64,000 nucleotides of DNA from Streptomyces sp. NBC_01233 (GTDB lineage: Bacteria; Actinomycetota; Actinomycetes; Streptomycetales; Streptomycetaceae): NCBI RefSeq assembly GCF_035989305.1, contig NZ_CP108514.1:3596501-3660500 (forward strand), written 5' to 3'. Each line of letters begins with the position of its first letter. The first letter of the stretch is position 1. Position numbers and translations under genes: made by a program. The notes beneath the pieces are model-generated. The model was not told the DNA's origin. It did not search any database and worked only from the letters and a program-made list of their open reading frames with translations. This document shows, piece by piece, positions 1 to 64,000 of the stretch.

Positions 1-2078
1 CCCGTCAGCTCCTGGCCATCCTTCTTGGCCTCGTCGACGAAGTGCTCGGTGACGTCCTCCTGCACCCACTCGACGATGTCGCCGGCCAGAGGCACCAGTT
101 CGAGGTATTTGCCGCCCGCCGCGGTGATGCCGCGGTTGATCCACTTGGCGTTGTCCTCGACGCCCTTGACGTACTCCTCCGCCTTGTGGGCGGCTTCGGA
201 GTGCATGTTCTGGGCTCTGGCCTCCGTAAGCATTCCGGCGATCTCGCCGCCGGGATGGACGGCGTTGCCGATCGCCGCGTCCACGAGCCCGTTGTCACCA
301 CGATGCACGATGAGGTCGCTGACGAGGACCCCGGTGAAGGCCTGGTTGGCGTTGGTGATCGCTCCATAGGCCTCCGGATCCTGGCCCACGGCGCCCAGGA
401 AGCGGGCCATATCCGACTTGTTGAACTCGGCCATCTCTCCGGAAACCTTGATCTGGCCGCCGCCGTTCTCGGCGGACGCCTGCAGGTCGGGAATGTACTC
501 GGCGGCCATCTGGCCGAAGTGCCCGGACAGGCCCGCCAGCGGAGCGTCTGTTTCGCTGTCGGGCGCCTTCACGACCAGCTCCGGCTTGTCGCCGATCTTC
601 TCGACGACCCGTTCCATGACGGCCGCCATCTCCTTCGTGTGCGCGACCGGCGGGGAGTCCTCGTCGCCGGGGCTCCGGTGGGAGACCGCCGCCATGAGGG
701 CGTCGCCGAGCGCCTGCTGGGCCGGGTGGAGTTCGCCGGTCCTCGTGATGTCGAAGCTGTCCATGTAGGGCTTCTTGTCGAGCATGTAGTCGACCATGCC
801 CCGGTCCTTGCCGTGTTGGCCGCCGACCGGCTTGTCGTCCTTCGTGACGATGCCGTCCTTGTCGCTGTCCTCGCGGACCGGCTCGTTGAAGAAGGCCGTC
901 GCCGCGTCCGGGTTGTTGCCCAGCGCCTCCATGAGCCCGGTCAGCGGGTAGAAGCCGCGGCCGTCCGTGCCCTGGCTGAGGACCGCCTCCATGGCGTACG
1001 GGGTGTGGAACTCCCACGCCTGCGGGTCCTTGCGGTCCATGGCGACCATGTCGCGGCCGACCGAGGTCAGGAACTCCGTGTCGTACTTCCCCTCGCGGAT
1101 CAGCGCGCCGAGGGCCTGGTAGCCGTAGATCTGCCGCACGCCCCCGAAGACGTCCATCTCCTTGCGGCCCGCCCTCATCAGCTGGGTCGTCCAGGCGGCG
1201 TCGAGGTGGTGGGGGACGTCCTTGTGCGTCGCGAGGCCGAGCATCGCGCCCATGTCGCTCTGGATGTTCGCGACCATCAGCGCGCGGTCCTTGCCGGCGG
1301 CGCCCAGGCTCGTCGCGTCCAGGGACAGCTTGGAGTACATCTCCAGCGTGCCCTCGGCGCCGATCGTGCGGTAGAAGCCCGTCGAGAACTCGGGGTCCCC
1401 GCGGTTGTCGTCGAGCAGCTCCTCCAGCTCGCGCAGCGCCTCGACGTTGCGCGCCGTGCCGCCCTCGCCGGTGACCTTCTTCATCAGGTCGGCGGCGCGG
1501 GCCGCCTGTTCGGCGTCGAGGGTGCCGAACCTGGGTCCGCTGAAGTCGTGTTCGTCCGCGACGTTCGCCCGGAGGGTGCGGACCAGGGAGTCGTCGGCGT
1601 CCTGGGCGTCCTCGACCGCCCGGTTGACGCGGGACTGCCAGGCATTGCGGTTCGCGTTCAGGGTCTGCTGGTAGTCGGGGTCGTGCCGGGCCGCGTTCCG
1701 GTCCGCCTCGGTGGGCAACGGGATCGCGGTGACCCGCCCGGTGGCATCGATCCGGAAGCCGGCCGCCGGCGCGTCCGCGGCGAGCTTCTTCAGTGCGTCC
1801 TGGACGGCCTTGAACGTCGCGTGCGCGTCGGCGAGGACCCGGTGCATGCCCTTGGCGGCCTTGGCCGCGTCCTCGAACTCCTTGGCCGTCTTGTCGACGA
1901 ACCCCCGCGCCACCCCTGCGGTGACCCCGCTCCACTCGGCCTTGTCGGACTTCGCCTTCATGCCCTTGCGGGCGGCCTCGGCCATCTCGTCCAGTTTGCC
2001 GGCCATCGCCGTCCAGTCGGTGACCGCCGTCTGGAGCTTGTCCAGGGGCGTGTTCATCACGTTCTCGTACGTCAGCAT
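1..2078 (-). CDS. Large helical type VII secretion-associated protein, 3' end outside window
   Basis: The frame is open from the ATG at 2078 to the window edge, giving 692 codons with no stop, so the C terminus is missing. The protein starts MLTYENVMNTPLDKLQTAV. The first 100 residues are an amphipathic helical region with a W-S-G turn near residue 50 (AEWSGVTAG), like the WXG hairpin of ESX substrates. The rest is Ala/Lys/Glu/Asp-rich and mostly helical, with no signal peptide or transmembrane segment. It lies 13 bp after a small helical protein and in the same orientation as a mycosin gene, so a role as secreted substrate or accessory of the type VII system is inferred from context. I recognise no catalytic domain. 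A toxin-like C-terminal domain beyond the edge cannot be excluded. Confidence 0.75.
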   Translation of the reverse strand, partial: MLTYENVMNTPLDKLQTAVTDWTAMAGKLDEMAEAARKGMKAKSDKAEWSGVTAGVARGFVDKTAKEFEDAAKAAKGMHRVLADAHATFKAVQDALKKLAADAPAAGFRIDATGRVTAIPLPTEADRNAARHDPDYQQTLNANRNAWQSRVNRAVEDAQDADDSLVRTLRANVADEHDFSGPRFGTLDAEQAARAADLMKKVTGEGGTARNVEALRELEELLDDNRGDPEFSTGFYRTIGAEGTLEMYSKLSLDATSLGAAGKDRALMVANIQSDMGAMLGLATHKDVPHHLDAAWTTQLMRAGRKEMDVFGGVRQIYGYQALGALIREGKYDTEFLTSVGRDMVAMDRKDPQAWEFHTPYAMEAVLSQGTDGRGFYPLTGLMEALGNNPDAATAFFNEPVREDSDKDGIVTKDDKPVGGQHGKDRGMVDYMLDKKPYMDSFDITRTGELHPAQQALGDALMAAVSHRSPGDEDSPPVAHTKEMAAVMERVVEKIGDKPELVVKAPDSETDAPLAGLSGHFGQMAAEYIPDLQASAENGGGQIKVSGEMAEFNKSDMARFLGAVGQDPEAYGAITNANQAFTGVLVSDLIVHRGDNGLVDAAIGNAVHPGGEIAGMLTEARAQNMHSEAAHKAEEYVKGVEDNAKWINRGITAAGGKYLELVPLAGDIVEWVQEDVTEHFVDEAKKDGQELT

Positions 2079-2091
2079 GTCGACACCCCGC

Positions 2092-2514
2092 CTACTTCAG
2101 GTACTTGTCGATGGCGGACGCGGTGAAGTCCGCGTGGAGCTGCTGCTCGTCCTTGGCGTGGGAGGAGAGGGAGTAGTTGAGGCCGTTGGAGATGGTGGCG
2201 CAGGCCGCCACGAGGGTCTTGACCTGGCTCTCCCAGGTGCTGTTGGCCTTGAGCAGCGCCGCCCCGCTCGCGAAGCCCTCCTTGGTGAGGGCCCCGGCGG
2301 CCTCGGAGGTGGCGGAGGCGGCGTGCTTGCCGTCCGTCTGGAGACGGGTGTGCAGCTCGTACGCGTCGGAGCCGATGGCACCGATGTGGTCCTGATTGAG
2401 CTCGAGGTCACCGCCACCGCCACCGCCTGGATCGGCGGGCGCCTGGTTGAGCCGCATGGCCACGTTGGCGGTGGCCGTGGCGCGAGCCGCCGACCATTCC
2501 TTGTCGAACGACAT
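2092..2514 (-). CDS. Small WXG100-like helical protein of the type VII locus
   Basis: This is a 140-residue soluble protein starting MSFDKEWSAAR, with GGGAG-like ribosome-binding bases (GGGAG) about 10 nt upstream. An N-terminal helix is followed by a Gly6 hinge (about residues 30-35) and then by helical sequence ending ASAIDKYLK. Size, lack of a signal peptide, and position between the mycosin gene and the large partial gene fit an ESX-type partner or substrate. The exact WxG motif is not clear, because only 'STWESQ' resembles it. It probably forms a co-transcribed pair with the downstream gene, whose ATG is 13 bp after this stop. The function is inferred from context only. Confidence 0.75.
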   Translation of the reverse strand: MSFDKEWSAARATATANVAMRLNQAPADPGGGGGGDLELNQDHIGAIGSDAYELHTRLQTDGKHAASATSEAAGALTKEGFASGAALLKANSTWESQVKTLVAACATISNGLNYSLSSHAKDEQQLHADFTASAIDKYLK

Positions 2515-2587
2515 CGCGCGAACTCCCGAGTCAGAGCCGGTAGATCAGGGTCAGGTCAAGTCAGGTCAAGCCGGGTCGAACCAAAGC

Positions 2588-3772
2588 TCAGCGATTGCGG
2601 CGTACGACGACCACGGTCACGGCGCCACCGATGAGCACGCAGGCTCCCAGGCCGAGCGCGATCCAGGGAAGTGAGCTACCGCTCTTCTTCTCCTCGGCCT
2701 TCGCCGCCGGCTTGGACGCGGCGGCGTCGGGGGCCTTGCCGTCTGCGGAGGGCGAGGGGGACTTGCCCGCGTTCTCCGCAGCCGCCAGGTCGGGCAGCGG
2801 GTAGACGTCGGCCGGGCCGGGGTCGCCGGGGGTGGGAACCGCGATCCGGGGGCGGACGATGCCGTAGCCGATGTAGTCGTTGCGCTCGACGCCGTCGGTG
2901 GGCTTGCCTGCGGTGTTCAGGAGGACGCGCAGGACCTGGTTGTTGGTCCAGTCGGGGTGAGCGGACCAGAGGAGGGCGGCGGAGGCGGAGGCTAGGGCGG
3001 AGGCGTCACTGGTGCCAGAGGTCTTACAGAGGCCCGTTTTACCCTTGCATGCGGTGACAATGTCGATGCCAGGTGCGGCCATGTCCACCTGGGGGCCGTG
3101 CTGAGACTCCTTGGTCGGCTTGCCGTTGCTGTCCACGGCTCCGACGCCCACGACTCCGGGGGTCCCGGCTGGGTAGGCCAGCTCGTTGGTCGAATCACCG
3201 TAATTGCCAACGGCAGCAAAGATTAGCTTGCCCTTCGAGAGCGCGTACTTCACAGCGGCGGCCCGCTCCGCATCTTCCTCAGGTTTGCTGGGCAGACCCA
3301 TGGAAATATTGATGACCTTGGCCTCCGAGTCTGCCGCGTACCGAATACCCTGGACCATCGAAGGGGTGTTCGCCCCTTCCAGCATGTCCGGCACACGGAT
3401 CGGAAGAATCTTGACTCCGGGTGCAAGCCCGAATGCACCGTCACCACTTGGGTGCTTTCCGGTAGCAGCGATCATCGCGGAAATGCCGGTGCCGTGGCCG
3501 TAATAGTCGTTGTCCTTGTCGCCCGGGGCATCGCCAACAGGGAAGACCGCGCCGGGGAGAACCTGCCCTTCCAGTTCCGGGATGCGGTTAACGCCGGTAT
3601 CGATCACCGCAACGGTGATTCCCTTCCCGGTGGTAATCTTCCAAATCTCGTCGGCCTTCATGGTGTCGAGATGCCATTGCCGCGATCGAATGGTCTCCGC
3701 GTGGGCCGGGGTCGCGGCGACCCCGGTCAGCAGGAGGCCCACCAGGGCCGAGGTCGCCTTACGCATGCGCAT
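2588..3772 (-). CDS. mycP: Mycosin: type VII secretion-associated subtilisin-like serine protease
   Basis: Membrane-anchored S8 protease of the ESX system; mycosins process ESX substrates and stabilise the complex. The protein has an N-terminal signal peptide ending near AHA-E (residues 22-26). The subtilase triad is visible as Asp58 (AVIDTG), His93 (GHGTG) and Ser255 (SGTSDAS). The C terminus has a Pro/Ala-rich linker and one transmembrane helix (about residues 370-390) ending in RRNR. The Ser motif is GTSDASA instead of the common GTSxAxP, so the Pro is lost. Start choice is uncertain: ATG 3772 is used, but ATG 3766 and TTG 3781 are in frame. It lies 21 bp after the WXG-like gene and was assigned by triad, topology and neighbours. 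Confidence 0.92.
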   Translation of the reverse strand: MRMRKATSALVGLLLTGVAATPAHAETIRSRQWHLDTMKADEIWKITTGKGITVAVIDTGVNRIPELEGQVLPGAVFPVGDAPGDKDNDYYGHGTGISAMIAATGKHPSGDGAFGLAPGVKILPIRVPDMLEGANTPSMVQGIRYAADSEAKVINISMGLPSKPEEDAERAAAVKYALSKGKLIFAAVGNYGDSTNELAYPAGTPGVVGVGAVDSNGKPTKESQHGPQVDMAAPGIDIVTACKGKTGLCKTSGTSDASALASASAALLWSAHPDWTNNQVLRVLLNTAGKPTDGVERNDYIGYGIVRPRIAVPTPGDPGPADVYPLPDLAAAENAGKSPSPSADGKAPDAAASKPAAKAEEKKSGSSLPWIALGLGACVLIGGAVTVVVVRRNR

Positions 3773-3793
3773 CCCGTGCAACGTCCGTTCTGC

Positions 3794-5212
3794 TCAGTCG
3801 ATCACAGGCGGGACAACACGACGGTTGGCCTGCCAGGTCTCTTCGTCCTCGGCCAGGTAGTCGGCGCGTTCGCCCCCCTGGTCGTCCCGCCGCTTGCCCG
3901 GGGTCTGCGCCCGTGCACCCGCGTGCCCCATGGCACCAGCGCCGTTGCGCACGAGGCCCGAGCCGCCCTGGGTGAACGGCTGGCCGCCCGCGATCGGCCG
4001 AGCTCCCGTACCCGGCTTCCCTCCGACGATGCCTCCCGGCTCCGAGGCGAGTCGACGACCTGCCGCGAAGCCGTTCTGGCCGCCGTGGCCACCGCCGAAG
4101 CCGGGACCCATGCCGCCACCCATGCCCCGGCCGGCGTGAGTGCCTTCACCGATGACGTTGCCACGCGGGATACCCGAGCTGGGGCCAGTGGACGTCACAG
4201 GCTTGCCGCCCGTGATACCGCTGTCGCGCGGGAGCATTCCGGGCGTGCCAAGGGGCTTGCCACCGGGAGGAGGAGTGCCGGGACCGCCCAGTCCCGGGTA
4301 CGGGCCGATGCCCGGGCCGGTGAGGCTGGGCGGCTTCATACCGCCGACCGGCGGGAAGCCCATGGGCGGGAGGACGGGTCCGGGGGTGGGGCTGACGGGA
4401 CCCGTGGGCAGCGGGCCGGGCGTGGTCGTCACTGGAGGCACAGTCCGGTCCGGAAGCACCGCGACGCTGTCGAGGTCCACGTCCACCTCGCGGTCCGGAA
4501 TCGACGGAACGGACGCCGACGGGACCGTGTTGTCCGGCTGCAGCGAACGCCCGGTCACCGATCCGGGGTCACTCGAGGACGTACTGTGCGACGCCCCCGT
4601 CGTCGTGTACGAGGAGCCTGTCGAGCCGCCCCCTCCGCCAGACTCGCCTCCAGGCCTCGCCATGTCCTGATCGCCATAGCTCACCTTAGGCACAAGCTCA
4701 CCCGGCGGCGGCGGGAACGTCGGGATCGTCGCCTTGTCCATCTCCGTGGACGACAGCTGGTACGACTGCGCCAGGTTGGTCATCAGCCGCACGGCCTCGC
4801 GGTGGTCCGCGTCCAGCATCGACTGCGCCTCCGCGCGGACCGTCGACGCATCCGGGTCGTTGGGGTGGTTGAGGGCCGCTTCGAGGTTCTTGGTCGCGGT
4901 CTTGTCGACGGCGACCATCTTCGTGGCCTCGGTCATCGTCTGGACGACCTTGCCCATCCACTCCCCGCCCTTGGCGCTGTACTCGCCCAGGCGCAGCGTC
5001 GCGTTGCCCGCACGGCCCACCCACAACTGGAAGGCGTCGGCTCCTTCGCCCTCCCAGCCGGTCACGACGTGGCGCTTGAGCGCATCGCCGATCGCATTGA
5101 TCTTCGCGGCGGCCGCCGCCAGTTGGTCGGCCCGCGTCTGGACCGAGGCAGGGTCCAGCGAAGCGATCATGTCCCGCATCTGCTGGTGCGTGAAGCCTTC
5201 AAAATCCGTCAT
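3794..5212 (-). CDS. WXG-domain protein with long Pro/Gly-rich tail (PPE-like ESX substrate)
   Basis: This 472-residue protein has two parts. Residues 1-175 are helical with a clear W-x-G turn (W53-E-G55, in TGWEGEGADAF), as in WXG100/PPE-type ESX proteins. Residues 175-472 are low-complexity Pro/Gly/Ser/Thr with many PPxG and GMGGGMG-type stretches, typical of extracellular or wall-spanning tails. There is no signal peptide, as expected for a type VII substrate. The start ATG shares one base with the upstream stop (TGATG), so translation is probably coupled, and GGGAGGT precedes it by about 8 nt. With the mycosin 13 bp downstream, it is most likely a secreted substrate or wall component. The exact role is unknown. 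Confidence 0.85.
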   Translation of the reverse strand: MTDFEGFTHQQMRDMIASLDPASVQTRADQLAAAAAKINAIGDALKRHVVTGWEGEGADAFQLWVGRAGNATLRLGEYSAKGGEWMGKVVQTMTEATKMVAVDKTATKNLEAALNHPNDPDASTVRAEAQSMLDADHREAVRLMTNLAQSYQLSSTEMDKATIPTFPPPPGELVPKVSYGDQDMARPGGESGGGGGSTGSSYTTTGASHSTSSSDPGSVTGRSLQPDNTVPSASVPSIPDREVDVDLDSVAVLPDRTVPPVTTTPGPLPTGPVSPTPGPVLPPMGFPPVGGMKPPSLTGPGIGPYPGLGGPGTPPPGGKPLGTPGMLPRDSGITGGKPVTSTGPSSGIPRGNVIGEGTHAGRGMGGGMGPGFGGGHGGQNGFAAGRRLASEPGGIVGGKPGTGARPIAGGQPFTQGGSGLVRNGAGAMGHAGARAQTPGKRRDDQGGERADYLAEDEETWQANRRVVPPVID

Positions 5213-5763
5213 CAGTGGTTACCTCCCGACGTGCTGGGCGACGGAGTCGGAGTCGTGGACGTCTGCGGCTGGTTGGCTGCATCAAGGCGGCGCTTTTCCT
5301 CCGGCCACGGGTCGCGATCCTCGACGTACTGGTCATGGGCCTGCTTGGCGAGGAGGGCCATGCGCCGCTTGGTCTCCTCGTCCACGCCGTTGTAGTTCTT
5401 GCCCGCCGACAGGACCGCGATGCCCAGGGCCTCGATCTGCACCGCCAGCCCCTTCGAGAGCTTCTGCAGCTCCGTGATGACCGTGTCGTACGACTTGAAC
5501 AGCGCGTCGACCTCCGGGAAGCCCTTACCGAGCTTGTCCGCCGGCAGCTTGCCGTCCGCCAGCTTCTTGTGGTCCGCGTCCGAGCCGGTGAGGTCGTCCA
5601 ACAGGGCGTCCACCATGTTCTTGTACTCGCTCAGCGAGTCGAACTCGACCCGCAACGCCGCAGAGGCAGCGCTGTAAGCCGCCCCCGCGAACGCGCCCAG
5701 CGGACCCGCCAGCCCCAGCGCGAGGCTCGCTCCTACCAGGCTCGCCCCGTTGTCGTCTGCCAC
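5212..5763 (-). CDS. Small helical protein, first gene of type VII unit
   Basis: The protein has 183 residues and starts at GTG 5763 behind a good GGGGAGG. After an Ala/Gly/Leu-rich N terminus (about residues 8-33), which could be a hydrophobic hairpin or membrane-associating segment, the rest is charged and helical (LSEYKNMVDALLDDL and LFKSYDTVITELQKLSK). The short Thr/Ser/Pro tail is rich in TTPTPSPST. The stop overlaps the next start by one base. It resembles Streptomyces hypothetical proteins encoded with WXG proteins, so a secretion-partner role is inferred. I recognise no domain. The promoter at 5860-5888 indicates that it heads the transcription unit. Confidence 0.8.
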   Translation of the reverse strand: MADDNGASLVGASLALGLAGPLGAFAGAAYSAASAALRVEFDSLSEYKNMVDALLDDLTGSDADHKKLADGKLPADKLGKGFPEVDALFKSYDTVITELQKLSKGLAVQIEALGIAVLSAGKNYNGVDEETKRRMALLAKQAHDQYVEDRDPWPEEKRRLDAANQPQTSTTPTPSPSTSGGNH

Positions 5764-5836
5764 GTTGGCCTCCCCGTCTCCCCGTGGTCGCGGCGTTTCC
5801 GCCGCTCCCCGTCCCCGTTCGCACCCGTGTCCACGC

Positions 5837-5908
5837 GCACGTGCACACGCGTACCGATCACTCTAGCGACAGGCAACGACAGCCCCAAGTCCGGGGTTGC
5901 ACGTGCAA
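5837..5908. promoter_or_regulatory. Two GCACGTGC palindromes flanking the type VII promoter
   Basis: The octamer GCACGTGC occurs at 5837-5844 and 5899-5906. The second copy lies within a perfect 12-bp palindrome, TTGCACGTGCAA (5897-5908). They are 62 bp apart (about six helical turns) and lie at about +9 to +16 and just upstream of the -35 box. This arrangement fits a dimeric regulator binding both sides of the promoter. The regulator is not identified. Confidence 0.45.
5860..5888 (-). promoter_or_regulatory. Probable sigma-HrdB-type promoter of the type VII unit
   Basis: On the minus strand a -35 hexamer TTGGGG (5888-5883) is followed by a 17-bp spacer and a -10 hexamer TAGAGT (5865-5860). 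This matches the Streptomyces TTGxxx / TAnnnT pattern. Transcription would start near 5853, about 90 nt before the GTG start of the first gene. Seen by eye only; no start-site data. Confidence 0.55.
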
Positions 5909-5922
5909 TGTGGGTCACACGG

Positions 5923-8274
5923 TCACGAGTTGGGCGATGCTACCGCCGCCGACGGCCTGATCGGGAGCCTGTTGACCGGGCGGCCCGTGGCCGCCCGTAC
6001 CGCCGAGGCGATCGCGGCCGGGGTCGTCACCACCGGGATCGCGCTCGCCGCCTTCGCGCCGAAGGGGGCCACCACGTCGCGTTCCTCGACGAGTTTGACG
6101 ATGCGCACGGCCGGGGCGTCCAGCGACGTCGGCAGTGCGTAGCCCGTCAGGTCGGGGTGGCGGACCAGGCCGGAGACCGTGCGGAGGTTCTCCGTCAGGG
6201 CCGCGCCGACGCCCTGGGTGACGCCGGCCTCGATACGGGCTTCCAGCTGGCGGGGGTTGAGGATGCGGCCCACGTCCTGGGCGACCGCGAGCTCCACGAC
6301 CCGTACCGAGCCGAGTTCGATGTCCACGTCCACCACCGCGCGGATCGCGCAGAAGGCGAGGCCCACGAAGGCGTCGCCCTGGCCGTCCGCGTCCAGGGGC
6401 TCCGTCGGGTGCGGGCGGCACTGGGCCGTGGCCCAGAGCTCCTTGCCCTCTATGGCCTCCGAGACGCTCATCGAGAAGGCGCCGTCGTACGACGTGATCC
6501 GGCCGTCCGCGATCTGCAGGAGCTCCGTCGACATGCCCAGCTTGTGGGCCATGGGCTGCAGGAGTTGGGTGCGGACCATCTTGGCCGCGCGCTCCACCGC
6601 GCCGCCCGACACCCACGTGTGGCGGCCGTGTGCCGACGGGCCCGCCGGCGGCTGGTCGGTGTCCACGGGGGCCACCGCCACCTCCTCGACGCCCAGCACC
6701 TCCTGGACGATCTGGCGGGCCAGCGTGCCGAAGCCCTGCCCGGTGTCGACGGCCGCGCAGATGACCGTGGCCGCGCCGTTGACGACCTTCACGGTGGCCG
6801 TCGAGACCTCGTCCGTGCCCTCCGCGCCGAGCATGTGCACCATGCCGACGCCGTAGCCGACGCCCCGGCGCACCGCGCCCGGCTCGCCCGCGCCCTCCGG
6901 GCCGCCCGGCAGCAGCCAGTCGTCCTCCGGGGTGTCCTTCGGGAGGGCGGGCAGCTCGAAGTCGCGGACCGCGCGCAGCAGTTCCGCCACGGGGGCCGGG
7001 CAGGTCACGGTCTGGCCGGTGGGGAGCAGGTCTCCCGTCGCCAGGACGTTGCGCATGCGCAGTTCCGCACCGTCCATGCCGAGGGCTGCGGCCAGTTTGT
7101 CCATCTGGCCTTCGTACGCGGCGCACACCTGCATGGCGCCCTCGCCGCGGACGTGGCCGGAGGGGGGGTTGTTGGTGCGGACCGCCCAGCCTTCCACGAA
7201 GGCGTGCGGGACGACGTACGGGCCGCAGGCGAAGGCCACCGCCGCCGCCAGGGATTCCGCGGAGGCGTCGGCGTACGCACCCGCGTCCATCAGGATCTGC
7301 GCCTCGACCTTGACCAGGCGGCCCTCCGCGTCCGCGTGGTGGCGGTAGCGCAGCAGGGTCGGGTGCCGGTGGGTGTGGCCGAGGAAGGACTCCTCGCGGG
7401 TGGCGGCCAGTTTGACCGGGCAGCCCGTGCGCAGGGCGAGCAGGCCGAGCGGGAGCTGGAAGGCGGCGTCCTCGCGGTCCGCCGTGGCGCCCGGCACGCC
7501 GGTGACCACCACGCGTACGCGGTCCGGTTCCAGGCCGAAGCAGGCGGCGGCGAGGGCGCGGTCGGTGTGCGGGTCGGTGGAGGCGGTGTAGAGCTCCACG
7601 CCGCCGTCGGGCCGCGGCACGGCCAGTCCGGCCTCGGCGCCGATGGGGGCAGGGTCCTGGCGGCCGATCCGGTACAGGCCCTCGACGACCACGTCGCCGG
7701 TCGCCTCCGGGTCGCCGTAGCGCAGCGGGATGTGCCGGATCAGGTTGCCGTCCGGGTGCAGGGCGGGCGCGCCGAAGGACTGCTCGGGGTCGGTCACCGG
7801 GTCGAGGAGCTCGTACTCGACGGCGATCGCGGCCGCGGCGAGCCGCGCGGTGTCCGGGTGGTCGGCGGCAACGGCGGCGATGGGCTCGCCGTGGTGGCGA
7901 ACGACGTCGTGCGCGAACACCGGCCGGTCGGCGATCCGGCGGCCGTGCGTGGTGGCGCCGGGGACGTCGGCGTGGGTGACGACGGCGCGCACGCCGGGCA
8001 TTGCGGCGGCGGCCGTGGTGTCGATGGACAGGATGCGGGCGTGGGCGTGCGGGGAGCGCAGCACGGCGGCCCACAGGAGGCCCTCGGCCCACAGGTCGGC
8101 GGCGTAGGGGAAGGTGCCCTCGGTCTTGGCGCGGGCGTCGGTGGCGGGCACGGACGCGCCGATGCCGCGCGGCACCTGCTGCTCCGAGGCCTCCGCCGAC
8201 GGGGCGGCCAGGGCCGTCACCGTGCCGTTCAGCGTTGTCGTCGCCGTCGCCGTAGCCGCGTCCTGCCCGCTCAC
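5923..8274 (-). CDS. Xanthine dehydrogenase-like molybdopterin-binding subunit (catalytic Glu absent)
   Basis: Large Mo-subunit of a three-gene molybdo-iron-flavoenzyme, 783 residues, close to the usual size. The GTG at 8274 overlaps the upstream stop (GTGA), so it is translationally coupled. After a Thr/Ala-rich N terminus come the a/b hammerhead domain (from RGIGAS, with LRSPHAHARI) and the two Mo-cofactor domains, with RGEGAMQ where many relatives have FRGFGGPQ. Near the C terminus the motif usually read GAKGVGE, which carries the catalytic Glu, is GAKAASA (residues 739-745). The Glu is therefore replaced by Ala. The fold is sure, but xanthine or hypoxanthine oxidation is not. The substrate could differ or the subunit could be inactive. 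Confidence 0.88.
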   Translation of the reverse strand: MSGQDAATATATTTLNGTVTALAAPSAEASEQQVPRGIGASVPATDARAKTEGTFPYAADLWAEGLLWAAVLRSPHAHARILSIDTTAAAAMPGVRAVVTHADVPGATTHGRRIADRPVFAHDVVRHHGEPIAAVAADHPDTARLAAAAIAVEYELLDPVTDPEQSFGAPALHPDGNLIRHIPLRYGDPEATGDVVVEGLYRIGRQDPAPIGAEAGLAVPRPDGGVELYTASTDPHTDRALAAACFGLEPDRVRVVVTGVPGATADREDAAFQLPLGLLALRTGCPVKLAATREESFLGHTHRHPTLLRYRHHADAEGRLVKVEAQILMDAGAYADASAESLAAAVAFACGPYVVPHAFVEGWAVRTNNPPSGHVRGEGAMQVCAAYEGQMDKLAAALGMDGAELRMRNVLATGDLLPTGQTVTCPAPVAELLRAVRDFELPALPKDTPEDDWLLPGGPEGAGEPGAVRRGVGYGVGMVHMLGAEGTDEVSTATVKVVNGAATVICAAVDTGQGFGTLARQIVQEVLGVEEVAVAPVDTDQPPAGPSAHGRHTWVSGGAVERAAKMVRTQLLQPMAHKLGMSTELLQIADGRITSYDGAFSMSVSEAIEGKELWATAQCRPHPTEPLDADGQGDAFVGLAFCAIRAVVDVDIELGSVRVVELAVAQDVGRILNPRQLEARIEAGVTQGVGAALTENLRTVSGLVRHPDLTGYALPTSLDAPAVRIVKLVEERDVVAPFGAKAASAIPVVTTPAAIASAVRAATGRPVNRLPIRPSAAVASPNS

Positions 8275-10511
8275 GCCGTGCCTCCGTGGTGGATGCCGCC
8301 CTCGCCGGGCGCTGCCTGGTGCGGGATGCGCGCCTCCGGAGCCTGGCCCGGAGCCTGGCCCGGGGCCTGGTCCGGGGACTCGGCGGCGGCCGCCTCGCGC
8401 TCGGCCACGACCTCGCGCACGGCGTCGACGACCCCCGCGTAGCCGGAGCAGCGGCAGAGGTTGCCGCACAGCGCCTGACGGGTCTCCAGCTCGCTGGGGG
8501 CGTGGTTGCCCTCCAGCAGGTCGTGGATGGTCATGGCCATGCCGGGCACGCAGAACCCGCACTGCACCGCACCCGACCTGCACAACGCCTGCTGCACGTC
8601 CGAGAGTTCCCCGTCCGTCGCGAGCCCCTCGACGGTGCGGACCTCGCTGCCGGCGGCCGTCGCGGCCGGGACCAGGCAGGAGGCGACGAGCCGGCCGTCG
8701 ACCTGCACGGCGCAGGCGCCGCACTCGCCCTGCGAGCAGCCGTCCTTGGCGCCGGCGAGGCCGAGGCGCTCGCGCAGCACGTAGAGCAGGGACTCGCCGA
8801 TCCAGGCACCGGTGACGGGCCGGTCGGCGCCGTTGACGCGCAGGACGTAGGAGGCCTGCGGGTGCTCGTGATGGGCGACGGCCTCGGCCGCCGTTCCTTC
8901 TTCGTACGTCGCCACCTCGGCCGGGACCCCTTGGCCGGTCCCCGCGTCCGGGAGTGCCGCGTCGCTGTCGGCGGTGTCCGCACTCGGCGTGGGGCCGGCC
9001 GGGGGCTCCGCCGCGGCCGGCTCCTCGGGTGAACCGGCGTCGGCAGCCGCGGGGCCGGGCTCCGGCAGGGCCGGCTCCGCCCCGGGCGCGGCGTCGTCCG
9101 CCACGGGCTCGGGCTCCGGCTCGGGCTCCGGCTCCGGCACCGCGTGGCCGAAGGCCGCGAAGCCGTGGCCGTCGGTGCCCCCGGGCTGCGCGGGCCCGGC
9201 GGGCTGCGCGGGCCCGGCGGGCTGCGCGGGCCCGGCGGGCTGCGCGGGCCCGGCGGGAGCCGCCTCGGCCCGCACTCCGCCGAAGAGGTCCAAGCCGCCG
9301 GCAGCCACCGGCTGCGCGGCGGCGGGCTCGGCGGCCCCGCCCGGCTCCGGCGCTTCGCCGAAGGCCGTGAAACCGCGCCCGTCGGTGCCCGCGGGCAGCG
9401 CCGGCCCGGCGTACGCGCCGGGCCCGGCGTGCCCCGCGTACCCGGCGTGGTCCACGGGCTCGCCGTGCCCGGCGTGCTCGCCCTGCTCCGCGTGACCGAC
9501 GTGCTCCGCGTGCCCGGCCGGGCCCATGTTCCCGACGTACCCGGCGCGCTCCGCGTGATCGGCCGTCCGGGCGCCCTCGGCCTGCTCCGCCGCCGGGCCG
9601 TGGGCGGCCTCGATGTCGTGCGGGGCCGGGTGCACCGGCTCGCCGTCCGGGAGCGGGGTGCCCACACCGGGGCCGCCCAGCACGCGCGGCCCGCGCCCGG
9701 CGGCGCCCACTCCGGGTCCCCCGAGCAGCCGCCCGGCGCCGTGCGCCGTCGCGGCGGCAGCGGCGGCCGAAGCCGCCGCGGCCTCGTCCGTGCCCGGCAG
9801 AACGCCCGGCAGTACGCCCGCGTCCAGGTTCCCGTCCAGGTGGGCGTCCGGGTCCCCGGCCGGCTGCTGCGTCAGGTACGCCCACGGCGCCGGAGCGCCG
9901 CCCGGCAGCGTCGCCGGGGCCTGGCTCCAGTCCGCGTCCAGCCCGCCCGGCCGGAAGTCGCCCTGCTGTCCGGGGAATTCGGAGAACTCGGGGACGGCCC
10001 ACTGGCCGGTCGCCGAAGAGGCGGCCTCGGGCTCCTGCGCCGCCTCCGGGAACCGCCACTCCGCCGTCGCACCGGGATCGGACAGCGGCTCCGGCTCCGC
10101 CTCGGCGAACGCCGCCGCGACCGACGCCGGAATCGGGATCGACGCCGGAATCGGCCCGCCCACCGACCCGGATCCGGCCCCCGGACCCGAACCGCCCGCG
10201 GACCCCGGCTCGGCCGCCTGGGCCGAGCCCCCCGCCTCCGGCCACTGCACCGGGATCGTCCACGTGCCCGTGGCCGCCGGATCCGTGGTGGCCGAGCCGA
10301 GCGGCACGATCATCGGCGGCGGCACGTACCCGTGCCCGGGCGCCGCGAGGGGCTCCCCGGTGCCGAGCGCGTCCAGCATGTCCTGCGGCAGTTTCACGAA
10401 GGCAGTGGCGTCCGAGTCGTACTCGCCGCCCTGCGGGACCGGTTCCCAGCCCCAGCTCGCCGTGCCGTTCCCCTGGGTCACGTTCGCGTTCTCGTTCTCG
10501 TTCTCGCTCAT
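8271..10511 (-). CDS. 2Fe-2S subunit of the xanthine dehydrogenase-like enzyme with giant low-complexity N terminus
   Basis: The 746-residue protein starts at ATG 10511 (MSENENENANV), overlapping the flavin-subunit stop by ATGA. Only the last roughly 195 residues form the usual electron-transfer subunit. They hold a plant-ferredoxin-like cluster (CSQGECGACA...C) and a second helical-domain cluster (QCGFC ... CGNLCRC). All eight Cys ligands are present. The first roughly 550 residues are Ala/Gly/Pro/His/Glu-rich and disordered. They include PAGPAQ x4, a PEPEPEPEP run, an AGHA/HAEQ-type segment, and a duplicated GTDG(R/H)GF(T/A)AFG motif. Normal family members have about 160-200 residues. The extension keeps frame and codon bias, so it is translated, but its role is unknown. 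Confidence 0.88.
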   Translation of the reverse strand: MSENENENANVTQGNGTASWGWEPVPQGGEYDSDATAFVKLPQDMLDALGTGEPLAAPGHGYVPPPMIVPLGSATTDPAATGTWTIPVQWPEAGGSAQAAEPGSAGGSGPGAGSGSVGGPIPASIPIPASVAAAFAEAEPEPLSDPGATAEWRFPEAAQEPEAASSATGQWAVPEFSEFPGQQGDFRPGGLDADWSQAPATLPGGAPAPWAYLTQQPAGDPDAHLDGNLDAGVLPGVLPGTDEAAAASAAAAAATAHGAGRLLGGPGVGAAGRGPRVLGGPGVGTPLPDGEPVHPAPHDIEAAHGPAAEQAEGARTADHAERAGYVGNMGPAGHAEHVGHAEQGEHAGHGEPVDHAGYAGHAGPGAYAGPALPAGTDGRGFTAFGEAPEPGGAAEPAAAQPVAAGGLDLFGGVRAEAAPAGPAQPAGPAQPAGPAQPAGPAQPGGTDGHGFAAFGHAVPEPEPEPEPEPVADDAAPGAEPALPEPGPAAADAGSPEEPAAAEPPAGPTPSADTADSDAALPDAGTGQGVPAEVATYEEGTAAEAVAHHEHPQASYVLRVNGADRPVTGAWIGESLLYVLRERLGLAGAKDGCSQGECGACAVQVDGRLVASCLVPAATAAGSEVRTVEGLATDGELSDVQQALCRSGAVQCGFCVPGMAMTIHDLLEGNHAPSELETRQALCGNLCRCSGYAGVVDAVREVVAEREAAAAESPDQAPGQAPGQAPEARIPHQAAPGEGGIHHGGTA
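9182..9253. repeat. Four perfect 18-bp tandem repeats inside the 2Fe-2S subunit gene
   Basis: The 18-mer CGGGCTGCGCGGGCCCGG is repeated four times without change (9182-9199, 9200-9217, 9218-9235, 9236-9253). It codes on the minus strand for (PAGPAQ)4. Perfect DNA identity suggests recent slippage. The copy number probably varies between strains. Confidence 0.9.
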
Positions 10512-11425
10512 GAGGTCAGTGCCCTCCCCAGGGCCCTGCGTGCCAGCACGGCCACCGTCCGCCGCAGATGCAGTACACCGGGAGCCACCGGCTCCCCCTG
10601 GTCGGGCACGCAGGCGGCCGCGACGTACTCGCCGAAGGCCTCCAGCGCCTCGGGGGCCAGGCTCCGCTCGCCGTCCCAGTCGATCAGCGAGGCCACCCAC
10701 TGCTCGGCCTCCAGGGGCCGCAGCGGCATCGGGGCCACCGCACCGATCGCACAGCGCACACCCCGGCGCGCGGGATCCAGTACGAGCCCCACGGACGCCA
10801 CGGCGCGCCCCGGCCCGGTACGTCCCGTGGCCTTCAGGAACACCTGCGGCGCATGCAGCAGCGGGACGCGGACGAAACCGATCAGCTCGCCGGGCCGCAG
10901 CATCTCGCGGCCGGCCAGCAGGTACGACACCGGGATCTCCCGCTGCCCGCCCGGGCCGACGATCACGAGGACGGCCTCCAGCGCGGCCAGTACGGGCAGC
11001 GCGTCTCCCGTGGGCGCGGCGGTGGCGATGTTCCCGCCGAGGGTGCCCGCGTTACGGATCTGCGGGGGCCCGGCGGCACGCGCGGCGGCGGCCAGCGCGG
11101 GGATCAGGGCGGCGAAATCCGGCCGTCCCATCCGCGCGTGGGTGAGGCCGGCGCCGAGCAGCGCGTGGCCGTCCTGGTACTGCCAGCCGCGGATCTCGTT
11201 GATCCGGCCCAGGCCCACCAGCGCGGCGGGCCGCAGCAGCCCTGCGTTGACGGCGGCCATGAGGTCGGTGCCACCCGCGACGGGCACGGCCGCGGGCATG
11301 GCGGTGAGCGCCGCCACGGCCTCGTCGAGCGAGGCCGGCAGTGTCACGGACTGCGCCGCCTGGGGCCCCTGGGGGCCCTGAGATGAATCCGGTGCGTGCA
11401 GTGCATGCGGTGCGTGCGTGGTCAA
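10508..11425 (-). CDS. FAD-binding subunit of xanthine dehydrogenase-like enzyme
   Basis: This flavin subunit (CoxM/XdhB type, 305 residues) passes electrons from the 2Fe-2S clusters to the final acceptor. FAD-binding motifs are visible: PVAGGTDLM (about residues 48-56) and IRNAGTLGGNIA (123-134), followed by the CO-dehydrogenase flavoprotein C-terminal domain. It heads the operon, and its stop overlaps the next start by 4 bases. The start is a TTG at 11425 with GGAAGGGG about 8 nt upstream. No better ATG/GTG is in frame, so the first residues are uncertain. The size fits the family. Confidence 0.88.
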   Translation of the reverse strand: MTTHAPHALHAPDSSQGPQGPQAAQSVTLPASLDEAVAALTAMPAAVPVAGGTDLMAAVNAGLLRPAALVGLGRINEIRGWQYQDGHALLGAGLTHARMGRPDFAALIPALAAAARAAGPPQIRNAGTLGGNIATAAPTGDALPVLAALEAVLVIVGPGGQREIPVSYLLAGREMLRPGELIGFVRVPLLHAPQVFLKATGRTGPGRAVASVGLVLDPARRGVRCAIGAVAPMPLRPLEAEQWVASLIDWDGERSLAPEALEAFGEYVAAACVPDQGEPVAPGVLHLRRTVAVLARRALGRALTS

Positions 11426-11775
11426 CCCAGCTGCCCCTTCCCGATGTCCCGGTCCCGGCGCTCACGCCTGTCCGCCGTACGGTACGTGCTCACCGCCGGG
11501 ACGTGGCAACTCTGGCACATCTTCCGGGCCACCCGGCGCGAGGGTCCACCCGGTGCCCCCGCCCCCCGTGCGACCCCCCGCACGCCCCCGTGCCCGGCTC
11601 CCGCACGCCTGCGCCCCGGGCCCGCCCGTCCCGTGCCCGGCGCCCCGTACGGCCGGCCCTGCCGCCTTCGCCGGACCTCCTCCCCGAACGTCCGATTTTC
11701 CCCGTATAGCGGGAAATCCAGGCAGAGTTCCGGACCCGTACCCATTCTGTTCAGGTCCGCGGCCGCACCCCCGTG
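11426..11775. promoter_or_regulatory. 350-bp non-coding gap before the xanthine dehydrogenase-like operon
   Basis: No gene with Streptomyces-like codon bias is present. The one striking element is an imperfect palindrome at 11694-11718 (GATTTTCCCCG-TATA-GCGGGAAATC), the only AT-rich island in the gap. It lies about 270 nt upstream of the flavin-subunit start and 57 nt after the hexosaminidase stop. It may be an operator or promoter region for the operon, leaving a long 5' leader. Confidence 0.4.
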
Positions 11776-13437
11776 TCACACGTTCGGGGGCGCGCCCTCG
11801 ATCGGACGTCCCCGCACCCCGGGGCGCCGCTGCCACGGCAGGGGCCCGCCCGGTGGCCGGTAACCGACCCCGAGCGCGTCCAGCCGCGCGTAGTGCGCCG
11901 CGGCCATCCGCCCCTCGAACCAGGCGAAGTCGCGCTCCTCCGGGGCGGGCTGCCACGACCACACCACCTCCGCGAAGGCCGCCAGCCGCGGGAACACCTG
12001 GTAGTCGACCCGGTCCTGGTTCTCCATCACCTCGGTCCACACGTTGGCCTGTGCGCCCAGCACGTGCGCGGCCGCCTCCGGCGACAGCTTCGGCGGCACC
12101 GGCTCGAAGCGGTAGACGTCCTCCAGCGAGCGCACGTACCCGATGGGCATCGGCTCGTCCCCGCCGCCCGCCTGGCGGTGGTCCAGGTACACCTGCTGCT
12201 CGGGGCACATGACCACGTCGTGCCCGGCCTCGGCGGCGGCGATGCCGCCCGCGCAGCCGCGCCACGAGGACACCGCCGCTCCCGGCGCGAGCCCGCCCTC
12301 CAGGATCTCGTCCCAGCCGATCAGCCGCCGCCCGCGCTTTGCGAGCCAGCCGTCGAAGTGCCCGATGAACCACGCCTGCAGGCCGCCCTCCCCGTCCACC
12401 CCCAGCTCCCGGATCCGCTCCTGCGCGGCGGCGGAGGCCTTCCACTGCACCTTCGGGCACTCGTCGCCGCCCACGTGCACGAAGGGCGAGACCTCCGCGG
12501 GGAACAGCTCCAGCAGCTCCTCGAAGACCCCCTCGTAGAAGCGCAGCACGGCCTCGGTCGGCGCGAGGACGTTCTCGGTGATCCCCCAGTCGTCCCACAC
12601 GCCCAGGGCCGCCGTGTCGACCACGTCGGTGTTGCCCAGCTCCGGGTACGCGGCGATCGCGGCCTGCGAATGCCCCGGTACGTCGATCTCCGGGACCACC
12701 CGGACGTGCCGCTCGGCGGCGTACGCGACGATCTCGCAGATGTCGTCCTGCGTGTAGAAGCCGCCGTGCGGCGTCTCGTTCCACAGCGGCGAGGCCCGGT
12801 GCCCCCACCGGCTGCGCGCCCGCCACGCGCCGACCTCGGCGAGGCGCGGGTACCGCTTGATCTCGACCCGCCAGCCCTGGTCGTCCGTCAGGTGCAGGTG
12901 CAGCACGTTGAGCTTGTGGGCGGCGAGCAGGTCGATGTACCGCAGCACCCCGTCCTTGGGCATGAAGTGCCGGGCCACGTCGAGCATCATCCCGCGCCAG
13001 CCGAACCGCGGGCTGTCCGCGACCGTGCCGTGCGGCAGGCTCCACACCCGCCCCGGCCCCGCCGCCGGCGCCTTCCGGTGGGCGTCGGGCCCGAGCAGCT
13101 GACGCAGCGTCTGGGCGGCCCAGAACAGTCCGGCGGCCGTCGCGCCCGTCAGCTCGGCGCCGTCCGGTCCGATGTCGATGCGGTACGCCTCCGGCCCCGC
13201 GTCCCCCACGCCGTCGGGGTCCAGGCGCAGGCGCAGCTCCGCGCTCTGGCCGGCCGCGGCGGCGGGCAGGTCCCAGCCGGTGGCCGCCCCGAGCTCCCGC
13301 CGCAGCCAGCGGGCGGCCGTCCCGGTCCCCGGCCCGGCGGCGAGGCACGGCCCGGGCCCGAAGGCGAACCGGCCCCCGTCCTCGTCGAAGAGAGCGACCC
13401 GGGGCGCGGGGATCAGGTCCATGCGGGTCAGGTCCAT
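11776..13437 (-). CDS. Beta-N-acetylhexosaminidase, glycoside hydrolase family 20
   Basis: This enzyme hydrolyses terminal N-acetylglucosamine residues of chitooligosaccharides or wall fragments by substrate-assisted catalysis. The protein (553 residues) has an N-terminal GH20b domain and the GH20 barrel. The barrel shows HLHLTDDQGW and the catalytic pair D325-E326 in HVGGDE. The start at ATG 13437 is chosen because GAAGGG lies 9 nt upstream, although the frame stays open to 13476. No signal peptide or lipobox is visible, so it is probably cytoplasmic and acts on imported GlcNAc oligomers. It is a single gene on the minus strand, separated by a hairpin from the upstream DUF3039 gene. Confidence 0.9.
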   Translation of the reverse strand: MDLTRMDLIPAPRVALFDEDGGRFAFGPGPCLAAGPGTGTAARWLRRELGAATGWDLPAAAAGQSAELRLRLDPDGVGDAGPEAYRIDIGPDGAELTGATAAGLFWAAQTLRQLLGPDAHRKAPAAGPGRVWSLPHGTVADSPRFGWRGMMLDVARHFMPKDGVLRYIDLLAAHKLNVLHLHLTDDQGWRVEIKRYPRLAEVGAWRARSRWGHRASPLWNETPHGGFYTQDDICEIVAYAAERHVRVVPEIDVPGHSQAAIAAYPELGNTDVVDTAALGVWDDWGITENVLAPTEAVLRFYEGVFEELLELFPAEVSPFVHVGGDECPKVQWKASAAAQERIRELGVDGEGGLQAWFIGHFDGWLAKRGRRLIGWDEILEGGLAPGAAVSSWRGCAGGIAAAEAGHDVVMCPEQQVYLDHRQAGGGDEPMPIGYVRSLEDVYRFEPVPPKLSPEAAAHVLGAQANVWTEVMENQDRVDYQVFPRLAAFAEVVWSWQPAPEERDFAWFEGRMAAAHYARLDALGVGYRPPGGPLPWQRRPGVRGRPIEGAPPNV

Positions 13438-13534
13438 GCGTCGGCCCTTCACGGCAGCGTGTTGCGCCCTGCGCAACGCCCGTTCCGCAGAGTGCTCGTG
13501 GCGCCGACCCTAACGCGCCCCGCGGGCACGGCAA

Positions 13535-13570
13535 AGGCCCCCGAGCGCGCTGTGGCGCACCGGAGGCCTC
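13535..13570 (-). terminator. Terminator hairpin after the DUF3039 gene
   Basis: An imperfect inverted repeat (AGGCCCCCGAGCGC ... GGCGCACCGGAGGCCT) lies about 34 bp beyond the DUF3039 stop. The stem is about 13-14 bp with one mismatch and a bulge. It would end minus-strand transcripts before the hexosaminidase gene. Confidence 0.6.
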
Positions 13571-13603
13571 GGTCCCGCGAAAGAGGGAGGAAGAGGGGTC
13601 GGA

Positions 13604-13888
13604 CTACTTGTCCTTGCCGCCCTTGTCCTTGTCCCCGCCGGGGCCCATGGACTCGTAGATCTCCTTGCACATGGGGCAGACCGGGTACTTCTTCGGGTCC
13701 CGGCCCGGTACCCAGACCTTGCCGCAGAGCGCGACGACGGGGGTGCCGTCGAGCGCGCTCGCCATGATCTTGTCCTTCTGGACGTAGTGGGCGAAGCGCT
13801 CGTGGTCGCCGTCACCGTGCGACACCTGCGGCGTCGGCTCTACGAGGGTCCCCGTGCCAGTCCCGCGCTCGGGCTCAAGAGTGCTCAT
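13604..13888 (-). CDS. DUF3039 family small Cys-rich protein
   Basis: A 94-residue protein starting MSTLEPERGTGTG at 13888. After a flexible N terminus it has the conserved DUF3039 core: HERFAHYVQKDKI, then CGKVWVPGRDP and CPMCKEI. The three Cys residues suggest a metal (Zn) site. The tail is Asp/Lys/Gly-rich (GDKDKGGKDK). The family is common in actinobacteria and its function is unknown. It lies 29 bp downstream of the YqgE/AlgH gene, a conserved pairing near murA in Streptomyces, so they may be co-transcribed. Confidence 0.85.
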   Translation of the reverse strand: MSTLEPERGTGTGTLVEPTPQVSHGDGDHERFAHYVQKDKIMASALDGTPVVALCGKVWVPGRDPKKYPVCPMCKEIYESMGPGGDKDKGGKDK

Positions 13889-13917
13889 GGAACCCAGGGT
13901 ACTTAACCCCGCGCCCG

Positions 13918-14478
13918 TCAGTTGAGCGACGGGTCGTCCGGATAGGTGGCGACCATCGCGAGATCGCTGCGCTGGCGGCGCAGCACGGCCCGCCACAGCT
14001 GTTCGGGGTCGGGGTAGGACACGTCGCCGGGCTCCGACTCCACGACGTACCAGGCGCCGTCGCCCAGCTCCTCCTCCAGCTGGCCCGGGCCCCAGCCCGA
14101 GTAGCCGGCGAAGATCCGCAGGCCGCCGAGGGCCGCGGCCAGCAGCTCCGGCGGTGCCTCCAGGTCGACGAGCCCGATGGCCCCGTGCACCCGGCGCCAG
14201 CCGAGCGGCCCCTCCTCGCCCGGGATGACCGCCAGCCCGAGGGCCGAGTCCAGCGCCACGGGCCCGCCCTGGAAGACCACGCCGGGGGCGCCGGCCAAGG
14301 GCGCCCAGGCGAGCAGGACGTCGCCGACGCCGATGGGCGTGGGCCGGTTCAGGACAACGCCGAGGGAGCCCTGCTCGTCGTGGTCGAGCAGCAGCACCAC
14401 CGCGCGGTCGAAATTCGGGTCCGCGAGGGCGGGGGTGGCCACGAGCAGCCGCCCTGTGAGGGAGGACACCTCGGTCAT
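13918..14478 (-). CDS. YqgE/AlgH family protein
   Basis: The 186-residue protein starts MTEVSSLTGRLLVATP at ATG 14478. The frame continues upstream but with non-coding composition, so this start is preferred. Family hallmarks are visible: LLVATP, FDRAVVLLLDHDEQGSLGV, NRPT, the GGPV segment, and FAGYSGWGPGQLEEEL. AlgH/YqgE proteins are conserved, structurally known, and of uncertain role; the link to alginate regulation in Pseudomonas is weak. The gene is transcribed away from murA, sharing a 264-bp divergent promoter region. Confidence 0.9.
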   Translation of the reverse strand: MTEVSSLTGRLLVATPALADPNFDRAVVLLLDHDEQGSLGVVLNRPTPIGVGDVLLAWAPLAGAPGVVFQGGPVALDSALGLAVIPGEEGPLGWRRVHGAIGLVDLEAPPELLAAALGGLRIFAGYSGWGPGQLEEELGDGAWYVVESEPGDVSYPDPEQLWRAVLRRQRSDLAMVATYPDDPSLN

Positions 14479-14742
14479 GCCGCCATGATCCCGCACATTC
14501 GCGCTTTGCGGGGCCCCGGCGGAGAGATCGGATCGCACGCAGCTCAGGGCGCACGGCAGCAGCAAGGAGCGCGCACGGACGGAGTAGACGGAACGCAACG
14601 CTCCGCCATGTGGTGGATACGCAGGGTGTTGTACCGAATTCATGACAGTCCCAAGGCAACGTCGGCCTTACGAACAAGGGGGTGGTGGCCCTTACCCTTT
14701 TCCCCTGGCCCCCTGCCCACCCCTCTTCGGAACGCGAGATTC

Positions 14743-16083
14743 ATGACCGTCACCGACGATGTCCTGCTTGTCCACGGCGGCACCCCGCTTGAGGGCGAGA
14801 TCCGTGTCCGCGGCGCGAAGAACCTCGTGCCCAAGGCCATGGTCGCCGCTCTGCTCGGCAGCGAACCCAGCCGGCTGCGCAACGTTCCCGACATCCGTGA
14901 CGTGCGTGTCGTACGCGGGCTGCTCCAGCTGCACGGGGTGACGGTCCGCCCCGGCGAGGAGCCGGGCGAGCTGGTGCTCGACCCCACCCACGTCGAGAGC
15001 GCCAACGTCGCCGACATCGACGCCCACGCGGGTTCGTCGCGCATCCCGATCCTGTTCTGCGGCCCCCTGCTGCACCGCCTCGGCCACGCCTTCATCCCGG
15101 GCCTCGGCGGCTGCGACATCGGCGGCCGGCCGATCGACTTCCACTTCGACGTGCTCCGCCAGTTCGGCGCGACCATCGAGAAGCGCGAAGGCGGCCAGTA
15201 CCTGGAAGCCCCGCAGCGCCTGCGCGGCTGCAAGATCCGCCTGCCCTACCCGTCCGTCGGCTCGACCGAGCAGGTGCTCCTGACGGCCGTCCTGGCCGAG
15301 GGCGTCACCGAGCTCAGCAACGCCGCGGTCGAGCCGGAGATCGAGGACCTCATCTGCGTCCTGCAGAAGATGGGCGCGATCATCTCCCTCGACACCGACC
15401 GGACCATCCGGATCACGGGTGTCGACCGCCTCGGCGGCTACAACCACAAGGCCCTCCCGGACCGTCTGGAGGCCGCGTCCTGGGCTTCCGCGGCCCTGGC
15501 CACCGGCGGCAACATCTACGTGCGCGGCGCCCAGCAGCGCTCGATGATGACCTTCCTGAACACCTTCCGCCGGGTCGGCGGGGCGTTCGAGATCGACGAC
15601 GACGGCATCCGCTTCTGGCACCCGGGCGGCCCGCTCAACGCGATCGCGCTGGAGACGGACGTCCACCCCGGCTTCCAGACCGACTGGCAGCAGCCGCTCG
15701 TCGTGGCCCTCACCCAGGCCTCCGGCCTGTCGATCGTCCACGAGACGGTCTACGAGTCCCGGCTCGGCTTCACCTCGGCGCTCAACCAGATGGGTGCTCA
15801 CATCCAGCTGTACCGCGAGTGCCTGGGCGGCTCGGCCTGCCGCTTCGGCCAGCGCAACTTCCTGCACTCGGCGGTCGTCTCCGGACCCACCAAGCTGCAG
15901 GGCGCCGACCTGGTCATCCCCGACCTGCGCGGCGGGTTCTCGTACCTCATCGCGGCGCTGGCCGCCGAGGGCACCTCGCGCGTGCACGGCATCGACCTCA
16001 TCAACCGCGGCTACGAGAACTTCATGGAGAAGCTCGTGGAGCTCGGCGCGAAGGTCGAGCTGCCCGGCGGCGACCTCGTCTGA
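14743..16083 (+). CDS. murA: UDP-N-acetylglucosamine 1-carboxyvinyltransferase
   Basis: MurA catalyses the first committed step of peptidoglycan precursor synthesis in the cytoplasm, transferring enolpyruvate from phosphoenolpyruvate to UDP-GlcNAc. The protein has 446 residues, starting MTVTDDVLLVHG at ATG 14743. Substrate-binding K26-N27 (GAKN) and the active-site loop Cys124 (GLGGCDIGGRP) are present. Cys at this place predicts normal sensitivity to fosfomycin, unlike the Asp version of mycobacteria. The two inside-out a/b domains are full length. It is a single gene, closed by a strong hairpin 18 bp after the stop. Confidence 0.97.
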   Translation: MTVTDDVLLVHGGTPLEGEIRVRGAKNLVPKAMVAALLGSEPSRLRNVPDIRDVRVVRGLLQLHGVTVRPGEEPGELVLDPTHVESANVADIDAHAGSSRIPILFCGPLLHRLGHAFIPGLGGCDIGGRPIDFHFDVLRQFGATIEKREGGQYLEAPQRLRGCKIRLPYPSVGSTEQVLLTAVLAEGVTELSNAAVEPEIEDLICVLQKMGAIISLDTDRTIRITGVDRLGGYNHKALPDRLEAASWASAALATGGNIYVRGAQQRSMMTFLNTFRRVGGAFEIDDDGIRFWHPGGPLNAIALETDVHPGFQTDWQQPLVVALTQASGLSIVHETVYESRLGFTSALNQMGAHIQLYRECLGGSACRFGQRNFLHSAVVSGPTKLQGADLVIPDLRGGFSYLIAALAAEGTSRVHGIDLINRGYENFMEKLVELGAKVELPGGDLV

Positions 16084-16101
16084 CGCCGCACCCGCGTACG
16101 C

Positions 16102-16138
16102 GAAAGCCCCCCGGCCCCTCAAGGGCCGGGGGGCTTTC
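16102..16138. terminator. Bidirectional terminator after murA
   Basis: A perfect 16-bp stem runs from GAAAGCCCCCCGGCCC to GGGCCGGGGGGCTTTC with loop CTCAA. It lies 18 bp downstream of the murA stop, in the gap facing the convergent hup gene. Confidence 0.9.
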
Positions 16139-16315
16139 CCGTACTCCCGCCTGACACGCACTCACGCGCCCGCCTGCGCCCGCGCACACCCGACGGGGAC
16201 GAGAGGGGCCGGGCGGGGTCCAACGGCGCCCTGACGGGCCCTCACGGGGCCTGCGGCGCCCGCCCAGGACCTCCACGCGCCCGGGCGCGCACCCGGCGCC
16301 GCGCGGCCCGGACAG

Positions 16316-16358
16316 GCCGAAGGGCGGCCACCCCGCCCGGGGGTGGCCGCCCTTCGGC
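16316..16358. terminator. Bidirectional terminator after hup
   Basis: A perfect 19-bp stem with a 5-nt loop (arms GCCGAAGGGCGGCCACCCC and its complement) lies 68 bp beyond the hup stop. Together with the murA hairpin it insulates the convergent genes. The roughly 175 bp between the two hairpins holds nothing recognisable. Confidence 0.9.
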
Positions 16359-16426
16359 GTTCTACGTATTACTGGGCACTGCTGGCGTTCCGAAGGCCTG
16401 CGCGGCCGTCGGCGCCGGGGGCAGGA

Positions 16427-16708
16427 CTACTTGCCCTTGGCGGCTTCCTTGAGCTTGGAGCCCGCGGAGACCTTCACGCTGTAGCCGGCCGGGATCTGGA
16501 TGGGGTCGCCGGTCTGCGGGTTGCGCGCGGTGCGAGCGGCACGGTGGGTGCGCTCGAAGGTCAGGAAGCCGGGGATGGTGACCTTCTCGTCGCCCTTGGC
16601 GACAATCTCGCCGACGGTCTCGGCGAGCGCGGCCAGAACGGCGTCGGCGTCCTTGCGGGTCACCTCGGCGCGCTCGGACAGAGCGGCCACCAGCTCACTG
16701 CGGTTCAT
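16427..16708 (-). CDS. hup: HU-family nucleoid DNA-binding protein
   Basis: The classic short HU protein (93 residues) binds DNA as a dimer and bends it. The sequence starts MNRSELVAALSERAEVTRKD and contains the IPGFLTFE beta segment and the DNA-intercalating arm RNPQTGDPIQIPAG. It lacks the long Lys/Ala-rich tail of the second Streptomyces HU (HupS), so it is the HupA/Hup1 type. GGGAG lies 7 nt before the ATG. A perfect inverted repeat is found 83-101 bp upstream. Confidence 0.96.
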   Translation of the reverse strand: MNRSELVAALSERAEVTRKDADAVLAALAETVGEIVAKGDEKVTIPGFLTFERTHRAARTARNPQTGDPIQIPAGYSVKVSAGSKLKEAAKGK

Positions 16709-17048
16709 GTTGTACTCCCGTGTTCAACTTGCCTTAGAGGCGTGAGATCGAAGCCGATGCTGCCAGGGCCCTAGGACAGTCCCCGGACCCGGGTCTGAAC
16801 GTCAGACCCTCTCGCCCGGTTACGCATCCTGCCCCCACCAGCGGCGGGAAAGCCAATCCGGCACCCGCCGGGGTCACACGAAAAGCGCCACAGTCACGCC
16901 GCGGTGACGCTCCGTCCATGCCTTCGCTCGCACGCCGCTGCGGACCGCGGACCCCGCGGGCATCCCCGCAACCCTAGAGGCGCCCCGCCGGGCCCGCATC
17001 TCGCGACGCGCCGGGAGCGGTGGGCCGTGAGGGCTCTCACAGTGGGCG
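16709..17048. promoter_or_regulatory. hup upstream region with perfect inverted repeat
   Basis: This 340-bp gap between the malic enzyme stop and hup carries no coding frame with proper bias. At 16791-16809 lies a perfect palindrome GGGTCTGA-ACG-TCAGACCC, about 90 bp upstream of the hup start. It is suitable as an operator for a dimeric regulator or as a 5'-leader hairpin. I see no clear hairpin terminator for the malic enzyme gene here. Confidence 0.5.
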
Positions 17049-18452
17049 TCAGGAGCCCGACGCCGCCTTGCGGACGGCGCCCGCGACCGCGCCCGCGACC
17101 TTGTCGTTGAAGACCGACGGGATGATGTAGTTCGCGTTCAGCTCGTCCTCGCCGACGACGTCCGCCAGCGCGCTCGCGGCGGCCAGCATCATCTCCGTGT
17201 TCACGGTGCGGGACTGGGCGTCCAGCAGGCCGCGGAAGACACCCGGGAAGACCAGCACGTTGTTGATCTGGTTCGGGAAGTCGGAGCGGCCGGTGGCGAC
17301 GACGGCGGCGGTCTGGCGGGCGACGGCCGGGTCCACCTCGGGGTCCGGGTTCGCGAGCGCGAACACGATCGCACCCTCCGCCATCGCGGCGACGTCCTCG
17401 CCGGACAGCACGTTCGGGGCCGAGACGCCGATGAAGACGTCGGCGCCGACCACGGCTTCCTTCAGAGTGCCCGTGTACCCCTCGGGGTTGGTGTTGTCGG
17501 CGATCCAGCGCAGCGGCGAGTCGGGGGCCGCGTCGACGAGGTCGGGGCGGCCGGCGTGCACGACACCGTGGATGTCGGCGCTGACGGCGTTCTTGACGCC
17601 CGCCGCGAGGAGCAGCTTGAGGATGGCGGTACCGGCCGCGCCGGCGCCCGACATGACGACCTTGACGTCGCCAACTGCCTTGCCCACCACGCGCAGTGCG
17701 TTGGTGAGCGCGGCGAGCACGACGATGGCGGTGCCGTGCTGGTCGTCGTGGAAGACGGGGATGTCGAGGGCCTCGCGCAGCCGGGCCTCGATCTCGAAGC
17801 AGCGCGGCGCGGAGATGTCCTCGAGGTTGATGCCCGCGAAGCCCGGGGCGATGGCCTTGACGATGGCGACGATCTCGTCGGAATCCTGGGTGTCGAGGCA
17901 GATCGGCCAGGCGTCGATGCCGGCGAAGCGCTTGAAGAGGGCCGCCTTGCCCTCCATGACGGGCAGCGCGGCCATGGGTCCGATGTTGCCCAGGCCCAGC
18001 ACGGCGGAGCCGTCCGTCACGACTGCGACGGAGTTGCGCTTGATGGTGAGGCGGCGCGCGTCCTCGGGGTTCTCGGCGATCGCCATGCACACGCGGGCCA
18101 CGCCCGGGGTGTAGATCATGGAGAGGTCGTCACGGTTGCGGATGGGGTGCTTGGACGCCATCTCGATCTTGCCGCCGAGGTGCATCAGGAAGGTTCGGTC
18201 GGAGACCTTGCCGAGGCTGACGCCCTCGATCCCGCGCAGCTTCTCGACGATCTCGTCCGCGTGCGCGGTGGAGGTGGCGGCGATGGTGACGTCGATCCGG
18301 AGCTTCTCGTGGCCGGAGGCGGTCACGTCGAGGCCGGTGACCGATCCGCCGGAGGACTCCACGGCGGTGGTGAGCTGGGAGACCGCGGTTCCGCTCGCGG
18401 GCACTTCCAGACGGACCGTCATCGAATACGAGACGCTGGGCGCCGTTGCCAT
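17049..18452 (-). CDS. NAD(P)-dependent malic enzyme with N-terminal ACT domain
   Basis: This enzyme decarboxylates malate to pyruvate with reduction of NAD(P), supplying pyruvate and reducing power. The protein has 467 residues: an ACT regulatory domain (about residues 7-80), the malic N-terminal domain (YTPGVARVC and TDGSAVLGLGNIGP), and a Rossmann domain with GAGAAGTAILKLLL. The ACT domain suggests allosteric control by a small molecule. The start at ATG 18452 has AGAGGAA about 9 nt upstream; the frame stays open further but with poor codon bias. It follows a probable small RNA and helD on the same strand. Cofactor specificity cannot be read safely. Confidence 0.93.
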   Translation of the reverse strand: MATAPSVSYSMTVRLEVPASGTAVSQLTTAVESSGGSVTGLDVTASGHEKLRIDVTIAATSTAHADEIVEKLRGIEGVSLGKVSDRTFLMHLGGKIEMASKHPIRNRDDLSMIYTPGVARVCMAIAENPEDARRLTIKRNSVAVVTDGSAVLGLGNIGPMAALPVMEGKAALFKRFAGIDAWPICLDTQDSDEIVAIVKAIAPGFAGINLEDISAPRCFEIEARLREALDIPVFHDDQHGTAIVVLAALTNALRVVGKAVGDVKVVMSGAGAAGTAILKLLLAAGVKNAVSADIHGVVHAGRPDLVDAAPDSPLRWIADNTNPEGYTGTLKEAVVGADVFIGVSAPNVLSGEDVAAMAEGAIVFALANPDPEVDPAVARQTAAVVATGRSDFPNQINNVLVFPGVFRGLLDAQSRTVNTEMMLAAASALADVVGEDELNANYIIPSVFNDKVAGAVAGAVRKAASGS

Positions 18453-18646
18453 GGCCGTGTTCCTCTTCTTCTGTCCCTGGTTCGCTGTAACACACAGAGC
18501 CCCGCTGCACAGCAGGTGCGGCAGGACCTGTTGTCCGATCGTCCCACCTACCAGCCAGTACAAGGTAACCAGCTACAAAATTCGGAAAGACTCTTCCACC
18601 ATACGAGATAACAAGGGGTGTTCGGAAGGGTGGGTCCATACAAAAC
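18453..18646 (-). promoter_or_regulatory. Malic enzyme 5' region
   Basis: A 194-bp gap between the small-RNA terminator (18647-18682) and the malic enzyme start. It contains an AT-richer stretch around 18560-18640 that probably holds the promoter, giving a leader of up to 150 nt. No convincing -35/-10 pair could be fixed by eye and no open frame is coding-like. Confidence 0.35.
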
Positions 18647-18805
18647 AGGTCCGCGCCCTCCACTGATGGAGGGCGCGGACCTGGTGATGCGTACGTCTAT
18701 GACACCGACCCGCCATGCTCGCCTCGCGGCAAGTGGTCGCTCTAAGCGACGAAGGTTGGGCCCGGGGGCTTGGATCGAGTCGGTGCCGTACCCAGGCTAA
18801 CAAAG
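18647..18805 (-). ncRNA. Candidate small non-coding RNA between helD and the malic enzyme gene
   Basis: On the minus strand a possible -10 hexamer TAGCCT (about 18796-18801) is followed by about 110 nt without an open frame. A small hairpin GTCGCT-TAG-AGCGAC lies near 18733-18748. The region ends in a textbook intrinsic terminator: a perfect 16-bp stem (AGGTCCGCGCCCTCCA and its complement, loop TCAG) at 18682-18647 followed by TTTTGTAT. A U-rich tail is rare in Streptomyces. The distance to the helD stop (about 255 bp) is long for a plain 3' UTR, so an independent RNA or a 3'-UTR-derived RNA is inferred. Confidence 0.45.
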
Positions 18806-18936
18806 GATCGCCGAATGTGATCCCCCTGCTCGCAGTCGGTTCGCGCCGCCACGCTCCTGGCCGCGGACCATACGGATGTACGGGGCCTTGAGCAGGGCCG
18901 GAGCCGTGCCGTGAACCGCCCCCGCGGGGCGGCCCC

Positions 18937-21243
18937 CTACGGCAGCAGCAGCTCCGGCACCCCGTCCGCGTCCGGCTTGTCCCGGTCGGCCGAGACCACC
19001 GTCAGCTGCTGCGTGGCACGCGTCAGCGCCACGTACAGCACCCGCAGGCCCGCCGGGGACTCGTCCGCGATCTCCGCCGGGGAGACGACCACCGTGGCGT
19101 CGTACTCCAGGCCCTTGGCCTCCAGGCTGCCCAGCGCCACCGCCCGGGCGCCCAGGTCGGCGAGCCAGCCCGCGGCCTCCGCGCGCCGGTCCATGGCCAC
19201 GACCACGCCGACGGTGCCGTCCACCTGTTCCAGCAGCCGCCGGGTCTCCTCGCGGACCGCCGCGCCCAGATCGCCCTCCGCGGCCGTGAACCGGGGCTCC
19301 AGCCCCGTGGAGCGGACCGCCGACGGCGGCTCCATGCCGGGCATCGCCAGCCGCAGCACGCGGGAGGCGACCTCTGCGACCTCCGCCGGGTTGCGGTAGT
19401 TGACCGTCAGCGTGAACCGCCGGCGCGGCCGGCTGCCCAGCGCCTCGTCGCGGGCCGCCGCCGCCTCCTCCGGATCGGTCCAGGAGGACTGCGCCGGGTC
19501 GCCGACGACCGTCCAGGTGCCGTGCCGGCCCCGGCGGCCCACCATCCGCCACTGCATCGGCGTCAGGTCCTGGGCCTCGTCCACGATGACGTGCGCGTAC
19601 TCGGTGCGCTCCGCCGCGAGCCGCTCGGCCCGCTCCCACTGGGTCTCCTCGCGGGTCGGCATCAGCTCCTCCAGCCCGCTGAGCTGGTCGAGCGGGTCCA
19701 TCTCCCGCCTCCGCCTGGGCCGCGCGGGGGCGCCGAGCAGCAGCTGGAGCTCGTCGAGCAGCGCCACGTCGTGCACCGACAGGGGGCCCTTGCCGTCCGG
19801 GCCCACCCGGCGCAGCGAACGGGCCAGCTGGCGGGTCTCGCGCGGGTTCAGGTCCCGGCGCGACCAGCGGCCGAGGTGGCGCTCGTCGGCGAGCGCGGCG
19901 AGCACCGTGCGCGGGGTCAGCTCGGGCCACCAGGCGCCCAGGAAGCCGATGAAGGCGTCCTCGGTGGAGACGTCCTCGTCGAAGGCGGAGCGCAGTTCGG
20001 CTGCCAGCTCCGGATCGCTGTGCCGGCCGGCGCCGCCGGACTTCGCGTACAGGGCGTCGAGAAGCAGCTTGCGGGCGCGCGGGCGCAGCAGGTTGACCGG
20101 GGCGGTGCCGCTGAGCACGTTCTGCCGGATCCGGTTCAGCTCGGCCGCCTCCAGCTCCTGGCGGCGGCCGAAGGCCACCACGCGCAGCCGGTCGGGGGCG
20201 CCGCCGAGCTCCAGTGCGCCGCGTACGGCCTTGCGGAGCACCTTCAGCATCCGTGAGGAGCCCTTGATGCGGGCCACGGCCGGGGAGTCGTAAGTGGTGG
20301 CCTCCGCGCCGTCGACGAGCGAGCCGAGGGCCCGGATCGCCACCTGGCCCTCCTCGCCCAGCGAGGGCAGCACGCCCTCGGTGTACGCGACGAGCAGCGG
20401 GGTCGGGGAGACGATCAGGATGCCGCCGGAGTAGCGGCGCCGGTCCTGGTAGAGCAGGTAGGCGGCGCGGTGCAGGGCGACGGCGGTCTTGCCGGTGCCC
20501 GGTCCGCCGGCGACCTCGGCGACGGAGGCGGCGGGCGCCCGGATGACCAGGTCCTGCTCGGCCTGGATGGAGGAGACGATGTCCCGCATCGAGTGCGTAC
20601 GGGCCCGCCCGAGGGCGGCCATCAGGGCGCCGTCGCCGATGGCGGGCAGCTCCCGGCCGTCGAGGAAGGCGGTGACCTCGGGGCGCATCAGGTCGTCTTC
20701 GACGCCCAGCACCTTGCGGCCCTTGGAGCGGATGACGCGGCGGCGCACGACGCGGCCGGGCTCCTTGGGCGTGGAGCGGTAGAACGGCGCGGCGGCCGGT
20801 GCGCGCCAGTCGATGACCAGCGGGGCGTAGTCGGAGTCCAGGACTCCGATGCGGCCGATGTGCAGCGTCTCGGCGACGTCGGCCGTGAGGTCCGCGCGGA
20901 TCGCGTCGTCGGCGGGCTCGACGGAGGTGTACGCGCCGTCGGGGCCGCGCTCCCCGTCCTTGCCGAGCACCAGGTCGATGCGGCCGAAGAGGAAGTCCTC
21001 GAACTCGTTGTGGAGCCGGTTCAGGTGGATGCCCGCCCGGAAGACCTGCGCGTCTCGCTCGGCGAGTGCGCCGGGCGTCCCCACTTGGCCGCGCTGGGCG
21101 GCGTCGTTCATGAGGAACTCCGCCTCGTGGATCTTCTCCTCGAGGCGTCGGTACACGTGGTCGAGATGCGTCTGCTCGACCGCGATCTCCCGATCGCGGA
21201 CGGAATCCACCGTGCTGTCGACAGCGGCATTCTGCGCGGCCAC
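18937..21243 (-). CDS. helD: HelD-family RNA polymerase-associated ATPase (UvrD/Rep superfamily)
   Basis: This superfamily-1 helicase-like protein has 768 residues. An N-terminal charged coiled-coil (about residues 10-75, EQTHLDHVYRRLEEK) and the P-loop GGPGTGKTAVALHRAAYLLY (Lys252) are the HelD signature, not that of UvrD/PcrA repair helicases. Motifs DEAQDLTPMQ, GDPAQS and LTRATQQL are present. HelD proteins in Bacillus and mycobacteria bind RNA polymerase and recycle stalled complexes. A related Streptomyces protein, HelR, protects polymerase from rifamycins. The start at GTG 21243 is placed 5 nt after GAAGGGGG. I did not recognise a rifamycin-associated DNA element upstream, so this may be the housekeeping HelD. 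Confidence 0.88.
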   Translation of the reverse strand: MAAQNAAVDSTVDSVRDREIAVEQTHLDHVYRRLEEKIHEAEFLMNDAAQRGQVGTPGALAERDAQVFRAGIHLNRLHNEFEDFLFGRIDLVLGKDGERGPDGAYTSVEPADDAIRADLTADVAETLHIGRIGVLDSDYAPLVIDWRAPAAAPFYRSTPKEPGRVVRRRVIRSKGRKVLGVEDDLMRPEVTAFLDGRELPAIGDGALMAALGRARTHSMRDIVSSIQAEQDLVIRAPAASVAEVAGGPGTGKTAVALHRAAYLLYQDRRRYSGGILIVSPTPLLVAYTEGVLPSLGEEGQVAIRALGSLVDGAEATTYDSPAVARIKGSSRMLKVLRKAVRGALELGGAPDRLRVVAFGRRQELEAAELNRIRQNVLSGTAPVNLLRPRARKLLLDALYAKSGGAGRHSDPELAAELRSAFDEDVSTEDAFIGFLGAWWPELTPRTVLAALADERHLGRWSRRDLNPRETRQLARSLRRVGPDGKGPLSVHDVALLDELQLLLGAPARPRRRREMDPLDQLSGLEELMPTREETQWERAERLAAERTEYAHVIVDEAQDLTPMQWRMVGRRGRHGTWTVVGDPAQSSWTDPEEAAAARDEALGSRPRRRFTLTVNYRNPAEVAEVASRVLRLAMPGMEPPSAVRSTGLEPRFTAAEGDLGAAVREETRRLLEQVDGTVGVVVAMDRRAEAAGWLADLGARAVALGSLEAKGLEYDATVVVSPAEIADESPAGLRVLYVALTRATQQLTVVSADRDKPDADGVPELLLP

Positions 21244-21346
21244 CAAGGCCCCCTTCTGACGTGCATGGGCGACCGTCAACCGTACGCGAACCGGCCCCCT
21301 GTCCGCACGCCCGTTCCGGAACCGGTCTCGCTGAGTGATACGCCCG

Positions 21347-21907
21347 CTACCGGGATCCGGACGCCAGGGCCCGGCGGCGGTGCCGGGCGACGCGCTCGCG
21401 GTTGCCGCACAGCTCGCTGGAGCACCAGCGGCGCCGGTGGCCGCGGGAGGTGTCCAGGTAGACGCGGGTGCAGCCGTCGCCCTCGCAGGCCCGCAGCAGC
21501 GCCAGGTCGCCGGGGTCGGTGAGCAGCTCGACGGCGTCCCGGGCGACGGCGGCGAGCAGCGCGCCGCATTCCACACCGCCGCACAACTCCCTCACGAGGT
21601 GCCCCTCTTGGTCCCGTACGGCACACAGTCCGGGGGGTGGTCCGGCGGCCAGCGCGTTGACCCGGGCGAGGGCGTTCTCGTCGGAGCCGCCGCCGGCGAG
21701 CTCCGCCCGTACGAGGGTTTCCACGTCGCCGCGCAGGGCCCGGAAGGCAGCGGCCCAGTCGGGTCCCACCCGCGCCAGCGGTGTCCGGTCGGGCACCAGC
21801 CCGGCCCCGGCGAGCCACACCCGCAGCTCGTCGCCGTCCGGGATCCCCTCGTGGGGGGTGAAGGTGGCCACCAGGTCCAGACAGACGCGCCCGGAATCGA
21901 ACCGCAT
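21347..21907 (-). CDS. CGNR zinc-finger / ABATE-domain protein
   Basis: The 186-residue protein starts MRFDSGRVCLDLVATF behind GGGAGG. The N-terminal part is the ABATE domain (putative stress-induced regulator family). The C terminus is the CGNR zinc finger: C-x4-C-TRVYLDTSRGHRRRWCS-x3-CGNR. Such proteins are predicted transcription regulators in actinobacteria, with no defined target here. It is transcribed in the same direction as helD but separated by about 100 bp, so it is probably autonomous. Confidence 0.85.
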   Translation of the reverse strand: MRFDSGRVCLDLVATFTPHEGIPDGDELRVWLAGAGLVPDRTPLARVGPDWAAAFRALRGDVETLVRAELAGGGSDENALARVNALAAGPPPGLCAVRDQEGHLVRELCGGVECGALLAAVARDAVELLTDPGDLALLRACEGDGCTRVYLDTSRGHRRRWCSSELCGNRERVARHRRRALASGSR

Positions 21908-22054
21908 GCCGTCAGCCTCCCGTCGTGGGGTGCCGTACCAGATTGCCGCCCTGCGGGTCGCAGCGGAAGCCCCCGAACCGGTACGCCCGGGCTGCGGCTG
22001 AGCGGAGCTGTCCCCGGGCTCTGCCCGGACCTGCGGGCTGACGCCGGCCAAATC

Positions 22055-22071
22055 CAGCCCCGCCGGGGCTG
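22055..22071. terminator. Short hairpin after GNAT gene
   Basis: A perfect 7-bp stem CAGCCCC-GCC-GGGGCTG lies 7 bp beyond the GNAT stop. It is followed on the minus strand by GATTTGG. It shares the AATCCAGCCCCGCCGG core of the interspersed repeat family seen elsewhere in this window. Confidence 0.5.
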
Positions 22072-22077
22072 AAATGG

Positions 22078-22626
22078 CTAGGCCGCCGGCGGGTCGTCGT
22101 GCAGGAGGCGTTGGAAGAGGCGGTGGTCGCGCCAGGCGCCGTTGATGTGGAGGTAGCGCGGCGCGAGCCCGTACGGCTCGAAGCCCGCCTTCGCCAGCAC
22201 CCGCTGCGAGGCGAGGTTGTCGACCAGGGTCCCGGCTTCCACCCGGTGCAGGCCGACCTCGTCGCGGGCGATCCGGCAGACCTCCTCCACCGCCGCGGTG
22301 GCCAGCCCCTTGCCGTGCCAGGCGGGGTCGACCCAGTAGCCCACGCCGCCGCTGCACAGCGGCCCGCGGGCGATGGAGCCCAGGTTGATCGCGCCGACGG
22401 GTGCGCCCGTGGCCGTCTCCACGAGCACGTACGGGACGATCCGCCCCGCGTCCCGCTCGGCGAGGATCCCCTCGATGCGTTCCCGCTGCCCCTGCTCCGT
22501 GTAGTACGCGTCCGGCCGGACCGGCTCCACGTGCGCCATGAACGCCCGGTTCCGCGCGAACGCCTCCGCCAGCCCGGCGGCGTCGCCGAGCGCGACGCCC
22601 CTCATCTCCACGCCGTCAATGATCAT
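22078..22626 (-). CDS. GNAT acetyltransferase, RimJ/RimL type
   Basis: The 182-residue protein has the GNAT fold: YVLVETATGAPVGAINLG, the acetyl-CoA loop region GGVGYWVDPAWHGKGLATAAVEEV (Q/R-x-x-G-x-G/A variant WHGKGLA), and the C-terminal LAKAGFEPYGLAPRYL. It is closest to ribosomal-protein or amino-group acetyltransferases of the RimJ/RimL class. The substrate is unknown. It starts 9 bp after the nnaR stop, so it is probably in one unit with nnaR. Confidence 0.85.
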   Translation of the reverse strand: MIIDGVEMRGVALGDAAGLAEAFARNRAFMAHVEPVRPDAYYTEQGQRERIEGILAERDAGRIVPYVLVETATGAPVGAINLGSIARGPLCSGGVGYWVDPAWHGKGLATAAVEEVCRIARDEVGLHRVEAGTLVDNLASQRVLAKAGFEPYGLAPRYLHINGAWRDHRLFQRLLHDDPPAA

Positions 22627-22635
22627 CCCGGCACG

Positions 22636-23823
22636 CTAGCCGAGGACCCCCCTGGCCGTCACCGCATCCAGCGGGAGCTCCCCGTACTTGGCCTCGCCGC
22701 CCGCGTCCAGCGACAGCCGGTACCCCCGCTTGACCACGGTCTGGATCAGGTTCGGCGCCCCGAGCGCCGCCCGCAGCCGGGCCATCGCCGTCTCCACGGC
22801 GTGCTCGTCGCGGCCCGCGCCCGGCAGTACCCGCAGCAGCTCCGCGCGGGCCACCACCCAGCCGGGCCGCCGGGCCAGGGCCCGCAGCAGGGCCATCCCG
22901 GCGGGCGGTACGGGCCGCAGCTGCGCGTCCACCAGGACGGCGTGCCCGCGGATCTCCACCCGGTGACCGGCCACCGGCAGCACCCGTGCGCGGCCCGGCA
23001 GTTCCTGGCAGAGCAGCTGCACCAGCGGGCCCAGCCGGAAGCGTTCCGGCTGGACCGTGGCCACCCCGTGCGCCTGGAGCGGCAGCGCGGTCACCGGCCC
23101 GACGCACGCGGACAGCAGCGGGCCGCGCAGCGCGTCCAGCACGGCCTCCCGTACGCCCCTCTCCTCGGCCCGGGACAGCAGGGAGGCGGCCGCCGGCGCC
23201 GAGGTGAAGCTGACGGCGTCCACCCCGCCGCCGACGATCGCGTCGAGCAGCCGGTCGAGCGGCCCGAGGTCCTCCGGCGCCATCCACCGGTACACCGGCA
23301 CGACGACCACGTCGGCTCCGCCGGCGCGCAGCGCCTCGACGAAGCCGGGCAGCGGCTCCCCGTGCAGCTGGAGTGCGATCCGCCGGCCCGCCACCCCGGC
23401 CGTCAGCAGGCGTTCCAGTACTTCGGCGAGGGATTCCGACTCCGGGGACCAGGTCTCCACGAGCCCGGCGGCCCGGATGGCGCCCTTCACCTTCGGCCCT
23501 CGCGCGAGGAGTTCGGTGGCCCTCAGCCGCTCCAGCAGTTCCTCGCCGACGCCCCACCCGTCGGCCGCCTCGATCCATCCGCGGAAGCCGATGGCGGTGG
23601 TGGCCACGACCACGTCCGGTGCGCAGCCGATGAGTTCCTTGGTGGCGGCGAGCAGTTCGCTGTCGTCGGCGAGGGGCACGATCCGCAGCGCGGGAGCGTG
23701 CAGCACCGCCGCTCCGCGCCGCCGCAGCAGCGCGATGAGTTCGTCCGCCCGCCGGGCAGCGGTGACGCCGACGGTGAAGCCCGCGAGCGGGCCGGTGTTC
23801 GTGTCGGTGTTCGTGTGGTCCAT
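22636..23823 (-). CDS. nnaR: NnaR-type regulator: uroporphyrinogen-III synthase-like domain plus winged helix
   Basis: The 395-residue fusion contains a HemD-like uroporphyrinogen-III synthase domain (about residues 15-270: VGVTAARRADEL, SFTSAPAAASLL, ACVGPVTA) and a C-terminal OmpR/PhoB-type winged helix (about 290-385, AVETAMARLRAALG...IQTVVKRGYRL). In Streptomyces this architecture is NnaR, which works with GlnR in control of nitrate/nitrite assimilation. The adjacent upstream narK transporter supports this. The HemD part probably serves as a ligand-sensing domain, not in haem synthesis. Start at ATG 23823. Confidence 0.88.
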   Translation of the reverse strand: MDHTNTDTNTGPLAGFTVGVTAARRADELIALLRRRGAAVLHAPALRIVPLADDSELLAATKELIGCAPDVVVATTAIGFRGWIEAADGWGVGEELLERLRATELLARGPKVKGAIRAAGLVETWSPESESLAEVLERLLTAGVAGRRIALQLHGEPLPGFVEALRAGGADVVVVPVYRWMAPEDLGPLDRLLDAIVGGGVDAVSFTSAPAAASLLSRAEERGVREAVLDALRGPLLSACVGPVTALPLQAHGVATVQPERFRLGPLVQLLCQELPGRARVLPVAGHRVEIRGHAVLVDAQLRPVPPAGMALLRALARRPGWVVARAELLRVLPGAGRDEHAVETAMARLRAALGAPNLIQTVVKRGYRLSLDAGGEAKYGELPLDAVTARGVLG

Positions 23824-23860
23824 CGTGACCTGCCTAGCGACGCATGGGGGGCGGGGCGGA

Positions 23861-23910
23861 ACGGGTGGACCGAGCCTGCCAACCCGGCATGTCGGACTCG
23901 GTTCACCCGT
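23861..23910 (-). terminator. Long inverted repeat between narK and nnaR
   Basis: Two 14-bp arms (ACGGGTGGACCGAG at 23861-23874 and CTCGGTTCACCCGT at 23897-23910) pair with one mismatch across a 22-nt loop. It lies 12 bp after the narK stop and 37 bp before nnaR. It is suitable as a terminator or processing hairpin that lowers nnaR expression relative to narK. Confidence 0.6.
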
Positions 23911-23922
23911 ATTTCGCCCCGG

Positions 23923-25293
23923 TTACACCGACGTGAGCTGCGGTTTCGCTTCGACTCCGACGGCCGGGACCGCCGCGGGCGCCGGCCGGCGAAGGTATAC
24001 CGCCCATGTCACCGCGCAGCACAGGGCGTAGAAGCCGAGGAAGGTGACGAAGGCCGCCGTGCCGGAGCCGGAGCTGAGGAAGGCCTCCCGGAAGACGAGG
24101 TTGATGCCGAGTCCGCCGAGTGCGCCGACCGCTCCGATGAGTCCCATGGCGGCCCCGGAGAGCCGCCGTCCGTAGGCCGCGGCCTCCTCGCCGCTCATTC
24201 CGCGGGCCAGCGCCTTCGCCTGGAAGATGCCCGGGATCATCTTGTACGTCGACCCGTTGCCGAGCCCGCTCAGGACGAACAGCGCCACGAACCCGACGAG
24301 GAAGACGGGCAGCGAGGACCGGCCCGAGGCGAACACGACGACCCCGGTCGCCGCCGCCATCGCCACGAACGTCCCGAGGGTGATCCGCGCCCCGCCGAAC
24401 CGGTCCGCCAGCGCCCCGCCCACCGGCCGGATCAGCGATCCGAGCAGGGGGCCGATGAAGGTCAGCGAGGCGGCCTGCAGCGGGGTGCGGCCGAACTGGG
24501 TCTGGAGCACCAGGCCGAAGGCGAAGCTGTATCCGATGAAGGACCCGAACGTCCCGATGTAGAGGAAGGACATGATCCAGGTGTGCGCGTCCTTGAGTGC
24601 CTCGCGGACGGCTCCGGTGTCGTTGCGCACGGGCGCCAGGTTGTCCATCCGTACGGCCGCCAGGACCGCCGCGAGCACGATCAGCGGGATGTAGGCGCCG
24701 AGCAGCAGCCGCGGGTGCGCGGCCCCGGCGGTGGCGATGACCAGCAGTCCGGCCAGCTGGACCACGGGCACGCCGATGTTGCCGCCGCCGGCGTTCAGGC
24801 CGAGCGCCCAGCCCTTCTTGCGCAGCGGGAAGAAGGCGTTGATGTTGGTCATGGAAGAGGCGAAGTTGCCGCCGCCCACCCCGGTCAGGACCGCGACGAG
24901 CAGGAAGGTCCCGTACGAGGTCCCGGGCTCCATCACCACCAGTGCGGCCACCGTCGGCGCGAGCAGCATCAGCGCGCTGAAGACGGTCCAGTTCCGGCCG
25001 CCGAAGCGGGCGACGGCGAAGGTGTACGGCACCCGCACCAGGGCGCCGACGAGGGTCGCGGCCGCGATGAGGAAGAACTTCCCGGCCGGGTCGATGCCGT
25101 AGGCGGGGCCCATGAAGAGCACCATCACGGACCAGAACGACCAGATGGAGAACCCGATGTGCTCGGAGAGCACGGAGTAGAGCAGGTTGCGGCGGGCGGT
25201 CCGCTCCCCCGTCTCCTTCCAGAAGGTCTCGTCCTCGGGATCCCACTGCTCGATCCAGCGGCCTCCCCTGCGCGGTGCGGTCGTACCGGTCAT
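23923..25293 (-). CDS. narK: NarK-type nitrate/nitrite transporter (MFS)
   Basis: A 456-residue polytopic membrane protein with about 12 hydrophobic helices. Both nitrate-signature regions of the NNP family are visible: GGGNFASSMTNINAFFP and GLGNGSTYKMIPG. It carries nitrate in or nitrite out across the cytoplasmic membrane. The start at ATG 25293 is chosen because GGAGG is 6 nt upstream; GTG 25296 is the alternative. Gene order narK-nnaR and a GlnR-type box upstream fit nitrogen control of nitrate assimilation. Confidence 0.93.
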   Translation of the reverse strand: MTGTTAPRRGGRWIEQWDPEDETFWKETGERTARRNLLYSVLSEHIGFSIWSFWSVMVLFMGPAYGIDPAGKFFLIAAATLVGALVRVPYTFAVARFGGRNWTVFSALMLLAPTVAALVVMEPGTSYGTFLLVAVLTGVGGGNFASSMTNINAFFPLRKKGWALGLNAGGGNIGVPVVQLAGLLVIATAGAAHPRLLLGAYIPLIVLAAVLAAVRMDNLAPVRNDTGAVREALKDAHTWIMSFLYIGTFGSFIGYSFAFGLVLQTQFGRTPLQAASLTFIGPLLGSLIRPVGGALADRFGGARITLGTFVAMAAATGVVVFASGRSSLPVFLVGFVALFVLSGLGNGSTYKMIPGIFQAKALARGMSGEEAAAYGRRLSGAAMGLIGAVGALGGLGINLVFREAFLSSGSGTAAFVTFLGFYALCCAVTWAVYLRRPAPAAVPAVGVEAKPQLTSV

Positions 25294-25344
25294 CACACGC
25301 CTCCACAGCTGTCGCGTCCGTGGTGACGACCGTAGGAAGGGCGC

Positions 25345-25383
25345 GTTTCGGCCCCGGTCCCCGCCGGATGACCGCCGGGAAAC
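25345..25383. promoter_or_regulatory. GlnR-type box(es) upstream of narK
   Basis: At 25368-25383 (plus orientation) the sequence ATGAC-CGCCGG-GAAAC matches the GlnR consensus gTnAC-n6-GaAAC. A weaker, oppositely oriented GGACC-GGGGCC-GAAAC occupies 25360-25345. They lie 52-90 bp upstream of the narK start, the expected position for an activator site. Confidence 0.55.
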
Positions 25384-25390
25384 CTTGCTC

Positions 25391-26356
25391 TCACCCGCCG
25401 CCGGAGCCGTGTGTGAGCCGTGCCGGGAGGCGGCTCCCGGCGGGCGCTTCCAGCCACCCCCGCTCGGCCGCCAGCCCGGCGGCCGCGGCGCGCAGGGCGT
25501 CCAGGCCGGGGTGTGCGAAGCCCTTGCGCCACACCATGGACAGCGGGGACAGGGGCACCGGGTCGGTCAGCGGCCGTTTCACGCAGCCGGGCATGTCGAG
25601 GAAGTCCACGGTGGCCAGGACCGGGTTGCCGGTCTTGGCCATCACCCGGCGGAACTCCTCCTTGCCCATCGCCACCGGCGCGGGCGGCGCCATCAGGATC
25701 CCCCGCCCGGCGAACAGCTCGCGCGCCAGCCCGGTCCACTCCAGCGTCCGCGGGTTCCCGGCGCCCGCGTACACGGTCTCCCCGGCGAGCGCGTCCAGCG
25801 GTACGGTCTCCCGCGCGGCCAGCGCGTGCCCCTCGGGCAGCAGCACGGCGAGCGGCTCGTACCGTACGGGCGCCTGCGCGAGCGGCGCCCGCAGCGCCGG
25901 GTCCAGCCCGTCGGCGTACCCGAAGGAGACGTCGAGCCGGCCGGCGGCGATCTCGGCGGCGGCGTGGGTCAGGCCGCTCTCGAAGCGGGCCATCAGCTCG
26001 CAGTCGGGGGCGAGGTCGCGGGCCCTTTCCAGCACGGTCCGCGGGGTGCTGGGCCCGTCGGTGTTCAGGTCGACGAGGAGCGGGCGGGGCGCGGTGAAGG
26101 CGGCGGCGAGCTCCTCGTGCGCGGCCAGCACGCGCCGGGCCAGCGGCAGCAGCCGCTGGCCGTCGGCGGTCAGCTCCACCTGCCGGGTGGTCCGTAGGAA
26201 CAGCGCCGCGCCCAGGGCCTGTTCGAGCCGCCGGACATCGCGGCTGAGCGCCTGCTGGGCCACGTAGAGGCGGGCGGCGGCGCGGGTGAAGTGCAGCTCC
26301 TCGGCGGCCGCGACGAACCCGCGCAGCAGCCGGGGGTCGAGATCGCGGGGATTCAC
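25391..26356 (-). CDS. LysR-family transcriptional regulator
   Basis: The 321-residue protein starts at GTG 26356 (MNPRDLDPRLLRGFVAAAEELHF). The N-terminal winged helix FTRAAARLYVAQQALSRDVRRLEQALG is typical LysR, followed by an effector-binding domain (about residues 95-300). It is divergent from an MFS transporter gene with an 84-bp gap, the usual layout for a regulator and its target. Effector unknown. No good ribosome-binding site precedes the GTG, so a leaderless transcript is possible. Confidence 0.9.
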   Translation of the reverse strand: MNPRDLDPRLLRGFVAAAEELHFTRAAARLYVAQQALSRDVRRLEQALGAALFLRTTRQVELTADGQRLLPLARRVLAAHEELAAAFTAPRPLLVDLNTDGPSTPRTVLERARDLAPDCELMARFESGLTHAAAEIAAGRLDVSFGYADGLDPALRAPLAQAPVRYEPLAVLLPEGHALAARETVPLDALAGETVYAGAGNPRTLEWTGLARELFAGRGILMAPPAPVAMGKEEFRRVMAKTGNPVLATVDFLDMPGCVKRPLTDPVPLSPLSMVWRKGFAHPGLDALRAAAAGLAAERGWLEAPAGSRLPARLTHGSGGG

Positions 26357-26440
26357 CCCCGGAGACTAACAACGGATGGCGGTGAATGGGCTCCGAACAG
26401 GTGTTGGACCGGGACGGGGGCTCGGCCCGAGGCTCTTCCC

Positions 26441-27781
26441 ATGCCCGCCACCACCACGACCGCCGCCCGCACGACCGCCGCCCGCGCCGCCGGCACCCCG
26501 CGCATGACCGTCACCGGCAGCACCCTCGTCATCGCCGGACCGCCCGCCGGAGCCTCCCGGCCGGCCCGCATGCCCCAGGGCCCCTACCGCCGCCTGTTCG
26601 CCCGGCCCGGCACCCGCGGATTCACCGCCGGGAACCTCCTCGCCCGGCTCCCCATGGGCATGTTCGGGGTCAGCGCGGTCATGATGATCGCCGGACAGCG
26701 CGGCTCGTACGCCCTCGCCGGCGCGGTCACGGCGACCGGCCTGGCCGCCACCGCGCTGGTCGCGCCCTGGACCGCCCGGCTGATCGACCGCCACGGCCAG
26801 GCCCGGATCGCCGTACCGGCCACCCTCATCGCGGTCCTCGGCTCGCTCTCCCTGATCGCGTGCGTCCGCACCGGGGCCCCCGCCTGGACCCTCTTCGCCT
26901 CGTACGCCGCGACCGCCACCACTCCCAACATCGGCGGCATGTCCCGCGCCCGCTGGACGCACCTGCTACGCGACTCCCCGGCCGCGCACCACACGGCGAT
27001 GTCCTTCGAACAGGCCGCCGACGAACTGTGCTTCATGCTCGGACCGGTCCTGGCGGCCTTCCTCTGCAGCGCCGTCTTCCCGGAAGCGGGCACCCTCACC
27101 GGCGCGGCCCTGCTGCTCACCGGCATGCTGGTCTTCACCTCCTGCCGCGCCACCCAGCCCCCGGTGGCCGCGGCGCCCCGGAAGGGCTCACCGCTGCGCG
27201 CCCTCGGCCCGCTGCTGCCGCTCTTCCTCATCACCGGCGTGGTCTTCGGCTCGATGGAGATCACCTCGATCGCCCACCTCGACGCCCGGGGCCTCGGCGC
27301 CTCCACCGGTCTGATCCTGGCCCTGCAGGCCGCGGGATCGTGTGCGGCGGGCCTGCTCTACGGAACCCTGCGCCCCCGCTCGCTGAAGGCCTGCGTGTGC
27401 GCCCTGGCCGTCCTCATGACCCTCCCCTGGGCCGCCGCGGCCACCGGCTCCCTGCCCGCCCTCGGCTGCGCCCTCCTCCTGGCCGGCATGGCCACGGCCC
27501 CGACGATGGTCACGGCGATGTCCCGGGTCCACGCCCTCACCCCCGAGGGACGCCTCAACGAGGGCATGACGCTCGCGGTCACCGCCATCTTCGCGGGCAT
27601 CGCGGCCGGCTCGGCCGGCGCCGGCCTCGCGGTGGAGAGCGTGGGCCCGACCGCCGCCTACGGGGTGCCGGCCGCGGCCGCGCTGATCGCGCTGGCGACC
27701 ACCGCGCCGGGACGATTCATGCGGCGGGCGAGTGATCGTTCCCGCGTGGTACGCGCGGCCTCCGCTCATGATCCGCAATAA
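26441..27781 (+). CDS. Major facilitator superfamily transporter
   Basis: The 446-residue protein starts at ATG 26441 (MPATTTTAART), with about 12 hydrophobic helices beginning near LLARLPMGMFGVSAVMM. The cytoplasmic loop ARLIDRHGQAR is MFS motif A-like. This YbjJ/SotB-like group is often annotated as drug or sugar-derivative efflux; the substrate is unknown. It is divergently transcribed from the LysR gene that probably controls it, and it ends convergent with ssrA. Confidence 0.85.
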   Translation: MPATTTTAARTTAARAAGTPRMTVTGSTLVIAGPPAGASRPARMPQGPYRRLFARPGTRGFTAGNLLARLPMGMFGVSAVMMIAGQRGSYALAGAVTATGLAATALVAPWTARLIDRHGQARIAVPATLIAVLGSLSLIACVRTGAPAWTLFASYAATATTPNIGGMSRARWTHLLRDSPAAHHTAMSFEQAADELCFMLGPVLAAFLCSAVFPEAGTLTGAALLLTGMLVFTSCRATQPPVAAAPRKGSPLRALGPLLPLFLITGVVFGSMEITSIAHLDARGLGASTGLILALQAAGSCAAGLLYGTLRPRSLKACVCALAVLMTLPWAAAATGSLPALGCALLLAGMATAPTMVTAMSRVHALTPEGRLNEGMTLAVTAIFAGIAAGSAGAGLAVESVGPTAAYGVPAAAALIALATTAPGRFMRRASDRSRVVRAASAHDPQ

Positions 27782-27840
27782 CCGGGGGTGCCTTCTCAAC
27801 AAGGTGCCGTTCTGCCGACAGCGGCCCGCCCGGCATGACG

Positions 27841-27873
27841 AAGGCCCCGCAGCCGAGAGGCTGCGGGGCCTTT
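27841..27873. terminator. Terminator between the MFS gene and ssrA
   Basis: A perfect stem (AAGGCCCCGCAGCC ... GGCTGCGGGGCCTTT) with a tetraloop lies 13 bp beyond the tmRNA 3' end and 60 bp after the MFS stop. It can serve both strands. Confidence 0.85.
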
Positions 27874-27885
27874 GCCCACATGGGG

Positions 27886-28274
27886 TGGTGGAGATGGCGG
27901 GAATCGAACCCGCGTCCAACGGTGCAGAAGCAGGGCTTCTCCGAGCGCAGTCCGCTGCGATTTTCTCGGCCCCGGAGATCACACGGACAAGTCTCCGACG
28001 GGCTCAGTCACTGTTTGATTTCCCTCCAACCCCCGTGACCGGGGTTAGAGGTTTAGATCCCTAATTGACGCCAGGATCCGGACCGGGACCACTTCCGGGC
28101 TGACGCTCCTCACAGAGGCTTCAGCTCACTGTTATTAGGCAGCGAGGGTGAAGCGGGAGTTATCGCTCTTGGAGTTGGCGATTATTGTTTGCGACATATG
28201 GTTAGCGAGATCATTGCCGCTTCCTCGGCTCGCTTCCCCTGCATCGACATCCGCTGTCGAAACCGATCATCCCC
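27886..28274 (-). ncRNA. ssrA: Transfer-messenger RNA (tmRNA)
   Basis: A 389-nt RNA rescues stalled ribosomes together with SmpB. The 5' end GGGGAUG pairs with CAUCUCC before the encoded ACCA end, including the G-U pair at position 3. The T-arm GGTTCGATTCC is present, as are pseudoknot-forming GC blocks. The tag reading frame is 28179-28138 on the minus strand and reads ANSKSDNSRFTLAA followed by TAA TAA. The resume codon is inferred. smpB lies about 100 bp upstream on the same strand. The 3' end is intact, with no integrase nearby. Confidence 0.95.
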
Positions 28275-28376
28275 ATGTTTCACGCTTTTCAGTTATGTAC
28301 CGCACAAGCTGCTCCCACCGCGAGCGGCAGGTGCTGACTCCATCGTACGCGAAGTGGACCACCGCGTGCCAGGAGG

Positions 28377-28862
28377 TTAAACCGTGCCCCGCTGCTTGCG
28401 GCGGATGGCCGAGATCGTCCGGTTCGTCTCGCGGGTGTCCTGCTTCTCCCGCATGGTCTGACGCTTGTCGTACTCCTTCTTGCCCTTCGCCAGCGCGATC
28501 TCGACCTTCGCGCGGCCGTCCTTGAAGTACAGCGAGAGGGGCACGATCGTGTGACCCGTCTCCTCCGACTTGCGCTCCAGCTTGTCGATCTCCTCCCGGT
28601 GCATGAGGAGCTTCCGCTTGCGCCGGGCGCTGTGGTTGGTCCAGGTGCCCTGGCTGTACTCGGGCACGTGCACGTTGTAGAGCCACGCCTCGCGGCCCTC
28701 CACCGACACGAAGCCGTCCACCAGCGAGGCCCGGCCCTGGCGCATGGACTTGACCTCGGTCCCCGTGAGCACGAGTCCGCACTCGTAGGTGTCGAGGATC
28801 GTGTAGTCGTGCCGCGCCTTCTTGTTCTGGGCGATCAGCTTGCGCCCTTTTTCCTTAGCCAT
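28377..28862 (-). CDS. smpB: SsrA-binding protein
   Basis: The 161-residue small basic protein binds tmRNA and delivers it to stalled ribosomes. Conserved blocks: [27 protein letters not shown], the YSQGTW segment, and a Lys/Arg-rich C-terminal tail ([15 protein letters not shown]) that enters the mRNA channel. It follows the S41 protease by 18 bp and precedes ssrA, so ftsE-ftsX-S41-smpB are likely one transcription unit or overlapping ones. Confidence 0.97.
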
Positions 28863-28880
28863 AGTGCGGCCATTTTCGCA

Positions 28881-30062
28881 CTACGGACCCACCCCGAGGC
28901 CACCCAATACCGTGACGGCCCGTTCTTCGGCCCGCTCGCCCGCCGGCACGTCCGGGGTGATGCCGTCGCCGTCCAGGCTGCGGCCCGCCGGAGTGCGGTA
29001 CGTGCCCACCGTCAGCTCGGCCACCGAACCGTCCGGGAGCTCGGTCGGCATCTGCACCGTGCCCTTGCCGAAGGTGCGGCTGCCCACCGCCACCGCCCGG
29101 CCCCGGTCCTGGAGGGCGCCCGTCACCAGCTCGGCCGCGCTCATCGTGCCGCCGTCGACGAGGGCCACCAGCGGCCGGGTGGTGTCCCCGCCCGGGGCCG
29201 CGTACAGGACCCGCTGGTCCCCCCGTACGTCGTACGTGGCCACGAGCCCGCCGTCCAGGAAGGCGGAGGCGGCGGTGACCGCCTCGGTGACCAGCCCGCC
29301 CGGATTGCCGCGCAGGTCGAGCATGACGCCGGCGCCGGGCGGGGCGGCGCGGACGGCGGCCTTGACCCGCTCGCCGGACCCGCGGGTGAAGGAGGTGACC
29401 TTGATGACGGTGACGCCGTCCGGGCGCTGCCGTACGGTCACGGGTTCGGTGCGCAGCTGCTCGCGGCGGACGGTCTCGGTGAGGTCGGCGCCGTCCCGGC
29501 TCAGGTTCAGCACGACGGGGGTGCCGGCCGTGCCGCGCAGCAGGGCGACCACGTCGGTGACGGCCAGGCCGGTCACCGCGTGCCCGTCGACGCTCAGCAG
29601 CCGGTCCCCGGCGCGCAGTCCGGCCCGGGCGGCGGGGCTGCCCGGCTGGACCCTGTCGACCTTGATCGCGCCGTCGTGGGCGCGTCCTGCCCAGACCCCG
29701 ACGCCGGTCCAGTGTCCGTCGAGGCCCTCGGTGAAGGCGGCGTACTCGCCCTGGTCGTAGACGGTGCCCCAGCGGTCGCCGCTGCGGCTGACCACGTCCT
29801 GGGCGGCCTTCTTGCCGGACTTCCCCTCGGCGACGGCCTCGGCGGCGGCGCGGGCGACCGCGTCACGGTCGGCGGTGCCGGCTGCCCGGGGGGCACCGGA
29901 CGCGGGGAGGTCCGCACGGACCTCGGCGGCCCCGGCGCCGTCCTCGTGCTCCCAGCATCCGGTTAAGGCACCGGTGGCGACGGCGGCGAGGAAGGCCAAC
30001 GTCAAAACGGCCCCGCGACGCAGGTCGCGGGGCCGGAGACAGAAGGCGGGCAGACCCGGCAT
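28881..30062 (-). CDS. S41-family C-terminal processing peptidase, predicted lipoprotein
   Basis: The 393-residue secreted peptidase has an N-terminal hydrophobic segment with a lipobox LTGC (Cys near residue 36), so it is probably anchored on the outer face of the membrane. A PDZ domain follows (GVGVWAGRAHDG ... AGLRAGDRLLSVDG). The S41 catalytic domain has LDLRGNPGG, Ser in TMSAAELV and Lys in SRTFGKGTVQ. The substrate is unknown. Its place directly behind ftsEX is conserved in Streptomyces, and a role in wall hydrolase processing is possible but is inference. Confidence 0.9.
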   Translation of the reverse strand: MPGLPAFCLRPRDLRRGAVLTLAFLAAVATGALTGCWEHEDGAGAAEVRADLPASGAPRAAGTADRDAVARAAAEAVAEGKSGKKAAQDVVSRSGDRWGTVYDQGEYAAFTEGLDGHWTGVGVWAGRAHDGAIKVDRVQPGSPAARAGLRAGDRLLSVDGHAVTGLAVTDVVALLRGTAGTPVVLNLSRDGADLTETVRREQLRTEPVTVRQRPDGVTVIKVTSFTRGSGERVKAAVRAAPPGAGVMLDLRGNPGGLVTEAVTAASAFLDGGLVATYDVRGDQRVLYAAPGGDTTRPLVALVDGGTMSAAELVTGALQDRGRAVAVGSRTFGKGTVQMPTELPDGSVAELTVGTYRTPAGRSLDGDGITPDVPAGERAEERAVTVLGGLGVGP

Positions 30063-30129
30063 GGCGCCGAGTCTAGGACAAGCCCCGCTCCGGTACGGAT
30101 GGTTGGCCGTACCGCTCGCGGGGCGCTTG

Positions 30130-31098
30130 TCACACCTTCAGGTACTTGCGCAGGGCGATGAAGGCGGCCAAGGAGGGCATCAGGAGGCCGATGAAGAGCA
30201 CGTACGGGAGCTTGGCCAGCACCGATCCCCAGCCCATGAAGTCGATCAGCTGGATCTTGTCGCGCAGCCCGACACCGTGGTCGATCACGAAGTACTGGCC
30301 GGAGACGAGCATGGTGCAGGCGAAGAGCGCGCCGATGAGCCCGGCGAAGGCGGCCTCCATGATGAAGGGCACCTGGATGTAGAAGCTGGAGGCACCCACG
30401 AGCCGCATGATCCCCGTCTCCCGCCTGCGGCTGAACGCCGAGACGCGCACGGTGTTGACGATCAGCAGCAGCGCCACGATCAGCATGATCAGCATGATGC
30501 CGAGGGCGGCGTAGTTGAGGTAGTTGAGGATCCGGAAGAGGTCGTCGATCGCCTGGCGCTGGTCGTCGACGGTGTGGATGCCGTCGCGGCCCGCGAAGGC
30601 GGAGGTGACCACCTTGTACTTCTCCGGGCTCTTGAGCTTGACCCGGAAGGACTCCTGCATCTGGTCGGGCGTGATGGAGGAGGCCAGTGCGGTGTGGCCG
30701 TACTGCTCCTGGTAGTGCTTGTACGCCTCGTCCGCGGACTCGTAGGCCACGGACTTGACCAGGGACATCTGCTTGAGCTCGGACTCGATCTGCTTCTTCT
30801 GCTCGTCGGTCACGGCGCCCTTGCGGCAGGTGGCGACGCCGCCGGCGCCGCCTCCCGAGCCGTCCGGCTTGGCGGCGGCCTCGCTGGCCTCCTGGGCGTC
30901 CTGCTTGTTGCAGAGGTAGATCGAGACGTTGGCCTTGTCGTACCAGAAGCCCTTCATCCTGCTGACCTGCTCGCTCATGAGCAGGGAGCCGCCGAACAGG
31001 GCCAGCGACAGGGCCACGGAGATGATGACCGCGAAGGTCATGGTGAGATTGCGGCGGAGACCGACGCCGATCTCCGACATGACGAACTGGGCGCGCAT
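30130..31098 (-). CDS. ftsX: Cell division ABC transporter-like permease FtsX
   Basis: The 322-residue protein has four transmembrane helices and a large extracytoplasmic loop (about residues 50-170) between the first two. The N terminus MRAQFVMSEIGVGLRRNLTMT matches actinobacterial FtsX. FtsX with FtsE transmits cytoplasmic ATP hydrolysis to wall hydrolases. ATG 31098 is chosen over the TTG at 31107 by alignment of the N terminus. The loop holds two Cys (SIYLC and VATC) that could form a disulfide. It starts 16 bp after ftsE. Confidence 0.95.
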   Translation of the reverse strand: MRAQFVMSEIGVGLRRNLTMTFAVIISVALSLALFGGSLLMSEQVSRMKGFWYDKANVSIYLCNKQDAQEASEAAAKPDGSGGGAGGVATCRKGAVTDEQKKQIESELKQMSLVKSVAYESADEAYKHYQEQYGHTALASSITPDQMQESFRVKLKSPEKYKVVTSAFAGRDGIHTVDDQRQAIDDLFRILNYLNYAALGIMLIMLIVALLLIVNTVRVSAFSRRRETGIMRLVGASSFYIQVPFIMEAAFAGLIGALFACTMLVSGQYFVIDHGVGLRDKIQLIDFMGWGSVLAKLPYVLFIGLLMPSLAAFIALRKYLKV

Positions 31099-31114
31099 GA
31101 CTCTCAAGGGCCTT

Positions 31115-31804
31115 TCAGTGCTGGTAGCCGTAGACGCCGCGCGACTGGTCGCGTACGAGTCGGCCCTGTTCGAGTTCGATGACGCGCTTGCGCATCTGGT
31201 CCACGATCTGCTGGTCGTGCGTGGCCATGATCACGGTGGTGCCGGTCCGGTTGATCCGGTCCAGCAGCTTCATGATCCCGACGGAGGTCTGCGGGTCGAG
31301 GTTGCCGGTGGGCTCGTCCGCGATCAGCAGGGCGGGGCGGTTGACGAAGGCGCGGGCGATGGCCACGCGCTGCTGCTCACCGCCGGAGAGCTCGCCGGGC
31401 ATCCGCTCTTCCTTGCCGCCCAGGCCCACCAGTTCGAGGACCTGTGGGACGGCCTTGCGGATCTCGCCCCTCGGCTTGCCGATGACCTCCTGGGCGAAGG
31501 CCACGTTCTCGGCCACCGTCTTGTTGGGCAGCAGGCGGAAGTCCTGGAAGACGGTCCCCAACTGGCGCCGCATCTGCGGAACCTTCCAGTTGGAGAGCTT
31601 GGCGAGGTCCTTGCCCAGGACGTGCACCTGGCCGTGGCTCGCCCGCTCCTCGCGCAGGATGAGCCGCAGGAAGGTGGACTTGCCGGAGCCGGAGGAGCCG
31701 ACGAGGAAGACGAACTCGCCCTTGGCGATGTCGAGGGAGACTTCTCTGAGTGCGGGACGGCTCTGCTTCGGGTAGGACTTGGAGACGCTGTCGAATCGGA
31801 TCAC
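31115..31804 (-). CDS. ftsE: Cell division ATP-binding protein FtsE
   Basis: The 229-residue ABC ATPase starts at GTG 31804 ([12 protein letters not shown]); a longer frame exists but is unlike the family. Walker [10 protein letters not shown] (36-44), signature LSGGEQQR, Walker [10 protein letters not shown] and the H-loop MATHDQQ are intact. Cytoplasmic partner of FtsX, acting in division and wall remodelling. First gene of the ftsE-ftsX-S41-smpB series, divergent from a small membrane protein gene. Confidence 0.96.
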
Positions 31805-32042
31805 GGGTGCACCACGGTCGCCGGGAGTAGGTGTGCGTGACCATACGCGAACGGGCGCGGGGTGTGGACCCGGCATCCTGACTTGCCCCTTTTATCCCGG
31901 GGTGCGGACCGCTCCGGACCGTGATTGCCCGGACGGGCCGCGCCGAATGTCGGCGAAGCTGGCACAGTGGTAGGGGGAACGGTCTGGTTCCCCACCCCGT
32001 TATAGGCAACAGACAAGACCGAGGGGACGAGAGGAGGAGCGC

Positions 32043-32237
32043 ATGACATATGACCGGCTCGTGTGCGCGAACTGCGCCGCACCCGTCAGCCAGGGCCGCT
32101 GCCCGGTGTGCCGGGCGAATCGGGAGCGCCTCCAGCAGGAGGGCGGCCCCTTCTCCGGCCTGAACCCCGTGGCTCTCATCGTGCTCATGGTGGTCCTCGT
32201 GGCAGCTCTGGTGCTGGTGGCCCAGCAGACCGCCTAG
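32043..32237 (+). CDS. Small zinc-ribbon membrane protein
   Basis: A 64-residue protein starting MTYDRLVCANCAAPVSQG behind a strong GGAGGAG. The N-terminal CxxC...CPVC makes a zinc ribbon. After a charged linker comes one C-terminal transmembrane helix (VALIVLMVVLVAALVLVA). It is divergent from ftsE and ends at a strong terminator. Similar tiny proteins are conserved next to ftsE/prfB in Streptomyces, with no known function. Confidence 0.85.
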   Translation: MTYDRLVCANCAAPVSQGRCPVCRANRERLQQEGGPFSGLNPVALIVLMVVLVAALVLVAQQTA

Positions 32238-32276
32238 CAGCGGTGCCCGCGGCCTCCGCGCCGCGTACCGATCTCC

Positions 32277-32327
32277 GCACAGCACGAGGGCCCGGACATC
32301 GCCGATGTCCGGGCCCTCGTGCTGTGT
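32277..32327. terminator. Bidirectional terminator between zinc-ribbon gene and prfB
   Basis: A perfect 20-bp stem (AGCACGAGGGCCCGGACATC, 32281-32300) with loop GCC and complementary arm to 32323, extended by a few more pairs on each side. It separates the convergent small membrane protein gene and prfB. Confidence 0.9.
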
Positions 32328-32343
32328 GCTGTCGGGTCGCCCG

Positions 32344-33453
<1,110 letters not shown>

Positions 33454-33544
33454 GGGTCCAGCGTAGCCGGTCCCCGGACAACGCCGTCCGGGCAGGCCGG
33501 ATCGCCCGTACTGATGACGACTCGTACGGGCGTACGCTCACGGT
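33454..33544. promoter_or_regulatory. Divergent promoter region of prfB and the leader-peptide unit
   Basis: A 91-bp gap. On the plus strand a -10 hexamer TACGCT (33533-33538) sits only 6 bases before the ATG of the leader peptide, which predicts a leaderless transcript beginning at or near 33545. A possible -35-like CTGATG lies at about 33511-33516. No clear prfB promoter could be fixed. Confidence 0.4.
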
Positions 33545-33634
33545 ATGACCGTTCTCCTCGTCAAGCGCCGCCATGTCGACCACATGCGTGTCACGACGAC
33601 GAGCTGTCTGCCGCCGGACCGTACCCAAGCCTGA
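33545..33634 (+). CDS. Leader-peptide ORF of the actinobacterial RRHVD...C type
   Basis: A 29-codon frame, probably leaderless. It opens MTVLLVKRRHVDH and continues MRVTTTSCLPPDRTQA before TGA. The core K-R-R-H-V-D-x-M-R-V-x4-S-C matches the short upstream peptides (R-R-x-H-x-D-x2-R-x-x-S-x-x-C) that precede many actinobacterial sulfur and cysteine genes, some of which act by cysteine-responsive attenuation. It is followed after 135 bp by an oxygenase gene. Bases 33653-33660 (GGTCCTGT) can pair with 33736-33743 (ACAGGACC), just before the downstream start, so translation of the peptide could change access to that start. The family assignment is from memory of the motif. Function is inferred. 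Confidence 0.6.
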   Translation: MTVLLVKRRHVDHMRVTTTSCLPPDRTQA

Positions 33635-33769
33635 TCCACCCCGATCCGACTTGGTCCTGTACGCGGCTCACGCGGTCCCGGCACCATCCCGGCCGGCGGC
33701 CCACCTCCACCCGCGACCCCCACCACCTCTGGGGAACAGGACCCCGTGACATCCCGAAACGGAGCCGTC

Positions 33770-34771
33770 ATGCCGTCCGCGCACACTCTCCCCGTCCTGG
33801 ACCTCTCCCAGGCCGACGACCCGGCCCAGCGGGCCGACTTCCTGAAGCAGCTGCACGCAGCGGCCAGGGACACCGGTTTCCTGCACCTGACCGGGCACGG
33901 CGTCACCGCCGCCGAGAGCGCCCGCATCCTGGAGCTGACCAGGGATTTCTTCGCCCTCCCGGAGGCCGACCGGCTCGCCGTGAGCAACCTGAACTCCCCG
34001 CACTTCCGCGGCTACACCCGGATAGGCCACGAGCTGACCGGCGGGGCCTCCGACTGGCGGGACCAGCTGGACGTGGGCGCGGAGCGCCCGGCGCCGGCGG
34101 TGGGGCCGGACGACCCGGCGTACCTGTGGCTGGAGGGCCCGAACCAGTGGCCCGCCGCGCTCCCGGAGCTCCGTACGGTGGTCCTGGACTGGCAGTCCCG
34201 CCTCGCGGCGGTGGCCCACCGGCTGCTCCAGGAGCTCCTCACCTCGATCGGCGCCCCGGCGGACTTCTTCGACGAGGCCTTCGCGGACCGCCCGCACCTG
34301 CACACGAAGCTGATCCGCTACCCCGGATCCGCCCCCTCCGGCGCGGACCAGGGGGTCGGCGCCCACAAGGACTACGGCTTCCTGACCCTGCTCCTGCAGG
34401 ACTCGGTGGGAGGCCTGCAGGTCGTGCGCGACGGCGGTTACCTCGACGTCCCGCCGCTCCCGGGGGCGTTCGTGGTCAACCTGGGCGAGCTGCTGGAGAT
34501 CGCCACGGAGGGCTACCTGACGGCGACGGACCACCGGGTGGTGAGCCCGCCGGGGGCGGTGGAGCGGTATTCGGTGCCGTTCTTCTACAACCCGCGGCTG
34601 GACGCGGTCGTGGAGACCGTCCCGGGCGCCTACCTGGCGTCGGCCCCCGGGGTCGCCCACGACGCGTCGAACCCGCTGCACGCCGAGTACGGGCGCAACG
34701 AGCTGAAGGGCTGGGTCCGGGCCCACCCGGCCGTGGCGCGGCGCTGGCACCCGGAACTGGTCACGGCCTAG
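33770..34771 (+). CDS. Isopenicillin N synthase-family Fe(II)/2-oxoglutarate oxygenase
   Basis: The 333-residue non-haem iron oxygenase has the jelly-roll core. The Fe(II) triad is His199-x-Asp201 (GAHKDYGF) and His255 (ATDHRVVSP), and the 2-oxoglutarate anchor is Arg266-x-Ser268 (ERYSVPFF). The N-terminal DIOX_N domain begins LPVLDLSQAD. The family includes IPNS, DAOCS, and plant-type GA and flavonoid oxidases. The real substrate is unknown, and no beta-lactam genes are nearby. ATG 33770 has GGAG at 5 nt; GTG 33746 is the alternative. The short leader-peptide ORF upstream suggests control by amino-acid or sulfur status. Confidence 0.88.
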   Translation: MPSAHTLPVLDLSQADDPAQRADFLKQLHAAARDTGFLHLTGHGVTAAESARILELTRDFFALPEADRLAVSNLNSPHFRGYTRIGHELTGGASDWRDQLDVGAERPAPAVGPDDPAYLWLEGPNQWPAALPELRTVVLDWQSRLAAVAHRLLQELLTSIGAPADFFDEAFADRPHLHTKLIRYPGSAPSGADQGVGAHKDYGFLTLLLQDSVGGLQVVRDGGYLDVPPLPGAFVVNLGELLEIATEGYLTATDHRVVSPPGAVERYSVPFFYNPRLDAVVETVPGAYLASAPGVAHDASNPLHAEYGRNELKGWVRAHPAVARRWHPELVTA

Positions 34772-34890
34772 CCAAGGCTCCGCCCCGCGGCCCACCGGGC
34801 TCCGCCCGGCCCCTGCGGCGCCCCGCGCCCACGTCCCGGTGACCGGCTCGTTCGGGCCCGGCGCCGCTGCCGGGGGGCCAGCCCCCGGAC

Positions 34891-34944
34891 CCCCGCGCCT
34901 CAAACGCCGGCAAATCCAGCCTCGCCGGCGTTTGAGGCGCGGGG
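34891..34944. repeat. Interspersed palindromic repeat, copy 1 (hairpin after oxygenase gene)
   Basis: Perfect 21-bp inverted arms (CCCCGCGCCTCAAACGCCGGC and complement) around AAATCCAGCCTC. A further half copy (CGCCGGCGCTTGAG) lies at 34973-34987. The right arm GCCGGCGTTTGAGGCGCGGGG plus GGGGCGGAGCCCCGG recurs at 50561-50606 and, changed, at 57981-58026. It probably acts as a terminator between the convergent oxygenase and kinase genes and is a common Streptomyces repeat. Confidence 0.85.
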
Positions 34945-35002
34945 TTCGGGGCGGAGCCCCGGTCTTGGAGCCTCGCCGGCGCTTGAGCTCCAGGAGGGCT
35001 GG

Positions 35003-36250
35003 CTACGGCTTGCGGGGGACCGATTGTTTGCTGTCCTGGGGTGGGGGCTCGTCGCCCCCGGAGAAGGCCAGCCAGCCGCCCAGGCCGACGGCCGCGGCCA
35101 GCGCCACGGCCGACACGGACAGCACCAGCCGCCGCTTGCGGGCGGCCTCCGCCCGGTGCCGGGCGGAGCCCGGCCGGTGGCCGCCGGCCGGACGCGGGAC
35201 CCGCGCCGTGCCCAGCGCCCCGCCCGCCAGCTCGTCCGGCCCCGGCACCCGCATCGAGGTGTGGGTGTCCCGGTTGGAGTCCGTCGCGGACCCGGGGACG
35301 AGCGGGACCACCCCCCGGCGGCGGACCGGATCCGCGACCGGCTCGTCCGGGGGCTCGGGGTCCGGATCCGCGTCGTCCGGTTCGTCCACGTCCAGCGGCG
35401 GCATCCCGGCCAGCAGCGGCAGCAGGTCCCGCAGGCGCACCGACAGCTCCGACGCCCGCAGCCGCGAGGCCGGGGCCTTCGCCAGGCACTGCACGACCAG
35501 CTGCCACAGCTCGTCGGGGATCCCCGGCAGCGGGACGACCGTCTCCGTCACGTGCCGCCGCAGCACCGCGCCCGGGTGGCCCCCGCCGAAGGGGGTGAAG
35601 CCGGCCAGGAGCTCGTACAGCACGGTGGCCAGGGCGTATATGTCCACCGCCGCCCGCGGGGGCAGGCCCTCGACGATCTCCGGCGCCAGGTAGTCGGGCG
35701 TGCCGATGATCCGGGTGGTGGGGGCCGAGGCCCGGCCCGCGGAGGCCCGCCGCGGGGTGTCGATCAGCTTGGCCACGCCGAAGTCGGTCAGCAGCGCCGG
35801 GTGCGAACCGCCCGGGCCGAGCGGGCCCTGCATGTCCAGCAGCACGTTCTCGGGCTTGACGTCGCGGTGGACGACCCCCGCCGCGTGCGCGGCGGCCAGC
35901 GCGTCGGCGACGTCCGCGACGATCGCCACGGCCGCCTCGGGGGCGAGCCGCCGCTCCCGGTCGAGCCGCGTGCGCAGGTCCGTACCGCGGACGAGGTCCA
36001 TGACGAGGGCGAGGTCGTTGCCGTCCACGACGAGGTCACGGACGGAGACCACGTGCGGATGGTCCAGGCCGAGCAGCGCGCTGCGCTCCTGGACGAAGCG
36101 TCCGACCAGTTCCTGGTCGGACGCGAGGTCCTCGCGCAGCAGTTTGACGGCGACGGGCCCGTCAGGCCCCTCGCCCAGCCACACCGTGCCCGCGCTGCCG
36201 CGCCCCAGGATCTGGTGCGCGGTGTACCGGCTGCCGATCTTCCGTGCCAC
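35003..36250 (-). CDS. Transmembrane Ser/Thr protein kinase (PknB/Hanks type)
   Basis: The 415-residue protein starts at GTG 36250 behind GAGGGAG. The kinase domain (about residues 5-265) is complete: glycine loop GRGSAGTV, Lys36 (VAVKLL), HRDVKPEN with Asp130, DFG Asp156, and GTPDYLAPE. A Pro/Asp-rich juxtamembrane region follows (about 290-360). Then come one transmembrane helix (about 366-388, VLSVSAVALAAAVGLGGWL) and a very short outer tail, so there is no PASTA or other sensor domain. It is followed in the same strand order by a second kinase gene (159-bp gap). Confidence 0.93.
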   Translation of the reverse strand: MARKIGSRYTAHQILGRGSAGTVWLGEGPDGPVAVKLLREDLASDQELVGRFVQERSALLGLDHPHVVSVRDLVVDGNDLALVMDLVRGTDLRTRLDRERRLAPEAAVAIVADVADALAAAHAAGVVHRDVKPENVLLDMQGPLGPGGSHPALLTDFGVAKLIDTPRRASAGRASAPTTRIIGTPDYLAPEIVEGLPPRAAVDIYALATVLYELLAGFTPFGGGHPGAVLRRHVTETVVPLPGIPDELWQLVVQCLAKAPASRLRASELSVRLRDLLPLLAGMPPLDVDEPDDADPDPEPPDEPVADPVRRRGVVPLVPGSATDSNRDTHTSMRVPGPDELAGGALGTARVPRPAGGHRPGSARHRAEAARKRRLVLSVSAVALAAAVGLGGWLAFSGGDEPPPQDSKQSVPRKP

Positions 36251-36409
36251 GACTGCTCCCTCAGCGGCTGGCGTACGCACCAAAGCTACGCGGCCGGGTG
36301 GGCGTTGGAGGCCAGCAGGGGCCCGGATTCGCGGCGACCTCCACTTCTACGGGCGAAATCATCCCTCAGAAGTCGACAAATCCACGAAGTCGGCGCTACG
36401 GGCCCCGCT

Positions 36410-38206
36410 TCAGGACTTGGTGGAGCCCGAGGAAGCCGAGCCCGCGGAGTCGCCGATCGCGCTCACCCAGTCGACGATGCCGCTGCCCCAGCTCCACAGC
36501 TGGTCCCACCAGCCCAGGCCGGTGCCGACCCATTCCTGGAGTCCGCTGAACTCCCAGACGAGCCAGCCCGCCACGAAGAACAGAAGGATCAGCACCAGGC
36601 AGCCCTTGAGGCAGCCGAGGCCCGGGATCCGCACCGGGTTGGCGCTGCGGCGGCGCGGCTCGCGGGGCTCCCGGGGCGCCGGCTGCCGGGGCGGCGGGCT
36701 CTGCGGGGGCTGCTGCTGCGGCGGCGGCTGGGGCTGGCGGTACTGCGGCTGCTGCTGAGGCTGCTGGTACTGCTGAGGCTGGCGCTGCTGCTGCGGCTGG
36801 TAGTGCTGCGGCGGCGGAGGCGGCGCGTACTGCTGCTGAGGCGGCTGCTGCGGCTGGCGGTACTGGGGCTGCTGCGGCTGCTGGTACTGCTGCTGGGGCG
36901 GCGGGCCCTGCCGGTACGGCTGCTGCTGAGGCTGCTGTTGCTGCGGCCGGTGCTGCGGCGGCGGCGGGGCCTGCCGCTGCGGGCGGCGCCGCAGGGGGTC
37001 CTCGTTCGGGTCCAGGTACTGGATCTGCGTCTGCTCGTTGCGGTCGCGGGCGGCCTGCATCTGCGACTGCCAGGGGTGCGGCTGGTCCGGCCGCTGCACG
37101 GGGGGCATCACCGAGGTCGGGTCGGCCCCGGGAGCCCCGGTGCTCGGCAGCACCGAGGTGGCGTCGGCCGCACCGACCGGCGGCATGACGCTGGTCATGG
37201 CGTTGGGGTCGTAGGCCCCGGCGGGCGAACCGGCGCCGGAGGGCAGGACCTGGGTGGGGTCGGCGGCGCCCGGGGTCGCGGGGACCGGCGCCGGCGAGGG
37301 GTCGGGGGCGAGCAGCGCGCCCACCCCGAGCGCGGCCTCCACCTCGGCGGCCGAGGAGTGCACGCCGGTGCCGGCGGCGACCACGCGCAGGCCGCGGGCC
37401 AGGCTCACCGCGCTGGGCCGCTCGTTCGGCTCCTTGCGCAGGCAGCGCTCGACGACCGTCCACAGCGGCTCGGGCACGGTCGAGGGGCGCTGCGGCTCCT
37501 CGCTGAGGTGCCGGTGGAGCACTTCGAGCGCCGTGCCGCCGGCGAACGGCGGCCGGCCGGTGAGCAGCTCGTAGAGGAGGATGCCGGCGCCGTAGATGTC
37601 GACGGCGGAGGTCTGCGGGCGGCCCTCGGCGGACTCGGGCGCGACGTAGGCCGGGGTGCCGACGAACTCGTGGGTGCGGGTCAGGCCCGGGGAGTCCGCG
37701 AGGCGGGCGATGCCGAAGTCGGTGAGCATCGGCTTCATCTGGCCGCCGCGCTCGTCGAGCAGGACGTTGGCGGGCTTCAGGTCGCGGTGGACCACGCCGT
37801 CGGCATGGCTGGCGGCGAGCGCGTCCGCGATCTGGGCGGTCAGCAGGCTCGCGGCGACCGGCGTGAAGGGGCCGTTCTCGCGGAGGTACTTGTACAGGTC
37901 CGGACCGTCGATCAGGTCCATGACCAGGGCGAGCAGATCGCCCTCGACGACGAGGTCGCGGGTGCGCACGATGTTGGGGTGGGTCAGGCGCAGCAGGACC
38001 GAGCGCTCGCGCAGGAAGCGCATGACGATGTCCGGGTCCTGGGCCAGCTCCTCCTTGAGGACCTTGATGGCCACGGTCTCGCCGGGCTGTCCGGCGACGG
38101 CCGCCTCCGCGCCGGCGGCCTCCCTCTGGCGGGCACGCCAGACAGTTCCCGTGGCGCCGCGCCCGAGCGGCTCCTCGAGCAGGTATTTGCTGCCGACTGG
38201 CCGCAC
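36410..38206 (-). CDS. Transmembrane Ser/Thr protein kinase with Gln/Pro-rich linker
   Basis: The 598-residue protein starts at GTG 38206 (MRPVGSKYLLEEPLGRG). The kinase domain (1-275) is complete with Lys48, catalytic Asp142 (HRDLKPAN), DFG Asp163, and GTPAYVAPES. A short Ala/Gly insertion (REAAGAEAAVAGQPG) lies before the invariant Lys. Next are a Pro/Ala/Asp segment with repeated (T/S)SV(M/L)PP-like motifs, a strongly Gln/Pro-rich stretch (about 400-530, YQQPQ/YRQPQ repeats), one transmembrane helix (CLVLILLFFVAGWLVWEF), and a Trp/Ser-rich outer tail. It resembles PkaA-type kinases. Divergent from the FHA-ATPase gene. Confidence 0.93.
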   Translation of the reverse strand: MRPVGSKYLLEEPLGRGATGTVWRARQREAAGAEAAVAGQPGETVAIKVLKEELAQDPDIVMRFLRERSVLLRLTHPNIVRTRDLVVEGDLLALVMDLIDGPDLYKYLRENGPFTPVAASLLTAQIADALAASHADGVVHRDLKPANVLLDERGGQMKPMLTDFGIARLADSPGLTRTHEFVGTPAYVAPESAEGRPQTSAVDIYGAGILLYELLTGRPPFAGGTALEVLHRHLSEEPQRPSTVPEPLWTVVERCLRKEPNERPSAVSLARGLRVVAAGTGVHSSAAEVEAALGVGALLAPDPSPAPVPATPGAADPTQVLPSGAGSPAGAYDPNAMTSVMPPVGAADATSVLPSTGAPGADPTSVMPPVQRPDQPHPWQSQMQAARDRNEQTQIQYLDPNEDPLRRRPQRQAPPPPQHRPQQQQPQQQPYRQGPPPQQQYQQPQQPQYRQPQQPPQQQYAPPPPPQHYQPQQQRQPQQYQQPQQQPQYRQPQPPPQQQPPQSPPPRQPAPREPREPRRRSANPVRIPGLGCLKGCLVLILLFFVAGWLVWEFSGLQEWVGTGLGWWDQLWSWGSGIVDWVSAIGDSAGSASSGSTKS

Positions 38207-38654
38207 GTCTCGCGCTCCCCTGCTGTCGTCTGTTCGTGGTCGAGTTGTCGTCGATCCGCTGATTGGTTTTCCGGCCCACTCTAGGGGGTGTCCCCGGGGA
38301 AGACGCCGGTCGCCGGAGGTTGGTTGCCGCACATATGTACGGAGGGTGATGTTCGGGGGGTATGCCCGTGGCGTTTTTCCCCGTCTTTCTCCCGCTCGCT
38401 GTCCGTATCCGGTCGAGGTCCGCGCCGGGCTGCGACCGATCAAGATCATTTGTTGGTGGGTGCCGGGCGTGTTGTCCGCGACAGGTGCGAGGATGCACAC
38501 GTACGGAACGGCACGGGACGGGAGCCCCGCCTTCCGTCAGACCTGACCGGACGACGCGTCCGTGCCGGGTGGGGGGCGATCGGGCAGCCATGTCCCGAAC
38601 TTCCCCTGCCGGGCGCACACACCGCGCACCGCGCAGAAGGGACCGCTGACGGCG
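38207..38654. promoter_or_regulatory. 448-bp divergent promoter region, kinase / FHA-ATPase
   Basis: No coding frame with proper bias was seen. For the kinase, a minus-strand -10 hexamer TAGAGT lies at 38283-38278, about 75 bp before its GTG. No equally good hexamer pair is seen for the plus-strand gene. The region is less GC-rich than its surroundings around 38225-38275. Confidence 0.4.
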
Positions 38655-41600
38655 ATGCAGATCCGGCTGACCGTCCTTGGGTCGCGCAGCGGCCACCAGA
38701 CCTCGACCGCCCCCGCGAGCTGTGACGTGCTCGTCACGGCACCGGCCGGGACCGCGCTGGCCGCGGTCGCCTCCGGGCTCGCGGCGACCGTCGGCGGGCC
38801 CGACACCGGGGGCACGGTCGTGCTCTACGCCGGTTCCGAGCGCCTCGACCTCCAGCGGCGGGTGCTGGGCGAGCCTCCGCTCGTGGACGGCGCGGTACTG
38901 GCGCTGCACGGGCCCGTGCCGGACGTGCTGCCCGAGGACGGCCTCGGCGCACCCCAGCTGCACGTCGTCGCCGGACCCGACGCGGGCGGCGTGCACCTGC
39001 TGCACAGCGGCCAGATCCGGGTGGGCCGCTCCGCCGACGCCGACGTCCCGCTGGACGACCCCGACGTGTCCCGGCTGCACTGCGCGGTCACGGTGATCCG
39101 CGACGGGCGGGTCGCGGTGGCCGACCTGGACTCGACGAACGGCACCACCCTCGACGGCGCCCCCGTGGGAGCCCAGCCGGTCGCCCTGCCGCCGGGGGCG
39201 CTGCTGCGGGTCGGCGAGTCCATGCTGCGGCTCGCGCCCGCGGGCGCGACGCCCCCGCTGCCGGTGACCCCGGACCAGGAGGGCCACCTCTCCGTGCCGC
39301 CCCCGGCGGGCGCCGCCGGCTGGTCGGGACCCGCCGGTGCGCCGGCCGGCGCGGCCGCCACCGCGCCCCCGGCGCCGCAGCCCGGGAGCCCCGGCCGGAC
39401 GGGCACCGCCGGCCCGGCGCCGGACGCCTCCGCCGGAGCCGGACGGGTCACCGGGTCGCACGGACCGGCCGGCGCGGCCGGGTGGGCCGGTTCCGCCGGT
39501 TCCGTCGGGACGCCGGACGCCCCGGGCGGAGCCGGCCGGGCGGGCTCCGGCCCGGCCGGGGCCGGAGCGCCCCCGGGGCCGCGCCCCGCAGCCCCCGCCG
39601 GAGCGCCGGACGCCTACGGCGCCACCGGATGGGCAGGTCCCGGCGCCACCTCCGGCGGCGGGCCCGCCGGACGCCGCAAGGGGCTCGGGGCCTGGGCCCG
39701 CAAGTGGGTGCGCGGCGAGGACCTCGCCGAGGCGGCACCGGAGGCGGCGCCCACCGCCGCCCCCGACCCCGACGACCCGGCCGCGCTGCTGCTGGCCGCC
39801 ATGGGACCCACCGAGCGACTGTGGTCCCGTGCACCCGGGCGGCCCGGTCACGCCAGATTGCTGGAGGTGGGGCTCGGCGCCGGGAGCCGGGTGTCGCTGC
39901 CCGCCGCCGGCGCCCTCGGCATCGCCGGCCCGCGGGCCCGGCTGACCGGGGCCGCCCGCTGGGCCGTCGCACAACTGGCGGGACTGCACGCGCCCGGGCA
40001 GCTGGAGATCGTGCTCGTCTCCACCGACCGCACGCGCGGCCTCGCCGAGCGGCGCCGCGACTGGGGCTGGCTCGGCTGGCTGCCCCACGTACGGCCCGCG
40101 CACGGCCAGGACTGCCGGCTCCTCCTCGCGTACGACCGCGACCAGGCCGCCGCCCGCACCGGTGAGCTGACCCGGCGCCTGGACGACGGCCCGCTGGGCA
40201 CCCACTGGGCCGCTGCCGATCCCGAGCGGGTCCGGCAGGCCGCCGACGCCTACGCGGGCCCGTACACGCTCGTCGTCCTCGACGGCGATCCCGGGGCGGG
40301 CGCGCTGCGCGACATCACCGGGCGGCTCGCCTCGCACGGCCCGGCCGCCGGGATCCACGTGCTCGCGCTCGCGGAGGCCCCGGCCGCCACCGCCGCCTCG
40401 CCGGTCGCCGACACGTACGAGGCCGCGTGCGCGAGCAACCCCGCCTTCCGGGACTGCGGCGCGGTCGCCCTGCTCAGCGGGGACGTGGCCACGGCCGTAC
40501 GGACCTTCGCGGTCAGCGGCGGCCGGCCGGTCCCGTCCGGGGGCACCGCCACCGCCGACGCGGTCTCCGCCGCCTGGGCCGAGCGCTTCGCCCGGGCGCT
40601 GGCGCCCCTGCGCACCACCGACGGCGGCTCCGCCGCCCCGTACCGGCCGTCCGCCGCCACCCTGCCCGCGACCGCCCGGCTGCTGGACGAGCTGGGGCTG
40701 GCCCGGGCCACCCCGGCCTCCCTGATGGCCCGCTGGGCCGCCGCCACCGACCAGGGGCAGGGCACGGGCGGCCTCGCCGAGATCGTGCTGGGCAGCGGCC
40801 GGCGCGGCCCCGTCGGCACCGAGCTGGTCCACGACGGCCCGCACCTGCTCATCGAGGGGCCCGCCGGGAGCGGGCGGACGGAGCTGCTGCGGTCGGTGGC
40901 CGCGTCGCTGTCCGCGGCCGCCCGGCCCGACCGCCTCGGGCTGGTCCTCCTCGACGGGGCCGGCGGCGAGCGCGGTGACGGGCTGCTGCCCTGCACCGAA
41001 CTCCCGCACGTCTCCGCCCACCTGGTCGCCTCCGATCCGCTGCGCATGCGGGAGTTCGCGCAGGCGCTGGGCGCGGAGCTCAAGCGCCGCGCCGAGCTGC
41101 TGGAGGGGATGCCGTTCGCCGAGTGGCACGCCCAGCGCGAGGTCTCCGACCGGCTGGTCTCGCCCCGCCAGCCCACCCCGGGCGAGCAGCGCGGCGACCT
41201 TGACCCGCAGCGCACGGGAACGCTCCGGCTGCGCGCTTCGACGACCCGCACGGACCCGGCCGGCCCGAGCCCGCTGCCCCGCCTGGTGGTGCTCGTGGAC
41301 GACCTCGACGCGCTGGTCGCGCCGGGCCTCGGCAGTACGGGCCGGCCCGCGGCCGGCTCGGTGGTGCGGGCGCTGGAGGCGGTGGCCCGCGAGGGCGCCC
41401 GGCTCGGCGTGCACCTGGTGGCCACCACCGCCCGCCCGGACCGCACGGCCGAGACGGGGCTGGCCCGGCTGACCACCCTGCGCGTGGAGCTCGACGCCCC
41501 CGACCAGCCGGGGCCCGGCCGCGGACTGCTCCGGCACGCGGACGGCCGCACGATCCCGTTCCAGGCCGGCCGGGTCACCGGCCGGATCCCGCGGACGGCG

Positions 41601-41777
41601 ACCCTGAGGCCGACCGTGGTCCCGGTGGAGTGGGAGCGGATGGGTGATCCGCCGGCCCGCCGCCCGGTGCGCGAACTGGGCAACGGCCCGACCGACCTCG
41701 CGCTGCTGGCCAGCGCCCTGGACCGGGCCTCGCACCTGGTCTCGGCGATACCCGTGCTGTTCCCGCCGGGTCCCTAG
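38655..41777 (+). CDS. FHA-domain EssC/EccC-like FtsK/SpoIIIE ATPase with Arg in the P-loop
   Basis: The 1,040-residue protein begins MQIRLTVLGS. Residues 1-95 look like a degenerate FHA or ubiquitin-like fold. Residues 98-190 are a canonical FHA domain (GRSADADV, SRLHC, STNGT) that should bind phosphothreonine. A Pro/Ala/Gly linker (about 200-350) follows. Next is an EssC/EccC-type region (GIAGPRARL ... WGWLGWLPHV) and one FtsK/SpoIIIE domain. Its Walker A is GPAGSGRT (about 735-742), with Arg instead of Lys, and its Walker B is LVVLVDDLDAL (about 877-887). No transmembrane helix is evident. Its position opposite two Ser/Thr kinases suggests it reads their phosphorylation. The ATPase may be inactive. 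Confidence 0.85.
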   Translation: MQIRLTVLGSRSGHQTSTAPASCDVLVTAPAGTALAAVASGLAATVGGPDTGGTVVLYAGSERLDLQRRVLGEPPLVDGAVLALHGPVPDVLPEDGLGAPQLHVVAGPDAGGVHLLHSGQIRVGRSADADVPLDDPDVSRLHCAVTVIRDGRVAVADLDSTNGTTLDGAPVGAQPVALPPGALLRVGESMLRLAPAGATPPLPVTPDQEGHLSVPPPAGAAGWSGPAGAPAGAAATAPPAPQPGSPGRTGTAGPAPDASAGAGRVTGSHGPAGAAGWAGSAGSVGTPDAPGGAGRAGSGPAGAGAPPGPRPAAPAGAPDAYGATGWAGPGATSGGGPAGRRKGLGAWARKWVRGEDLAEAAPEAAPTAAPDPDDPAALLLAAMGPTERLWSRAPGRPGHARLLEVGLGAGSRVSLPAAGALGIAGPRARLTGAARWAVAQLAGLHAPGQLEIVLVSTDRTRGLAERRRDWGWLGWLPHVRPAHGQDCRLLLAYDRDQAAARTGELTRRLDDGPLGTHWAAADPERVRQAADAYAGPYTLVVLDGDPGAGALRDITGRLASHGPAAGIHVLALAEAPAATAASPVADTYEAACASNPAFRDCGAVALLSGDVATAVRTFAVSGGRPVPSGGTATADAVSAAWAERFARALAPLRTTDGGSAAPYRPSAATLPATARLLDELGLARATPASLMARWAAATDQGQGTGGLAEIVLGSGRRGPVGTELVHDGPHLLIEGPAGSGRTELLRSVAASLSAAARPDRLGLVLLDGAGGERGDGLLPCTELPHVSAHLVASDPLRMREFAQALGAELKRRAELLEGMPFAEWHAQREVSDRLVSPRQPTPGEQRGDLDPQRTGTLRLRASTTRTDPAGPSPLPRLVVLVDDLDALVAPGLGSTGRPAAGSVVRALEAVAREGARLGVHLVATTARPDRTAETGLARLTTLRVELDAPDQPGPGRGLLRHADGRTIPFQAGRVTGRIPRTATLRPTVVPVEWERMGDPPARRPVRELGNGPTDLALLASALDRASHLVSAIPVLFPPGP

Positions 41778-41794
41778 GCCCCTCAGGGGCGAAG

Positions 41795-41825
41795 GCGCCC
41801 CCGCGAGGCGGTATTGCGGGGGCGC
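41795..41825. terminator. Terminator after the FHA-ATPase gene
   Basis: A perfect 10-bp stem GCGCCCCCGC / GCGGGGGCGC with an 11-nt loop, 17 bp after the stop codon and 58 bp before the sugar-binding protein gene. Confidence 0.75.
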
Positions 41826-41882
41826 GCGGGTCGGCGTAGACCTTGTGGTCCGGGACACACCACGGGCATCGGGGGCAGAACC

Positions 41883-43244
41883 ATGCGCAGGCACGGAACG
41901 AGCCGTACGACACTCACCTGGACGGCGCTCGCCGCGGCGGGCGCGCTCGCGCTCAGCGCGTGCGGCGGTGACACGGACGCGAAGACGGACCCGCCGAAGG
42001 CGGCGGGACCGACCGGGCCGCAGGTGGAGTTACCGAAGCTCGACGGGGAGAAGCTGGAGGTCTCCGCCGTCTGGACGGGCCCCGAACAGGCGAACTTCAC
42101 CAAGGTCCTGAAGGAGTTCGAGAAGCGGACGGGGGCCACCGTGACCTTCGTCCCGGCCCAGGACCCGATCGTCACCTTCCTCGGTACGAAGATCGCCGGC
42201 GGAGCCCCGCCGGACGTCGCGCTGCTCCCGCAGGTCGGGGCGCTGGTCTCGGCCGTGCAGAACAAGTGGGCGCAGCCGGTGGGCCCGGAGGCCCAGGCGC
42301 AGCTGGACAAGAACTACTCGGCGGGCTGGAAGTCGCTCGGAGCGGTCGGCGGCACCCAGTACGGCGTGTACTACAAGGCCGCCAACAAGTCGCTGATCTG
42401 GTACAACGCGAAGGCCTTCGAGGCGGCCGGGGTCAAGCCCCCGACGACCTGGAAGGAGCTGATCACGGCGGCGGACACGCTGTCCGCCTCCGGTACGCCG
42501 GCCGTCTCGGTGGCGGGCGCGGACGGCTGGACCCTCACCGACTGGTTCGAGAACGTCTACCTCTCCCAGGCGGGCCCGGAGAAGTACGACCAGCTGGCCA
42601 AGCACCAGATCAAGTGGACGGACGACAGCGTCAAGCAGGCGCTGACCACGCTCGGCGAACTGTTCGGGCGCAAGGACTTCCTGGCGGGCGGGCCGAGCGG
42701 GGCGCTGTCGACGGAGTTCCCGAAGTCGGTGACGCAGACGTTCACCGGCGGCGACCGGCCGGCGGCGGCGATGGTCTTCGAGGGCGACTTCGTGGCGGTG
42801 AACATCGCGCAGACGGAGGCGAAGGTGGGCGAGGACGCCCTCGTCTTCCCCTTCCCGGCGGTCGGCGGGAAGGCGCCGGTGGTCTCGGGCGGTGACGTGG
42901 CGGTCGCGCTGAAGCCGTCGAAGGGCGCGCAGGCGCTGCTGACCTTCCTGGCCTCGCCGGACGCGGCGGAGATCCAGGCCCGCGAGGGCGGTTTCGTCTC
43001 CCCGAACAAGGCGGTGGACCCGGCGGCCTATCCGAACGACATCCAGCGCAACATCGCCAAGGCGCTGATCGCGGCGGGCGACGACTTCCGCTTCGACATG
43101 TCGGACCAGGCCCCGGCGGCCTTCGGCGGGACCCCGGGCGCGGGCGAGTGGAAGGCGCTCCAGGACTTCCTGGCGAACCCGTCGGACGTGGCGGGCGCCC
43201 AGGCGAAACTGGAGGCGGACGCGGCCAGGGCCTACGGGAACTGA
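41883..43244 (+). CDS. Sugar ABC transporter substrate-binding lipoprotein
   Basis: The 453-residue extracellular solute-binding protein (family 1) starts at ATG 41883. A basic n-region, hydrophobic core and lipobox LSAC-GG (Cys about residue 27) show it is membrane-anchored. The body has family features (VSAVWTGPEQANF, FVPAQDP, LLPQVGALV, YYKAANKSLIWYN). The sugar cannot be read. First gene of a binding-protein plus two-permease operon. Confidence 0.9.
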   Translation: MRRHGTSRTTLTWTALAAAGALALSACGGDTDAKTDPPKAAGPTGPQVELPKLDGEKLEVSAVWTGPEQANFTKVLKEFEKRTGATVTFVPAQDPIVTFLGTKIAGGAPPDVALLPQVGALVSAVQNKWAQPVGPEAQAQLDKNYSAGWKSLGAVGGTQYGVYYKAANKSLIWYNAKAFEAAGVKPPTTWKELITAADTLSASGTPAVSVAGADGWTLTDWFENVYLSQAGPEKYDQLAKHQIKWTDDSVKQALTTLGELFGRKDFLAGGPSGALSTEFPKSVTQTFTGGDRPAAAMVFEGDFVAVNIAQTEAKVGEDALVFPFPAVGGKAPVVSGGDVAVALKPSKGAQALLTFLASPDAAEIQAREGGFVSPNKAVDPAAYPNDIQRNIAKALIAAGDDFRFDMSDQAPAAFGGTPGAGEWKALQDFLANPSDVAGAQAKLEADAARAYGN

Positions 43245-43248
43245 TCCC

Positions 43249-44571
43249 GTGAAGGCCTCGGTCAAGGCCGCCCGCGGGCTGTCCGCGGAGGCCAGGCGCC
43301 GCCGGCTGGTCGCGGCGGCGTTCCTCCTGCCGGCCCTCGTGCTGCTCGGCGCGCTCGTCGTGCACCCGATCGGCTACTCGGTCTACCGCAGCTTCTTCGA
43401 CCGCTCGGGCGGCGTGTTCGTCGGCAGCGACAACTACCGGGAGATCCTGAGCGACGACACCATCCGCACCGCGCTGAAGAACACGGCGCTGTGGGTGGTG
43501 CTCGCCCCGACCACGGCCACCGCCCTCGGCCTGATCTTCGCGGTGCTCACCGAACGGGTGCGCTGGGGCACTGCGTTCAAGCTGCTGGTGTTCATGCCGA
43601 TGGCGATCTCGATGCTGGCGGCGGGCATCATCTTCCGGCTCGTCTACGACCACGATCCCGACCGGGGCGTCGCCAACGCGGTCTGGGTCGGGGTCCACGA
43701 CACCTTCGCGGAGTCCTCGGCCTTCCCCAAGGCCCGCCCGGGCCGGGACTCGCCGCTCACCGACGCCGGCGGGGGCGCCTTCGTGACCCGCGACCCCGTC
43801 CGTGCGGGCATCCCGGTGCTGCTGCCGCTGGTCGGCGTGGCCCCGGAGTCCCTGCCCGAGGGCACGCGGCCGGCAAAGGCGGCGGATGCCGAGCCCGGGA
43901 AGGTCACCGGGACGGCCTGGCAGGACTTCACCCGCGGCGGGGGCGGCCGTACGAACGCGGTCGACCCGACCGAGCCGTCCTTCGCCGGGATGCGGATCGA
44001 GGCGGTCAAGGACGGCCGGGTGGTCGACACGGCCACGGCCCGCGCCGACGGCACCTTCACCCTGTCCGCGAAGGCCGACGGGGCGCAGCTGCGGCTGCCC
44101 GCCGCCAACTTCCGGGAGGCGTACGCCGGGGTGCAGTGGCTCGGCCCGTCCCTGGTCACCCCGGCGGTCATCGGGGCGTACGTATGGATGTGGGCCGGTT
44201 TCGCGATGGTGCTGATCGGGGCCGGGCTGGCCGCCGTACCGCGCGAGCTGCTGGAGGCGGCGCGGGTGGACGGGGCGAACGAGTGGCAGGTGTTCCGCCG
44301 GATCACCGTCCCGCTGCTGGCGCCGGTCCTGGCGGTCGTGCTCGTCACCCTCGTCATCAACGTCATGAAGATCTTCGACCTGGTCTTCGTGATCGCACCG
44401 GGCGCGGTCCAGGACGACGCGAACGTGCTCGCGCTGCAGCTGTACCGGACCTCCTTCGGCACCGACGCCGACCCGGGCCTGGGCAGTGCCATCGCCGTAC
44501 TGCTGCTGGTGCTGGTGGTCCCGGTGATGCTCGTGAACATACGCAGGCTCCGTAAGGAGGGATCCCGATGA
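43249..44571 (+). CDS. Sugar ABC transporter permease (MalF-like) with extracytoplasmic insertion
   Basis: The 440-residue permease starts at GTG 43249, 4 bp after the binding-protein stop. Hydrophobic helices flank a roughly 140-residue hydrophilic insertion (about residues 145-290) facing outside, with GRVVDTATARADGTFTLSA, which reads like a beta-rich Ig-like fold. The ATPase-contact EAA loop ELLEAARVDGANEWQVFRRITVP is intact. Carbohydrate-uptake family 1. The insertion makes it longer than the usual roughly 300 residues. Confidence 0.9.
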   Translation: MKASVKAARGLSAEARRRRLVAAAFLLPALVLLGALVVHPIGYSVYRSFFDRSGGVFVGSDNYREILSDDTIRTALKNTALWVVLAPTTATALGLIFAVLTERVRWGTAFKLLVFMPMAISMLAAGIIFRLVYDHDPDRGVANAVWVGVHDTFAESSAFPKARPGRDSPLTDAGGGAFVTRDPVRAGIPVLLPLVGVAPESLPEGTRPAKAADAEPGKVTGTAWQDFTRGGGGRTNAVDPTEPSFAGMRIEAVKDGRVVDTATARADGTFTLSAKADGAQLRLPAANFREAYAGVQWLGPSLVTPAVIGAYVWMWAGFAMVLIGAGLAAVPRELLEAARVDGANEWQVFRRITVPLLAPVLAVVLVTLVINVMKIFDLVFVIAPGAVQDDANVLALQLYRTSFGTDADPGLGSAIAVLLLVLVVPVMLVNIRRLRKEGSR

Positions 44572-45575
44572 GCCGTTCCGGCGCGGCGCCGGACCCGGCG
44601 CGAGGCAGCCCTTCGGCAGGCCCGTCCGCAGGCACGGGCCCGGCACGCGCCGCACGGGCAGACGCCGCACGCCCCTCCGCCAGGCGCGCCGCGGGCGACC
44701 CGGCCGGCGCCCCTCCCCCTCACGCCGAGCGGACCGCGCGCCGGCTGGCCGCGCGGGCCGCGGGCGGGGCGCTGCGGGTGTTCCTGGTCCTGGCCGCGCT
44801 CTTCTGGCTGCTGCCCACCCTCGGACTGCTCACCTCCTCCTTCGTCTCCCCCACCGACCTCAACAAGGGCGGCTGGTGGCAGGTGGTGACGGCGCCCTCG
44901 CGGCTGACCGCCGGCAACTACGAGCGGCTGCTGGCCAACGACACGATCACCGGGTCCCTCCTGAACACGGTCGCGATCGCCGTGCCGGCCACCCTGCTCG
45001 TCCTGGCCCTGGGCGCGTTCGCCGGATACGCCTTCGCCTGGCTGGAGTTCCCCGGCCGGGACTGGCTCTTCCTGGTCGTCGTCGGGCTGCTCGTGGTCCC
45101 CGTACAGGTGGCGCTGATCCCGGTCTCCGAACTCTTCGGCTCCATCGGACTGTTCGAGACCACGGCGGGCGTGGTCCTCTTCCACACCGCCTTCGGACTG
45201 CCCTTCGCCGTGTTCCTGCTGCGCAACTTCTTCGCTGAGATCCCGCGCGAGCTGCTGGAGGCGGCCCGCCTCGACGGGGCGGGTGAACTGCGGCTGTTCA
45301 CACGGGTGGTGCTGCCGCTCGGCGGGCCGGCGATCGCCTCGCTCGGCATCTTCCAGTTCCTGTGGGTGTGGAACGACATGCTCGTGGCGCTGGTCTTCGC
45401 GGACTCGGCGAACCCGCCGGTGACGGTCGCGCTCCAGCAGCAGGTACGGCAGTTCGGGAACAACATCGACGTGCTGGCGCCGGGCGCGTTCCTGTCGATG
45501 GTGGTCCCGCTCGTCGTCTTCTTCGCGTTCCAGCGGCAGTTCGTCACGGGGGTGATGGCCGGCGCGATCAAGTGA
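44568..45575 (+). CDS. Sugar ABC transporter permease (MalG-like)
   Basis: The 335-residue permease overlaps the previous gene by ATGA. After a 60-residue Ala/Pro/Arg-rich cytoplasmic N terminus come six helices and the EAA loop ELLEAARLDGAGELRLFTRVVLPLG. No ATPase gene follows, so the importer most likely uses a shared ATPase such as MsiK, as is common in Streptomyces. The operon ends here, followed by a repeat-rich 135-bp gap. Confidence 0.92.
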   Translation: MSRSGAAPDPARGSPSAGPSAGTGPARAARADAARPSARRAAGDPAGAPPPHAERTARRLAARAAGGALRVFLVLAALFWLLPTLGLLTSSFVSPTDLNKGGWWQVVTAPSRLTAGNYERLLANDTITGSLLNTVAIAVPATLLVLALGAFAGYAFAWLEFPGRDWLFLVVVGLLVVPVQVALIPVSELFGSIGLFETTAGVVLFHTAFGLPFAVFLLRNFFAEIPRELLEAARLDGAGELRLFTRVVLPLGGPAIASLGIFQFLWVWNDMLVALVFADSANPPVTVALQQQVRQFGNNIDVLAPGAFLSMVVPLVVFFAFQRQFVTGVMAGAIK

Positions 45576-45597
45576 TTGACGTGCGACGTTGACGCTC

Positions 45598-45635
45598 CGT
45601 AACCCGATTGCCACACGCTGCGTAACCCGATCGCC
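45598..45635. repeat. Two 15-bp direct repeats upstream of the GT2/TagF gene
   Basis: CGTAACCCGATTGCC (45598-45612) and CGTAACCCGATCGCC (45621-45635) differ at one base and are 23 bp apart. Their position, about 75-115 bp upstream of the gene, suits an operator with two turns of spacing, but no regulator is known. Confidence 0.5.
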
Positions 45636-45650
45636 GCGCCGGGGGTTCCT

Positions 45651-45706
45651 GGGGGCACTCCCCCAGCCTCCGGCCGGGGGGACCCCCACCCAGCGGTAGC
45701 TGGGGG
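45651..45706. repeat. Palindromic GC-rich repeat element before the GT2/TagF gene
   Basis: The element has nested inverted repeats: GGGGG-CACT-CCCCC (45651-45664) and the outer CCCCCAGC ... GCTGGGGG (45660-45667 / 45699-45706). It resembles a widespread Streptomyces intergenic repeat. Its right arm, GGGGGAAAC, ends 4 bp before the ATG at 45711 and supplies the only ribosome-binding-like bases. Confidence 0.75.
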
Positions 45707-45710
45707 AAAC

Positions 45711-48017
45711 ATGCCCGCGCCGACCCCTGGATGTGCCGTGCCCCGGTTCAGCGTCATCGTGCCCGCGTACAAGGTCCAGGCCTATCTCCAGGAGAGTCTG
45801 GACTCGGTCCTGACGCAGTCGTACCCGGACATGGAACTGATCGCGGTCGACGACGCCTCGCCCGACGCCTGCGGTTCGATCATCGACGAGTACGCGGCCC
45901 GTGACCCCCGGGGCACCGCCGTGCACCTGGCGCACAACCTGGGACTGGGCCCGGCCCGCAACGCGGGCCTGGCCCGGGCCACCGGCGACTACCTGATCTT
46001 CCTCGACGGCGACGACACCCTCGCCCCCGGCGCCCTGCAGGCCATCACCGACCGGCTGAAGGCCACCGGCTCCCCCGACGTCCTGGTCTACGACTACGCG
46101 CGCACCTTCTGGTCGGGCGAGCTGGTGCGCAACCGCCTCGCGCACCGGCTGTCCGAGGAGGGCCCGGCCAGCTTCCGGCTCGCCGACCGCCCGGCACTGC
46201 TGGCCATGCTGATGGTCGTGTGGAACAAGGCGTACCGCCGCGAGTACGTGGAGCGCGAGGGGCTCGCATTCCCGCCCGGCTTCTACGAGGACACCCCCTG
46301 GACCTACCCGGCGCTGCTGGCCGCGGAGTCCGTCGCCGTCCTGGACCGGGTCTGCGTCCACTACCGCCAGCGGCGCACCGGCTCGATCCTGACCACCACC
46401 AGCCGCCGCCACCTCGACATCTTCGACCAGTACGACCGGGTCTTCGGCTACCTCGCCGGCCGCCCCGAGCTGGAGCGCTGGCGCCCCGCCGTGCACCGCC
46501 GGATGGCCGAGCACTTCTGCGCCCTGTACGCCGACCCGCGCCGCCTCCCGCGCGCCGGACGGGCCGAGTTCTTCAGCCGGGCCTGCGCCCTGCTGCGCCG
46601 CTACCGGGCCCCTGGCGGCAGGTCCGCGCTGCCGCTGTCCCTGTCGCGGACCGACCGGGTCCGGCACACCCTGATGCGGCTGGGCACCCGGCGCACCTAC
46701 CGGCTGCTGTCGGCGCTGCGCTCGGCCGGGCTGGCACTGGGCCGCGCGGCCTCGGCCCTGGGGCGGGGCCTGGGCGAGACGGCCCTGCGCCTGTACTACC
46801 GGGCCCAGCGCCTCCTCCCGCTGCGCCCGGAGCTGGCGGTGTTCTCCGCGTACTGGCACGGCGGCTACGCCTGCAACCCGGCGGCGATCGAGGCAAAGCT
46901 GCGGGAACTGGCGCCGCGGATGCGGACGGCGTGGATCTGCGACCCGGCGCACGCCTGGACCCTGCCCCGGGAGACGACGGCGCTGCGCCCGGGCTCGGCG
47001 GCGTACTGGACCGCCCTGGCACGGGCCACGTACCTGGTCACGAACGTCAACTTCGACCGCGCCCTGGTCAAGCGCCCCGGCCAGATCCTGGTCCAGACCC
47101 AGCACGGCACCCCGCTCAAGCGCGTCGGCCTCGACCTCCAGGACCGCCCGGCGGCCACCCCGACGACGGACTTCGCGGGCCTGCTGCGCGGCGCCGACCA
47201 GTGGGACTACCTGCTCTCCGCGAACCGGCACTCCACCCTGGTCTGGGAGAAGGCGGTCCCGTCCTCCTACACGACCCTCGAATACGGCTACCCGCGCAAC
47301 GACGTCTTCCACCGGGCGAGCCGCGCGGACGTCCTGGAACTGCGCGAACGCCTGGGCATCCCGGCGGGCTCGACGGCGATCCTGTACGCGCCCACCCACC
47401 GGGACTACCGGCGCAGCCGGCCGGAACACCTGGACTTCGAGAGGATCCTGCGCGACCTGGGCCCGCGCTTCACGATCCTCGCCCGCACCCACCTCACGTA
47501 CGCGGACACCGACCGCGCGTGGGAGCCGCACCCGCGGCTGCTGGACGTCTCCTCCCACCCCTCCGTGGAGGAGCTCTGCCTCGCCTCGGACGCGCTCGTC
47601 ACCGACTACTCGTCCCTGATGTTCGACTACGCGGCACTGGACCGGCCGATCGTGATCCACGCGGACGACTGGGAGGCGTACGAAGCGGCCCGGGGCACCT
47701 ACTTCGACCTGCGGTCGTGCCCGCCGGGCGCGATCGCCCGGACCCAGGACGAGCTGGTGGACATCTTCACCACGGGCCACTGGCAGGGCTCACGCTCCGC
47801 GCAGCTGCGGTCCGCCTTCCGTACCCGCTTCTGCTCGTACGACGACGGCCACGCGGCGGAACGGGTGGTCCGGCGGGTCTTCCTGGGCCAGACGGCCCCG
47901 ATCCCCGCGATCACCCCCCTGGAAGACCGCCGCCCCACCCCTGCGGCCCCGGCCAACACCCCGTCCCCGTCCCCGGCCCCGACCCCGACCCCGACCCTGG
48001 CCCACCTCTGGCCGTAG
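45711..48017 (+). CDS. Bifunctional GT2 glycosyltransferase / CDP-glycerol glycerophosphotransferase (TagF-like)
   Basis: The 768-residue protein has an N-terminal GT-A glycosyltransferase (RFSVIVPAYKV, LIAVDDASPD, FLDGDDTLAPG). A C-terminal TagF-type glycerophosphotransferase follows from about residue 380 (VFSAYWHGGYACNP, TQHGTPLKRVG, LYAPTHRDY, DALVTDYSSLMFDYA). Such fusions build polyol-phosphate (teichoic or capsule-like) polymers at the cytoplasmic membrane face. The TagGH-like exporter downstream supports this. The tail is a Pro/Thr/Ala repeat. Start ATG 45711 follows a repeat element; GTG 45738 (VPRFSVIVPAYKV) is an equally good start by family alignment. Confidence 0.9.
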   Translation: MPAPTPGCAVPRFSVIVPAYKVQAYLQESLDSVLTQSYPDMELIAVDDASPDACGSIIDEYAARDPRGTAVHLAHNLGLGPARNAGLARATGDYLIFLDGDDTLAPGALQAITDRLKATGSPDVLVYDYARTFWSGELVRNRLAHRLSEEGPASFRLADRPALLAMLMVVWNKAYRREYVEREGLAFPPGFYEDTPWTYPALLAAESVAVLDRVCVHYRQRRTGSILTTTSRRHLDIFDQYDRVFGYLAGRPELERWRPAVHRRMAEHFCALYADPRRLPRAGRAEFFSRACALLRRYRAPGGRSALPLSLSRTDRVRHTLMRLGTRRTYRLLSALRSAGLALGRAASALGRGLGETALRLYYRAQRLLPLRPELAVFSAYWHGGYACNPAAIEAKLRELAPRMRTAWICDPAHAWTLPRETTALRPGSAAYWTALARATYLVTNVNFDRALVKRPGQILVQTQHGTPLKRVGLDLQDRPAATPTTDFAGLLRGADQWDYLLSANRHSTLVWEKAVPSSYTTLEYGYPRNDVFHRASRADVLELRERLGIPAGSTAILYAPTHRDYRRSRPEHLDFERILRDLGPRFTILARTHLTYADTDRAWEPHPRLLDVSSHPSVEELCLASDALVTDYSSLMFDYAALDRPIVIHADDWEAYEAARGTYFDLRSCPPGAIARTQDELVDIFTTGHWQGSRSAQLRSAFRTRFCSYDDGHAAERVVRRVFLGQTAPIPAITPLEDRRPTPAAPANTPSPSPAPTPTPTLAHLWP

Positions 48018-48077
48018 CGGAGGCCCCGTCGCCGGCCGAGCGCCGCTGCGGGGGGCTCCGCCCCGATCTTTCGGCCT

Positions 48078-48113
48078 CGCCTGACCCCGGCAGACGGCCC
48101 GCAGGGTCAGGCG
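48078..48113. terminator. Hairpin over the TetR stop codon, convergent with the GT2/TagF gene
   Basis: Inverted 10-bp arms CGCCTGACCC (48078-48087) and GGGTCAGGCG (48104-48113). The right arm includes the TetR stop codon. It lies 60 bp after the GT2/TagF stop and can end both transcripts. Confidence 0.65.
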
Positions 48114-48748
48114 GCCCGCAGCCCCGCCACCACCGACCGCGCGAGTTCGTCCAGATACCCGCCCGGGACGGAGTCCCGTACGACCACCTGGCGCCAGTAG
48201 AGCGGCCCGATCGCCAGATCGAGCGCCCGGTCCGGATCAACCCCCTCCGCCAGCTCGCCCCGCGAGACCGCCTCGCCCACGATCCCCGCGGCGAGCCGCC
48301 GCTGCCCCTCCAGCAGCGCCCCCCGCACCGCGTCCGCGATCTCCGGGTTCCGCGCCGCCTCCACCAGCAGGTCGGGGATCACCGCCGACGCCACCGGATG
48401 CCTCAGCACGTGGGACATGACCTCCAGCAGCGCCCGTACGTCCCCGTACAGCGACCCCGTCGCCGGCACCGGCAGGCCGTCCGCCGCGAAGGCCCCCACC
48501 AGGTCCAGGACCAGGTGCAGCTTCGACTTCCACCGTCGGTACACCGCGGTCTTGCCCACGCCCGCCCGCCGCGCGATGCCTTCGATGGACATCCGCGAGA
48601 ACCCGACCGCGGCCAGTTCCTCCAGTACCGCGCTGCGGATCGCCTCGGTCACGTCCTCGCGCAGGACGGCGGCGCCGGCGGGGGCCCGCCGGGCGGGGGC
48701 GGCAGCGTCGTCGGAGGTGGAGGCAGAGGCGGCAGGGTCCTTGGTCAT
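48107..48748 (-). CDS. TetR/AcrR-family transcriptional regulator
   Basis: The 213-residue protein starts at ATG 48748 (MTKDPAASAS). A flexible Ala-rich N terminus precedes the TetR DNA-binding domain (about residues 33-82) with the helix-turn-helix FSRMSIEGIARRAGVGKTAVYRRWKSK. A C-terminal ligand/dimer domain of the TetR_C type follows (LPVPATGSLYGDVRALLEVM). It is divergent from the exporter genes. The shared gap holds a palindrome and repeats that are good operator candidates, so it probably represses itself and the exporter. Confidence 0.9.
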   Translation of the reverse strand: MTKDPAASASTSDDAAAPARRAPAGAAVLREDVTEAIRSAVLEELAAVGFSRMSIEGIARRAGVGKTAVYRRWKSKLHLVLDLVGAFAADGLPVPATGSLYGDVRALLEVMSHVLRHPVASAVIPDLLVEAARNPEIADAVRGALLEGQRRLAAGIVGEAVSRGELAEGVDPDRALDLAIGPLYWRQVVVRDSVPGGYLDELARSVVAGLRAA

Positions 48749-48762
48749 GCACAGAGCATAAC

Positions 48763-48833
48763 CGCGCCACGTTACGACGATACGGTTGCGTTCCGACGTG
48801 GCGCGCCCTAACCTCGCCGTAGCGACGATACGG
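48763..48833. promoter_or_regulatory. Operator candidate between tetR and the exporter genes
   Basis: A perfect inverted repeat CGCGCCACGT (48763-48772) / ACGTGGCGCG (48796-48805) has a 23-bp spacer. A direct repeat CGACGATACGG occurs at 48775-48785 and again at 48823-48833. The elements sit 15-85 bp upstream of the TetR start, in the gap before the exporter. Confidence 0.55.
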
Positions 48834-48881
48834 ACCCGTCCCATCGCCAGCGACGCCCCGACCCCGTCGAAAGCGAACCCT

Positions 48882-49790
48882 GTGACCACCGCGACCGCAT
48901 CCAAGACCGGGCCCGCGACCTCCGCGGAACTCGCCGGCCTGGCCGCCGCCCACGGCCTCACCCTCAGCGGCGCCCGCCCCTCGCTCCCCCGCTACGTGGC
49001 GGAGCTCTGGGACCGCCGCCACTTCGTGGCCGCGTACGCGACGGCCCGCATGCAGGCCACGTACAGCACCGCCAAGCTCGGCCAGGTCTGGCACCTGGTG
49101 ACCCCGCTGCTCAACGCGGCCGTCTACTACTTCGTCTTCGGCCTCGTGATGAAGGCCAGCAGCGGAGTGCCGGACTACGTCCCCTTCCTGATCACCGGTG
49201 TCTTCGTCTGGGACTTCATCGGCACCTCCATCAACGCCGGCACCCGAGCCGTCCACAGCAACCTCGGCCTGGTCCGCGCCCTGCACTTCCCCCGCGCGAG
49301 CCTGCCCATCTCCACCGTCGTCCAGCTCTTCCAGCAGCTGCTCGTCACCATGGGCGCCCTCGTCATCCTGCTGCTCACCTTCGGCCAGACGCCCGGACCG
49401 GCCTGGTTCCTGGCCGTCCCGACGCTCCTGCTGATGGCCGTCTTCGCCGCCGGCTGCGCCATGGTCATGGCCCGGATCGGCAGCAAGAGCCCGGACGTCA
49501 GCCAGCTGATGCCGTTCGTCCTGCGCACCTGGATGTACTCCTCGGGCGTCATGTGGTCCATCGACCAGATCCACAAGACGGGCGACCTGCCGCACTGGGT
49601 GCTGACGGTGCTCAAGCTCAACCCCGCGGCCGTCTACATCGACCTGATGCGCTTCGCGCTGATCGACAGCTTCGAAGCACATTCGCTCCCGCACCACGTG
49701 TGGCCGATCGCCATCGGCTGGGCCCTGCTCGCCGGCGTCGGCGGCTTCGTCTACTTCTGGAAGGCAGAGGAGGAATACGGCCGTGGCTGA
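48882..49790 (+). CDS. ABC transporter permease, teichoic acid/polysaccharide export (TagG-like)
   Basis: The 302-residue ABC-2 permease has six membrane helices and the typical amphipathic entry (AELWDRRHFVAAYATARMQATYS, LGQVWHLVTPLLNAAVYYFVF). It exports wall teichoic acid or capsule-like polymers with the ATPase encoded next. GTG 48882 is chosen because the longer frame (from 48786) runs through the operator region. The ribosome-binding site is weak. The stop overlaps the next GTG by 8 bases. Confidence 0.88.
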   Translation: MTTATASKTGPATSAELAGLAAAHGLTLSGARPSLPRYVAELWDRRHFVAAYATARMQATYSTAKLGQVWHLVTPLLNAAVYYFVFGLVMKASSGVPDYVPFLITGVFVWDFIGTSINAGTRAVHSNLGLVRALHFPRASLPISTVVQLFQQLLVTMGALVILLLTFGQTPGPAWFLAVPTLLLMAVFAAGCAMVMARIGSKSPDVSQLMPFVLRTWMYSSGVMWSIDQIHKTGDLPHWVLTVLKLNPAAVYIDLMRFALIDSFEAHSLPHHVWPIAIGWALLAGVGGFVYFWKAEEEYGRG

Positions 49791-50556
49791 CACCCAGGTC
49801 CGGACCCCCACCGTGATCGCCGACGGGGTCCACGTCATCTACAAGGTCCACGGCAGCGGAGGCCGCAAGGGCGGCGCCACCGCGGCCCTCAGCCGGGTCT
49901 TCTCCCGCAAGCCGGCCCCCGGCGTCCGCGAGGTGCACGCCGTCAAGGGCGTCACCTTCACCGCGTACAAGGGCGAGGCCATCGGCCTCATCGGTTCCAA
50001 CGGCTCGGGCAAGTCCACCCTGCTGGCGGCCATCGCCGGCCTCCAGCCGGTGGCCCGCGGCCGGATCTTCTCGCACGGCCAGCCGTCCCTGCTGGGCGTG
50101 AACGCCGCCCTGATGAACGACCTGACGGGCGAGCGCAACGTCGTGCTCGGCGGCCTCGCGATGGGCATGTCCAAGCAGCAGATCCACGAGCGCTACCAGG
50201 GCATCGTCGACTTCTCCGGCATCAACGAGAAGGGCGATTTCATCTCCCTGCCCATGCGGACGTACTCCTCCGGCATGGGCGCCCGCCTGCGGTTCTCCAT
50301 CGCCGCCGCCAAGGACCACGACGTACTCATGATCGACGAGGCCCTGGCCACCGGCGACGCCGCCTTCCAACGCCGCAGCCAGGCCCGCATCGAGCAGCTC
50401 CGCGAACAGGCCGGCACGGTCTTCCTCGTCAGCCACGGCATCAACACGGTCCGCGAGACCTGCGACCGCGCCATCTGGCTGGAATCCGGCACCCTGCGCA
50501 TGGACGGCCCCGCCGCGGAGGTCTGCGACGCCTACGAGGCCTTCACCCGCCGCTGA
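49783..50556 (+). CDS. ABC transporter ATP-binding protein, teichoic acid/polysaccharide export (TagH-like)
   Basis: The 257-residue ATPase starts at GTG 49783. Walker A GSNGSGKST (71-79), the signature YSSGMGARL (as in TagH/KpsT types), Walker B VLMIDEAL and the SHG switch are present. The N-terminal roughly 50 residues before the core, and the LL...VNAALMNDLTG region, are typical of polysaccharide exporters. It partners with the preceding permease. The likely cargo is the polymer made by the GT2/TagF enzyme. Confidence 0.92.
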   Translation: MADTQVRTPTVIADGVHVIYKVHGSGGRKGGATAALSRVFSRKPAPGVREVHAVKGVTFTAYKGEAIGLIGSNGSGKSTLLAAIAGLQPVARGRIFSHGQPSLLGVNAALMNDLTGERNVVLGGLAMGMSKQQIHERYQGIVDFSGINEKGDFISLPMRTYSSGMGARLRFSIAAAKDHDVLMIDEALATGDAAFQRRSQARIEQLREQAGTVFLVSHGINTVRETCDRAIWLESGTLRMDGPAAEVCDAYEAFTRR

Positions 50557-50560
50557 ATAC

Positions 50561-50606
50561 AGCCCCGCCGGCGTTTGAGGCGTGGGGCCTGGGGCGGAGC
50601 CCCGGC
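50561..50606. repeat. Interspersed repeat, copy 2
   Basis: AGCCCCGCCGGCGTTTGAGG followed by CGTGGGGCCTGGGGCGGAGCCCCGG. It is nearly the same as the right half of the repeat at 34924-34961 and lies just after the exporter ATPase stop. Confidence 0.8.
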
Positions 50607-50623
50607 AGCCGGCCCGCAGCCGC

Positions 50624-50669
50624 GAACGGGCCGGGCCCGGGACCACGAGGTCCCGGGCCCGGCCCGTTC
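50624..50669. terminator. Bidirectional terminator, exporter / glutamate dehydrogenase
   Basis: A perfect 21-bp stem (GAACGGGCCGGGCCCGGGAC C and its complement) with loop ACGA, 15 bp beyond the glutamate dehydrogenase stop and 68 bp after the exporter stop. Confidence 0.9.
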
Positions 50670-50684
50670 CGCACGACCAACCGA

Positions 50685-53600
50685 TCAGCTGTGCGCGCGC
50701 AGCAGCGACCGCATCGTCCGCATCGCCACCGACAGATTCGCCAGGTCGAAGTCGTCCGATCCCCGGATCTCGTCCAGCGTCGTCCGCGCACGCCCGATGA
50801 TCGCCGCGTTCTTCTCCTCCCACGCCTTGAAGCGCTCTTCGGGAGTCGAACTGCCGTTGCCCACCGACAGCACATCGGCGGTCAGCGCCGCATGCGCCGC
50901 GAACAGGTCCTCGCGGATCGACGCACGGGCCATGGACTGCCAGCGGTCCGCCCGCGGCAGCTCGATGATCCGGTCCATCAGCTGGGTGATGTCCAGGCGG
51001 TCGGCGAGGTCGTAGTAGACCTCGGCGACCTCCAGGCAGCCGACACCCGTGCGGTCGGCGATCGCGACGATGTCGAGCGTCGGGAAGGCGGAGGAGAACC
51101 CGGCCACCTTGGCGGCCAGTTCCTCCGGGACGCCCTCGCCCGTCAGCTCGTCGAGGATCGACCGGTACCACTCGAGGTCGGCGCCGCGCACCAGCTTCGG
51201 CAGCTCCGCCCAGACCTGACCGACCCGCTCCGCGAAGAAGGCGATGGTCTCGGAGATCTGCAGCGGCTGCGGGCGGTTGTTCAGCAGCCAGCGGGTACCG
51301 CGCTCGACCAGGCGCCGCGAGTGCAGCCGCACCCGGGTCTGGACGTCGGCGGCGACCTTGTTGTCGAGCGCCTCCACCGCGTCCCACACCTCGGCCAGGC
51401 CGAAGATCTCGCGGGCCGCGAGCTGCGCCCGGACGATCTCCTCCGTGGAGGCCCCGGTCTCTTCGCGCAGGCGGTGCAGGAAGGTCGAACCGCCGGTGTT
51501 GACGGTGTCGTTGACCAGGATGGTGGTGATGATCTCGCGGCGCAGCGCGTGCGCGTCGATCTGCTCGGCGAACTTCTCGCCCAGGGCGACCGGGAAGTAC
51601 GCGAAGAGCAGGCGGCGCAGGTACGGGTCGTCCGGCAGCCCGGTGGCGATGAGCTCGTCCGCCACCGTGATCTTGGTGTAGGCGAAGAGCACGGCCAGCT
51701 CCGGCTGGGTCAGGCCCCTGCCGCCGTTCAGCAGTTCGCGGATCTGCCGGTCGGTGGGCAGGAACTCCAGCCCGCGGTCCAGCAGTCCGGCGTTCTCCAG
51801 GCGGCGCATGTAGCGCTGCTGGGCGTGGAGCAGGCTCGGGGCCTGGGCCGCGCCGTTGGCGAGCGCCGTGTTCTGCGCGTAGTTGTTGCGCAGGACCAGG
51901 TGCCCCACCTCGTCGGTCATCTGGGCGAGCAGCTTGTTGCGCTGCTTGACGGTCATGTCGCCGTCCGCGACGACCGCGTTGAGCAGGATCTTGATGTTCA
52001 CCTCGTGGTCGGAGGTGTCCACGCCCGCGCTGTTGTCGATGGCGTCGGTGTTGACCTTGCCGCCCTCGCCGTCTGCGCCGGTCCGGGCGAACTCGATGCG
52101 GCCGAGCTGGGTCAGGCCCAGGTTGCCGCCCTCGCCGATGACCTTGGCCCGCACGTGGGAGCCGTTGACGCGGATCGAGTCGTTGGCCTTGTCGCCGACG
52201 TCGGCGTGCGTCTCGGCCGTCGCCTTGACGTACGTACCGATGCCGCCGTTCCACAGCAGGTCCACGGGGGCCTGGAGGATGGCCTGCATCAGGTCGGCGG
52301 GGGTCATCTTGGTGACGCCCGCCTCGATGCCGAGGGCCTCGCGGACGTGCGCGTTGATCGGGATGGACTTCGCGCTGCGCGGGTGGATGCCGCCGCCCGC
52401 GGAGAGCAGCGAGCTGTCGTAGTCGGCCCACGAGGAGCGCGGCAGCTCGAACAGGCGCCGGCGCTCGGCGTACGAGGTGGCCGCGTCCGGGGTCGGGTCG
52501 ATGAAGATGTGCCGGTGGTCGAAGGCGGCGACCAGGCGGATGTGCTCGGAGAGCAGCATGCCGTTGCCGAAGACGTCACCGGACATGTCGCCGACGCCGA
52601 CCACGGTGAAGTCCTGGGTCTGGCTGTCGTGGCCGAGCTCGCGGAAGTGCCTCTTGACGGACTCCCACGCGCCGCGGGCGGTGATGCCCATGCCCTTGTG
52701 GTCGTAGCCGGCCGAGCCGCCCGAGGCGAAGGCGTCGCCGAGCCAGAAGCCGTAGGACTCCGCCACGCCGTTGGCGATGTCGGAGAAGGTCGCGGTGCCC
52801 TTGTCGGCGGCGACGACGAGGTAGGTGTCGTCCTCGTCGTGGCGGACGACACCCTTCGGGGGCACGACCTCGCCGGCGACCATGTTGTCGGTGATGTCGA
52901 GCAGCGCCGAGATGAAGATCTTGTACGAGGCGATGCCCTCGGCGAGCCAGGCGTCGCGGTCCACCGACGGGTCGGGGAGGTTCTTGGCGACGAAGCCGCC
53001 CTTGGCGCCGACCGGCACGATGACGGTGTTCTTGACCATCTGCGCCTTGACCAGGCCGAGGATCTCCGTACGGAAGTCCTCGCGGCGGTCGGACCAGCGC
53101 AGGCCGCCTCGGGCGACCTTGCCGAAGCGCAGGTGGACGCCCTCGACGCGCGGGGAGTACACCCAGATCTCGAAGGCCGGGCGGGGCGCGGGGAGGTCGG
53201 GGATGGCCTGCGGGTCGAACTTCATCGACACGTAGGAGTGCTGCTCGCCCGTGCTGCCGGTCTGGAAGAAGTTGGTCCGCAGCGTCGCCTTGATGAGGGT
53301 GAGGAAGGCGCGCAGGATGCGGTCCTCGTCGAGCGAGGCGACCTGGTCCAGGGCCCCGTCCAGCTCCTCCAGCATGGCGTCGACGAGCTCGCTGCCGGCG
53401 GCCTGGCGGACGGGCGACATCCGGGCCTCGAAGAGCGAGACCAGCAGCCGGGTGGTGTGGACGTTGTTGCGGAGGGTGTCCTCCATGTAGTCCTGGCTGA
53501 AGGTGGAGCCGGCCTGTCGCAGGTACTTGGCGTAGGCGCGCAGGACGACGGCCTGCCGCCAGGTGAGGCCGGCGCTCAGCACGAGGCTGTTGAAGTTGTC

Positions 53601-55664
53601 GTTCTCCGCGTCGCCCTGCCAGACCGCGGCGAAGGCGTCCTGGAAGCGCTCGCGGGCGTCGTCGCCGAGGTAGTTCGTCGCCGTGGCGTCGCCGTTCCCG
53701 GTGGGCAGGGGCATCCGCAGGCCGAAGTCGTAGATCCACGCGCTGACCCGGTCGGAGCGGCGGAGCTCGTACGGGCGCTCGTCGGTGACCTCGACGCCGA
53801 GGCGCTGCAGCACCGGCAGGACCGCGGAGAGCGAGACCTGCTCGCCGGTGCGGAAGATCTTGAACCGGCGCTCGCCGGGGGCGGCGCCCACCGGCTCGTA
53901 CAGCGAGAGCGCGAACTTACGGTCGCTGGCGGCGAGCCGCTCCAGGTGGATCAGGTCGGCGACGGCGGCGCGCGGCGAGTGGTCGGCCTTGTAGCCCTCG
54001 GCGAAGGAGGTGCCGTAGCGGCGCAGCAGTTCCGCGGCGCGCTCCTCGCCGCACTCGGCGATCAGCGCTTCCTGGAAGCCGTCGGCCCAGGAGCGGGCGG
54101 CCTCGACGAGGCGGCCCTCGATGCGCTCGACGTCGCCGTCGGTCAGGGCGGGCAGCTCGGTGCCCTGCGGGACGCGGACGACGAAGTGGATGCGGGAGAG
54201 GATCGACTCGGTGTTCCAGGCGGTGAAGTCGACGCTGATGCCGCCGAGCTCCTCCCTCAGGATGTCCATCAGGCGCAGCCGGACGCCGGTGGTGAACCGG
54301 TCGCGCGGCAGGTAGACGAGGGCCGAGTAGTAGCGGCCGTACTCGTCCTGGCGCAGGTACAGCCGCAGCCGGCGGCGCTCCTGCAGGTACAGGACGGAGG
54401 TGACGATGGACTGCAGCTGGTCGACCGGGGTCTGGAACAGCTCGTCGCGCGGGTAGGTCTCCAGGATCTGCGTCAGGTCGCGGCCGTCGTGGCTGGACGG
54501 CGAGAAGCCGGCCCGGTCCAGGACCTCGGAGACCTTGCGGCGGACGACCGGGACGCGGCGCACGGACTCGGTGTACGCGGCGGAGGAGAACAGGCCGAGG
54601 AAGCGGCGCTCGCCGACGACGTTTCCGTCGGCGTCGAACTTCTTGACGCCCACGTAGTCGAGGTACGAGGGGCGGTGCACGGTGGAGCGGCTGTTGGCCT
54701 TGGTCAGCACCAGCAGGCGGTGCTCGCGGGCCTTGGCGCGGGCGTCGGCCGGCAGCCGGTTGAAGGACGGCGAGACCGGGTGGCCGTCGTCCTTGCCGCT
54801 GTGGTGCGGGTCGGAGCGCAGGATGCCGAGGCCGGTGCCGGGCACGGCGGACAGGGCGTCGCCGTCGACGAGGTTGTACTCGCGGTAGCCGAGGAAGGTG
54901 AAGTGGTCGTCTGCGAGCCAGCGCAGCAGCTCACGGGCCTCTTCGAGCTCGTACTCGCGCAGGTCCGGGGCGGTGGGCTCCTCGGGCAGGCCTTCGGCGA
55001 TGCGCAGCGCGGCGTCGCGCATCTTCTCCCAGTCCTCGACGGACTCCCGGACGTCGGACAGGACGCGCAGCAGGTCGACGTTGATCTGCTTGAGGTCGGC
55101 GCGGTCGGTCTCACGGTCGATCTCGACGTGGATCCAGGACTCGACGAGGGAGTCGTGGGGGCGCGAGGTACGGGGGCCGTGCGCGTCGCAGTCGGGGCCG
55201 AGGATCTCGATCAGCTTGCCGGTGACGTCACGGCGGACGACGACCTGCGGGTGGATCACGACGTGGATGCCGCGGCCCTGGCGGGACAGCTCGTTCGTCA
55301 CGGAGTCCACGAGGAAGGGCATGTCGTCGGTGACCACCTCGACGACGGAGTGGCTGGAGGTCCAGCCGTTCTCCTCGACCGTGGGGGTGTGCACGCGCAC
55401 GTTCGCGGTGCCCTGCGGCCGGTTCTCGGCGAGCCGGTAGTGGGAGAGCGCGGCTCCGAACACGTCGACCGGGTCCCGGTCCGTGAGGTCCTCGGGTGCC
55501 GTGTGCAGGTAGTAGCGCTGGAGGTAGGAGAGCACCGCGTCCTGCTCTGGACGCTCTCCCTGCTCGGACCCAGTCGGAAGTAGCCCCCCGGCCGGGCTGT
55601 GCTCAGCTACCCGGGCCGCCCGTGCGAGCAGCTCGGCCTTTGCTTCGTCCAGCTTGGTCTGCAT
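50685..55664 (-). CDS. Large NAD-dependent glutamate dehydrogenase (about 180 kDa class)
   Basis: This catabolic enzyme converts glutamate to 2-oxoglutarate and ammonia with NAD. The protein has 1,659 residues, the length of the GDH180 class first described in Streptomyces. The long N-terminal part carries ACT-like regulatory folds (FLVDSVTNELSRQGRGIH, YDFGLRMP). The catalytic core has GGLRWSDRREDFRTE and VPVGAKGGFVAKN (catalytic Lys). The NAD domain has VGVGDMSGDVFGNGMLLS. A long helical C terminus follows. The start at ATG 55664 has AGGAG 9 nt upstream; the open frame runs on to 55721. Single gene with a long leader. Confidence 0.95.
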   Translation of the reverse strand: MQTKLDEAKAELLARAARVAEHSPAGGLLPTGSEQGERPEQDAVLSYLQRYYLHTAPEDLTDRDPVDVFGAALSHYRLAENRPQGTANVRVHTPTVEENGWTSSHSVVEVVTDDMPFLVDSVTNELSRQGRGIHVVIHPQVVVRRDVTGKLIEILGPDCDAHGPRTSRPHDSLVESWIHVEIDRETDRADLKQINVDLLRVLSDVRESVEDWEKMRDAALRIAEGLPEEPTAPDLREYELEEARELLRWLADDHFTFLGYREYNLVDGDALSAVPGTGLGILRSDPHHSGKDDGHPVSPSFNRLPADARAKAREHRLLVLTKANSRSTVHRPSYLDYVGVKKFDADGNVVGERRFLGLFSSAAYTESVRRVPVVRRKVSEVLDRAGFSPSSHDGRDLTQILETYPRDELFQTPVDQLQSIVTSVLYLQERRRLRLYLRQDEYGRYYSALVYLPRDRFTTGVRLRLMDILREELGGISVDFTAWNTESILSRIHFVVRVPQGTELPALTDGDVERIEGRLVEAARSWADGFQEALIAECGEERAAELLRRYGTSFAEGYKADHSPRAAVADLIHLERLAASDRKFALSLYEPVGAAPGERRFKIFRTGEQVSLSAVLPVLQRLGVEVTDERPYELRRSDRVSAWIYDFGLRMPLPTGNGDATATNYLGDDARERFQDAFAAVWQGDAENDNFNSLVLSAGLTWRQAVVLRAYAKYLRQAGSTFSQDYMEDTLRNNVHTTRLLVSLFEARMSPVRQAAGSELVDAMLEELDGALDQVASLDEDRILRAFLTLIKATLRTNFFQTGSTGEQHSYVSMKFDPQAIPDLPAPRPAFEIWVYSPRVEGVHLRFGKVARGGLRWSDRREDFRTEILGLVKAQMVKNTVIVPVGAKGGFVAKNLPDPSVDRDAWLAEGIASYKIFISALLDITDNMVAGEVVPPKGVVRHDEDDTYLVVAADKGTATFSDIANGVAESYGFWLGDAFASGGSAGYDHKGMGITARGAWESVKRHFRELGHDSQTQDFTVVGVGDMSGDVFGNGMLLSEHIRLVAAFDHRHIFIDPTPDAATSYAERRRLFELPRSSWADYDSSLLSAGGGIHPRSAKSIPINAHVREALGIEAGVTKMTPADLMQAILQAPVDLLWNGGIGTYVKATAETHADVGDKANDSIRVNGSHVRAKVIGEGGNLGLTQLGRIEFARTGADGEGGKVNTDAIDNSAGVDTSDHEVNIKILLNAVVADGDMTVKQRNKLLAQMTDEVGHLVLRNNYAQNTALANGAAQAPSLLHAQQRYMRRLENAGLLDRGLEFLPTDRQIRELLNGGRGLTQPELAVLFAYTKITVADELIATGLPDDPYLRRLLFAYFPVALGEKFAEQIDAHALRREIITTILVNDTVNTGGSTFLHRLREETGASTEEIVRAQLAAREIFGLAEVWDAVEALDNKVAADVQTRVRLHSRRLVERGTRWLLNNRPQPLQISETIAFFAERVGQVWAELPKLVRGADLEWYRSILDELTGEGVPEELAAKVAGFSSAFPTLDIVAIADRTGVGCLEVAEVYYDLADRLDITQLMDRIIELPRADRWQSMARASIREDLFAAHAALTADVLSVGNGSSTPEERFKAWEEKNAAIIGRARTTLDEIRGSDDFDLANLSVAMRTMRSLLRAHS

Positions 55665-56032
55665 GTCCTCTGGCTCCTGTCGCGCGCCATTGCGTGACGT
55701 AGGTGAAGGAAGGAACGACATAGCTCCGCGAGGCGGGGAGTCCGTCCGGGATCGACGCTATGCCGTCGAGAGAGCCGACCGGGAGGGAATGAGCCAAGAT
55801 CGGCTGGAGGTCCCGGTGGCGGGGATCAGCGAAGGCCCGGGCACGGTCGTGCGCCGGGCGCAGGCCGGAGGCTCCAGTGCCCCCGATGACTATCGCGCTG
55901 ATCACGGGTACAAGGCTATCCCGACCTACCCCCAGGTCGTCATTCGCTGCATCTGTATAAATCTTGGGGTGAAACTTTGACAGTCTGGCCAGCGACGTGA
56001 CCCGGCTGTCCGTGCAGCGGGCTGTCCAGTCA
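55665..56032 (-). promoter_or_regulatory. 368-bp gap upstream of glutamate dehydrogenase
   Basis: A minus-strand promoter candidate, CTGTCA (55983-55978), 18-bp spacer, TATACA (55959-55954), lies in the only AT-rich island (55940-55980). It would give a leader of about 285 nt. Within the leader, no coding-like frame is seen. Confidence 0.45.
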
Positions 56033-56049
56033 CTATTCGGACAGCCCGC
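56017..56049. terminator. Hairpin across the HAD hydrolase stop codon
   Basis: Perfect 11-bp arms GCGGGCTGTCC (56017-56027) and GGACAGCCCGC (56039-56049) enclose the stop codon of the HAD gene in the loop. Likely terminator. Confidence 0.7.
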
Positions 56050-56695
56050 GAGCTGTCCTTACGGCCTCGGCCAGGGTGTCCACGACCGGCACACCGGCTG
56101 ATTCCAGACTGCTACGACTGTGCGAACCACCCGTGTAGAGGACCGCCCGGGCACCGACGTGGGCGGCGGCCAGGGCATCGTCCACGGCGTCTCCGATGAG
56201 GACCGTACGGCCCGCCGTCACACCCGTCCCGTCCAGGGCGGCCAAGTGGCGTACGAGGTGTCCCGCCTTGGAGGTGTGGGAGGGGCCGATCCGCCCGTCG
56301 ACGCGCAGGAAGTGGTGGTCGATGCCGTGGGTCCGGACCAGCGGTATGAGCTTCTCGTGGGGCGCGAGGGACAGCAGGGACTGGGTGAGTCCGTCCCGCT
56401 GCCACTCCTGGAGCAGCTCCCGGGCGCCGTCGGCGAGCCCGGCGTCTTCGGCAGCCGCCCAGTAGTGCCGGTGGAAGGCCTCGTCCATGACCACCCACTC
56501 CTCGTCGGTGGGCAGCCGTCCCATGAGGCGCTCGTAGAACTTCGGCACCGGTACGACGTACAGGTCGCGGTAGGTCTCCAGGGTGATCGGCGCGAAGCCG
56601 AGCTCGGCGAAGGAGGCGTTGGTGGCGACGATGACGGCGTCGATGTCGTGGAGGAGGGTGCCGTTCCAGTCCCAGACGATGTGCTTTTCGGTCAC
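56033..56695 (-). CDS. HAD-superfamily hydrolase
   Basis: The 220-residue phosphatase-like protein has the four HAD motifs: IVWDWNGTLL (Asp9 nucleophile, D-x-N variant instead of D-x-D), LLSLAP (motif II Ser), Lys in SHTSKAG, and IGDAVDD. The D-x-N first motif is also seen in some actinobacterial family members. The substrate is unknown. The GTG at 56695 overlaps the DUF6912 stop (GTGA), so translation is coupled. The longer frame to 56731 is not needed. Confidence 0.88.
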   Translation of the reverse strand: MTEKHIVWDWNGTLLHDIDAVIVATNASFAELGFAPITLETYRDLYVVPVPKFYERLMGRLPTDEEWVVMDEAFHRHYWAAAEDAGLADGARELLQEWQRDGLTQSLLSLAPHEKLIPLVRTHGIDHHFLRVDGRIGPSHTSKAGHLVRHLAALDGTGVTAGRTVLIGDAVDDALAAAHVGARAVLYTGGSHSRSSLESAGVPVVDTLAEAVRTARGLSE

Positions 56696-57192
56696 TTCAG
56701 CAACCCCGGAATCTCCTGCACGCCGAACCACAGCAGCTCGTGGTCCTCGGCTCCGTCGACGATGAACTGCGCGTCCGCGTCCCCGCCGTCGGCGGCGGCG
56801 ATGGCCTGCGCGGCGGCGGCCACGTCCTCGTCGGCGTCATCGGCGTCCACGTGCACGGCGGCGGCCACCGTGAGCCGCACGGCGGCGGCCAGGATCACCT
56901 GGCCGAGCGTGGCCTCGTCGACCCCGGGGGTGGCGGTGGCGGCCTTGTCGTCGACGTCGAGGGCGACGACGACGCGGCGGCGCGGCGCACCCGCGTCCGC
57001 GGCGAGCAGCCGCAGGGAGGCGGCCGCGGCCCGGTTCAGGGCCGCGTACTCCAGCTCCTCGATGTCGTCCGACACGTACCACTCGCGGAGCCCGGGGGTG
57101 ACGGCGTACGCCCGCAGCGGGGCGGGGCCCAGCTCACCCGCCTTGTGCACCTCGGCGAGCCCGGGGAGGGTCAGGGGGACGTACACACGCAT
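56692..57192 (-). CDS. DUF6912-type conserved protein
   Basis: A 166-residue protein starting MRVYVPLTLPGLAEVHKAGELG. It is Ala/Asp-rich, soluble, without signal or membrane segments. Conserved-looking parts are AYAVTPGLREWY, DDIEELEYAALNRAAAAS and the C-terminal HELLWFGVQEIPGLL. The family is restricted to actinobacteria and has no known function. It is first in a two-gene coupled unit with the HAD hydrolase. Confidence 0.8.
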   Translation of the reverse strand: MRVYVPLTLPGLAEVHKAGELGPAPLRAYAVTPGLREWYVSDDIEELEYAALNRAAAASLRLLAADAGAPRRRVVVALDVDDKAATATPGVDEATLGQVILAAAVRLTVAAAVHVDADDADEDVAAAAQAIAAADGGDADAQFIVDGAEDHELLWFGVQEIPGLLK

Positions 57193-57494
57193 GGCCGGCT
57201 GCTTTCAGTAGTCGGAAAACTCCCCCAGGATACGACTCGGAGGGTCCGGCAGGGTGACGGAGTCCGTACCCCATCGAGGTGCCGGACCAGGACCCGCGTC
57301 CGTCCACCCCGCTCCCCGGACGCGCGCTCTCCGGGCCCGAAAAGGGGTCGGCGCCCACTCGGATAGGTGAACCGGGGCAGCGGCCCGGCCGGCCCTCCGC
57401 GTGGTTGCGGAGCGTGTCCGGCGGCCGTAGAAGATCCCCATCAAGTTACCGCCCGGTACCCTTCCGGGCCCGGCCTGTTCGGGGGCAGATCGCG
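57193..57494. other. 302-bp divergent gap, DUF6912 / Rv3235-family gene
   Basis: It should hold two divergent promoters. No convincing hexamers, palindromes or small coding frames are seen. An in-frame extension of the plus gene up to 57279 exists but has poor codon bias. Confidence 0.4.
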
Positions 57495-57953
57495 ATGGAC
57501 ACGACGACGCGCGGCACGATCGGCAACGACGGGAGCCGCCGCCGGCCGGGCGGCCAGACCCGGACCCGGCCCGCCGGACGGCGCGACCCGCGGCGCCCGG
57601 CAGGCCCCCCGCGGACCCTGCGGCTCGGCCCGCACCACTGGTTCGCCGAACACCTCCTCGCGGTGGTCAGCGGCCGCCGCCCGGTCCACTCGCTCCTCGG
57701 CCACACCGTCGGCCCCGCCTACCAGCAGCTGGTCACCCTGGCCCCCGCGGATCCCCGCCGCGACCCTCTCCGCGACCGCCTCCGCCCGGTCATCCGCCAG
57801 TGCGGCCGCTTCACCCCCGGCCCGGGCGTCATCGAAGCCTTCGCCCGCATCGCCACGGGCGACCGCCTCACCGCCATGGCCTTCCGCCTGGAACAAGGCC
57901 CGGACCTCCGCTGGCGCTGCGCAGCGGTGGAACTCCAGGGCCCCCTCCCCTAG
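57495..57953 (+). CDS. Rv3235-family protein
   Basis: The 152-residue protein starts MDTTTRGTIGNDGSRRR at ATG 57495 with GGGGGCAG upstream. The first 50 residues are Arg/Pro/Gly-rich and disordered. The folded part (WFAEHLLAVVSGRRPVHSLLGH, ...LTAMAFRLEQGPDLRWRCAAVEL) matches the actinobacterial Rv3235 family that sits beside secA. Function unknown; perhaps an accessory linked to secretion by position only. Confidence 0.82.
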   Translation: MDTTTRGTIGNDGSRRRPGGQTRTRPAGRRDPRRPAGPPRTLRLGPHHWFAEHLLAVVSGRRPVHSLLGHTVGPAYQQLVTLAPADPRRDPLRDRLRPVIRQCGRFTPGPGVIEAFARIATGDRLTAMAFRLEQGPDLRWRCAAVELQGPLP

Positions 57954-57960
57954 CGGCCCC

Positions 57961-58128
57961 AGCCCCGCCAGGGCCCGTTCCAGCCCCGCCGGCGTGCGAG
58001 GCGCGGGGTCCGGGGCGGAGCCCCGGACCTTGAGCCCCGCCAGGGCCCCTCCCGGCCTCGCCGGCACAATCCAGCCCCGCCGGCGTGCGAGGCGCGCCGC
58101 CCCGGGGGCACGCCCCCGGGGCGGCGCC
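57961..58128. repeat. Cluster of interspersed repeats, copy 3
   Basis: The stretch holds CCAGCCCCGCCGGCGTGCGAGGCGCG-type units (57980-58006 and 58071-58096), GGGGCGGAGCCCCGG (58012-58026), and two AGCCCCGCCAGGGCCC units (57961, 58033). At its end lies a perfect palindrome GCGCCGCCCCGGGGGC / complement around 58094-58128. It is the richest array of this repeat family in the window. Confidence 0.8.
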
Positions 58129-58148
58129 GCACCCGCCCTCCCACAACG

Positions 58149-58190
58149 CGGCCGGGGCCGGACACCACCCACGGTGTCCGGCCCCGGCCG
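58149..58190. terminator. Terminator between Rv3235-family gene and secA
   Basis: A perfect 18-bp stem (CGGCCGGGGCCGGACACC and complement) with loop ACCCAC, 22 bp beyond the secA stop. Confidence 0.88.
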
Positions 58191-58212
58191 AGAGATCAGC
58201 GACCCGGAGGGG

Positions 58213-61020
<2,808 letters not shown>

Positions 61021-61261
61021 CGAGGTTTGTCTCCTTGCCGGTCGGGCCTGGGCACTGTACGTACCACGGGCACGGCAGGTGGGCCCCACCGCAACGGCCA
61101 TCGTAAGCGAGGACGTGGCCGCGTCGGGAGGTCCGCCGTTCCCGTGGGGGCACGTGTGCCCGGATTGAGAACGTACGGGGTACACGGAAGGTGCCGCATC
61201 CCCCGGGGGGATTCCCGGAAAGGGTTCGCTCCGGACGCTCCGGCGGCAGCAGAATCCGTTC

Positions 61262-61921
61262 ATGGAGCCCATCACACTCACCACGGACCGGCTGGTACTG
61301 AGGCCTTTCGTCCCCGCCGACGAGGACGAGGTCTACGCGGCCGCGCAGGACCCGGCCATCCAGCGCTGGACCCTGGTCCCCTCCCCCTACGAGCGCGCGC
61401 ACGCGCACGCCTTCGTGAACGAGCTCGTGCCGAACGGCTGGCGCGAGGACACGGGCTACCCCTTCGCCGTCCGCCTCGGGGCCGGGGGCCCGCTGGTCGC
61501 GGCCGTCGGCGTGCACGTCCACGGCGCGGAGTCGTACGAGATCGGCTACTGGGCGGTGAAGGAGCACCGCGGACAGGGCTACATGACCGAGGCCGTGACG
61601 GCCGTCGCCCGCTGGGCCTTCACCGATCTCGGCGTCACACGGCTGGAATGGCGCGCCGAGCTGGGCAACGAGGGCTCGAAGGCCGTGGCCGAGAAGGCCG
61701 GCTTCCAGGTCGAGGGGGTCCTGCGGGCCGGCATCGAGCAGCGGGGCACCTCGCGCGACTGCTGGGTCGGCGCCCTGCTCCCCTCCGACCTCGGCCTTCC
61801 CTCGCGGCTGCCGTACCTTCCCGCTGTACAGCGGGAAGACAACCCGGCAGGGCGTCAGTCAGTGGCAGAGCCACGACCACCGGAACCCGCTACGAGTATC
61901 GATGTCAGTGGCCCCGCCTAG
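61262..61921 (+). CDS. GNAT acetyltransferase, RimJ/RimL type
   Basis: The 219-residue protein starts [16 protein letters not shown], the usual RimJ/RimL opening. The acetyl-CoA loop is [11 protein letters not shown] and the C-terminal motif is [14 protein letters not shown]. The last roughly 35 residues after the fold are Pro/Ser-rich and may be non-conserved. Substrate unknown, possibly an N-terminal amino group of a protein. It is divergent from secA with a 241-bp gap and stands 9 bp before the glycosylase gene, so they may be co-transcribed. Confidence 0.87.
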
Positions 61922-61930
61922 GCTGCGGAC

Positions 61931-63091
61931 ATGACTTCGCTCTCCCTCTCCGCCGACGAGGCCCGCCGGATCGCCCTGCGCGCACAGGGCTTCCTCGGGG
62001 CACCCGACCGCCGCGGAGGAGTGCGCGGAGTCCTGCGCCACCTGGGCGCCGTACAGCTGGACACCATCTCGGTGCTGGCCCGCTCGCACGAGCTGATCCC
62101 GTACGCACGCCTCGGCGCCGTCGGCCGCGACACCGTGGAGCGGGCGTACTGGTCCGACCGGCACGCCTTCGAGTACTGGTCGCACGCGGCCTGCATCCTC
62201 CCCATCGAGGAATGGCCGCATTTCGCCTTCCGCCGCCGGGCCAACCGGGCGCGCGGCCACCGCTGGCACATCCTCGAGGACAAGCAGCACTCGACGCGGG
62301 CGGTCCTGGACCGGCTGAAGGCGGACGGCCCGCTGACCTCCACCGAGCTGGGCGGCGCCAAGAACGGCGGAGAGTGGTTCGAATGGTCCGAGACCAAGAT
62401 CGCGGTGGAGTGGCTGCTCGACACCGGCGAGGTGGTGTGCAGCGAGCGCCGCGGCTGGAAGCGGGTCTACGACCTCCCCGAGCGGGCCGTTCCCGGCCGG
62501 CTGCTCCACGACGACCTGGACGACCGCGAGTGCATGCGCCGCCTGGTCGCCCTGGCCGGCCGGTCCCTGGGCGTCGGCACCCGCGCCGACATCGCGGACT
62601 ACCACCGCCTCAAGGGGGAGCAGGTCGACGCGGTGATCGCCGACTCCGGGCTGGTCCCGGTCGAGGTCGGGGGGTGGTCCAAGCCCGCCTGGGCGGACCC
62701 CGCCGCCCTCGCCACGGTCCCCCGGGGCCGCCACCGCACGACGCTGCTGTCGCCCTTCGACTCCCTGGTCTGGGACCGCCCCCGCACGGAGCGGATCTTC
62801 GGCTTCACCCACCGCCTGGAGGCGTACGTCCCCAAGCCGAAGCGGATACACGGGTACTTCGCGATGCCGCTGCTGGCGGGCGGCCGGTTGCAGGGCCGGG
62901 TGGACCCGGCCCGCGAGGGCCGCACGCTGGTCGCCCGGCAGCTCTCGTTGACCTCACCGAAGGCCGCGGGCCCGATGGCGCAGGCCCTGCGGGAAGCGGC
63001 GGAGTGGGTCGGCTGCGAGGACGTGCGGATCGAGCGCGCGGGCTCGCCCGCGCAGGCGGCGGCCGTCACGGCGGAGCTCGCCGCCCTCTAG
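61931..63091 (+). CDS. YcaQ/AlkZ-family DNA glycosylase (winged-helix HTH_42 fold)
   Basis: The 386-residue protein belongs to the winged-helix DNA glycosylases that unhook interstrand cross-links or bulky alkyl adducts. The catalytic loop reads Q42-L-D44 (AVQLDTISVLARSHE), the QxD type of YcaQ, not the QxQ of the AlkZ self-resistance enzymes. Three winged-helix modules and a C-terminal beta domain (LLSPFDSLVWDR, VPKPKRIHGYFAMPLL) are full length. A housekeeping cross-link repair role is likely. Confidence 0.88.
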   Translation: MTSLSLSADEARRIALRAQGFLGAPDRRGGVRGVLRHLGAVQLDTISVLARSHELIPYARLGAVGRDTVERAYWSDRHAFEYWSHAACILPIEEWPHFAFRRRANRARGHRWHILEDKQHSTRAVLDRLKADGPLTSTELGGAKNGGEWFEWSETKIAVEWLLDTGEVVCSERRGWKRVYDLPERAVPGRLLHDDLDDRECMRRLVALAGRSLGVGTRADIADYHRLKGEQVDAVIADSGLVPVEVGGWSKPAWADPAALATVPRGRHRTTLLSPFDSLVWDRPRTERIFGFTHRLEAYVPKPKRIHGYFAMPLLAGGRLQGRVDPAREGRTLVARQLSLTSPKAAGPMAQALREAAEWVGCEDVRIERAGSPAQAAAVTAELAAL

Positions 63092-63126
63092 GCCTCGTGC
63101 GGGCGGCAGGGCCCGGTCGGTGCGGG

Positions 63127-63879
63127 TCAGCGGATTTCGAGGATCTTCTCGCGCATCGCGTAGACCACGGCTTCCATCCGGGAGTGCAGCTGCAGCTTCT
63201 CCAGGATGTTGCGGACGTGGTTCTTCACGGTGTTCTCCGAGATGAACAACTCCTTGGCGATGTCACGGTTGTTCATGCCGGTGGCCACCAGCTTGAGGAC
63301 CTCCAGCTCCCGGTCCGTCAGCCTCGGCGCCGGCACCAGCCGGCGCTCGTCGGTCCGCTGGATCATCGACTTGAACTCGGTGAGCAGCTTCGACGCCATC
63401 GAAGGGCTGATCTGCGACTGGCCGTCGGCCACCGCCCGGATCGCCGTGGCCACCTCGTCCGTCGAGATCTCCTTCAGGAGGTACCCGGTCGCGCCCGCCT
63501 TGATCGCGTCGTAGAGGTCCGCCTCCTCGTCGCTGATCGTCAGCATGATGATCTTGGCGGAGGGGGCCACCTCCTTGATCGAGGTGCACGCCTCGATGCC
63601 GCCGCGCCGGGGCATCCGCACGTCCATCAGCACGATGTCCGGCAGCAGATCGGCCGCCTTGTCCACCGCCTCCGCGCCGTCCCCGGCCTCGCCGACGACC
63701 TGGATGTCCTCCTCCTGCGCGAGGACGATCTCCAGACCCCGCCGGAAGAGTGCGTGGTCGTCGACCACGAGCACCCGGATCGGTTCGCCGGCCGGCGAGC
63801 CGGCGGGCTCCGCCGACGGGTCCGCGCCGCGGCAGCCCGCGCCGTCGTCCCCGCGCACCGGCCCGAAGCTGTCCGCCAT
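63127..63879 (-). CDS. NarL/FixJ-type response regulator
   Basis: The 250-residue protein starts at ATG 63879 behind GGAGGAA. After a 33-residue acidic, flexible N terminus comes the receiver domain (RVLVVDDHALFRRGL, phosphoacceptor Asp86 in DIVLMDVRMP, conserved Lys in YLLKE). A LuxR-type helix-turn-helix (LTDRELEVLKLVATGMNNRDIAKELFISENTVKNHV) follows. Its histidine kinase is not in the window, so it is orphan here. Target genes unknown. Confidence 0.93.
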   Translation of the reverse strand: MADSFGPVRGDDGAGCRGADPSAEPAGSPAGEPIRVLVVDDHALFRRGLEIVLAQEEDIQVVGEAGDGAEAVDKAADLLPDIVLMDVRMPRRGGIEACTSIKEVAPSAKIIMLTISDEEADLYDAIKAGATGYLLKEISTDEVATAIRAVADGQSQISPSMASKLLTEFKSMIQRTDERRLVPAPRLTDRELEVLKLVATGMNNRDIAKELFISENTVKNHVRNILEKLQLHSRMEAVVYAMREKILEIR

Positions 63880-64000
63880 CGTTCCTCCCCCTGCATGTGC
63901 TGAGCTGCTGGGCCAACCGGACACACACCGTGGCCGGTTGACTGCCCGCCATGATTCCATGCCCGCGCCACGGCGCGGGGGGCCGTCGAAGACCCGCCTG
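63880..64000. other. Right-edge region upstream of response regulator
   Basis: 121 bp containing the upstream region of the response regulator gene. No further gene start is recognisable before the window ends. Confidence 0.4.

Follow-up and report, generated by a model that had tools for sequence, protein, structure and literature searches.

A conserved leader peptide with a single UGU cysteine codon probably ties an isopenicillin N synthase-family oxygenase of Streptomyces to sulfur supply

In Streptomyces, a short ORF of the RRHVD..RVT...C type with a single cysteine codon precedes a Fe(II)/2-oxoglutarate-type oxygenase of the isopenicillin N synthase (IPNS) family. Our analysis suggests, with a probability of about two in three, that this ORF encodes a cis-acting, cysteine-responsive leader that controls a 2-oxoglutarate dioxygenase scavenging organic sulfur, and through this pair the cell probably matches the enzyme to the cysteine available. 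A leaderless mRNA would begin at or near position 33545 of the window (the whole stretch of DNA that was analysed, 64,000 nucleotides long) and its first ORF would be translated as the leader peptide. The single UGU codon (Cys21) would sense charged tRNA-Cys, and the progress of the ribosome on the leader would set oxygenase output at translation, through a folded RNA located before the Shine-Dalgarno sequence. By analogy with the polycysteine leaders of mycobacteria, cysteine shortage would most likely cause more oxygenase to be made. The enzyme, an IPNS-family and probably 2-oxoglutarate-dependent dioxygenase, would then probably free sulfur from an organic compound, as analogy with the genomic neighbours of its homologues suggests. 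The features of the locus are as follows.

33533..33538, + strand: -10 element TACGCT, 6 nt upstream of the leader ATG; leaderless start expected near 33545
33545..33634, + strand: leader peptide ORF, 29 aa, RRHVD..RVT...C type (from sequence, relatives and profile)
33605..33607, + strand: cysteine codon TGT (UGU), Cys21, proposed sensor codon (from TGT in the leaders of relatives versus genes)
33653..33660, + strand: P1 5' arm GGTCCTGT, complement of the P1 3' arm, also in relatives
33663..33666, + strand: P2 5' arm GCGG, pairs with 33711-33714
33711..33714, + strand: P2 3' arm CCGC, pairs with 33663-33666
33718..33722, + strand: P3 5' arm CCCCA, pairs with 33730-33734
33730..33734, + strand: P3 3' arm TGGGG, pairs with 33718-33722
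33736..33743, + strand: P1 3' arm ACAGGACC, complement of the P1 5' arm, also in relatives
33744..33747, + strand: P4 5' arm CCGT, abuts P1, pairs with ACGG at 33759-33762 over the Shine-Dalgarno sequence
33759..33762, + strand: P4 3' arm ACGG, pairs with 33744-33747
33760..33764, + strand: Shine-Dalgarno sequence CGGAG of the oxygenase, by eye; fits ATG 33770
33770..34771, + strand: Fe(II)/2-oxoglutarate-type oxygenase, 333 aa, DIOX_N + 2OG-FeII_Oxy (from domains, residues and fold)

A previous sequence-only reading of this DNA had described the leader ORF, a -10 hexamer six bases before its ATG and a gap of 135 bp to the oxygenase; all three are in place, the distance from the leader stop to ATG 33770 being 135 nt. 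The 29-aa peptide encoded at 33545-33634 is MTVLLVKRRHVDHMRVTTTSCLPPDRTQA. All 54 distinct oxygenase leaders have a TAnnnT hexamer 6-7 nt upstream of the in-frame start, for a chance level of 1.6% with shuffled upstream sequence (5-8 nt allowed), and TAnnnT is the -10 element given for S. lividans in the available part of a published study (PMC8079986). A scan with the consensus sigma-70 promoter returned no promoter-like hexamer pair and no -35 match, the -10 element alone being clear. The missing -35 match, together with one oxygenase leader that uses TGC (see below), makes our best explanation slightly less firm.

Conservation of the peptide before orthologous oxygenases, on which the earlier proposal depended, was borne out by genome comparison. 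Among 392 genomes of the same genus, at least 155 contain an oxygenase match at E<=1e-100, and the 147 listed matches with at least 65% identity were taken as the orthologue set. A match to the leader profile was present upstream and on the same strand in 137 of these 147, among the matches listed, at 80-273 nt from the oxygenase match. Reciprocally, 133 of the best 137 leader matches listed (E<=1.3e-11) precede the oxygenase, although the profile was built from 31 such oxygenase leaders and those rows are not independent. Among the remaining ten orthologues, G556 and G822 have an ordinary leader below the list cut-off, whereas the leaders of G001 (TGT) and G550 (TGC) are diverged; in G012 oxygenase and leader are about 420 kb apart (loci L165/L166), in G580 the oxygenase is at a contig edge, and four (G006, G661, G084, G623) had no leader on re-inspection. 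We also noticed one leader kept without an oxygenase behind it (L162, in G724) and one kept before an oxygenase that looks broken (L164, in G814). The linkage holds though the flanking genes differ between clades: by eye, one clade has release-factor and kinase-like genes and another has, among others, a citrate synthase-like gene. A 48-row tree shows clades A, B and C interspersed with leaderless groups, and this mixture makes gains or losses of the leader likely. A motif scan upstream of the oxygenases of a neighbouring family revealed no leader.

The RNA between the leader stop and the oxygenase start appears to be structured. The two 8-nt segments that had been proposed to pair across the gap (33653-33660 and 33736-33743) are indeed perfect complements, but an 8-bp complement is not significant in the window alone, since 323 of 2000 dinucleotide shuffles contain one (16%). 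Support for this helix, P1, comes instead from relatives, which retain the complement inside a covarying three-helix domain. Given 25 clade-A sequences, RNAalifold recovered P1 unprompted and placed P2 and P3 within it (alignment A3, 25 of the 29 clade-A rows, four whose reference fell on the wrong strand being omitted). Throughout P1-P3, 98.6% of cells are paired; three pairs are changed on both sides, a number reached by 3 of 500 shuffles, and six cells are changed on both sides, which none of 500 shuffles reached. Four double changes at one P3 pair belong to four related sequences and may be a single event. A slide of -2 also gave two pairs and six cells doubly changed, but with 48% of cells paired. 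In the P1 of clade A, U-A becomes C-G once, four cells hold wobble pairs and one is mismatched. For P1 counted by itself, 70 of 500 shuffles reach its counts; the case for a conserved RNA rests on the whole P1-P3 domain. P4, the short helix over the Shine-Dalgarno sequence, is paired in 96% of clade-A cells with covariation no greater than in shuffles. A 4-bp helix that covers the Shine-Dalgarno sequence in clade B is paired in 32 of 32 sequences, with A-U in place of G-C in three (alignment A2, 32 of 38 rows, six short ones or ones of other local types being omitted). Running RNAalifold on 19 clade-B leaders with their gaps gained little.

Folding calculations did not clearly indicate that a stalled ribosome opens the ribosome site of the oxygenase. 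For 34 loci, an earlier folding gave a small mean rise from 0.26 to 0.34, equal for a ribosome at the stop codon. When the 5' end was moved to a ribosome on the cysteine codon, clade A stayed flat at about 0.37 (2 up and 2 down of 29), while 14 went up and 6 down of 40 in clade B and 3 of 6 went up in clade C. A ribosome stalled at the cysteine codon should not cover the first stem arm, as this arm lies 48 nt downstream. Complements of CUGUC follow the leader as GACAG in 9 of 73 cases against 5.1 expected and as GGACA in 13 of 73 against 4.7; after other leaders, GACAG occurs in 4 of 44 against 2.4 expected. By eye, the 5-nt GGACC within the leader (33616-33620) might pair with the P1 5' arm in place of the 3' arm. 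Rfam at gathering cut-offs matched a tmRNA alone in the whole window; its gene lies at 27886-28274 on the minus strand.

The lack of a clear translation switch in these calculations would suit a cysteine-responsive control that acts not at the oxygenase ribosome site but on transcription, through Rho access or coupled attenuation. Such a control is rather unlikely in our view, as no terminator-like site was found in 33450-33850 and the conserved helix over the Shine-Dalgarno sequence, with its covariation in the second clade, speaks for translation. We favour the model in which the leader acts at translation.

The choice of cysteine codon points to decoding as the sensing step. The window leader contains a single cysteine codon, nine codons upstream of its stop. 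This codon is TGT in 54 of 54 distinct motif-matched oxygenase leaders, the motif leaving it free but the leaders sharing descent and hence not being independent trials. TGT is also the cysteine codon in 43 of 47 leaders preceding other genes, one of which (L094) is identical with the L131 leader. By comparison, TGT makes up 32 of 339 cysteine codons (9%) in the genes called at 24 loci, and in the window it accounts for 7 of 104, as counted with a simple purpose-made gene caller. The eight other invariant leader codons have G or C as their third base in 358 of 432 instances, so that the T in this position is particular to the cysteine codon. The diverged G550 leader uses TGC. We observed TGC as well in four leaders of other genes (L095, L102, L113, L103), three of which precede a winged-helix regulator and one an SsuC-like permease. 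Theory ties codon choice to attenuator sensitivity, although the argument, in the passages available, concerns isoacceptors (PMC1183508).

The peptide itself is also constrained, with pN/pS = 0.37 across the 54 distinct cores of oxygenase leaders, taken from 87 loci (a recount of 56 after dropping L131 and L132, which both precede metY). Nine positions (L, V, R, R, H, V, D, R and C) are invariant in these cores, in part by choice because they were gathered with a motif fixing RRHVD, R and C; the C-terminal tail is variable among relatives. Eight invariant residues upstream of the cysteine go beyond what tRNA sensing needs, and one could imagine an arrest peptide, whose RRHVD..RVT segment would stall the ribosome from within the exit tunnel in response to a sulfur metabolite, Cys/UGU then being the stall site and not a gauge of tRNA. 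Since the motif pre-fixes several of these residues, the aligned leaders and profile matches are the freer evidence for such an arrest. We consider it unlikely, as UGU is fixed at the level of the codon, which points to decoding, and we retain Cys21 as the putative sensor of charged tRNA-Cys.

The oxygenase contains both domains of the IPNS-like Fe(II)/2OG family (PF14226 and PF03171) above cut-off, its HxD, H and RxS active-site residues are invariant in a 28-sequence alignment, and its structure model has a mean pLDDT of 91. The nearest solved structures by sequence and fold are PDB 9ovh and 6jyv (35-37% identity in the fold search); solved IPNS structures match at about 5e-15, the best chain at 7e-62. 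An in-frame GTG at 33746 is an unlikely start, since in most clade-A relatives a 1-nt indel between it and the ATG disrupts the reading frame.

The neighbourhoods of homologous oxygenases suggest a function in sulfur acquisition. We examined twelve plasmid loci, about one per genus, hand-picked from the listed rows of 133 records; eleven are annotated, ten proteobacterial ones and one from Dietzia (Actinomycetota). Clear sulfur genes occur within 6-7 kb in 9 of the 10 annotated proteobacterial loci, including MetQNI, transsulfuration enzymes, SsuA/SsuD, SfnB, a sulfate ABC transporter, MsuE and cysE. The Rhizobium plasmid locus has a rhodanese only, and the Dietzia locus a methionine-synthase-like gene. 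Among actinobacterial homologues, several adjoin O-acetylhomoserine sulfhydrylase-type genes (L054/L132, L056/L131, L202, L203, L059). At L028, which belongs to a genus of the neighbouring family, the gene directly upstream of the oxygenase on the same strand encodes a Cys/Met PLP enzyme, and at L022, from the same genus, a related protein is encoded one gene further off; none was seen near the oxygenase of L031, which together with L022 forms the sister group of clade A in the 48-row tree. Homologues in other actinobacteria (L119-L126) are mostly without sulfur neighbours, and the passages found in the sulfur-starvation literature contain no mention of the window oxygenase.

These neighbourhoods, mostly on proteobacterial plasmids, together with the genes behind similar leaders (see below), support the part of the sequence-only reading that invoked cysteine or sulfur control of the oxygenase, and its overall interpretation is partly supported; a thiol or sulfonate substrate is possible. 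Alternatively, the enzyme could be a natural-product or general hydroxylase of which only the supply is tied to the sulfur state. Consistent with this, no sulfur gene lies beside the oxygenase in the stretches read of clades A and B, and paralogues at 52-55% identity (L204-L208) adjoin QueC-like genes (Pfam run on L204 only), as does the paralogue in the annotated S. angustmyceticus record. We nonetheless find such a role improbable in view of the sulfur genes around the proteobacterial homologues and the sulfhydrylase-type genes at several actinobacterial loci, and prefer an enzyme that would scavenge organic sulfur. More broadly, paralogues L201 and L204-L208 were seen beside or near QueC/QueD/QueE-like genes.

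Similar leaders precede sulfur genes elsewhere. By pattern, the genome of origin has at least three such leaders, the window one included; by eye, the other two stand before a sulfite/nitrite reductase-like gene and an arylsulfatase-like remnant. After the latter leader (L070, at G000:C1:4385161-4385229), only about 90 residues resembling an arylsulfatase C-terminus remain, also by eye, and relatives have sulfatase genes behind the same leader type. We fetched 40 of the next 44 listed leaders (four were skipped, one being the second leader of the same genome) and located 38, L115 and L118 being the exceptions. In 31 of these 38, which are ranked by likeness to the oxygenase leader and are not a random sample, the first called gene downstream is of sulfur type: 16 sulfatases, 8 metY, 3 of sulfite/nitrite reductase type, 2 SsuD-like, 1 SsuC-like and 1 SBP56. 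The others are 3 DUF1684, 1 nitroreductase and 3 winged-helix regulators; each name rests on a single representative, most NCBIfam matches being below cut-off. The DUF1684 and nitroreductase-family genes behind the leader (L092, L097, L116, L082, L131) may be unrecognised sulfur genes; at L131, the leader, metY, metX and then DUF1684- and nitroreductase-like genes follow each other on one strand. That the small ORF encodes a trans-acting protein, as its amino-acid conservation might suggest, is very hard to reconcile with a fixed UGU, a steady position before the gene, a variable C-terminal tail and similar peptides in front of other sulfur genes.

We found no earlier description of the leader-oxygenase pair in the literature searched, which came largely from journals open without subscription. 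The leader family (NCBI) and cysteine attenuation in mycobacteria (published) are already known; what is new is that the target is an oxygenase, that a single UGU is fixed and that the RNA covaries. A broader view, which is on balance doubtful, is that a codon-fixed UGU serves as a cysteine gauge in a large set of actinobacterial leaders, working here through a three-helix RNA before an IPNS-family dioxygenase that would cleave carbon-sulfur bonds, a TauD-like scavenging by a different enzyme family across Actinobacteria and Proteobacteria. Our observations connect a family that is annotated by fold alone, as 'isopenicillin N synthase family oxygenase', with the acquisition of sulfur in two phyla, and they make the substrate class of the enzyme directly testable. 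As the leaders seem to use the rare cysteine codon UGU, a synonymous change of a single base can serve to test the sensor codon.

Among known systems, the closest are leader families NF042934, NF042936 and NF042933, which like the oxygenase leaders are short RRHxD..R....C ORFs. NCBIfam NF042934 (cis_reg_atten, 'putative leader peptide') matches each of the 31 aligned leaders (E<=0.01, best 2.6e-11), as does NF042936 (Ms4527A, E<=0.01), and NF042933 (Ms5788A) matches 5 of them; the window peptide falls below the three cut-offs (17.4 of 27 bits with E 0.0025, 24.1 of 45 bits and 15.6 of 45 bits, respectively). NF042934 is presumably defined by an RRHxD..R....C pattern heading a sulfur gene; the window leader has this pattern, and its oxygenase is linked to sulfur by the neighbourhoods of homologues. 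The known kinds in NF042936 and NF042933 are Cys-rich, whereas here there is one cysteine codon and the target is an oxygenase.

In polycysteine attenuators of the Ms5788A kind, stalling of the ribosome frees the ribosome site of the following gene. Canestrari et al. reportedly described in 2020 polycysteine leaderless ORFs of M. smegmatis that lie before cysteine/sulfur loci and respond to cysteine. The window leader would resemble these as a predicted leaderless ORF, with fitting -10 spacing, before a gene of putative sulfur function. It differs in that the run of contiguous cysteine codons typical of Ms5788A is absent, its single UGU being far from the ribosome site of the next gene. The accessible parts of two studies indicate that leaderless ORFs with contiguous cysteine codons attenuate in M. 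smegmatis (PMC9031893, PMC13236596).

On the enzyme side, PDB 9ovh is titled ancestral ethylene-forming enzyme Anc357 and 6jyv P. aeruginosa 'isopenicillin N synthase'; their likeness to the window oxygenase is in sequence and fold, while their titles name ethylene formation or IPNS. TauD taurine dioxygenase is a 2-oxoglutarate/Fe(II) dioxygenase of sulfur scavenging. It is likened to the window oxygenase by predicted role, the latter being a DIOX_N/2OG-FeII_Oxy protein. In the passages available from one study, a MegL-type group that has metboxes is in every case clustered with an IPNS-like oxygenase, and the Shewanella IPNS-like 'PcbC' beside MegL likewise associates such an oxygenase with a transsulfuration-family enzyme and with sulfur control, exerted there through MetJ boxes and here, as we propose, through a leader peptide (PMC3228920).
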